Shown here: in pieces, positions 1 to 32,911 of the stretch
Numbering within the stretch: position 1 is the stretch's first letter
Layout of the letters: the number at the start of each line of letters is the position of its first letter
NCBI GenBank assembly: GCA_025362395.1
Contig: JANYGK010000041.1
Coordinates: 1 to 32,911, forward strand
Source: Bacteroidota bacterium
GTDB taxonomy: Bacteria > Bacteroidota > Bacteroidia > B-17B0 > Aurantibacillaceae
Direction: 5' to 3'
DNA length: 32,911 nt
Notes under the pieces: generated by a model
Told to the model about the DNA's origin: nothing
Database searches by the model: none
The model's input: only the letters and a program-made list of their open reading frames with translations
Made by a program: the position numbers and the translations under genes

Positions 1-1
1 T

Positions 2-520
2 GTGGCTATTACCCGTGCTGAGAAAAAAGCAACGATCAGTTTTGCAACAACCCGTTACCGTTTCGGAAATATTATTTATTGTGAGCCGAGCAGGTTTATT
101 GATGAGTTGGATGTTACGTGTGTGGATTATCCCGATGAACCTGTTGCAAATAAGTTCAGCGATAACGCCTTTAACAGGATCAATAATAATAATTCGTTTG
201 GAGGCAGCTTAAATAAATCATTCGACTTTAAAGGAAAATCAAATGATGATGAAAAATCTGTTCCTAAACCTATTAATTTTTCGCCGCCTAAAAAACTCAT
301 CCCCTTAACCCAACGTATGGCAGCTACCAACACACCTGTAGATAACAGTGCCAATGCTAATTTAAGAGTAGGGAGTGTAGTGGAGCATGAAAAGTTCGGC
401 ATCGGGGAAATTACCGCTATTGAAGGCGTTTATCCGGAAGCAAAAGCGTCTATTCAATTTAAAAACAGCGGAGAAAAAAATCTGTTATTGAAATATGCCA
501 AGCTTAAAATAGTATTATAA
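2..520 (+). CDS. UvrD/PcrA-type DNA helicase, C-terminal end (partial)
   Basis: This is the 3' end of a superfamily 1 DNA helicase whose body lies left of the window. The first visible residues (VAITRAEKK) match helicase motif VI, the arginine-finger segment that closes the ATP site, and are followed by the usual phenylalanine/arginine-rich stretch (RYRFGNI). A low-complexity Asn/Ser/Lys linker of about 60 residues leads to a small C-terminal beta domain (about residues 120-172, with GSVVEHEKFGIGEI) like the Tudor-like tail of PcrA/UvrD that contacts RNA polymerase. The family unwinds DNA during nucleotide excision and mismatch repair. The GTG at base 2 is an internal valine codon, not a start. 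The gene ends 4 bases before the converging HxlR gene, with no terminator hairpin visible between them. Confidence 0.85.
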   Translation: MAITRAEKKATISFATTRYRFGNIIYCEPSRFIDELDVTCVDYPDEPVANKFSDNAFNRINNNNSFGGSLNKSFDFKGKSNDDEKSVPKPINFSPPKKLIPLTQRMAATNTPVDNSANANLRVGSVVEHEKFGIGEITAIEGVYPEAKASIQFKNSGEKNLLLKYAKLKIVL

Positions 521-524
521 ATTT

Positions 525-911
525 TTACGCAGCTTTACTTTTATCGTTTGATTGCTTGATGATGCGTTTACGATGCAATGAACCCCATTTTGACATTTCA
601 TGAATAACGGCTTGTAATGTTTTACCGTATGGTGTGAGCGCATACTCAACGGTAACAGGCTTGGTGTCATAAACTGTTCGTATCACCAGCTCATTTATTT
701 CCAACTCCTTCAACTCTTTCGATAACATTTTGGCGCCTATTCCTTCTACCTCCCTTTGTAATTCCATAAAGCGCCTCTTACCGCTAAAGCTTAATGAGCT
801 GATAATAGAGATCTTCCATTTGCCGCTTAACAGGTCAAGCGTATCGTGTACAGAACGAAGTTGTCCTTTACACATATCAGATTTTTCATGTACAATTACT
901 TTTTTAGACAT
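525..911 (-). CDS. HxlR-family winged-helix transcriptional regulator
   Basis: A 128-residue protein of typical HxlR length. The winged-helix core is clear: LLSGKWKISIISSLSFSGKRRF, then a recognition-helix region (GAKMLSKELKELE) and a wing (VEYALTPYGKTL). One cysteine lies near the N-terminus (Cys14), the position used for thiol sensing in YodB/HypR-type members, so a redox or quinone/aldehyde signal is plausible but not proven. It is transcribed divergently from the nitroreductase at 1088, a pairing like yodB/yodC of Bacillus. The shared 176-base intergenic region carries nested inverted repeats that are good operator candidates. I infer it represses the nitroreductase and itself. The exact ligand is unknown. 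Confidence 0.9.
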   Translation of the reverse strand: MSKKVIVHEKSDMCKGQLRSVHDTLDLLSGKWKISIISSLSFSGKRRFMELQREVEGIGAKMLSKELKELEINELVIRTVYDTKPVTVEYALTPYGKTLQAVIHEMSKWGSLHRKRIIKQSNDKSKAA

Positions 912-912
912 T

Positions 913-977
913 TAGTTTAAGGTAGTTTCTCGTAGGAAACCGCTTTCTTTTTGGAAACTACTTTCAAAAGTAAACTA
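913..977. promoter_or_regulatory. Nested inverted repeats, candidate HxlR operator
   Basis: The intergenic region between the HxlR and nitroreductase genes has four TAGTTT half-sites: 913-918 and 923-928 forward, 955-960 and 972-977 as the complement AAACTA. They form nested inverted repeats: TAGTTTA (913-919) with TAAACTA (971-977), and GTAGTTTC (922-929) with GAAACTAC (954-961). A separate compact palindrome, TACTTT-CA-AAAGTA, occupies 959-972. The TACT/AGTA ends resemble boxes described for the HxlR-family protein YodB, as I recall them. I infer a cooperative operator. No convincing -33/-7 pair could be placed here. Confidence 0.5.
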
Positions 978-1087
978 TATTATAGACATTTGCCATTATT
1001 AATTAAACTTTTTTTTCTTTATACTGTTGTATGTACAAATATATAGTCGTTAAAGAAATTATAACTAACAAAATAAAAAAGTAACCT

Positions 1088-1720
1088 ATGGAATTATTAA
1101 ATGCATTAAAATGGCGTTATGCCACCAAAAAAATGAACGGTAAAGCCGTATCAGAATCAAACGTTAATCAAATTATAGAAGCAGCCCACCTGGCGCCAAC
1201 CTCGTCAGGTTTACAGCCTTTTGAAGTGATGGTGATTACCAATAAAGAACTGAAAGAAAAAATACTACCCATTGCCCATAATCAGCAACAAATTATAGAC
1301 GGGTCACATGTATTGGTATTTGCAGCCTGGGATAATTATACAAAAGAACGAATAGAAGATATGTTTACCAGAACAACTACCGAACGTGGTATACCGGCAA
1401 ATGCTATGGATGATTACAAAAACATGTTATTAAACAGCTATACAACACGTGCTGCAGAAATAAATTATGCACATGCCGCACGCCAGGCATATATTGGCTT
1501 TGGAATGGCTATTGCCGCTGCCGCTGAATTAAAAGTAGATGCTACACCAATGGAAGGATTTAACAGTACTGAATTAGATAAGCTGTTAGGTCTTGATAAA
1601 AAAGGATTAAAGAGTGTAACGCTTTTACCATTAGGATACAGAGATGCCGAAAAAGACTGGTTGGTAAATCTTAAAAAAGTACGTACGCCGTTAGCACAAT
1701 TTGTAACTGAATTTAAATAA
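1088..1720 (+). CDS. NAD(P)H-dependent nitroreductase family oxidoreductase
   Basis: A 210-residue FMN-dependent oxidoreductase of the nitroreductase (NfsB/YodC-like) family, at normal length. The N-terminal KWRYATKKMNG matches the FMN-phosphate-binding arginine region. AAHLAPTSSGLQPFEV is the conserved second FMN-contacting segment, and LLPLGYRDAEKDW near the C-terminus is the family's glycine-rich end motif. These cytoplasmic homodimers reduce nitroaromatics, quinones or related electrophiles with NAD(P)H; the natural substrate cannot be read from sequence. The gene is divergent from an HxlR regulator with candidate operators between them, so induction by electrophile stress is a reasonable inference. 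A strong hairpin terminator follows 33 bases after the stop. Confidence 0.92.
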   Translation: MELLNALKWRYATKKMNGKAVSESNVNQIIEAAHLAPTSSGLQPFEVMVITNKELKEKILPIAHNQQQIIDGSHVLVFAAWDNYTKERIEDMFTRTTTERGIPANAMDDYKNMLLNSYTTRAAEINYAHAARQAYIGFGMAIAAAAELKVDATPMEGFNSTELDKLLGLDKKGLKSVTLLPLGYRDAEKDWLVNLKKVRTPLAQFVTEFK

Positions 1721-1753
1721 TTACTACTCCCATCAAACACAATGAATTACCGT

Positions 1754-1785
1754 AAAAAGCTGCTTTAATATAAAGCAGCTTTTTT
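1754..1785. terminator. Rho-independent terminator, bidirectional
   Basis: A perfect 14-bp stem (1754-1767 pairs with 1771-1784) around a 3-base ATA loop. The inner stem is AGCTGCTTTA/TAAAGCAGCT. A-tract on the left and T-tract on the right give a U-run on either strand. It lies between the converging nitroreductase (ends 1720) and the reverse-strand gene ending at 1803, so it can end transcription from both sides. Confidence 0.9.
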
Positions 1786-1802
1786 ATGATTCAGCGTTTC
1801 AA

Positions 1803-2240
1803 CTAATTAGTATCTCCGCCAAAATAAGTTTGTTCAATAATGTCTGCGTTCGTTGCTATATCCCAGATCACCTCATTTAAAATTGTTTCTGAGGTTAATT
1901 CAATAGGCTGAACAGCATGTACAACAACAGTTTCACATGGTGTCCCGTCAGTTCTTTTATCAGTGGTAATAATAACGGAGCAATACGTGCAGTAACTGCT
2001 TTCTTTAAATAATTGGTACAGATTTAAGTTTAAATTATATTCTCCGCAACGGCTGTTAAAATAAAAAACATCTTTTCCCATATAACGTTCTTTAATGAGC
2101 CATGCATATACAAACTGGTAACGCATGGTTCCGTCTTTTTGTTTCATGGGCACATCAAGCCTGAAAATACCGGGAGTCGTTTCATCCAGTTTATATTTCC
2201 AACGCTCCGCAATATTGGTTAATGTTATTTTTAAATCCAT
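1803..2240 (-). CDS. Conserved-looking protein of unknown function, 145 aa
   Basis: I do not recognise this protein by name. It is soluble, with no signal peptide or membrane segment. The N-terminal half (a helix, then GIFRLDVPMKQKDGTMRYQFVY) has the alternating pattern seen in YbjN/type III secretion chaperone-like folds, a weak resemblance only. A short Cys-Thr-Tyr-Cys motif (residues 83-86) sits mid-protein and could bind metal or form a disulfide. It starts with ATG at 2240 and is preceded by an AT-rich 67-base gap after the reverse-strand msrB gene. It may be cotranscribed with msrB, since no terminator is visible between them. The strong terminator at 1754 ends it. Codon use looks like that of its neighbours. 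Confidence 0.65.
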   Translation of the reverse strand: MDLKITLTNIAERWKYKLDETTPGIFRLDVPMKQKDGTMRYQFVYAWLIKERYMGKDVFYFNSRCGEYNLNLNLYQLFKESSYCTYCSVIITTDKRTDGTPCETVVVHAVQPIELTSETILNEVIWDIATNADIIEQTYFGGDTN

Positions 2241-2307
2241 ATTATTTTAGTTTTAAATTAGATTAAGCTAAACTAATAAAAAATAATATAAAACTAAAGT
2301 TACTGAT

Positions 2308-2826
2308 TTATCGCGTAGGAGTGCCTTTTACGAATAAAAGGGCTAAGCCGTCCATGCAGTATCTTAAACCGGTTGGTTTTGGCCCGTCATTAAATACATG
2401 CCCTAAGTGTGCACCGCATTTTTGACATGATATTTCATCACGTTGCATCCCTAATGAAGCATCGGATGATTTTTTAATGCTTTTACTTGCATAAGCCTGC
2501 CAAAAACTCGGCCAGCCTGTACCTGAATCAAATTTTTTTAATGAGCTGAATAAGGGATTATTACAACTGACGCAGTAATACATTCCTTTTTCGTGGTTAT
2601 CATTAAAATTTCCTTTTGTAAAAGGGCTTTCGGTACCTTCTTCTCTTGTAATATGATATTGGTCGGGGGTAAGAATTTTTTTCCATTCCTCATTAGATTT
2701 GGTAATTTTTGCGGTCCAAGCTGTATCACCGGGTATAGCTGTAGAAGGTGTTTTTTTTATTACCGGTTGTTGAGCATTACTACAGGCAAACAAACCTATG
2801 GATAGAATTAAAAATAAGTGTTTCAT
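2308..2826 (-). CDS. msrB: Peptide-methionine (R)-S-oxide reductase, lipoprotein form
   Basis: MsrB repairs the R epimer of methionine sulfoxide in proteins. The N-terminus is a lipoprotein signal (hydrophobic residues 4-13, lipobox LFAC with Cys15), so the enzyme is probably anchored in the cell envelope. Four zinc cysteines are present as two CxxC pairs (Cys85/88 and Cys134/137). GTGWPSFW (102-109) and the two active-site histidines in HLGH (140, 143) are intact. The catalytic cysteine is Cys157 in RYCMDG; the family normally has RYCxN, so residue 159 is Asp in place of the usual Asn. Length (172) is normal for a secreted single-domain MsrB. The function assignment is firm; the effect of Asp159 is unknown. 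Confidence 0.9.
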   Translation of the reverse strand: MKHLFLILSIGLFACSNAQQPVIKKTPSTAIPGDTAWTAKITKSNEEWKKILTPDQYHITREEGTESPFTKGNFNDNHEKGMYYCVSCNNPLFSSLKKFDSGTGWPSFWQAYASKSIKKSSDASLGMQRDEISCQKCGAHLGHVFNDGPKPTGLRYCMDGLALLFVKGTPTR

Positions 2827-3002
2827 AATAAGATAATTAATAGTTGGTTATGTTAATTTACGAAGAATTTACGGCTTTAGATTTAGCATTAATTTACGGG
2901 TAATAGCGTTAAAAACGACTGTATCTTTAAGGGGAAAGAGTTATTAAACCAATAAAGTCAATATCTTTAGGTTTTGTAATGCCGTAAAGGGCTTGAGCGT
3001 TC

Positions 3003-3010
3003 TATTTTTG
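3003..3010 (+). promoter_or_regulatory. Candidate -7 box (TATTTTTG) for the polysaccharide locus
   Basis: TATTTTTG matches the Bacteroidota -7 consensus TAnnTTTG exactly and ends 10 bases before the TTG start of the exporter permease. It lies in the 194-base gap that opens the polysaccharide locus. A -33 TTG at the proper distance is not obvious. If used, the transcript would have a leader of only a few bases. Confidence 0.4.
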
Positions 3011-3020
3011 TAATACGATA

Positions 3021-3854
3021 TTGAATAAAGATAAAGTAATAATTGATTCACATTTAGGTTCCTTTTTTTCTTTTAAAGAAATTATAAGGTATAAAAGCTT
3101 GCTTAATAACCTGGCAAAGCGCGATTTTTTAGTGCGTTACAAACAAGCGTTTGCGGGCATTATGTGGGCATTGGTTAAACCGTTGATCAGCATTTTAATA
3201 TTCGGGTATATTGCAAGTAAAATTAACAGTACTGAAACCACAGCTTTAAATTTTTTATATGTCGCTTCCGCTATATTATTATGGCAACTGTTCTCAACTA
3301 TTTTTAATGAAGTCAGTAATTCTATAGTGGGTAATGCAAATTTATTTTCGAAAGTGTATTTTCCTAAAATTATTATTCCTTTAAGCACTATTTTGGTTTG
3401 CCTGGTCGATTTTTTTATTTCCCTTATTATTTTAATTATTTTATTTATTGTGGCAGGACAACCCGTGCACTGGCAAATTATATTAGCTCCGGTATTTATT
3501 TTGCTGACTGTTATAAATGGTTTTGGTATCGGCTTATATTTTGCAACCATTAACGTAAAATTTCGTGATGTAAAATTTATAGTGCCGGTTATCATTCAAT
3601 TCGGAATGTACATAAGCCCGGTTATATTTTCTACAACGTATTATATGGAAAGATTACCAACATGGGTCCATTGGTTATTTTGTTTAAACCCTATGGTTGG
3701 TGCTATCGATGGCTTTAAATACAGTTTATTCGGTGGAAACGCTATTTATGATCTTAACTATTTTATTTTATCAATAGGGGTTTCGTTCCTGTTTTTATGC
3801 ATCGGTATAAAATATTTTTTTAAGTTCGAACGCAGCTTTGTTGATTATATATAA
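3021..3854 (+). CDS. wzm: ABC-2 type polysaccharide export permease (Wzm-like)
   Basis: A 277-residue inner-membrane permease of the polysaccharide/polyol-phosphate ABC-2 family (Wzm, TagG, KpsM). The N-terminal RDFLVRYKQAFAGIMWALVKP is the family hallmark preceding the first membrane helix, and about six hydrophobic segments follow. It would pair with the ATPase encoded next (start overlaps this stop by one base, TAATG) to move lipid-linked glycan across the inner membrane. The start is TTG at 3021: an in-frame TGA at 2994 excludes an upstream start, and the next in-frame ATG would delete the hallmark segment. It is the first gene of the locus, directly behind a candidate promoter. Confidence 0.9.
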   Translation: MNKDKVIIDSHLGSFFSFKEIIRYKSLLNNLAKRDFLVRYKQAFAGIMWALVKPLISILIFGYIASKINSTETTALNFLYVASAILLWQLFSTIFNEVSNSIVGNANLFSKVYFPKIIIPLSTILVCLVDFFISLIILIILFIVAGQPVHWQIILAPVFILLTVINGFGIGLYFATINVKFRDVKFIVPVIIQFGMYISPVIFSTTYYMERLPTWVHWLFCLNPMVGAIDGFKYSLFGGNAIYDLNYFILSIGVSFLFLCIGIKYFFKFERSFVDYI

Positions 3855-5095
3855 TGAGTAATAATCCTATTATAAAAGCAGAAGGGTTAAGTAAAAAATA
3901 CATACTTAACAAAAACACTTCGGTACCAAGCGATACCTTATATGGTAATATTATTACCGGGGTAAAAGGATTACGCAGCCTTACAAGAAAAAAAGAAACA
4001 GAAGAATTTATGGCTTTGCAGGATATTTCTTTTGAAGTAAACCGCGGAGACAGGGTAGGGGTGATCGGAAGAAACGGCGCAGGAAAATCTACTTTATTAA
4101 AAATTCTTTCACGCATTACACCGCCAACATCAGGTAGGATTGAATACATTGGCCGTATGGCGTCTTTACTGGAAGTGGGGACAGGCTTTCACGGAGATCT
4201 TTCAGGGCGGGAAAATATTTATTTAAACGGTTCCATACTCGGAATGAGTAGGCATGAGATTGATAAAAAATTTGATGAAATTGTCGCGTTCAGTGAAGTA
4301 GAAAAGTTTTTAGATACTCCCGTAAAACGCTACAGCAGCGGAATGTACGTTCGCTTGGCTTTTGCTGTAGCAGCGCATTTGGAGCCCGAAATATTAATTG
4401 TAGATGAAGTGTTAGCCGTTGGCGATGCTGCTTTTCAAAAAAAGTGTTTGGGTAAAATGAATGATGTGAGCAAGAGTGAAGGAAGAACTATTTTATTTGT
4501 GAGCCATAACATGCAGGCCATTCAAAAGCTTTGTAACAAAGGATTATATTTAAATAAAGGAAAGATGCATTCTTTCGGGGAGATAAATGATATTGTCGGC
4601 CATTACCTGCAATCAGGGGAAGCCGGCCAATCAGAATTTAAATTACCGATTCCGGAAGAAATAACTCACGGGTATGCGCACACTGTTTTTATTGAAGATA
4701 TGGCCGGTAACTCTTTAGTGGAGATTCCTGTTGGTGACAATTGGAGAGCAAAAGTTTTATTTAAACTCAACAAACCTACCAACCATTTTATTATGGGCTT
4801 TGGACTGGTCTCTTCTTTTGAACAACCGATTCGTACATCATGGAGTGCGCCTGAAGACCTTACGGCGGGTGACTATGAGATGATTTTTAATAATGATGAC
4901 CTCATGTTGACTACGGGAGTTTATACGGTTGTAGTGGGATTATCGTCCGAACAAAGAGCATTTCAGTATGTTGATAATGTCGTAAGTATTTCCATTTCAG
5001 ATGCAGGTGATACCTCTCAAAATAAAAGGATCGTTAATACACAGAGCGGATTAATTTTAAATCCAATGTCTGTTAACTTAAAAAAAATAAATTAA
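3854..5095 (+). CDS. wzt: ABC transporter ATPase with C-terminal glycan-binding domain (Wzt-like)
   Basis: The 413-residue ATPase partner of the permease. Walker A GRNGAGKST is at 72-80, the ABC signature YSSGMYVRLAFA near 176, and Walker B ILIVDEVLAVGD near 200, followed by the switch histidine in FVSHNMQ. The chain is about 160 residues longer than a simple TagH-type nucleotide-binding domain. The extra part (from about residue 255) is beta-rich and corresponds to the Wzt C-terminal domain, which in E. coli O8/O9a recognises the finished, end-modified O-polysaccharide before export. A methyltransferase gene follows immediately, which fits export of a capped chain. Start ATG overlaps the permease stop. 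Confidence 0.92.
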   Translation: MSNNPIIKAEGLSKKYILNKNTSVPSDTLYGNIITGVKGLRSLTRKKETEEFMALQDISFEVNRGDRVGVIGRNGAGKSTLLKILSRITPPTSGRIEYIGRMASLLEVGTGFHGDLSGRENIYLNGSILGMSRHEIDKKFDEIVAFSEVEKFLDTPVKRYSSGMYVRLAFAVAAHLEPEILIVDEVLAVGDAAFQKKCLGKMNDVSKSEGRTILFVSHNMQAIQKLCNKGLYLNKGKMHSFGEINDIVGHYLQSGEAGQSEFKLPIPEEITHGYAHTVFIEDMAGNSLVEIPVGDNWRAKVLFKLNKPTNHFIMGFGLVSSFEQPIRTSWSAPEDLTAGDYEMIFNNDDLMLTTGVYTVVVGLSSEQRAFQYVDNVVSISISDAGDTSQNKRIVNTQSGLILNPMSVNLKKIN

Positions 5096-5096
5096 T

Positions 5097-5786
5097 ATGT
5101 TTTTTCCTGAAAAAATAATCAATGTAAAGCCCGGTGACAGGATCCTTGAAATAGGCCCCGGATCTACACCTTATCATCTTTCGGACGTATTGTTGGAAAT
5201 GGATTTTGAGGATAAGGCGGAATATGAAAAACAGTTTGGACATGCGGAAAAACTGGTAACGGATAAACAACTGGTTTTTTATAAAGGAGATATTTTTCCC
5301 TTTAAAGATAATGAATTCGATTATGTGATCTGTTCACATGTATTAGAACATGTGCCGGATGTGCCTAAATTTTTATCAGAAGTATTTAGGGTAGCACCTA
5401 AAGGCTATTTTGAATTTCCATTAATGTATTATGAATATTTATATAATATCGACGCGCATATCAGCTTGTTAAGATTTGATGGTAAGATACTGCATTATAT
5501 GCCGAAAAAAAATACTGCTATTGATTCTTTTAAACCTATACAGGAATTTTTATTGGAAACTTTAAGAAAAGGCCATAGTAAAATGATGATCGATATTCCC
5601 GAATGCTATATACAGGGCTTTGAATGGAACACTCCTTTTAAAGCTGTTGAAACAAATGACCTTAAACAATTGGCGCATGAAACCCTTAATATACCGGGGC
5701 CTAAGATACCGGAAGTATATATGGAAGAAGAAACTGTTATTAAGTTAACGAAAAAATTAGTGAAAAAAATAATTGGAAGAGCGTGA
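5097..5786 (+). CDS. Class I SAM-dependent methyltransferase
   Basis: A 229-residue cytoplasmic methyltransferase. The SAM-binding motif I is RILEIGPGSTPY (about 19-30), and the motif IV/post-motif region FDYVICSHVLEHVPDVPKFLSEVFRVAPKGYFEFP is typical of the type 11 methyltransferase family. It starts one base after the wzt stop, so it is translationally tied to the exporter. By analogy with O-antigen systems where methylation caps the non-reducing end and is read by the Wzt C-terminal domain, I suggest a chain-capping or sugar-O-methylation role. Substrate identity cannot be read from sequence. A 41-base gap separates it from the next glycosyltransferase. Confidence 0.85.
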   Translation: MFFPEKIINVKPGDRILEIGPGSTPYHLSDVLLEMDFEDKAEYEKQFGHAEKLVTDKQLVFYKGDIFPFKDNEFDYVICSHVLEHVPDVPKFLSEVFRVAPKGYFEFPLMYYEYLYNIDAHISLLRFDGKILHYMPKKNTAIDSFKPIQEFLLETLRKGHSKMMIDIPECYIQGFEWNTPFKAVETNDLKQLAHETLNIPGPKIPEVYMEEETVIKLTKKLVKKIIGRA

Positions 5787-5827
5787 TTTTAAAACAAAAT
5801 TTGCTCTAATGCTTATAATAAATTCAT

Positions 5828-6670
5828 TTGCAAAGTAAAGAATCAATATCCGTTGTGATCCCTACTTATAATCGTGCAAACGATTTAATAGCGGCTATTA
5901 AAAGTGTATTGGCACAAACATATCCTGTTACTGAAATAGTGGTGTGTGATGACGGTTCTTACGATAATTCTAAAGAGTTGGTTGCTGCAATAAATAGTCC
6001 TGTCATAAAATGGATTGATTGCGGAACGAACGGCAGGCCTGCAATACCAAGGAATACCGGGATACAGCAAAGTAAAGGAAATTGGGTTGCTTTTTTGGAC
6101 AGTGATGACAGTTGGGCGCCACAAAAAATAGAACAACAAATAAATGCCATTCATAAATTTAATTTAAAAGCCGCATGTACAAATGCCGTTAGAATACGAA
6201 ACGGAGAAGAGAAGGGTGCTTATGTTAATTACGGAAAAGAAATTGTAAAGCTGCCTGATCTGATGATCCAAAATTCCATTATCTGTAGTTCAGTCATAAT
6301 TAATAAAGATTTACTTTTAAATACATCTTTATTCCCTACAGAAAGAAGGTTGGTTGCAGAAGATTATGCTTTGTGGCTTCGCATTGCTACGCAAACAGAT
6401 TTTGTATTTGTAAATGAGAACTTAGTAAACTATTCTGACAATTTTGAAACATCTGTTCGCTCACAATACAAAGGCGATAATTGGGACATGTTTAAAATTA
6501 TATTTTCTGACTTTAAAGACTGGATGAAAAGTAAGAACATTGTTTTAAGTAAGTTTGAAAGGCAAGCGTTAAAAAAACAGGTAAGAAAAATAGAACATAA
6601 AGGAATACCAACCGCTTGGGAAGAGTTTGAAAGAAAATTTCGTGATAAATTCGGATTAAAAAGAAAATAA
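5828..6670 (+). CDS. Family 2 glycosyltransferase (GT-A fold)
   Basis: A 280-residue soluble GT2. It shows the nucleotide-sugar-binding start ISVVIPTYNRANDL (residues 7-20), CDDGSYDNS (40-48) and the metal/substrate motif FLDSDDSW (89-96). An ED-x-LW segment (AEDYALWLRI) supplies the candidate catalytic base. It would transfer one sugar to the growing lipid-linked glycan at the inner membrane; donor and linkage are unknown. The start is TTG at 5828: an in-frame TAA at 5819 rules out anything upstream, and no later start keeps the SVVIP strand. It begins the run of glycosyltransferases and is followed after 3 bases by another GT2. Confidence 0.9.
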   Translation: MQSKESISVVIPTYNRANDLIAAIKSVLAQTYPVTEIVVCDDGSYDNSKELVAAINSPVIKWIDCGTNGRPAIPRNTGIQQSKGNWVAFLDSDDSWAPQKIEQQINAIHKFNLKAACTNAVRIRNGEEKGAYVNYGKEIVKLPDLMIQNSIICSSVIINKDLLLNTSLFPTERRLVAEDYALWLRIATQTDFVFVNENLVNYSDNFETSVRSQYKGDNWDMFKIIFSDFKDWMKSKNIVLSKFERQALKKQVRKIEHKGIPTAWEEFERKFRDKFGLKRK

Positions 6671-6673
6671 TTA

Positions 6674-7675
6674 ATGGATACAGAGCCTCTAGTAAGTGTT
6701 GTTTTACCGGTTTATAATGCTGAAGATTATTTAAAAGAATCCATTGACAGTATATTAAATCAATCATATACAAACTTTGAATTGATCATTTTAAATGACG
6801 GTTCAACTGATCGGTCTGAAGAAATTTGTTTTACGTATCATGATTCACGTATCAAATACCATTTTCATAAAAATATAGGTTTAGCCGGAACGTTAAATAA
6901 AGGTTTGGATTTATGCACGGGAAAATATATTGCAAGGCAGGATCAGGATGACATTGCTCATACAGAACGATTTAAAAAGCAGGTTGAGTATTTAGAAAAG
7001 AACTTATCAATCAATTTGCTTGGTACAAGGGCTAAAGTGTTTTCAGATTCTTCTGCGCATATTAAAATTCATGATCATGCCACCCATCCCGCTATTTTAA
7101 AATTTGACCTGATGTTTGATAATCCTTTTGTTCACAGTACGGTTATGTTCAGGAAAAAGGATATACAAAAGATAGGATATTATAATGTAGACCGTTCTTT
7201 TTTTGAAGATTATGAGTTATGGTCACGATTTTCTCAATACGGCGATATAGCAAATTTACCGAATGTATTGTTAGATTACAGGCATCATGATAAAGGCCTT
7301 TCAAAAAGTACGTCTTATTTTAAAGAAGATGCCGTATATAGCCAAAGCATTCATAACATTGAGCTGCTCATGGGGCAGAAAAAAGAAGTCTACTATGAGC
7401 TTTCAGCCTTGTATCATTGGAAAACAGACAAATGTAAAGGCTTATCAAAAAAGGAATTATTTTTAGGTTTAAGAGAAATTGCGATTAAGATCGCTCAGTT
7501 ATACCCTAATGATAAAGTGCTTATATTTAATAGATTAAAACAGTATGAAAAAATTATTTTGTACCGTTTAAATATTAATCAAAGAAGAAAATACCCGGAT
7601 GATGCTCTTAAACTATTTTTCCTGAAAGTGGACAATAAATTAAGAGGGTTACATCCAAATGTAATTAATGAATAA
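6674..7675 (+). CDS. Family 2 glycosyltransferase
   Basis: A 333-residue GT2 with the opening strand LVSVVLPVYNAEDYL (6-20), the NDGSTDRS loop (41-48) and an acidic motif RQDQDD (88-93) in place of the common DADD. The catalytic-base region is FFEDYELWSRF. The C-terminal third is helical and lysine-rich and probably sits on the membrane surface. It is a paralogue of the GT2 at 9706, which shares the SIDSILNQ and INDGS pattern, so the two may add related sugars. The start ATG is 3 bases after the preceding stop, and the stop overlaps the start of the next gene by 8 bases, indicating one transcript. Confidence 0.9.
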   Translation: MDTEPLVSVVLPVYNAEDYLKESIDSILNQSYTNFELIILNDGSTDRSEEICFTYHDSRIKYHFHKNIGLAGTLNKGLDLCTGKYIARQDQDDIAHTERFKKQVEYLEKNLSINLLGTRAKVFSDSSAHIKIHDHATHPAILKFDLMFDNPFVHSTVMFRKKDIQKIGYYNVDRSFFEDYELWSRFSQYGDIANLPNVLLDYRHHDKGLSKSTSYFKEDAVYSQSIHNIELLMGQKKEVYYELSALYHWKTDKCKGLSKKELFLGLREIAIKIAQLYPNDKVLIFNRLKQYEKIILYRLNINQRRKYPDDALKLFFLKVDNKLRGLHPNVINE

Positions 7676-8849
7676 AATGAAAATAGTTCATTGTGTTGAA
7701 TCATATTATCCTAACGTAGGAGGCATGCAGGAAGTAGTTAAACAACTTTCTGAACGATTAGTAAAATTAGGCCATGATGTTACTGTGGCAACACGCTATA
7801 ATACTGAAAGAAATTTTACAGAGTTAAACGGTGTAAAAATTGTTGCCTTTAAAATTATTGGTAATCCAAGAAAAATTGAAAGTGAAGAAGATCAGAAATA
7901 TGTTGATTTTCTTTTAAACTTAAACGTGGATGTTATTACATTTTTCGCCGCTCAACAATGGGCCACTAATTTAGCGTTACCTATTCTTAAAGATATAAAA
8001 GCGAAGAAAGTGTCTGTGCCTACAGGCTATTCAGGACTTTACTGGCCTGAGTTTAAAACATATTTTGAAGATATGAAAACGCAGATTCATGATTATGATA
8101 TGAATGTGTATTTGAGTTATGATTACCGAGACATCAATTTCGCGAAAGAAAATAATGTAAAATATATGGTTGTAATACCTAATGCTGCTGCGGAGGATGA
8201 GTTTTTACCGGACACAACCATTAATGTCAGAAAAGAATTGAACATACCGGAGAATGATTTTTTAGTATTGCTGGTAGGCTCATATACAGGATGGAAAGGG
8301 CATAAGGAAGCGATAGAATTATTTTTAAGATCAAAGCTGAAGCATTCAACATTGCTGATGATCGGCAATAATTATGAATATTTTAAAAGACAATATATTA
8401 AACATCCGACATTATTTTTACTCCTATTGATGAATAAGTTATTTGGAAGCAAGAGAATCATTTTTAACTATTACCCGCGCAATTTTACGGTTGCCGCTTA
8501 CAAACAAGCTAACCTCTTCTTATTCCCTTCAAATGTAGAATGCTCACCTATTGTATTATTTGAATGTGCTGCCGCTAAATTGCCTTTTATATCAACAGAT
8601 GTTGGCAATACGCCTGAAATTGCGCAATGGACCAAAGGTGGAGAAATTATGCCGACTACAAAAGATGAAGGCGGCTTTAGCCATGTAAAGATGGAAGAAG
8701 GTGTGAAAATGTTAAACGGACTTTATAATGACGAGCAAAAACGGAAAAAAATGGCTGAAGAGTCGTTTGCTGTTTGGAAACAAAAGTACAGTTGGGAAGT
8801 GATTACAAAAGAATATGAGAAATTGTATTTAAGTCTTTTAAATTCATGA
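7668..8849 (+). CDS. Family 4 glycosyltransferase (GT-B fold)
   Basis: A 393-residue retaining GT4. The N-terminal domain opens with MKIVHCVESYYPNVGGMQEV, including the glycine loop after the first strand. The C-terminal domain has LLVGSYTGWKGHKEAIELF and then the EX7E-type region ECSPIVLFECAAAKLPFISTDVGNTPE, the donor-binding element. The start is assigned at 7668, overlapping the previous stop by 8 bases; the ATG at 7677 would remove the overlap and leave the fold intact, so either is possible. It belongs to the same transcript as its neighbours and overlaps the following fucosyltransferase by 4 bases (ATGA). Donor sugar unknown. Confidence 0.9.
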   Translation: MNKMKIVHCVESYYPNVGGMQEVVKQLSERLVKLGHDVTVATRYNTERNFTELNGVKIVAFKIIGNPRKIESEEDQKYVDFLLNLNVDVITFFAAQQWATNLALPILKDIKAKKVSVPTGYSGLYWPEFKTYFEDMKTQIHDYDMNVYLSYDYRDINFAKENNVKYMVVIPNAAAEDEFLPDTTINVRKELNIPENDFLVLLVGSYTGWKGHKEAIELFLRSKLKHSTLLMIGNNYEYFKRQYIKHPTLFLLLLMNKLFGSKRIIFNYYPRNFTVAAYKQANLFLFPSNVECSPIVLFECAAAKLPFISTDVGNTPEIAQWTKGGEIMPTTKDEGGFSHVKMEEGVKMLNGLYNDEQKRKKMAEESFAVWKQKYSWEVITKEYEKLYLSLLNS

Positions 8850-9721
8850 TCGTTACAAAACTCATAGGAGGTTTAGGAAATCAAATGTTTCAGTATGCTG
8901 CCGGGAAAGCCTTGGCATGTAAGCATAATACAGAATTAAAAGTTGATGTATCTGAATTGAATAAAAGTTCCGAAGACAGATATACGCAGCGTCATTATGA
9001 GTTGGATATTTTTGCTACGGATATTGAGATTGCAAAAAATACAGATATTTTACCTTTTTTAAATAAAGATAACGGCAAAATAAAACGTGAATTTCAAAGA
9101 CGATTTCCTTTTTTATTTAATACACTACATGCCGTGGAAAGTGGCAGCCATTATCATCCCGAATTTAAAAAATACCCGAAGAATGCCTATTTGAGCGGCT
9201 TTTGGCAAAGTGAATTGTATTTTAAAGAATATGAAATTGAGATCAGAAAAGACTTTCAATTTAAACAAAGCGTTATAGAAGCTTGTAAACCTTTAATAAA
9301 TAAAATAGCCCCTATTAATTCCGTATCATTGCATGTGCGCCGCGGCGATTATGTAAATAATCCTTCCGCAAATAAATTTCACGGCTTATGTTCACCTCAA
9401 TATTATGAGCAGGCCGTAAGTTATATTTCAAAATTACAAAAGTATATAGAGGTTGTAGTGTTTTCGGATGATACAGTGTGGTGTAAAGAAAATTTGAAGT
9501 TTGATGTCCCGATTCATTTTTTAGAAACGGGAAGCGCCTATGAGGATATGTATCTTATGTCTTATTGCAAACATAATATTATTGCTAATAGCAGCTTTAG
9601 TTGGTGGGGTGCATGGTTAAATAATAACCGCAATAAAATTGTAGTTGCTCCTCAAAAATGGTTCACGGATACAAGTGTTAACACATCTGATATAATTCCG
9701 GCTTCATGGATAAAATTGTAA
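8846..9721 (+). CDS. Alpha-1,2-fucosyltransferase, GT11 family
   Basis: A 291-residue GT11 enzyme. The N-terminal VTKLIGGLGNQMFQYAAGKAL is the family signature, and SLHVRRGDY (161-169) is the conserved arginine-rich GDP-fucose-binding motif shared by alpha-1,2 and alpha-1,6 fucosyltransferases. The C-terminal NSSFSWWGAWL motif is also present. It predicts a fucose (or closely related 6-deoxyhexose) alpha-1,2-linked branch or cap in the glycan, mimicking H-type blood group structures in other bacteria. The GDP-fucose synthesis genes (gmd, fcl) are not in this window. It overlaps the GT4 before it by 4 bases and the GT2 after it by 16 bases. Confidence 0.93.
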   Translation: MIVTKLIGGLGNQMFQYAAGKALACKHNTELKVDVSELNKSSEDRYTQRHYELDIFATDIEIAKNTDILPFLNKDNGKIKREFQRRFPFLFNTLHAVESGSHYHPEFKKYPKNAYLSGFWQSELYFKEYEIEIRKDFQFKQSVIEACKPLINKIAPINSVSLHVRRGDYVNNPSANKFHGLCSPQYYEQAVSYISKLQKYIEVVVFSDDTVWCKENLKFDVPIHFLETGSAYEDMYLMSYCKHNIIANSSFSWWGAWLNNNRNKIVVAPQKWFTDTSVNTSDIIPASWIKL

Positions 9722-10734
9722 ATAGCGATCCTTTAGTATCTGTATTGATGCCGGTATACAATACCGAAAGGCATATACGAGAAGCCATAGATAGTATTTT
9801 AAATCAAACTTATATAAATTTCGAATTTGTAATTATTAACGACGGCTCTAAAGATGAAAGTGCATCTGTGATTAATTCTTATAAGGATAGCAGGATAAAA
9901 TTAATTACAAATTCAGATAATAAGGGCTTAATCTATTCTTTAAATTACGGCATCTCGCAATGTACAGGGAAATACATTGTACGAATGGATGCGGATGATA
10001 TAAGCTTACCGGAAAGAATATTTGAACAGGTAAAGTTTATGGAAGATAATCCTGAAGTGGGAGTTTGCGGTTGTGATTACATTCAGTTCAGTAAAACTTC
10101 AGAAAAGAGATATAATGCATTGAATGATCATGACGAGATTTTAAGTTTCATGATCTTTAATTCATCTGTGATCCATCCGTCGCTTATTATTCGCGGATCT
10201 ATACTACAATTATTGAACCCTGTGTTTAATGCAGGATACAATCACTCCGAAGATTATGAATTATGGAGTAAACTGATCTTTAAATGTAAATTTTCCGCAG
10301 TTAATAAAGTACTGTTCAAATACAGGATCCATGAAGGGCAGGTAACGCATCAACATGCCGGTATACAGCTGGCATCAGCAAATAATGTGCGTAAAGAGTT
10401 GTTGGATAAATTAGGGTTTGTGTATACAGAAAAAGAATTTATGTTATTATGCCAACCTGCAGGCCATCTTTTATTTACTAATAAACAAGATATTGCGGAG
10501 TTAGAATTATTTTTCAAGAAGCTTATTTCACAAAATACAGTTTCAAAAATTATTGATACCGAAACGTTTAATAGGGTCATATCTTATAAATGGTATGCTG
10601 CCTGTGGGTATACAACACTTGGTATATGGGCATTAATAAAATATACAAATTCGTCCTTAAAACAATATGATCCTCAAAGTTATTTGAAATTATTGGCTAA
10701 ATGTATGGTTCGGTATGTTAAGAAAAGCGAGTAG
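9706..10734 (+). CDS. Family 2 glycosyltransferase
   Basis: A 342-residue GT2: LVSVLMPVYNTERHIREAIDS at the N-terminus, NDGSKDES (45-52) and the metal-binding RMDADD (93-98), followed by SEDYELWSKL as catalytic-base region. It is paralogous to the GT2 at 6674. The start ATG lies inside the end of the fucosyltransferase gene (16-base overlap); the next in-frame start would destroy the SVLMPVYN strand, so the overlap appears real. It is the last gene of the first forward block; an opposing reverse-strand gene ends 8 bases downstream with no hairpin between them. Confidence 0.9.
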   Translation: MDKIVNSDPLVSVLMPVYNTERHIREAIDSILNQTYINFEFVIINDGSKDESASVINSYKDSRIKLITNSDNKGLIYSLNYGISQCTGKYIVRMDADDISLPERIFEQVKFMEDNPEVGVCGCDYIQFSKTSEKRYNALNDHDEILSFMIFNSSVIHPSLIIRGSILQLLNPVFNAGYNHSEDYELWSKLIFKCKFSAVNKVLFKYRIHEGQVTHQHAGIQLASANNVRKELLDKLGFVYTEKEFMLLCQPAGHLLFTNKQDIAELELFFKKLISQNTVSKIIDTETFNRVISYKWYAACGYTTLGIWALIKYTNSSLKQYDPQSYLKLLAKCMVRYVKKSE

Positions 10735-10742
10735 CTCTTTAA

Positions 10743-11663
10743 CTATAAGTTTTTAATGTGTCGGTATGTTTTTAAAATGCCTTCTTCAATAGATGTAAAC
10801 TTAAAGCCGGGATTAATGGCAATGAGCTTTGAGTTATTTAAATGAATGGTTGAGTTATCACTTTGGCGCGCCTCTTTATAAACAACTTCAAATTGCTCAG
10901 GAATTATTTTTTTTAAAATAGCTACTATCTCATTAATGTTGAGGGTAAAATCAGACGATGTATTATATAGTTCAGACGCGTTGATATCATTATATAGTGA
11001 AGTTGTTATCAATTGTGCAAGGTCTTTTACGTATAAGTAATTTCTTACATTTTTTCCATCACCAAAAATATAGATTTTTTTTTCAGAAATAATTTTTTCA
11101 ATAAAAGTGTTGATCAACCCGATACCTTTGCCTGTATTTTGACCTTCTCCGTAAACGTTAGATACTCTGTAAATGTCAAAATTAAGGTTATATTTTACTT
11201 TAAAATAATTTAAAAAATGCTCAATAGTTAATTTAATAATGCCGTATGGAGAAAACGGGTTTGTAAAGGAATGTTCGTCTACCATATTTTCAGTAGCTCC
11301 GTAAACTGTACCGCCACTGGAAATGAAAATGACCTTTTTAATATTTAAATGAGCAATGCCTTCAATAAATTTAATAAATGGTAATAAATTCTTTTCAATA
11401 TCCATAGCCGGGTTTTCCCAACTTGTTGAAGGGATCGTTTCAGACGCCAGGTAATAAATAAAATCTATAGTATTGAAATGAGCAACTAATTGCTGTTTAT
11501 TATCAAGATCAAGTTTAGCGTAAGGAATTGAATTCCCGTAAGAACTTACATCATTTTTTCCGAATAAAAACACATTCGCTTCAGAAACACTTACCAGCTT
11601 TTCTGTCAAATGTTTTCCAATAAAGCCATTTGCACCTATAATCGCTATATTTATTTTTTTCAT
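10743..11663 (-). CDS. NAD-dependent sugar epimerase/dehydratase (extended SDR)
   Basis: A 306-residue extended short-chain dehydrogenase. The NAD-binding GANGFIG motif is at 10-16, the catalytic serine region FISSGGTVYG at 113-122, and the catalytic Tyr140-x3-Lys144 in SPYGIIKLT. RVSNVYGEGQ and GDGKNVRNYLYVKDLA are the usual substrate-side motifs of UDP-hexose 4-epimerase-like members. It probably makes or epimerises a nucleotide sugar for this locus; GalE-like activity is the simplest guess but dehydratase activity cannot be excluded. It is the second gene of a reverse-strand pair, separated by 3 bases from the GT4 that precedes it on that strand. Confidence 0.88.
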   Translation of the reverse strand: MKKINIAIIGANGFIGKHLTEKLVSVSEANVFLFGKNDVSSYGNSIPYAKLDLDNKQQLVAHFNTIDFIYYLASETIPSTSWENPAMDIEKNLLPFIKFIEGIAHLNIKKVIFISSGGTVYGATENMVDEHSFTNPFSPYGIIKLTIEHFLNYFKVKYNLNFDIYRVSNVYGEGQNTGKGIGLINTFIEKIISEKKIYIFGDGKNVRNYLYVKDLAQLITTSLYNDINASELYNTSSDFTLNINEIVAILKKIIPEQFEVVYKEARQSDNSTIHLNNSKLIAINPGFKFTSIEEGILKTYRHIKNL

Positions 11664-11666
11664 TTA

Positions 11667-12815
11667 CTAAATACGTATTAATTCGGTTTCAAGATGTTTT
11701 ACCCAACTATCCCAGTTTAACTCTTTATCAAATAATTCCCTCGCGGTCCCCTGTAATTTTAGGTAATGGTCTTCATCTTTCCAAATTTGTTCAATAATAG
11801 CAGCATAGCCCTCGCCCTTATCATTATAATCCATTAAAAAGCCATTAACGCCCTCTTGTACATGTCCTGCTACTCCCCCTGTATCAGCTGATAAAATAGG
11901 CAAGCCATACATACTTGCTTCACAAAAAACTATCGGTGTACAATCAAAACGTGTCGGTAAAATAAAAAAGGAACTACTTAAAAACAACTGTTCTAATTCG
12001 CGTAAACCATCTTTACTGTTTTTATTTAAAAAAGGAATAATTGTAATATTCGTATCATTAACAGGTGTTTCAGGCTCACAACCTACTATAGTTAAATGTG
12101 CTCGAATATTTTTTTTCAATACTAAGTGTAATGCATTAATAGCAATATCAACCCCTTTGTTTTTCCAGAAAGTACCGATCAATAATAATTTACATACGTC
12201 GGTTTTAATTTTGTGATCAAATACATATTCGGCACTTGGTGTTTTATCCATATTGGCGCCAAAAGGCAGTACAATGGTGTTTTTTTTGGTTAACTTATAA
12301 TAATCAATAGCATAATCCGCCGCCCAATGTGATGATAAAATATTCAGGCTTGCTTTATGTAATGCGATCGACTCTGTTTTCAAACTTTGCTTCTCTGACC
12401 ATTTCCATAAATTTGTAATAATAGTATGGTAATTCAATGAATTGGCAATGATCCGATCGCCGACAAATATAATGGGTATATCTGTTTTAAGATAAGCGAT
12501 ATAAGCAATTCCGGCAGGAGAAACAATGAGATCGTAAGATTTATGTTTTAATTTTTTACTAAAAAGTCTTCCGCAAGCTTTTGCATAAAAGGTAGAATTT
12601 CTGTAATCAAATCTTTTTTTGAAAATATAAAGAGAAACGCCATGTACTACTTTGCATAAGAATGTTACCAGTTTCGGTTCATCAGGCCCTAACATAGTAA
12701 CCTCACCAAAACGTTTTTCTAACACTTTTCTTATATAATAGTTTGTTCCGCTCCAGGCATGCTTATCCCGTGGGTCAGAAACCGTTATATAGGCTATTGT
12801 TTTTGGTAAATTCAC
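11667..12815 (-). CDS. Family 4 glycosyltransferase
   Basis: A 382-residue GT4. The N-terminal half has an atypical acceptor domain (AWSGTNYYIRKVLEKRFGEV). The C-terminal domain has LLIGTFWKNKGVDIAINAL and the EX7E-like FDCTPIVFCEASMYGLPILSADTGGVAGHV. The start is GTG at 12815, with an exact TAnnTTTG box 13 bases upstream on the same strand. It is first in a two-gene reverse-strand unit with the epimerase, inserted in the otherwise forward locus, and divergent from the GT4 at 12937 across a 121-base gap. Donor sugar unknown. Confidence 0.87.
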   Translation of the reverse strand: MNLPKTIAYITVSDPRDKHAWSGTNYYIRKVLEKRFGEVTMLGPDEPKLVTFLCKVVHGVSLYIFKKRFDYRNSTFYAKACGRLFSKKLKHKSYDLIVSPAGIAYIAYLKTDIPIIFVGDRIIANSLNYHTIITNLWKWSEKQSLKTESIALHKASLNILSSHWAADYAIDYYKLTKKNTIVLPFGANMDKTPSAEYVFDHKIKTDVCKLLLIGTFWKNKGVDIAINALHLVLKKNIRAHLTIVGCEPETPVNDTNITIIPFLNKNSKDGLRELEQLFLSSSFFILPTRFDCTPIVFCEASMYGLPILSADTGGVAGHVQEGVNGFLMDYNDKGEGYAAIIEQIWKDEDHYLKLQGTARELFDKELNWDSWVKHLETELIRI

Positions 12816-12828
12816 GTTTAAATCGCTA

Positions 12829-12836
12829 CAAAATTA
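12829..12836 (-). promoter_or_regulatory. Candidate -7 box (TAATTTTG) for the reverse GT4/epimerase pair
   Basis: On the reverse strand TAATTTTG matches TAnnTTTG and lies 13 bases before the GTG start at 12815, in the 121-base divergent gap. I see no good -33 TTG at the right spacing, so support is the -7 match and its position only. Confidence 0.4.
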
Positions 12837-12936
12837 GCCTTTTTAGCGTAAGACCACTAACTATTTTAAAACACCTGTGTTTATAACCTTTTTCTTTTAA
12901 AACAAGAGGTATAAGCAAAGCGGTTATTTTTATACA

Positions 12937-14049
12937 ATGCCTCAAGGTTTAAAAATTTTGTTATTGTCTGATACCTATTCAGAACACACTGAAAAGTGGG
13001 CTTTAGGATTGGCTTCAACAGGAATTGAGGTGGGGATATTTAGCTTTAATAAGGCATCGTATCCCTGGTATCAAAATAAAGAAAACGTCACACTTTTGTA
13101 TGAACCTGAAGAAAGATTAAGCGTAACTTCTAACTCCGGAAAATTAGGATATTTAAAGTATGTTGGTTTGCTAAAAAAAATAATTCATACATTTAAACCA
13201 CATGTTTTACATGCTCATTATGCCACAAGCTATGGATTAGTAGGTGCTTTAAGCGGTTTCCATCCATTTGTCATTTCAGCCTGGGGAACAGATGTAATGA
13301 AGTTTCCGCAAAAGAATTTTATCAATAAATTTATTTTAAAATATAATTTACGAAAGGCAGATGTTATTTGCGCGACATCTTACACCATAAAAAAGTATTT
13401 AGAACAGGTTACCGGTAAAACAGTAAATGTTATTCCGTTTGGTGTTAATATTAATGAGTTCAAAAGAAAAAAGACCAACAGTTTATTTGATAAAGATGTA
13501 TTTGTGTTTGGAAGTATTAAACCTTTGGAAACGGTTTATAATACAGACATTTTAATTAAATCTTTTGCCGCATTAAAGATAAAATATCCTACCTTAAAAA
13601 CTAAACTACTAATCATCGGAGAAGGTTCTCAGGCCAATACATTAAAGCAATCGGCGGCAGAGTTAAAAATTGAAAAGGAAGTTATATTCACAGGCAGAGT
13701 CCCTTTTTCGAAAATATCCGATTATTATAACATGTTGGATGTATTGGTAAACATCAGTGATTATGAAAGTTTTGGTGTTTCTGTTATTGAGGCCATGGCT
13801 TGTGAAAAGCCTGTTATTGTTACCAATACGGGAGGATTAAAAGAAATTGTAGAAAATAGTAACTTTGGTTCCTTGGTTGAAGTGGGAAATATAGATCAAA
13901 CTACTTTTGAAATGGAGAAATATGCATTGGATAAAGAGCTAACACAACGCATAGGTAAACAGGCAAGAGAAAAAATAGTATTAAAATATAATTGGAACGA
14001 TAACATTCGGCAGATGACGGATGTGTATTACCGGTTGACTAAAAAGTAA
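12937..14049 (+). CDS. Family 4 glycosyltransferase
   Basis: A 370-residue GT4 with a complete GT-B fold: ILLLSDTYSEHTEKWALGLA at the start, HVLHAHYATSYGLVGAL and SAWGTDVMKFP in the acceptor domain, FGSIKPLETVYNTDILIKSF at the start of the donor domain, and the EX7E element in YESFGVSVIEAMACEKPVIV. It begins the second forward block of the locus, divergent from the reverse-strand GT4, so a promoter should lie in the 121-base gap; only a poor TATTTTTA box is seen there. The following FemAB-like gene starts 4 bases after its stop. Confidence 0.92.
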   Translation: MPQGLKILLLSDTYSEHTEKWALGLASTGIEVGIFSFNKASYPWYQNKENVTLLYEPEERLSVTSNSGKLGYLKYVGLLKKIIHTFKPHVLHAHYATSYGLVGALSGFHPFVISAWGTDVMKFPQKNFINKFILKYNLRKADVICATSYTIKKYLEQVTGKTVNVIPFGVNINEFKRKKTNSLFDKDVFVFGSIKPLETVYNTDILIKSFAALKIKYPTLKTKLLIIGEGSQANTLKQSAAELKIEKEVIFTGRVPFSKISDYYNMLDVLVNISDYESFGVSVIEAMACEKPVIVTNTGGLKEIVENSNFGSLVEVGNIDQTTFEMEKYALDKELTQRIGKQAREKIVLKYNWNDNIRQMTDVYYRLTKK

Positions 14050-14053
14050 AATT

Positions 14054-15016
14054 TTGATCTTAAAACAGATAAAAGACAGTACTGTATTTGCTAAAAAGGC
14101 TGAGCCGCTGATTGGCGTATTTGGCAGTAAGCAATGGCTTTCTATATACAGTGAAAGCCTTATCATGATCGGTATTTATAAAGATGAACATCAGATGATC
14201 GGTGGCTTTTACTATTTAAAAACAAAAAAACTGGGCTTTGATTTTATTAAATTGCCTCCATATACACCGCACTGTGGATTATTCTTTATTTCGGAAAGTA
14301 AAAACAGATCTTCAGGCAATAGTTTTTCGAAAGAAATTATGCAGGAAGTTTGCAATTATTTTTCATCGCTAAAAAGTGCATTAACCATTCTCGCATTTCC
14401 ATCAAACATAATTGACATGCAGGCGTTTATTTGGGAAAAATATAAAGTGGTTCCCAATTATACATATAAAATAAATTTAAAAAATTCAATGGAAGATATT
14501 AAGTCTAACTTTGATCCAAAGAACCGCAATGCCATTAATAAAGCTATAAAGGAAGAGGTAGAAACATCAATTAATAATTTACCTCAAAAAGAAGTCTTTC
14601 ATTTTTTTAAAGAAAATTTAGGAGCTACCGGAGCTAATATTTATGAACCGGTTCTTCAAAAAATAATGTTAGAATTTTCAGATACCACGAATTCATTTCA
14701 TTTTACGGCAACAAAAAATAACGAACTGTTAGGGATAGTGTTCTGTATATTTGATAAAAATGTATGCTACTATTTATTGGGAGGTATCAATAAAAAGTCA
14801 GGAATTCAGGGTGTTAATAATTTGTTGGTTCAAAGAAGTATTGAAAAAGCAAAAGAATTAAATTGTGAGATCTTTGATTTTGAAGGGTCTATGCTCAAAG
14901 GCGTTGAAAGGTTCTTCAGGAGTTTTGGACCTGAACTGTTTCCTTATTTCACAGTTAATAAAGCAATATTGCCATTAGAACTATTATTGAAATTTAAAAA
15001 ACGAGAAGTGTTTTAA
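14054..15016 (+). CDS. FemAB/GNAT-like acyltransferase (peptidyl or acyl decoration)
   Basis: A 320-residue protein with the tandem GNAT architecture of FemAB-like enzymes, which transfer aminoacyl or acyl groups to cell-wall precursors or glycans. Supporting segments are KSNFDPKNRNAINKA (the conserved basic 'RN' helix region) and the C-terminal GVNNLLVQRSIEKAKELNCEIFDFEGSMLKGVERFFRSFGPEL, which matches the GNAT acyl-donor half. No signal peptide is seen, so it is cytoplasmic. The start is TTG at 14054: an in-frame TGA at 14036 blocks upstream starts and the next ATG lies some 37 codons in. It heads a decoration block with an AAC(3)-like and a deacetylase-like protein. A second, diverged FemAB-like gene is at 16898. 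Confidence 0.78.
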   Translation: MILKQIKDSTVFAKKAEPLIGVFGSKQWLSIYSESLIMIGIYKDEHQMIGGFYYLKTKKLGFDFIKLPPYTPHCGLFFISESKNRSSGNSFSKEIMQEVCNYFSSLKSALTILAFPSNIIDMQAFIWEKYKVVPNYTYKINLKNSMEDIKSNFDPKNRNAINKAIKEEVETSINNLPQKEVFHFFKENLGATGANIYEPVLQKIMLEFSDTTNSFHFTATKNNELLGIVFCIFDKNVCYYLLGGINKKSGIQGVNNLLVQRSIEKAKELNCEIFDFEGSMLKGVERFFRSFGPELFPYFTVNKAILPLELLLKFKKREVF

Positions 15017-15021
15017 TAAAC

Positions 15022-15915
15022 ATGATGCGAAAAATACTGCTAAACATATTGCCTAAAGTGCTTATTAATCTTTATAAGAAAAATAAGAAACGATTACGAT
15101 TAAAGCAACGCGGGTCCCTTTTAAATAATAAGCAAATTGTTACAGAAACGGATATAATTAATGTATTTCATAAAACAGGAATCATACAAGGTGATACGGT
15201 TATGTTACATTCTAGTTTAAGTAAAATAGGATATGTTGAAAACGGCGCTGATACATTAATTAATGCTATAATAAAAATTATTAGTGATGAAGGAACCTTA
15301 ATGATGCCGGCATTTCCGGCCGTTGGTTTTAATTATGATTATTTAAAAGCAAACCCAGTTTTTGATATAAAAAATACACCTTCAAAAATGGGAGCTGTAA
15401 CAGAACTATTCAGAAAACGAAAAGGTGTTTTAAGAAGTTTGCACCCAACTGATTCCGTTTCAGCTTTCGGTAAAAACGCGGCCTATTTAGTGAAAGATCA
15501 TTTCAATCAATTGACACCATATAACGTATACAGCCCGTTTTACAAGCTTTGTGAATTAAAAGGAAAGATTCTTATGATAGGAGTTGATTTGAATAGCCTG
15601 ACCAATTTGCATACCTTAGAAGATGCAGTGGAGAATTTTAAATTTCCGGTATATCATGATGTTATTTTTACAGCAGCATTGATTGATGAAACGAAAAAAA
15701 AATTAAGTATGAAAACAAAAGTGCATGACCCGGCCTATTCAAAAAGGCGTAAGTGTAATGCTCTCATGCCGTATTTTGAAACGGCAGGATTTTTAAAACA
15801 TTTTAAATTAGGATCAGCAGATTGTATGATCATACAAGCGGATTCTATGCACAAATGGATGCTGGAAAATTATAGAACAAAAGGAATAACCATGTATACG
15901 CCAAACGGCAATTAA
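15022..15915 (+). CDS. AAC(3)-family N-acyltransferase (glycan modification)
   Basis: A 297-residue member of the aminoglycoside 3-N-acetyltransferase fold family. Diagnostic segments are GDTVMLHSSLSKIGYVENGADT, DEGTLMMPAFP, the RSLHPTDSVSAFGKNA segment that contributes to the acetyl-CoA/substrate site, and LMIGVDLNSLTNLHTLED. In polysaccharide loci, members of this family are thought to acylate amino sugars; sequence context here supports that and not drug resistance. The first 40 residues are strongly basic and may contact the membrane or lipid-linked substrate. Two tandem ATG codons start it (15022 and 15025). It is 5 bases from genes on both sides, clearly in one operon. Confidence 0.85.
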   Translation: MMRKILLNILPKVLINLYKKNKKRLRLKQRGSLLNNKQIVTETDIINVFHKTGIIQGDTVMLHSSLSKIGYVENGADTLINAIIKIISDEGTLMMPAFPAVGFNYDYLKANPVFDIKNTPSKMGAVTELFRKRKGVLRSLHPTDSVSAFGKNAAYLVKDHFNQLTPYNVYSPFYKLCELKGKILMIGVDLNSLTNLHTLEDAVENFKFPVYHDVIFTAALIDETKKKLSMKTKVHDPAYSKRRKCNALMPYFETAGFLKHFKLGSADCMIIQADSMHKWMLENYRTKGITMYTPNGN

Positions 15916-15920
15916 TTAAA

Positions 15921-16901
15921 ATGCAGATACATATTAGTTTTGATTATGAATTGTTTTTTGGAAATGCCTCAGGCAGTGTGGAGAAATGCATGTTAGAGCC
16001 TACTCAACAACTAATAGATATTGCCTGTAAACATAACGTTCCTTTCATTTTTTTTGTAGATGCAGGCTATTTATTTCAGTTAAAAAAATATATACATATT
16101 GAAACGTGTAAACAGGATTATGATAAAATTACTCTGCAATTAAACCGGTTAGCTTCTCTCGGCCATGAAATTGCATTACATATCCACCCTCATTGGGAAG
16201 ATTGCAGATTTGAAAATAACCAATGGATCATTGATACAACGCGTTATAAATTAGCAGATTTTACAGAGAAGGAAGTCGGAGAGATTGTTTCAAAATACCA
16301 TCATGCCATTAAAGAAATTACCGGTAAACCTTGTAAATCTTATAGGGCAGGCGGTTGGTGCATTCAGCCGTTTGAGTCAATAAGGAAAGCACTTATTGAA
16401 AATGCTATTTTTGTTGACAGTACAGTTTATTATAAGGGGTTCCATGATTCGAAAGCTCATTTTTATGATTTCACAAAAGCACCTGACCTTTGTGAATGGA
16501 ATTTTGAAAATGATCCCTGTATAGAAAATAAAACCGGTATGTTTAAAGAAATACCGGTTACGGCTGATCAAATTCCTCCCTTATTTTACTGGAAATTATA
16601 TTTAAAAATGAGATTAAATCCATTGGTGTATAAGCCCGTGGGTGATGGTAATTGGTTGGTTGACAAAAAACGAATTTATAAACATTTTCATACAAGTACC
16701 AATCATTTTGCCTGTTGTGATGGGTTTTTCGCATCACGATTACAGTTTGTTTTAAAAGATGCGGAAAAGCAAAAAAAATCAAAAATGATGGTATTAAGCC
16801 ATCCAAAATCAATGGCACCTTATTCGTTTAATACGTTAAATAAATTTATTATGTCGGCTAAATCTAAAGGCCATACGTTTAATACGATAACAAACGAATG
16901 A
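15921..16901 (+). CDS. Polysaccharide deacetylase-like protein (CE4/NodB-related)
   Basis: A 326-residue cytoplasmic protein with the distorted TIM-barrel motifs of CE4 enzymes. Motif 1 is HISFDYE (4-10) in place of TFDD. Motif 2 is a histidine-rich ALHIHPHW (85-92), giving two or three possible metal ligands. Motif 3 is SYRAGGWCI. CE4 proteins remove N- or O-acetyl groups from sugars. Lack of a signal peptide suggests action on a cytoplasmic, lipid-linked or nucleotide-linked intermediate, unlike cell-wall deacetylases. It sits between an AAC(3)-like and a FemAB-like gene (4-base ATGA overlap with the latter), so deacetylation followed by re-acylation with another group is an attractive inference. 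Confidence 0.8.
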   Translation: MQIHISFDYELFFGNASGSVEKCMLEPTQQLIDIACKHNVPFIFFVDAGYLFQLKKYIHIETCKQDYDKITLQLNRLASLGHEIALHIHPHWEDCRFENNQWIIDTTRYKLADFTEKEVGEIVSKYHHAIKEITGKPCKSYRAGGWCIQPFESIRKALIENAIFVDSTVYYKGFHDSKAHFYDFTKAPDLCEWNFENDPCIENKTGMFKEIPVTADQIPPLFYWKLYLKMRLNPLVYKPVGDGNWLVDKKRIYKHFHTSTNHFACCDGFFASRLQFVLKDAEKQKKSKMMVLSHPKSMAPYSFNTLNKFIMSAKSKGHTFNTITNE

Positions 16902-17803
16902 GTACTCTACAATACATAAAGCATAAGGATATTGATTTTAGAAAATGGGATCAAACAATCTTGTCATCCCAATATCCTTTAGTATTTGCACAATCTTTTT
17001 ATTTAAATGCTACTTTTCCAAATTGGGATGCTTTAGTGATGGGGAATTATGAATCTGTTTTTCCTTTAACGCAAAAAGAAAAATTCGGTATTTCTTATTT
17101 GCATCAGCCTTCCTTTACGCCGCAACTGGGTGTTTACGGTAAAATAAATGAGGCGATTGAAAAACAATTCTACGATTACATTACAGCAAAATATAAATTA
17201 ATTGAAATAGAATTAAATGCGTCTAATGTATTACAAACGAAAGATCATTTTTCAAAACAGACTTATATTATAGACTATAAAACCGGGTACAAACAAAATC
17301 AAAACACAAAACGGAATGTTTCTAAGGCTTTTGAAAACAAACTCATATTCCAACAAATTCCCTCTGTTGAAATACTCGCTCAATCTCAAAAATATTTGAA
17401 TCCTTTTTTAAAATCAGGTTTAAAACTTTCTCCCGTTACAATTAATACATTTGATAAATTATTGAAATCATGTATTAAAACCAATTCACTTTATTCATTC
17501 AGGGTAATAGATTCAAATAAAACAGTACAGGCAATTGCTCATTTTATCAGTAACGGCAAGCATACCGTTTATTTAAAAGGAATTAATTTTGATAAAGTAG
17601 AAAGCTTGGGAAGTATGCATTTATTAAACAGTTCCGCCATTCAATTCTTTGAGACGAAAACAGATATTTTTGATTTTGGGGGTGGTACAAAAGAAAGTCT
17701 GGCAAATTTTTATAAGGGCTTTGGTGCATTACCGTTACAATACAGCTCTCTTAAATTTAACCGTTTACCGTGGTTAATTAAAGTTTTAAAAAATATATCA
17801 TAA
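16898..17803 (+). CDS. FemAB/GNAT-like acyltransferase
   Basis: A 301-residue protein of the FemAB-like/BioF2-like acyltransferase type common in polysaccharide loci. Features are the FAQSFYLNATFPNWDALV opening (the 'fa-s-yl' segment of this group), YIIDYKTGYKQNQNTKRNVSKA with the basic RN(V/I) helix, and the C-terminal half ending in IFDFGGGTKESLANFYKGFGALPLQYSSLKF, the acyl-CoA-fold end shared with the protein at 14054. The start ATG overlaps the deacetylase-like stop by 4 bases, so the two are translationally coupled and may act in sequence. No signal peptide. The transferred group (amino acid, acetyl or fatty acyl) cannot be told from sequence. Confidence 0.75.
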   Translation: MSTLQYIKHKDIDFRKWDQTILSSQYPLVFAQSFYLNATFPNWDALVMGNYESVFPLTQKEKFGISYLHQPSFTPQLGVYGKINEAIEKQFYDYITAKYKLIEIELNASNVLQTKDHFSKQTYIIDYKTGYKQNQNTKRNVSKAFENKLIFQQIPSVEILAQSQKYLNPFLKSGLKLSPVTINTFDKLLKSCIKTNSLYSFRVIDSNKTVQAIAHFISNGKHTVYLKGINFDKVESLGSMHLLNSSAIQFFETKTDIFDFGGGTKESLANFYKGFGALPLQYSSLKFNRLPWLIKVLKNIS

Positions 17804-17852
17804 ATACAAACCGGCTTATTCTAAAATAGTAGATTTATAGTTGTAATTATTA

Positions 17853-19085
17853 ATGATTAAAAAAACCATAAATAAAAGTAAGACTAAGCCCGTTAAAAAA
17901 TTAACGGTGAAAGTTTCCGTCATTAAAAAAAATACTACAAAAGTTTCTTTATTTAAATCGGTAAAATTTGTCTTACAACAGGCTAAAAGTAGTGCGTACC
18001 GAACCGTAAATTACACTATGGTTATGGCTTATTGGAATATAGGGAAGCTAATAGTGGAAAACGAACAGAAAGGTAGCATTAAAGCCAAATACGGAGAGGC
18101 CACTTTACAATATTTATCTGCTAAATTAACCAATGATTATGGTGCCGGTTATAGTTTTCAATCGTTATCAAATATGCGACAATTTTTCACGGTATTTCCA
18201 ATTCTCTCCACAGTGTGGAGAGAATTCAATTCATTCGATACGTCTTTTTTTCCAACTGATTCACTAGATAAAAATAATAACTTAACTACGTCAGTAAGTA
18301 CTACTAACGAAATTAAAATTCTCTCTGCAGCGTGGAGAGAATTAACTTGGTCGCATTATAAAGCTTTAATGAGGGTTGAACACTCTGATGCCAGACTATA
18401 TTATATAAAAGAATGTGTAGAACAAAACTGGAGTGTGAGAGCCTTAGAAAGACAGATTAATACGTTTTATTATGAAAGAATTTTAAGCAGTAAAAAAAGA
18501 AATTCAGTAAAGAAGGAAAGTAAACAAAAAACAAATGAATTATTACCTTCTGTTATTGATTTTATTAAAGATCCTTACGTTTTAGAATTTCTTCAAATAA
18601 AACCAAGCATTCATTTATATGAAAATGATTTAGAAAAAGCATTGTTATCAAATATTCAACAGTTTATTTTGGAATTAGGTAAGGGCTTTGCATTTGTTGG
18701 AAGACAGCTGCATATTGATGCCGAAACGGAGCATTATTATATAGACTTAGTATTTTATAATTATATACTTAAGTGTTTTGTATTATTAGATTTGAAAGTA
18801 GGTAAATTAACACATCAGGATGTTGGCCAAATGGATATGTATGTAAGGATGTATGAGGATAAATACAAACAGGAGGGCGATAACCCAACAATAGGAATTA
18901 TTTTATGTTCTGAACAAAATGAATCAGTAATTAAATATTCAGTTTTAAAAGAAAGTAAACAGTTATTTTCTTCGCGCTACAAATTATTTTTACCATCGGA
19001 ACAAGAACTTAAAAATGAATTAGAAAGAGAGCGTACATTGATCGAACAACAAATAGAAAAAAGTAAAACTAAAGTAAAAAAGTAA
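17853..19085 (+). CDS. YhcG/DUF1016-family PDDEXK nuclease with in-frame palindromes
   Basis: A 410-residue protein with the two-domain YhcG/DUF1016 layout. The N-terminal DNA-binding-like domain is at about 35-210, with AYWNIGKLIVENEQKG and TWSHYKALMRV as hallmarks. A C-terminal PD-(D/E)xK nuclease domain follows (about 235-400: HYYIDLVFYN with Asp298, then LLDLKVGK with Asp313 and Lys315). The first 30 residues are Lys/Thr-rich and low complexity. Between the helical part and TWSHYK lies an unusual duplication: ILSTVWREF (117-125) and ILSAAWREL (156-164), each encoded by a 27-bp palindrome, with a Ser/Thr/Asn-rich 30-residue linker. The family is linked to defence islands and restriction loci, but no such partner lies here; its place inside a polysaccharide operon looks like an insertion. 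Confidence 0.88.
   Translation: MIKKTINKSKTKPVKKLTVKVSVIKKNTTKVSLFKSVKFVLQQAKSSAYRTVNYTMVMAYWNIGKLIVENEQKGSIKAKYGEATLQYLSAKLTNDYGAGYSFQSLSNMRQFFTVFPILSTVWREFNSFDTSFFPTDSLDKNNNLTTSVSTTNEIKILSAAWRELTWSHYKALMRVEHSDARLYYIKECVEQNWSVRALERQINTFYYERILSSKKRNSVKKESKQKTNELLPSVIDFIKDPYVLEFLQIKPSIHLYENDLEKALLSNIQQFILELGKGFAFVGRQLHIDAETEHYYIDLVFYNYILKCFVLLDLKVGKLTHQDVGQMDMYVRMYEDKYKQEGDNPTIGIILCSEQNESVIKYSVLKESKQLFSSRYKLFLPSEQELKNELERERTLIEQQIEKSKTKVKK
18200..18226. repeat. Palindrome copy 1, within the YhcG-like gene
   Basis: A 27-base perfect palindrome apart from its central G213: arms AATTCT/AGAATT flank the 15-base core CTCCACAGTGTGGAG. It is read in frame and encodes most of ILSTVWREF. Copy 2 is 24 of 27 identical and in the same reading frame. 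The same core occurs just after the gene (copy 3). Confidence 0.9.
18317..18343. repeat. Palindrome copy 2, within the YhcG-like gene
   Basis: A 27-base element starting 117 bases (39 codons) after copy 1 and in the same frame, encoding ILSAAWREL. Arms AATTCT/AGAATT are unchanged, and the core is CTCTGCAGCGTGGAG. The two left-arm changes against copy 1 (C to T, A to G) turn Watson-Crick pairs into G-T/G-U pairs, so an RNA hairpin would still form. Confidence 0.85.
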
Positions 19086-19088
19086 AAT

Positions 19089-19123
19089 TTCGAATAATCT
19101 CCACAGCGTGGAGATTATTCGAA
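19089..19123. repeat. Hairpin copy 3, downstream of the YhcG-like gene
   Basis: A perfect 16-bp stem with a 3-base loop (AGC at 19105-19107), lying 3 bases after the YhcG-like stop codon and ending 9 bases before the next start. The core CTCCACAGCGTGGAG is shared with copies 1 and 2. The outer arms (TTCGAATAAT/ATTATTCGAA) differ completely from theirs, yet are perfectly complementary. No T-run follows, so it is not a standard terminator; it could act in RNA processing or stability. Confidence 0.9.
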
Positions 19124-19132
19124 TCCGGTAAA

Positions 19133-19939
19133 ATGAAATCAATTATTTCGCACGATATAGACCATTTAACCCTTTCAGAGCATTATTTGAATGATCTGAT
19201 AGTTCCCAAAGTTTTTGTAAGAAGTCGGATCGAATTATTGTCAGGAAAAATTTCTTTAAAAGAATTTTTTAGCCGAGTAGGTGATGTCTTTAAAAACAAA
19301 TGGCAACACCTGGAAGAACTTCATCAATTTAATAACAAAAAACATGTTCCTGCTACTTATTTTATAGGAGTGAGTAAAGGCCAAGGCTTATCTTACTCTA
19401 AAACACAATCTGCTTATTGGATTCATAAGTTATTGGAATTGGGCTGTGATGTTGGTCCGCACAGCATCGAATTTGAAACTTTTGAGAAGATTAAGTCAGA
19501 ATACAATGTGTTTGCGGAACTTTCTAAACAAACTGTATTTGGAACACGCATGCATTATATAAGAACCAATGAAAACACTTTTACCAATATGGCAAAAGCC
19601 GGGTATGCCTTTGATAGCAGTGAAATGGATTATAAAGCACCATATAAAATCGGTTCCATGTGGGAATTTCCTTTTCAAGTAATGGACGCATACATTATAG
19701 AGAAACCGAAACAGTGGCAGAGTAAAAATTTCTCCCAAAGCTGTGAAGCGACAAAACGTATCATTGATAAAGCAAACGATCTGGATTTGCCCTATTTAGG
19801 AATTGATTTCCACGATCGTTATTTTTCTAACAGTCATAAAACCTGGAAAGACTGGTATATGTGGCTTATAGAATATTTGATAACTAATGGAATTGAATTC
19901 GTGAATTTTGAAACTGCAATAAAAGAGTTAGAAAAATAA
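19133..19939 (+). CDS. Polysaccharide deacetylase-like protein (second CE4-related)
   Basis: A 268-residue protein with CE4-like elements: SHDIDH (6-11) as a DxD-type motif 1 with an extra histidine, GPHSIEF (108-114) where NodB proteins have HSxxH (the second histidine is absent), GTRMHYIR as motif 3, and GIDFHDRYF near the C-terminus. The metal site may use the first His-Asp-Ile-Asp-His cluster differently from classical CE4 enzymes. No signal peptide. It is only distantly similar to the deacetylase-like protein at 15921, so it is not a recent duplicate. The ATG start lies 9 bases after the hairpin that follows the nuclease gene. A membrane GT2 begins 2 bases past its stop. Confidence 0.75.
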   Translation: MKSIISHDIDHLTLSEHYLNDLIVPKVFVRSRIELLSGKISLKEFFSRVGDVFKNKWQHLEELHQFNNKKHVPATYFIGVSKGQGLSYSKTQSAYWIHKLLELGCDVGPHSIEFETFEKIKSEYNVFAELSKQTVFGTRMHYIRTNENTFTNMAKAGYAFDSSEMDYKAPYKIGSMWEFPFQVMDAYIIEKPKQWQSKNFSQSCEATKRIIDKANDLDLPYLGIDFHDRYFSNSHKTWKDWYMWLIEYLITNGIEFVNFETAIKELEK

Positions 19940-19940
19940 A

Positions 19941-20954
19941 TTGAAGACAGTTTCTATAATCATTCCTTGCTTAAATGAAAAAGATTACATTATAAAGTGT
20001 CTGTCTTCAATTGCTTTTCAATCTTACCCGGCTCAGTATATAACAACCTTTGTGTGTGACGGCATGAGTAATGATGGAACACAAGAGCTCATTACCGGCT
20101 TTACAAGAAAACATAATCAATTTAAATTACTGATCAATACTCACAAAACAACTCCTTTCGCGCTTAACTTAGGGATTAAAAATTCAGTCGCAGATATTAT
20201 TATTATACTCGGCGCGCATTCTGAATTAGATAAAGAGTTTGTTTTAAAAAACGTGGAATCATTTGATATTGATCCTGCCATTATGTGTACAGGCGGTGTT
20301 TTAACAAATGTATATGAAACTAAAGTATCACAAACCATAGGTGCTGCCATGTCGTCTTCCTTTGGCGTTGGCAACGCACATTTTAGAACAGGGAATAAAA
20401 ATGGTTATGTAGATACAGTTGCGTTTGGAGCGTATAAAAAAGAAATATTTGATAAAGTAGGATTATTTGATGAAGAACTGATTCGTAACCAAGACGATGA
20501 ATTTAATTTTAGAGTTACCCAAGCGGGCTATAAGATTTATTTGAATCAGGATATAAAATGTGATTATTTTGTAAGGGCTTCTTTTAAAAAATTATATAAA
20601 CAGTATTATCAGTATGGTTACTGGAAGGTATGTGTCAATAAAAAGCATAAAACAATTACAACAATCAGGCAGCTGATTCCTATGTTTTTTGTTTTGTATT
20701 TATTTTTTTGGATACTTAGTATAATAGCTCCGGTTATTGTTTTTAAAGCAATGAGTGGATTTGCAATACTCTATGTTTTATTGGCTTTTACATTTGCCGT
20801 AAAAAGTAGAAACGTCTCCTTTAAAAATATTTTAGGTATTGCTTCCACATTTTTTATTTTGCATTTTAGTTACGGCTTAGGCTATTTAAAAGGTATATTT
20901 GACTTTTTTATATTAAAACGATCTATTAAAAAACAAGAATTACTATCACGTTAA
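19941..20954 (+). CDS. Membrane-associated family 2 glycosyltransferase
   Basis: A 337-residue GT2 resembling ExoA/succinoglycan-type enzymes: SIIIPCLNEKDYI (residues 4-16), VCDGMSNDGTQE, and NQDDEFNFRVTQAGYKI in place of the EDxxL base motif. The C-terminal 90 residues contain about three hydrophobic segments (FFVLYLFFWILSIIAPVIVF, the ALLYVLLAF-like stretch and FFILHFSYGLGY), so it is an inner-membrane enzyme. TTG at 19941 is the start: an in-frame TAG at 19929 blocks upstream starts and SIIIPCLNE follows three codons in. It is 2 bases from the deacetylase-like gene and 2 bases from the polymerase/ligase-like gene. Confidence 0.9.
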   Translation: MKTVSIIIPCLNEKDYIIKCLSSIAFQSYPAQYITTFVCDGMSNDGTQELITGFTRKHNQFKLLINTHKTTPFALNLGIKNSVADIIIILGAHSELDKEFVLKNVESFDIDPAIMCTGGVLTNVYETKVSQTIGAAMSSSFGVGNAHFRTGNKNGYVDTVAFGAYKKEIFDKVGLFDEELIRNQDDEFNFRVTQAGYKIYLNQDIKCDYFVRASFKKLYKQYYQYGYWKVCVNKKHKTITTIRQLIPMFFVLYLFFWILSIIAPVIVFKAMSGFAILYVLLAFTFAVKSRNVSFKNILGIASTFFILHFSYGLGYLKGIFDFFILKRSIKKQELLSR

Positions 20955-20955
20955 C

Positions 20956-22215
20956 ATGTTAGCAAAAGTCAGAACAGTATATTCCAATTTAGGCTACAGT
21001 TTCCCTTTACTTATTGCATTTCTATTACCCTTTGGCATTAATTACGCGCCTATCATTATTGTATGGACAGTTTTTTATCTTTTTTTCGGAGATCCGAAAA
21101 CCGGGTTTAAAAAGGTATTTAAAAATACCCGGAGTTATATTTTATTAATATTCTTTTTTATTCATGTGGCCGGTTATTGGTTTTCAATAAATAATTATGA
21201 AGCCGGAATAAGTATTGAAGGAAAGATGAGTTTTTTTGCCTTTCCTTTACTTTTATTTTGTGTAAATTATGAACCTGTTAAAGTCAAAAAAATAATTATA
21301 TCATTTGTCTCAGGATGTCTTATAGCAACGGCATTTTGTTTATTTAGAGCTTTTCAATTATATTTTTTCAATCATGTTAATTCTTTCTTCTATTCTGATT
21401 TTTCGTTTTTTCTTCATCCGAGTTATTTTGCCATGTATTTAATATTAGCGCAACTTATTGTTATGCTCTTCTACAAAGACTGGCTATTTCATATCAAAAA
21501 TTTAAATTATAAAATAGGATTTATAACAACAATTTTCATTACGGGTATTTTTTTATGCTCTTCCAAAATGGGGCTTATCTCTGCGTTTGCCCTATTACCC
21601 GCTACGTTTGTTGTGATTTTATTTAAACGCGGGTATAAAAAAATGATTGCGGGATTGATCATTTCTTTAATAGTGGGAATTATAATTGCGTATAAATTAT
21701 TTCCTTCCCCGTTTGAAAGAATTAAAGTTGCTTTTACAGTAACCGCTTCGGCTGATAAAATAGATAAAACTGCCGGTGAAAGTACGGCCGTTCGAATTTT
21801 GATATGGGAGCAAGCAGTAAAAATAATAAAGGATCATATTGTTTTTGGTATTTCACCCGGCGATACAAATGACAGGCTATACAAAGCTTATGAAGATAAT
21901 GGCATGACGGGCGCGCTTGTTAAAAAACTTAACGCGCATAATCAATACCTGCAAACCTTTATTGGCACAGGTATTATAGGATTTATTCTTTTATGTGTGA
22001 TGACTGTTTACTATATAGTATTAGGATTTATAAAACGTAATTATATATTGGCATTATTCAGTATTTTGATTACACTTAATTTTTTAGTGGAATCAATGTT
22101 GCAAACACAGGCCGGTACAGTGTTTTTTGTGTTTTTTCTTTGCCTTTTTTCACAATATGATCTTGCGGGGATGAAAGAACCGGATGAATCGGCCGGGCTT
22201 TCAAATGCCGGTTAA
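20956..22215 (+). CDS. O-antigen polymerase/ligase-like membrane protein (Wzy/WaaL type)
   Basis: A 419-residue integral membrane protein with about ten to twelve hydrophobic segments. A large periplasmic loop runs from about residue 255 to 325 (ERIKVAFTVTASADKIDKTAGESTAVRILIWEQAV ... INAHNQYLQTFIGTGIIG). The R-x3-W and HNQYLQ features match the Wzy_C (O-antigen ligase) domain, where a conserved histidine sits in 'HN-yl'. It could polymerise repeat units or ligate the finished glycan to a lipid or protein. Its coexistence with a Wzm/Wzt exporter, which does not need Wzy, makes a ligase role slightly more likely; sequence alone cannot separate the two. It follows the GT2 by 2 bases. Confidence 0.85.
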   Translation: MLAKVRTVYSNLGYSFPLLIAFLLPFGINYAPIIIVWTVFYLFFGDPKTGFKKVFKNTRSYILLIFFFIHVAGYWFSINNYEAGISIEGKMSFFAFPLLLFCVNYEPVKVKKIIISFVSGCLIATAFCLFRAFQLYFFNHVNSFFYSDFSFFLHPSYFAMYLILAQLIVMLFYKDWLFHIKNLNYKIGFITTIFITGIFLCSSKMGLISAFALLPATFVVILFKRGYKKMIAGLIISLIVGIIIAYKLFPSPFERIKVAFTVTASADKIDKTAGESTAVRILIWEQAVKIIKDHIVFGISPGDTNDRLYKAYEDNGMTGALVKKLNAHNQYLQTFIGTGIIGFILLCVMTVYYIVLGFIKRNYILALFSILITLNFLVESMLQTQAGTVFFVFFLCLFSQYDLAGMKEPDESAGLSNAG

Positions 22216-22260
22216 CTTTCTTAAATTCAGCATTAATTTGTACTTTCAAAACTTTACAAA

Positions 22261-23469
22261 ATGATTCCTTTTTCTCCACCCCATATTGATGATAAAATAA
22301 TAGCGGAAGTAACAGCTGCGTTAAAATCAGGTTGGATCACAACAGGCCCTCGTACCAAAGAGTTCGAAAAAAAATTAACGGCTTATTGTGGAAATAAAAA
22401 TACAATTTGCCTTAATTCAGCTACGGCAGGTTTGGAAATTATGCTGCGTTGGTTTGGGGTAGGTGAGGGCGACGAAGTTATTTTACCCGCATATACCTAT
22501 TCTGCTACGGCAAATGTAGTGATTCATGTTGGAGCAAAGCCTGTTTTTGTAGATGTAAATGCGGATGATTTTAATATTAATGTTTCTGAAATTGAAAAAG
22601 CAATAACAGAAAACACCAAAATAATTATGCCGGTTGATTTTGCAGGTTTCCCCTGTGATTATGATGAGATCAACAGCTTAGTTAAAAAAAAGGCGTCGAC
22701 CTTTAAACCTAAAAACGACACTCAAAAAAAATTGGGACGTATCCTCATATTGTCTGATTCGGCTCATTCTTTCGGGGCAACGTACAAATCAAAAAAATGC
22801 GGTTCATTAACAGACGTATCCGTATTTTCTTTTCACGCGGTTAAAAATTTAACAACAGCAGAAGGAGGTTCTGTAGCGCTTAATTTACCTGCCCCGTTTG
22901 ATAATGAAGAGATCTATAACTATTTATGCATACTAACATTGCATGGTCAAAATAAAGATGCTTTGGCTAAAACACAAAAAGGAAATTGGAAGTATGATAT
23001 TGTAGAAGCAGGCTTTAAATGCAATATGACAGACCTTTCCGCTGCTATTGGTTTAGTGGAATTAGAGCGTTACGATAGCGATACTCAAATAAAGCGGAAA
23101 CACATTTTTGAAGCATATAATGAAGCCTTTAAAAATAATACGCGCTTCCAAATTCCAATGCATATTACAGAAACAAAAAACGGCTGCTATCATTTATATC
23201 CCTTAAGAATTAATGATATTACAGAAGAGCAACGCGACGCTATTATAAAAGAAATATTTGACCGTGATGTATCTGTAAACGTTCATTTTATTCCTGTTCC
23301 CGCCATGTCTTTCTATAAGAATTTAGGGTATGATATTAAAAATTATCCTGTAACCTATCATAATTACAGTAGGGAAATATCATTACCGGTGTATTACGAT
23401 TTAAGCCCACAGCAGGTTCAAACCGTTATTAAAGCAGTAATAGATTCAACTGATAAAGTGCTTTGCTAA
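22261..23469 (+). CDS. DegT/DnrJ/EryC1/StrS aminotransferase
   Basis: A 402-residue PLP-dependent sugar aminotransferase. ITTGPRTKEFE and NSATAGLEIML at the N-terminus, the PLP-stacking region PAYTYSATAN, SDSAHSFGA with Asp166, and the Schiff-base lysine Lys195 in SFHAVKNLTTAEGG are all intact. It converts a keto nucleotide sugar (often UDP-4-keto-6-deoxy-GlcNAc in loci of this type) into an amino sugar. The cognate 4,6-dehydratase is not in the window. Residues 141-160 are a Lys-rich insertion relative to many homologues. It precedes and overlaps the PglC-like transferase by 7 bases, suggesting that the amino sugar is what that transferase loads on the lipid. Confidence 0.92.
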   Translation: MIPFSPPHIDDKIIAEVTAALKSGWITTGPRTKEFEKKLTAYCGNKNTICLNSATAGLEIMLRWFGVGEGDEVILPAYTYSATANVVIHVGAKPVFVDVNADDFNINVSEIEKAITENTKIIMPVDFAGFPCDYDEINSLVKKKASTFKPKNDTQKKLGRILILSDSAHSFGATYKSKKCGSLTDVSVFSFHAVKNLTTAEGGSVALNLPAPFDNEEIYNYLCILTLHGQNKDALAKTQKGNWKYDIVEAGFKCNMTDLSAAIGLVELERYDSDTQIKRKHIFEAYNEAFKNNTRFQIPMHITETKNGCYHLYPLRINDITEEQRDAIIKEIFDRDVSVNVHFIPVPAMSFYKNLGYDIKNYPVTYHNYSREISLPVYYDLSPQQVQTVIKAVIDSTDKVLC

Positions 23470-24053
23470 AACGGTTTTTTGATATTTTTTGTTCTCTAAC
23501 AGGAATCATTGTGCTTATGCCTTTCTTCGGCATCATTGGTGTATTAATCATTTTTAATAGTGGTTTTCCCGTATTTTATTTACAAATGCGGGTCGGTAGA
23601 AATAACCGGGATTTTAAATTATTTAAATTCAGAACGATGTATACAAATTCTGATAAAAGAGGATTGTTGACAGTAGGAGGCAGAGACCTCAGAATTACCG
23701 GGATAGGATATTATTTAAGGAAATATAAAATAGATGAATTGCCACAATTGTTTAATGTGTTAATCGGCAACATGAGTTTAGTGGGGCCTCGCCCCGAAGT
23801 AAGAAAATATGTGAATTTATATAATCCAGAGCAATTATTAGTATTGTCTGTAAAGCCCGGTATCACTGATTTTGCTTCTCTTGAATTTATTAACGAAAAC
23901 GAGTTGCTTTATCAATCAGTCGATCCCGAACAAACTTATATTTATAAAATAATGCCCGAAAAACTGGCTTTAAATAAAAAATATATTGAACAAAAAAGTT
24001 TTTTAACGGATTTAAAGATCATTTTTTCTACCCTTAAAAAAATTATGTCTTAA
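23463..24053 (+). CDS. Polyprenyl-phosphate phosphoglycosyl transferase (PglC/WcaJ-type)
   Basis: A 196-residue monotopic phosphoglycosyl transferase. A reentrant hydrophobic N-terminal segment (5-32) is followed by the FRTMY motif, the catalytic Asp91-Glu92 dyad in KIDELPQLFNVL, and MSLVGPRPE. It matches the short PglC form without the extra N-terminal membrane helices of full-length WcaJ. It transfers a phospho-sugar to undecaprenyl phosphate and so starts glycan assembly at the inner membrane. TTG at 23463 is the start: an in-frame TAA at 23454 excludes upstream starts. Overlap with the aminotransferase gene implies coupled translation. It is the last gene of the polysaccharide locus. Confidence 0.93.
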   Translation: MLKRFFDIFCSLTGIIVLMPFFGIIGVLIIFNSGFPVFYLQMRVGRNNRDFKLFKFRTMYTNSDKRGLLTVGGRDLRITGIGYYLRKYKIDELPQLFNVLIGNMSLVGPRPEVRKYVNLYNPEQLLVLSVKPGITDFASLEFINENELLYQSVDPEQTYIYKIMPEKLALNKKYIEQKSFLTDLKIIFSTLKKIMS

Positions 24054-24076
24054 CGCTGTGCGCTTTATTGTTAGAG

Positions 24077-24084
24077 TATTTTTG
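24077..24084 (+). promoter_or_regulatory. Candidate -7 box (TATTTTTG) before the OmpH-like gene
   Basis: TATTTTTG is an exact TAnnTTTG match in the 99-base gap between the phosphoglycosyl transferase and the OmpH-like gene. It would give a leader of roughly 60 bases. No -33 TTG is seen at the expected distance, so the call rests on the -7 match and position. Confidence 0.35.
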
Positions 24085-24152
24085 TTTATAACAAATCAAT
24101 TAAATAAAATAAACCCTTTTTATATTTACCAATTAAAATCAATAATAAACGT

Positions 24153-24806
24153 ATGAAAAACCTTTCTTTAATTATAAATGGAGTATTAGCTGTTGCAGTG
24201 GCGATTTTATTTTATCAGGTACATTCTTTAAAAACATCGGGTGTAACTGTTCAGGAACTTGATACACCGATCAACGATTCTAATAAAAATAAAATTTCAA
24301 TTAACGAGGTTGGTCCAACTAATCTTGCAGATGCTAAAATGGCATTTTTAAATGTAGATTCTATTAATTCAAAGTATTTACTTATTACTGATTATTCAAA
24401 AAAAATGAAAGGACAGGTTCAATCCTTAGAAGGCCAGATAGAAAGTATGACAGGTACTTTTCAGACAGAATATGAAGCTTACCAACAGTCTGCACAAGCG
24501 GGCGTTGCTCCTCAAAGCGAAATGTTAAAAATGGAAGAGAACTTAAAACGTAAACAAGATGAAATTAAAAATAAACAACTTCAGTTACAAAATCTCCAAT
24601 ATGATCAACAAGATAAAATAGTGGAGCTTAATAAAAAACTACAGGAGGTGGTAGACAAATACAATAATGGAAAATTTGATTACGTATTTTCTTATTCTGA
24701 AACGGTTCCAATTTTAGTTTTCAAAAACAGGAAATTAGATATCAGTAATGATATAATAAACATTTTGAATGAAGAATATAAAAAATCGAAAGTAAAAAGT
24801 AAATAA
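24153..24806 (+). CDS. OmpH/Skp-like periplasmic chaperone
   Basis: A 217-residue protein with one N-terminal hydrophobic segment (about 4-23) that is either an uncleaved membrane anchor or a signal peptide. The body is a long charged coiled coil (about 75-160, rich in Gln/Glu/Lys, with NLKRKQDEIKNKQLQLQNLQ) and a short beta C-terminus FDYVFSYSETVPILVF, the pattern of OmpH/Skp chaperones that hold unfolded outer-membrane proteins. The MAFLNVDSINSKY segment matches the start of the OmpH domain. It overlaps the MazG-like gene by one base (TAATG), so they form an operon, though their roles look unrelated. The domain is slightly longer than classical Skp. Confidence 0.85.
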   Translation: MKNLSLIINGVLAVAVAILFYQVHSLKTSGVTVQELDTPINDSNKNKISINEVGPTNLADAKMAFLNVDSINSKYLLITDYSKKMKGQVQSLEGQIESMTGTFQTEYEAYQQSAQAGVAPQSEMLKMEENLKRKQDEIKNKQLQLQNLQYDQQDKIVELNKKLQEVVDKYNNGKFDYVFSYSETVPILVFKNRKLDISNDIINILNEEYKKSKVKSK

Positions 24807-25207
24807 TGGAAGACAAAAAAGCATTACTAAGCAAAATTATGCATGTGCACCAATTTCATGAAACCTTTAAAATTGGTAATGCAAACGCCCCGACTTTAAT
24901 TGATGAAAGAGATTATACCCTGCGTTATAATTTAATTAAGGAAGAGAATGACGAATACCTTGATGCTTGCAAAGCGGGTGACCTTGTTGAGATAGCCGAT
25001 GCTTTAGGTGACCAGTTGTATATATTATTCGGCACTGTATTAAAGCACGGTTTACAACATAAAATTGAAGAAGTGTTTGACGAGATCCAAAGAAGCAATA
25101 TGAGTAAATTGGATGAACACGGAAACCCTATTTACAGGGAAGACGGAAAAATTTTGAAAAGTAATTTATATTTCAGACCTGATATTAAAAAAATACTGGA
25201 TAAATAA
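24806..25207 (+). CDS. MazG-like nucleoside triphosphate pyrophosphohydrolase
   Basis: A 133-residue all-alpha NTP pyrophosphatase. The metal-binding EExxE motif is at 46-50 (EENDE) and the second acidic pair is in EIADALGDQLY (Glu62, Asp65, Asp69), the pattern of the MazG/HisE/dUTPase-2 superfamily, which hydrolyses (d)NTPs to monophosphates and pyrophosphate. The extra N-terminal KIMHVHQFHETFKI is the feature of the phage and bacterial 'phosphoribosyl-ATP diphosphatase-like' subgroup. The substrate may be a damaged or noncanonical nucleotide. It is coupled to the OmpH-like gene upstream and is the last forward gene before a converging methyltransferase. Confidence 0.87.
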   Translation: MEDKKALLSKIMHVHQFHETFKIGNANAPTLIDERDYTLRYNLIKEENDEYLDACKAGDLVEIADALGDQLYILFGTVLKHGLQHKIEEVFDEIQRSNMSKLDEHGNPIYREDGKILKSNLYFRPDIKKILDK

Positions 25208-25283
25208 TTTTCATCACTTTGTGAGTTCCCGGCGGAACTTAAAATAATAATAACAATACTTATGATTATTGAACTTCTTTAAT

Positions 25284-25955
25284 TCATTCCAAACGATAAA
25301 TGATTCCTTCTAAATACCGTTTATTTTTTTTGGTATAAAATACTTTAAAATCATTGCGTTCAAATACCTCTTTATATTTTGGGTTCAGGTAAATGCAATA
25401 CACCTTCCTGGGATAAAGGCTGACACTTATTTTAATATTATCCACTACTTTTTGTAAAATAGCAGCTCCAAAAGGATTAAAAAAATAAAATACGGCGGTA
25501 TCTGCCGGGATCTCATAAACGATGGCATCCGAAAAGGCAAAGTGAATAAGGCTTCCAGGGTTTTGTTTTTTATAGACCAGCTTATTTTCATTGGCGTCTT
25601 TAATTAATTCAAGCGCTATATCAATACCTATTAAATTTGTAAAACCGCATTGTTCCGCTACAAACAAGGCCCTCCCTTTGCCGCAGCCGTAATCAATAAA
25701 CGGTAAAACTTTCGTTTCAATCGGGATATGGTTAAATATAGAAAATAGTATATAATAGCTGGCGCCCTGGTAATGGTGGTTTTGATCAGAATCTTTTCCT
25801 GCCAAAGTTAAGTTATTAAGGTTAACAATGCGGTGGGTATTGATCCCCAGCTGTTTTTCGTACTTCCCTTCATGGGTCAGCATCCTGAATGTATTTACAA
25901 AACCGCGGTAAAAAAGCGACCTCAAAAAATAATAAATATATTGGAATACCTTCAT
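25284..25955 (-). CDS. Class I SAM-dependent methyltransferase
   Basis: A cytoplasmic methyltransferase. The SAM-binding loop is LPFIDYGCGKGRALFVA, followed by LIGIDIALELI (motif II acidic residue) and AVFYFFNPFGA (motif IV). The HYQGASYYILFSIFNHIP segment ahead of motif I is characteristic of a Bacteroidota subfamily of unknown substrate. I place the start at 25955 (223 residues, MKVFQYIYYFLRSLFYRG). An in-frame ATG at 26018 would add 21 residues and leave only 17 bases before the divergent RSH gene. A TAnnTTTG box lies 5 bases upstream of 25955, which favours the shorter form. Function beyond methyl transfer is unknown. Confidence 0.8.
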   Translation of the reverse strand: MKVFQYIYYFLRSLFYRGFVNTFRMLTHEGKYEKQLGINTHRIVNLNNLTLAGKDSDQNHHYQGASYYILFSIFNHIPIETKVLPFIDYGCGKGRALFVAEQCGFTNLIGIDIALELIKDANENKLVYKKQNPGSLIHFAFSDAIVYEIPADTAVFYFFNPFGAAILQKVVDNIKISVSLYPRKVYCIYLNPKYKEVFERNDFKVFYTKKNKRYLEGIIYRLE

Positions 25956-25960
25956 CGCCT

Positions 25961-25968
25961 CAAATGTA
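25961..25968 (-). promoter_or_regulatory. Candidate -7 box (TACATTTG) before the methyltransferase
   Basis: On the reverse strand TACATTTG matches TAnnTTTG and ends 5 bases before the ATG at 25955. If used, the message would be leaderless or nearly so. It supports the shorter start. No clear -33 element accompanies it. Confidence 0.35.
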
Positions 25969-26035
25969 CTATCTTGTCTAATACTATTGATAATTTTAAT
26001 AAAAAAAATTACCTTCATACCAACAAACAGCTCGT

Positions 26036-28234
26036 ATGGAAATTGATTTAGAAGCAGAAAAAAAGGAAATATTAAACCGTTACAAAAATTTAATAAAAGC
26101 CTGTAAACGACGCTTAGAGAAAGGTGATAAGGAAATTATACGCAAAGCATTTGAAGTAGCTGTTGAAGCTCACAAAGAAATGCGCCGTAAATCCGGCGAG
26201 CCTTATATTTACCATCCCATTGCCGTTGCCCAAATTTGTGCCGAAGAAATTGGCTTGGGAACCACTTCTATTGTATGCGCGTTATTGCACGATACCGTGG
26301 AAGATACTGAAATGACGGTTGAGGACGTTAAAGGAATGTTCGGGGAAAAAGTGTCCCAAATTATTGACGGGCTAACAAAAATATCAGGAGTATTTGATCA
26401 AACTTCTTCTATACAGGCAGAAAATTTCAGAAAAATGTTGCTCACACTTTCGGAAGATGTGCGGGTAATTTTAATAAAACTGGCAGACCGTTTACACAAC
26501 ATGCGTACACTTGATCACATGAAGCGTGACAAGCAAATGAAAATTGCGGGCGAAACACTTTACCTGTATGCCCCATTGGCGCATCGTTTGGGTTTAAACG
26601 CTATTAAATCGGAGCTTGAAGATCTTGGCTTGAAATATACAAATGAAGATTGGTATAATGATATTGTAAGGCGTTTAGCGGAAACGGATGCTGCCAGGAA
26701 AAAATTCATTAAAAATTTTATTGATCCTTTAAATGATATTTTAAAAGAACAGGGCTTTAATTTTAAAATTTACGGCAGGCCAAAATCTATTTACTCTATT
26801 TATAATAAAATTAAAAATAAAGGCGTGCCTTTTGATGAGATCTATGATCTGTTCGCCATTCGTATTATTATTGATACTGCAATAGATAAAGAAAAAGCGG
26901 ACTGTTGGAAAATTTATTCAATTATAACAGATTTCTATCATCCAAATCCTGACAGGTTAAGAGATTGGATCTCTACGCCTAAAAGTAATGGTTACGAAAG
27001 CTTACATACCACGGTAATGGGCCCGGAAGGTAAGTGGGTGGAAGTTCAGATCAGGACCGTGCGCATGGATGAACTTGCGGAAATGGGCTACGCCGCACAT
27101 TGGAAATATAAAGATGCCGCTGCGGAAAAAGAAAGTAATTTAGAGAACTGGTTACGCCGTATCCGCGAATTACTTGATAATCCTGATCCTAACGCGCTTG
27201 AATTTATTGATGATTTTAAACTGAATTTATTTGCTGACGAAATTTTTGTGTTTACTCCTAAAGGAGAAATGAAAACGCTCCCTGTAACAGCGACAGCGCT
27301 CGATTTCGCTTTCGAAATTCATACCAAAGTTGGAGAGCATTGCATTGGCGCTAAAGTAAATCATAAGTTAGTACCTTTAAGCTACCGGCTAAAAAGCGGC
27401 GACCAGGTAGAAATTTTAACCTCCGGCAAACAGGTGCCTAAAGAGGACTGGATCAATTATGTAGTAACGGCAAGGGCAAAATCTAAAATAAAAAGCGCGC
27501 TTAAAGAAAGCCGCCGTAAAATTGGAGAAGAAGGAAAAGAATTACTGGAGAAAAAGTTTTATAAATGTAAATTGGATTATACTTTGCAGAACGTGAATGA
27601 ATTTGTATCGTTTTTAAAATTGCCCTCTTCCGGTGAATTATTTTACAGGACAGCTTTGGGGAATATTGATATAAATGAAATTAAAGAGTTTGTAGAGTTC
27701 AAACATCATCCTGAAAAATTTAAACCTAAAAAGAAGGAAAATAGAATAGAGGAGCTGGTAACTACTGTTCGCGGAAGCTCAGATATGTTAGTGATCGGTG
27801 ATGATATGCAGAAACTGGATTACGGCCTGTCACCTTGCTGCAGCCCCATTCCGGGAGATGATGTATTTGGCTTTGTAACCGTAAACGAAGGTATTAAAAT
27901 ACACAGGGTTAATTGTCCCAATGCCGTAAAATTGCTTTCTAATTATGCTTACAGGGTTGTAAAAGCAAAGTGGAATAACGACCATTTAATCTCTTTTTTA
28001 GCAGGTATAAAAATTAAGGGAACAGATGAAATAGGCTTGGTGAATAATGTGACCAAAGTTATTTCGAGCCAGTTAAATATTAATATGCGCTCTATCAGAT
28101 TTGATACGGAAGATGGTATTTTTGACGGAACTATCATGGTATTTGTGCATGATGCAAAACATTTAAATCATTTAATTGATAATTTATTGAAAGTAAAAGG
28201 TGTAACAAATGTTACCCGTATCGACAGTAATTAA
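26036..28234 (+). CDS. RelA/SpoT-type bifunctional (p)ppGpp synthetase/hydrolase (RSH)
   Basis: A 732-residue long RSH enzyme that makes and degrades the stringent-response alarmone (p)ppGpp. Domains in order: HD hydrolase (about 35-190; His60, His85-Asp86 in LLHDTVEDT, intact, so hydrolysis is expected), synthetase (about 240-365, with [14 protein letters not shown] and the [22 protein letters not shown] motif), TGS (about 400-465, [23 protein letters not shown]), a zinc-finger/helical region with [10 protein letters not shown] near residue 600, and a C-terminal ACT domain (about 655-730). Length is normal. It is divergent from the methyltransferase and 16 bases upstream of the Fur-family gene, so the two are probably cotranscribed. 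Confidence 0.96.
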
Positions 28235-28241
28235 AAGGAGG
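28233..28241 (+). promoter_or_regulatory. Strong Shine-Dalgarno site that fixes the Fur-family start
   Basis: AAAAGGAGG ends 9 bases before the ATG at 28251 and overlaps the last two bases of the RSH gene. This near-perfect anti-16S match is unusual in this window, where most starts have no SD sequence. It selects 28251 over an upstream in-frame ATG at 28209. Confidence 0.75.
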
Positions 28242-28250
28242 AAAAGAAAC

Positions 28251-28736
28251 ATGACACAGGAAACAAAAGAAGCGGTTGAAAAAATACTGACCGATTACCT
28301 TGAAAGAAATAAACACCGTAAAACCTCTGAAAGGTTTGCTATCCTGAATGAAATTTATTCTCACGACGGGCATTTTGATATTGAAGGCCTGTATGTAATG
28401 ATGAAAAATAAAAAGTACCGTGTGAGCCGTGCAACACTTTATAATAATATTGAATTACTGTTAGAAGCAGGCTTAGTGATCAAACACCAGTTTGGTAAGA
28501 ACCTTGCACAATTTGAAAAAGCCTATAAATTTAAACAGCACGATCATTTAATTTGCAGCGATTGCGAAAAAGTGTTCGAATTTTGTGACCCGCGCATCAT
28601 GCAAATTCAAAAAATGGCTGAGGACATGCTGAAATTCGACGTGTCTCATCATTCTTTAAATTTCTTTGCCAAGTGCCGGATATTAAAGGAAAACGGCACT
28701 TGTGAGCATAAACCGGCTAAAATAAATATACTGTAA
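28251..28736 (+). CDS. Fur-family transcriptional regulator
   Basis: A 161-residue Fur/PerR/Zur-family repressor. The N-terminal winged helix is at about 15-95 ([30 protein letters not shown], then [21 protein letters not shown] as recognition helix). The dimerisation domain has [20 protein letters not shown] with a CxxC pair, and a C-terminal cysteine pair, [12 protein letters not shown], resembling the structural zinc site. The regulated metal or peroxide signal cannot be assigned from sequence. Fur usually has HHDH in this position and HDHLIC is intermediate. The strong SD and following spacing define the start. It is downstream of and probably cotranscribed with RSH. Confidence 0.92.
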
Positions 28737-28792
28737 TACCAATAGGTTTTTAATTCAATAATCATTAACTTAGCAATTCAATATTAAGTGTT

Positions 28793-29140
28793 ATGGTGTT
28801 CAATTATAATATTTCAGAAGAAGTTAACTGCCAAATACTAAAATTAAGCGGCGAATTAATTGATAAACATCAGGCTATTGAATTAATTAAATCAATAGAT
28901 GAATTACTGGATACGGATCATAACAAGTGGGCTATCGATCTGTCAGATTTAAAGTATATGAACAGCAGCGGGTTAAATGTACTTATTCAAATATTGACCA
29001 AAACACGCAATAAAGGAGGCGAAAGCGTTATTTTTAACGTAAGTAAAAAAGTAAATGAATTATTGGTGATTACTAAATTAAATACGCTTTTTAAAGTTTC
29101 TGAAACTAAGGAAGAAGCGTTGACTAAGCTAGCTAAATAG
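28793..29140 (+). CDS. STAS-domain anti-sigma factor antagonist-like protein
   Basis: A 115-residue single STAS domain. The phospho-acceptor region reads AIDLSDLKYMNSSGLNVLIQIL, with Ser58/Ser59 in the position of SpoIIAA Ser58. NVSKKVNELLVITKLNTLFKV is the usual C-terminal helix-strand segment. Such proteins bind an anti-sigma factor/kinase to release a sigma factor, or act in related partner switches. No kinase or phosphatase partner of that kind is adjacent (the neighbouring phosphatase is a tyrosine type). The stop overlaps that gene's stop by 8 bases from the opposite strand. A distinct promoter is not evident in the 56-base gap. Confidence 0.87.
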   Translation: MVFNYNISEEVNCQILKLSGELIDKHQAIELIKSIDELLDTDHNKWAIDLSDLKYMNSSGLNVLIQILTKTRNKGGESVIFNVSKKVNELLVITKLNTLFKVSETKEEALTKLAK

Positions 29141-29594
29141 ATTGCTTTAAGGCAATTACGGCGCACGCTTTATACACCATTCCAAACGCATCTTCAAAGC
29201 CTTGCTCACCGCCAAAATAAGGATCAGGAACTTCCAAATTTTTTCCGGGATGTAATGAATTCAAAAGCAGATCAACTTTTTCTTTATTCGCATTATTTTT
29301 AGCAAGAGCTAGCACGTTTTTCAAATTACTTTTATCCATTACAAATATCCTGTCAAACGCATCAAAATCTTTTTCATTGAACTGTCTCGCTCTTAAATTT
29401 GAAAGATCAATGGCGTGTTTCCGGGCATTCTCAACAGTCCGTTTATCGGGAGCTTCACCAATATGGTAGTTGGACGTACCTGCTGAATCTACTGTTATTT
29501 TAAGATCATGGTCTTTAATTAATTTAAGCATAATACCCTCCGCCAATGGCGAACGGCAAATGTTACCCAAGCAAACCATTAATATTTTTTCCAT
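29133..29594 (-). CDS. Low-molecular-weight protein-tyrosine phosphatase
   Basis: A 153-residue LMW-PTP. The P-loop CLGNICRS (Cys8 nucleophile, Arg14, Ser15) is at the N-terminus and the general-acid loop VPDPYFGG carries Asp124, so all catalytic residues are present at the usual length. In many bacteria these phosphatases act opposite a tyrosine autokinase (Wzc type) in exopolysaccharide control; no such kinase is in the window. The gene converges on the STAS gene with an 8-base 3' overlap and lies 100 bases downstream of the YbjN-like gene on its own strand. That gap holds no other gene. Confidence 0.93.
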   Translation of the reverse strand: MEKILMVCLGNICRSPLAEGIMLKLIKDHDLKITVDSAGTSNYHIGEAPDKRTVENARKHAIDLSNLRARQFNEKDFDAFDRIFVMDKSNLKNVLALAKNNANKEKVDLLLNSLHPGKNLEVPDPYFGGEQGFEDAFGMVYKACAVIALKQSI

Positions 29595-29694
29595 TTTTCA
29601 GCTAATAGTTAAGCACATAAATTATTCCGACTATGTATATTTATAATTCAAATACCTTTAGATTTTTCTTTACTCAGTGGTGAATTTTAATGCT

Positions 29695-30087
29695 TTATTC
29701 CGTTGGAACAAATTCGCTTTTCTCCGCATAAAATGCCGTCTTGGTTAGCAACATCACAATATGGTCTGCGGTTAAAGTATTGACCTCTGTGGTATGTTTT
29801 AAAAAAACAGACTCTTCCATTACAGCATAAGCCAAAGAACTCAAACCATAATTCCGTTGAAGAAGGTATAATAAAAAATCTTCTTTATTTTCTTTAGGAA
29901 TTCCGCATAAAGGACAAACAATCTGCAACAAAAATTGATTTTCCTGCTCCCATACATCAACCATAATATCAAAACGACCTTTCTTTAAGTTCCATTGCCC
30001 GGGCTGCTCTCCGCGAATATCTTCAACCTTTAATCCTAAAGCAACAATGGCTTCGTCCACTAATTTATAACAATCTTCTAATTTCAT
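29695..30087 (-). CDS. YbjN-domain/type III secretion chaperone-like protein
   Basis: A 130-residue protein with the CesT/YbjN-like alpha-beta arrangement: an N-terminal helix (LEDCYKLVDEAIVALGL), then a run of strands (RFDIMVDVWEQENQFLLQIVCPL), two mid helices (FLLYLLQRNYGLSSLAYAV) and a final strand/helix segment that ends in KTAFYAEKSEFVP. Members of this fold are small soluble chaperones or adaptors with no enzymatic motif. The gene overlaps the class IV aminotransferase by 4 bases (ATGA on the reverse strand), so translation is coupled. A CxxC-like motif (Cys59 and Cys62 region, VCPLCG) might bind a metal. Confidence 0.72.
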   Translation of the reverse strand: MKLEDCYKLVDEAIVALGLKVEDIRGEQPGQWNLKKGRFDIMVDVWEQENQFLLQIVCPLCGIPKENKEDFLLYLLQRNYGLSSLAYAVMEESVFLKHTTEVNTLTADHIVMLLTKTAFYAEKSEFVPTE

Positions 30088-30932
30088 GCTTGAGCTGATT
30101 CATTTAATTTTTCCGTAAAAAATACGGCTGTACGATTTGTGTAAAATTTGTTTTTAAACTGCCCCACCCATTGTATACCTTTTACAGCGTTAGTTAAAAA
30201 TAATTCATCCCCGTTAGTTAATGTATGTACCGTAAGCGGTTGTTCAAACACAAGGATTTTGTGTTGTTTAGCAAATTCAATAATTTGCTTTCTCATTACG
30301 CCGTCTACACAACCCTCTGTAATTGGAGAAGTATAGAGTACGCCGTTTTTAACGATAAAAATATTAGAACTGATCGATTCCACAATATTACCGGTATCAT
30401 TTATCAATAAACATTCATCTAACCGTAAAGATGTTTTAGTTAAACCAGCCATTACATATAATAGCGAACTGCCTGTTTTAATATTCGAAATTTTATTAAT
30501 CGGTTTTCTTATTTCAGCATACACATCTACCCACAAGCCTTTCTGATTAAGCGTATATCCTTTATCTTCAATAGATTCACTTTCAATTAAAAAAGAAATA
30601 TCGTTGGTTACCGGAGTGTAATGTCCACCCTCATTTCTGAAAATAGTTAAACGCAGACGGGCATCAGAAGCTAAATTATTTTTTTTAACAAGCTCTATTA
30701 TTAAATGTTCAATGTTGGCTGACGTAAATTCAGCGGGAACATTCATGCGAAGCGTGGTCATACCAAGTTTAACACGCTTTACGTGATCAGCCAAAAACAT
30801 AACTTTACCGTTACTTAAACGAATGCTTTCAAACAGGGAGTCACCGTACCTAAATGCCCTATTGTTAAAGCTTAGGGCGGGCTCATATAAGCTTATGAGG
30901 TGTCCGTTATATATACAGTAAGTATCAAGCAT
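30084..30932 (-). CDS. Class IV aminotransferase (BCAT/PabC-type)
   Basis: A 282-residue fold-type IV PLP enzyme. The N-terminal SFNNRAFRYGDSLFESIR is the conserved substrate-cleft segment, Lys152 in ISNIKTGSSLLYVM is the PLP-binding lysine, and ECLLINDTGNIVESISSNIFIV is the E-x-x-SSN PLP motif. The family covers branched-chain aminotransferase, D-amino-acid aminotransferase and aminodeoxychorismate lyase; the length and short N-terminus fit PabC or D-amino-acid types as well as BCAT, so I leave it unnamed. It is first in a two-gene unit with the YbjN-like gene. A 69-base gap follows the GT4 gene on the same strand. Confidence 0.87.
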   Translation of the reverse strand: MLDTYCIYNGHLISLYEPALSFNNRAFRYGDSLFESIRLSNGKVMFLADHVKRVKLGMTTLRMNVPAEFTSANIEHLIIELVKKNNLASDARLRLTIFRNEGGHYTPVTNDISFLIESESIEDKGYTLNQKGLWVDVYAEIRKPINKISNIKTGSSLLYVMAGLTKTSLRLDECLLINDTGNIVESISSNIFIVKNGVLYTSPITEGCVDGVMRKQIIEFAKQHKILVFEQPLTVHTLTNGDELFLTNAVKGIQWVGQFKNKFYTNRTAVFFTEKLNESAQA

Positions 30933-31001
30933 TTCAGGCAGTAAAGGTATGAATTTTACAATAGATCTTAAAAGTAAATAGGGCAGCGGGCGCGGTAGGA
31001 A

Positions 31002-32042
31002 TTATTTACCGCAAATACTCAGTAATTCATCCACCCACGTATCAGGAGAAATTGTTTTTGAAAGTCCGTGCGATACTTCACTCATATTTTGTAATTCGAT
31101 GCCGGTGAGAGAAATTATTTTTTTCATGCTTTCTTTTATCCCTGTTACGCTTCCTGAAATAAAAGTAAAGCCATTTATAGTTTCTCTCAAAAACGCATCC
31201 TTAGCGCCCACCTTATCGCTTAACAAAAGCGGGAACCCTGAAGCCGCAAACTCATGTACCACTACACCCCAGGGCTCAAAGCGGCTGGGTAAAATAAATA
31301 CGCCGGTTTGCATAGTATAATGTGCCAAATCTTTTGGCTGTACAAAACCAAAGTGTTTTATTTTAGGATGCACAACAGGTTCAACATCTCCTATTCCAAG
31401 GCACCATAACTCCCAGTCATTAGGATACTCATCTTGTAATTCAATAAACGCCTGCCATAATTCTTTAATACCCTTAAACTCGTAATACCGGCCAACATAT
31501 AAAAAGCGTTTCGGGAAAAATGTTTTCTTTTGCTCTTTCTGTGCTTCATATACCGAGTTAAAATAAGCCAAATCACAACTGTAAAACCCTGTGTGTATAG
31601 TATCCTGTTTAAAGCCAAGTTTCGATACATATTTTTTTTGTGATTCACCGGGCACCCAAGCGTGCGAAAATATAGTTAATAAGGTGAACGGGCTGATAAT
31701 GGTTGCCAAGCGTTGTTTTAATGAGCCCGTCCAATGCGTATCGCAGGTCATAACCGTAGGAATTTTTTTGAAATAAGATTTGCTTATTTTCAGATACTCC
31801 TTATCTATCCAGCCGCTGCATACAATTACATCGGGGTGTATGGAATTAACTAATTGCGTAAGTTGTTGTAAAGTATAATCCGATTTTGAGTAGAGTTTTA
31901 ATGTTGGATTTATATTAAACTTAAAAGGCGCTTCTTTATTTACCGGCCATCTTATAATATGCACTTCTCCATGCTCTGCCAGTTTATTGCAGCACGCTAA
32001 AAAGTATTCTGCAATTTCGGTATATAAAAAAACAAACTTCAT
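31002..32042 (-). CDS. Family 4 glycosyltransferase
   Basis: A 346-residue GT4. The N-terminal domain is compact (VFLYTEIAEYFLACCNKLAEHGEVHIIRWPVNK) and the C-terminal donor-binding domain has FLYVGRYYEFKGIKELWQAF and FILPSRFEPWGVVVHEFAASGFPLLLSDKVG, the family signature. It stands apart from the main polysaccharide locus, between housekeeping genes, and is more like a stand-alone transferase for lipooligosaccharide or similar. It lies downstream of the L31 gene on the same strand, but a hairpin terminator at 32062-32094 separates them. Its own promoter, if any, must overlap this 74-base gap; only an imperfect TATTTTTA box is seen. Confidence 0.9.
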   Translation of the reverse strand: MKFVFLYTEIAEYFLACCNKLAEHGEVHIIRWPVNKEAPFKFNINPTLKLYSKSDYTLQQLTQLVNSIHPDVIVCSGWIDKEYLKISKSYFKKIPTVMTCDTHWTGSLKQRLATIISPFTLLTIFSHAWVPGESQKKYVSKLGFKQDTIHTGFYSCDLAYFNSVYEAQKEQKKTFFPKRFLYVGRYYEFKGIKELWQAFIELQDEYPNDWELWCLGIGDVEPVVHPKIKHFGFVQPKDLAHYTMQTGVFILPSRFEPWGVVVHEFAASGFPLLLSDKVGAKDAFLRETINGFTFISGSVTGIKESMKKIISLTGIELQNMSEVSHGLSKTISPDTWVDELLSICGK

Positions 32043-32061
32043 GGACGCTAAAAATACAAAT

Positions 32062-32094
32062 AAAAAAATCCATCAACTTTAAAAGAAGATGGAT
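32062..32094 (-). terminator. Rho-independent terminator after the L31 gene
   Basis: On the reverse strand ATCCATC and GATGGAT (plus-strand 32088-32094 and 32068-32074) form a 7-bp stem with a 13-base loop. The stem is followed by a run of T residues (A-run at 32062-32068 on the plus strand). It sits 22 bases past the L31 stop, so it ends that transcript. Confidence 0.65.
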
Positions 32095-32116
32095 CTTAAG
32101 ACTATCACTATAAATA

Positions 32117-32368
32117 TTAAGCTTTTTTAGAGTAACGTGATTTAAATTTATCAATACGTCCTGCCGTATCTACCAACATTTGTTTTCCTGTATAAAAAGG
32201 ATGAGACGTCATAGAGATATCTAATTTTACTAATGGGTATTCAACACCATCTTCATATACAATCGTATCTTTAGTATCTGAACACGATTTAGTTAAAAAA
32301 GAGTAACCGTTAGACATATCTTTAAATACAACTAATCTGTAATTTTCAGGGTGAATTTCTGCTTTCAT
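32117..32368 (-). CDS. rpmE2: 50S ribosomal protein L31, type B (zinc-free form)
   Basis: An 83-residue ribosomal protein. [24 protein letters not shown] and [20 protein letters not shown] are the type B L31 signature; the CxxC zinc-binding pairs of the C+ form are absent. Type B L31 replaces the zinc form under zinc limitation in species having both. Here it may be the only copy, which a one-window view cannot decide. It has a well-formed promoter upstream and a terminator downstream, so it is a single-gene unit. Confidence 0.96.
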
Positions 32369-32406
32369 GTTATAATCAATTATTTATTTCAAAAAAATTT
32401 GGAACG

Positions 32407-32436
32407 CAAAGATAGTAAAATTTTATATACTACAAG
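32407..32436 (-). promoter_or_regulatory. Bacteroidota-type promoter for rpmE2
   Basis: On the reverse strand TATCTTTG (plus 32407-32414) matches the -7 consensus TAnnTTTG, and TTG (plus 32433-32435) lies 18 bases upstream, close to the expected -33 spacing. It predicts a leader of roughly 30 bases before the ATG at 32368. This is the best-formed promoter in the window. Confidence 0.65.
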
Positions 32437-32487
32437 TATTAATTACGATAAAACAATATAATTTCTTTTAATTCGTTATTAAAAGTA

Positions 32488-32495
32488 TAAATTTG
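32488..32495 (+). promoter_or_regulatory. Candidate -7 box (TAAATTTG) before the edge lipoprotein gene
   Basis: TAAATTTG matches TAnnTTTG and ends 6 bases before the ATG at 32502, giving a very short or absent leader. A weak T-rich -33 (TTTT at 32466-32469) is at the right distance. It lies in the 133-base divergent gap opposite the rpmE2 promoter. Confidence 0.4.
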
Positions 32496-32501
32496 TAATT
32501 C

Positions 32502-32911
32502 ATGCGAATTAAAGGCCTTTTTTTACTGATTATATGCGTATCAGCCGGTTTTATATCTTGTAAAAAGGATAAAACATTAACTGATGCCTCTTCAAGAATA
32601 GCCTTTTCTCAGGATTCTGTATTATTTGATACTGTTTTTACAACAATAGGTTCAACGACCCGCAATATACGGATCGTTAATAAAAACAGCGGAAAAATAA
32701 ACATTTCTGCTGTAAGGCTTGAACAGGGTACTAATTCTAATTTTATTTTAAATGTTGACGGTGTAAAAGGCAAAGAGGTGCATAATGTTGAAATTTTAGC
32801 GCACGACAGCATTTATGTATTTGTGCAAGTAAATGTAAACCCTACAAATCAGAATTCGCCTTTGGTGATACAGGATAAAATTATTTTTGAAGTTAACGGC
32901 AACCGGCAAAC
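32502..32911 (+). CDS. Lipoprotein of unknown function (partial, runs off the window)
   Basis: An open frame of at least 136 codons beginning with ATG at 32502 and still open at the right edge. The N-terminus is a lipoprotein signal (MRIKGLFLLIICVSAGFISC, lipobox Cys20 after FIS). The following FSQDSVLFDTVFTTIGSTTRNIRIVNK and VNVNPTNQNSPLVIQDKIIFEVNGN are beta-rich and resemble a family of envelope lipoproteins widespread in Bacteroidota that combine a domain like this with a later, larger beta domain. The function of that family is not known to me. It is divergent from rpmE2. Confidence 0.75.
   Translation, partial: MRIKGLFLLIICVSAGFISCKKDKTLTDASSRIAFSQDSVLFDTVFTTIGSTTRNIRIVNKNSGKINISAVRLEQGTNSNFILNVDGVKGKEVHNVEILAHDSIYVFVQVNVNPTNQNSPLVIQDKIIFEVNGNRQ

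Follow-up and report, generated by a model that had tools for sequence, protein, structure and literature searches.

Palindromic hairpins at a DUF1016 (YhcG) nuclease gene as probable binding sites of the protein encoded at the same locus

We analyzed a stretch of DNA of 32,911 nucleotides from a Bacteroidota bacterium (contig JANYGK010000041.1), which is called the window below. The three hairpins that lie at its DUF1016 (YhcG) gene are probably palindromes to which the protein encoded at that locus binds as its cognate sites. Sequence comparison supports the existence of a class of such sites, its restriction to DUF1016 loci, a constraint acting at the level of DNA, and a covariation between residues of the protein and bases of the site. 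As for physical binding, the participation of a symmetric dimer and cutting by the DUF1016 protein, we infer them.

The hairpins of the window and the gene beside them

The non-coding palindrome at positions 19089-19123 consists of TTCGAATAATCTCCAC-AGC-GTGGAGATTATTCGAA. That is, a perfect 16-bp stem closes on a 3-nt loop, as the first-pass annotation had stated, and the hairpin begins 3 bp past the stop codon (19085) of the DUF1016 gene. When folded as RNA, it reached -22.8 kcal/mol (z = -7.0), and 0 of 200 shuffles were as good. Its core, CTCCACAGCGTGGAG, is also found at 18206-18220 with one mismatch and at 18323-18337 with two mismatches, both of which are G.T pairs, and 0 of 100 shuffles reached an equal number of matches. 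The earlier claim that the core is shared with two coding copies was thus right as to the sharing, but the copies are not exact. With up to two mismatches allowed, the 4.08-Mb genome contains the core at only three places, all of them at the DUF1016/YhcG gene, and the suspicion that it might be a common unrelated motif was not borne out by this genome-wide check.

The first coding palindrome (AATTCTCTCCACAGTGTGGAGAGAATT, 18200-18226) covers residues 117-125 (ILSTVWREF) in an extra loop of the N-terminal domain. The second (AATTCTCTCTGCAGCGTGGAGAGAATT, 18317-18343) occupies the family-wide "site 2", directly before the LSWSHY motif, in the codon register that is common to 163 of the 175 coding palindromes collected. 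None of the three palindromes is assigned to a strand. We numbered the arm bases k outward from the centre of each palindrome. Bases k2-k7, the part that the protein would read, do not differ between the non-coding copy and coding copy 1 (inner CTCCAC/GTGGAG), whereas the outer arms differ (TTCGAATAAT vs AATTCT) and each is still paired, as had been noticed before. It had been concluded from this that selection acts on structure and not on arm sequence. This seems to hold for the outer arms, which look structure-only and whose pairing the residue-base code described below does not explain, but not for the inner 6 bp of each arm (k2-k7), which covary with residues of DNA-contact type in the ParB-like domain, so that sequence seems to be read there. 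The outer arms may be needed for the formation of a hairpin or cruciform, or may owe their perfect pairing to replication template switching. Elsewhere in the window, an A/T-flanked hairpin with a 14-bp stem (AAAAAGCTGCTTTAATATAAAGCAGCTTTTT, 1754-1784) lies between converging genes and is probably an ordinary bidirectional terminator.

The DUF1016/YhcG gene (17853-19085, plus strand, as are all of its parts given below) encodes 410 aa, comprising DUF1016_N (PF17761, 2.7e-38, 131.6 bits) and the PDDEXK nuclease YhcG_C (PF06250, 6.9e-56, 188.9 bits), against curated Pfam cut-offs of 32.8 and 32.5, respectively. Its product is a candidate for a cognate DNA-binding protein and nuclease in one. It also matches PADLOC PDC-S02 (E 5.4e-136), which is the label of a phage-defence candidate class. 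At 17804-19132 the gene interrupts a cluster of surface-glycan genes; in most relatives of the same genus its two neighbours are adjacent and the DUF1016 gene is absent. The window genome (G000) carries a second, distant DUF1016 paralogue (C23:9069-10202, L002), with two 17-bp-stem palindromes that have another core (GTCCRGTCASTGACYGGAC).

Residues 26-212 (17928-18488) form a ParB/Noc-like DNA-binding region. Residues 162-203 match HTH_ParB in Pfam (5.5e-5; 23.7 bits vs a cut-off of 22.6), and residues 55-212 of the AlphaFold2 model (pLDDT 82.9) align with the Noc DNA-binding domain at Z 7.1-7.3, a score that is middling by itself. A profile search of the PDB gave a weak match to Spo0J (E 0.86), and phmmer found nothing for this protein in the PDB. 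The ParB CTPase family is not among its Pfam entries, although absence from this list is no proof. In ParB and Noc, palindromes are bound symmetrically, and specificity lies in residues of the recognition helix and in residue 201 (PMC7383237). The putative recognition helix of the window protein is encoded by codons 101-107 (18153-18173), codons 167-170 (SHYK, 18351-18362) are placed like the GHAR motif of ParB, and codons 195-196 (VR) stand at 18435-18440. We equated G201-R204 of ParB with residues 167-170 by way of the HTH_ParB match and the motif position, not by residue-level structure alignment. The nuclease domain (18558-19022) is EndoMS/NucS-like. Its closest solved fold is 5gke (VIA-align Z 12.1), and its conserved residues E257, E274, D298 and K315 are invariant across 80 sequences. 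In a sequence analysis of 2005, the nuclease domain of YhcG had likewise come out near DUF91 and the YraN-like Holliday-junction resolvases (PMC1189080).

Palindromes at other DUF1016 loci

The DUF1016 genes compared came from genomes of Bacteroidota as well as from further genome contigs and contigs of viruses. In this sample, which is biased to Bacteroidota, at least one strong odd palindrome was found in or beside 146 of the 187 non-redundant genes, 200 palindromes in total. The density was 0.73/kb for the gene plus its flank, compared to 0.09/kb in the farther flanks of the same loci. The usual palindrome is about 27 bp long and has the form AATT-N8-RNY-N8-AATT, with CACTG or CAGTG often in the middle. 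Within the N-terminal domain, the coding palindromes occupy two homologous positions, mostly the one directly before LSWSHY; their common register extends across phyla, and some are repeated just outside the gene. A strict in-register site was present in 118 of the 167 full-length genes, whereas 8.7 were expected from synonymous-codon shuffles; about 30% of the full-length genes fail this strict test, many of them having shorter or one-mismatch palindromes. At site 2, the mean number of complementary pairs was 9.2 of 13 vs 5.4 expected. The stems vary from gene to gene, and complementarity is kept beyond what the codons require. The proposal that the hairpins form a family tied to this gene was upheld, as were the survival of complementarity through sequence change and the conservation in orthologous loci. 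All six plasmid-borne genes (Collinsella, Rhodococcus, Methylomonas, Burkholderia, Leptolyngbya and Deinococcus) had a palindrome.

Palindromes within one gene had the inner stem in common in 24 of 57 pairs, compared to 4.7 in permutations (maximum 12). A flanking copy stands just past the stop codon in one further locus (L136), as in the window and in E. coli, and the flanking palindromes of L118, L039 and L157 have a stem that is not that of their gene. In one locus (L041), two different DUF1016 genes stand next to each other in tandem, and each has a palindrome of its own. On the Methylomonas koyamae plasmid pLM6 (L256, 1120-2277), a DUF1016 gene with two palindromes lies between pglX and pglZ of BREX-1. 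We found no relevant paper on DUF1016/YhcG with hairpins or palindromes in the open-access literature searched.

In E. coli K-12, yhcG contains three palindromes within the gene and one 16 bp past its stop codon (positions 3630-3737 and 4471 of L217, NC_000913 3364500-3370500), and a further one lies about 28 bp past gltD (L254). In E. coli strains without yhcG, the interval from gltD to nanQ has only one palindrome, the left flank of which is that of the gltD side and the right flank that of the nanQ side. In the yhcG alleles of other E. coli strains the stems are different and still complementary, and multi-base compensated changes distinguish alleles that are both perfect palindromes (CGCCAGAC vs GTGCAGAC). 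The E. coli palindromes were searched by BLAST with a 34-nt query, in which each palindrome is counted twice, once per strand. Between two strains (L235 vs L236), the palindrome after yhcG shows a change of the central base from G to C with the arms unchanged, which is the appearance expected if the palindrome had inverted. Strain Z226-7 (L234, 2128-4020) has a partial tandem duplication of yhcG with palindromes kept in both parts.

Dispersal was examined by scanning 24 genomes with the pattern AATT-N7-CRNYG-N7-AATT. Among the matches listed there were 71 sites, of which 16 were palindromic. Fifteen of these lie on DUF1016-bearing contigs, and the sixteenth is the copy in G006, a genome of the window's own genus; none of the other 55 sites among the matches listed was palindromic. 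In this 24-genome sample, the palindrome class is not dispersed, occurring at DUF1016 loci and, apart from these, as a solo copy at one syntenic place. In G006 there is no DUF1016 gene, but the syntenic position holds a palindrome built on the window's 15-bp core; homology is clear only for the stretch before the hairpin and the hairpin itself (34.5 vs 20.5). A second near-match in G006 (C23:62061, L245) was rejected as chance, lying inside a phospholipase-D-like ORF and lacking the outer pairing. A suspected remnant of the gene start in G006 was likewise discarded, the left-junction alignment scoring 17 against a shuffle maximum of 18.5. The solo palindromes in the gene-less E. coli strains and in G006 may be either remnants after loss of the gene or sites that were there before its gain.

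Covariation between protein residues and palindrome bases

The residue-base code was read from 123 genes. R196 occurs with C at k2 in 74 of 74 cases. At k3, S167 goes with A (43/49) and G167 with C (16/16), and at k4, R170 goes with C (27/29). In the putative recognition helix, residues 101, 103 and 107 covary with k6, k7 and k5, respectively: R103 with G at k7 in 54 of 56 cases, and R or K107 with C or T at k5 in 34 of 38. Residue 195 also covaries with k3. Arginine is mostly opposite a G:C pair in this code.

A plain mutual-information comparison of columns with bases mainly reflected phylogeny, and we replaced it by tests that control relatedness. Partial correlations with relatedness removed were 0.63 for 196-k2, 0.51 for 167-k3 and 0.56 for 103-k7. 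After this correction, the strongest residues outside the palindrome codons were 196 for k2, 167 for k3, 170 for k4 and 103 for k7; residue 101 was first for k6, residue 107 was second behind residue 272 for k5, and at k9 no residue outside the hairpin-coded ones stood out. We also counted changes of residue and base on the same branch of the nuclease-domain tree and compared them with random placement. The counts against the random means were 23 vs 5.4 for 167-k3, 19 vs 3.7 for 103-k7, 11 vs 1.7 for 107-k5 and 5 vs 0.45 for 170-k4, none of these co-changes being opposite. For 196-k2, the 3 co-changes (random mean 0.85, maximum 4) were within the random range.

When bases were predicted by training only on genes less than 45% identical, the columns that came first or shared first place were, for k3-k7 in turn, 195 (with 167 second), 170, 107, 101 and 103, and for k2 no column, residue 196 included, was clearly above baseline. 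In eight held-out genes, 38 of 48 bases were predicted vs 31 of 48 at baseline, which is a modest gain. Because the palindrome also encodes residues 118-124, part of the code could be mimicked by coupling within the protein, for example between residues 167 and 120. This is made less likely by the Arg-to-G chemistry and by the matching non-coding copies.

Competing explanations, possible function and related systems

If the stem worked as RNA, G.U pairs would be tolerated, though on the coding strand alone. At k2-k9 of the coding palindromes, G.T mismatches (26) and A.C mismatches (30) were equally frequent (p = 0.69), which indicates that the palindromes are constrained as DNA and not as RNA. 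It is therefore highly improbable, in our estimation, that the hairpin works in mRNA as a terminator, a processing or stability element or a cause of ribosome pausing. Such a role would suit the stable RNA folds and the position within and directly past the ORF. The first-pass annotation had reported that a T-run is missing; this is true of the plus strand, which was not flagged as terminator-like, but the minus strand has a weak T-run (ATTTTACTTT) and was so flagged. The G+C-rich hairpin followed by a coding-strand T-run that marks an intrinsic terminator was not found at 19089-19123, the Rfam search of the hairpin gave no family (best 22.4 bits vs a threshold of 45), and an RNA element would not predict covariation with a DNA-binding domain. 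Pure coding constraint, by which a helix peptide IxxxLxxQL happens to be encoded as palindromic DNA, is scarcely credible: site 2 does encode a conserved helix position, and the AATT ends do correspond to Ile and Gln/Glu-Leu codons, but the excess over synonymous-codon shuffles is large, and the non-coding copies outside the ORF, which have the same inner stem, refute it.

Mutational bias, namely template switching (quasi-palindrome correction) together with gene conversion and without selection on binding, accords with the compensated changes between alleles of one species and with the concerted inner stems within genes. We consider it improbable as the whole explanation, since it does not account for why the palindromes keep to a single gene family and, across phyla, to one codon register, nor for the residue-base covariation in the ParB-like domain, although quasi-palindrome correction may help to keep the palindromes perfect. 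The hairpins might also belong to a selfish unit like REP/RAYT, in which the hairpin is a mobile or end-recognition element, DUF1016 the mobilizing nuclease, and the in-gene copies insertions. The copies directly past the stop codon (window, L136, E. coli), the hairpins after gltD and yhcG in K-12 as against the single gltD/nanQ-flanked one in gene-less strains, the syntenic hairpin of G006, and the patchy distribution of the gene, with up to 15 matches per genome, all speak for it. However, dispersal beyond the gene is absent among the matches listed in the 24 genomes, the left junction in G006 does not align above shuffles, and the gene is PDDEXK plus ParB-like rather than a Y1 transposase. 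We thus regard such a unit as unlikely, and the REP-like dispersal that had been suggested earlier was not supported: the palindromes are confined to DUF1016 loci, and the gene is not a RAYT.

We return to the reading of the hairpins as cognate binding sites. The ParB/Noc-like domain of the DUF1016 protein would be expected to bind the palindrome as a symmetric dimer, the two identical subunits reading the two half-sites, and each gene lineage would have its own site sequence. Because identical subunits would read both halves, the site would stay palindromic and change only in step with the residues that read it. The main site would lie within the gene, flanked by the codons of the recognition helix and of the other contact residues, so that one stretch of DNA would carry both the reader and its site; extra copies such as 19089-19123 would stand just outside the gene. 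Since the sites are found at the gene and nowhere else, a function in cis is most likely. Our first choice, which we hold tentatively at somewhat less than an even chance, is self-recognition, in which the protein binds its own gene and thereby holds the level or position of the nuclease in check; such autoregulation or tethering would restrain a potentially harmful nuclease. Our second choice, a weaker possibility, is cutting or recombining at the sites to keep or move the gene. Classical homing was considered and fits poorly because there are more sites in alleles that have the gene than in those without it.

It is conceivable, though we lean slightly against it, that DUF1016/YhcG genes in general are self-addressed nuclease units, whose palindrome within the codons of the DNA-binding domain is recognized and possibly extruded and cut. 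If this is true, specificity and target would evolve and travel together, and a previously undescribed principle of self-targeting, serving regulation or selfish persistence, would be at work across bacteria. DUF1016/YhcG is very common, being found in 92 of 247 sampled Bacteroidota genomes, in most E. coli, on plasmids, in phages, and in BREX and restriction operons. With a readable code and a cognate site per gene, the DNA specificity of DUF1016 is directly testable, including in E. coli K-12, and more than 100 protein-site pairs offer a natural library for the evolution of DNA recognition.

Among known systems, ParB-parS and Noc-NBS resemble the present one in the helix-turn-helix domain, with the same apparent fold, and there the palindrome is read by a symmetric dimer. 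In those proteins the recognition helix is responsible for reading the outer bases and the helix of G201/R204 for reading the inner ones (PMC7383237); the counterparts here, in the same order, would be residues 103 and 107 (k7 and k5) and residues 167 and 170 (k3 and k4). Unlike ParB and Noc, DUF1016 has a PDDEXK nuclease as its partner domain, and its sites are odd palindromes, lineage-specific, present at the gene only, and placed inside the codons of the reading domain across phyla. The nuclease domain is alike in fold to the mismatch endonuclease EndoMS/NucS, whereas the N-terminal domain is different. REP/RAYT (TnpA_REP) systems are similar in that palindromes of lineage-specific sequence are linked to the gene of a DNA enzyme and have flanking copies, but the DUF1016 palindromes are not dispersed over the genome, have in-frame copies in the gene, and go with another enzyme fold; the window gene is DUF1016_N plus PDDEXK in Pfam and not a Y1/IS200-like transposase. 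Rickettsia palindromic elements are in-frame palindromes inside ORFs, reported from many unrelated genes. The DUF1016 palindromes share with them the in-frame position inside protein genes, and differ in being confined to one gene family, in having a fixed register, and in covarying with the host protein.
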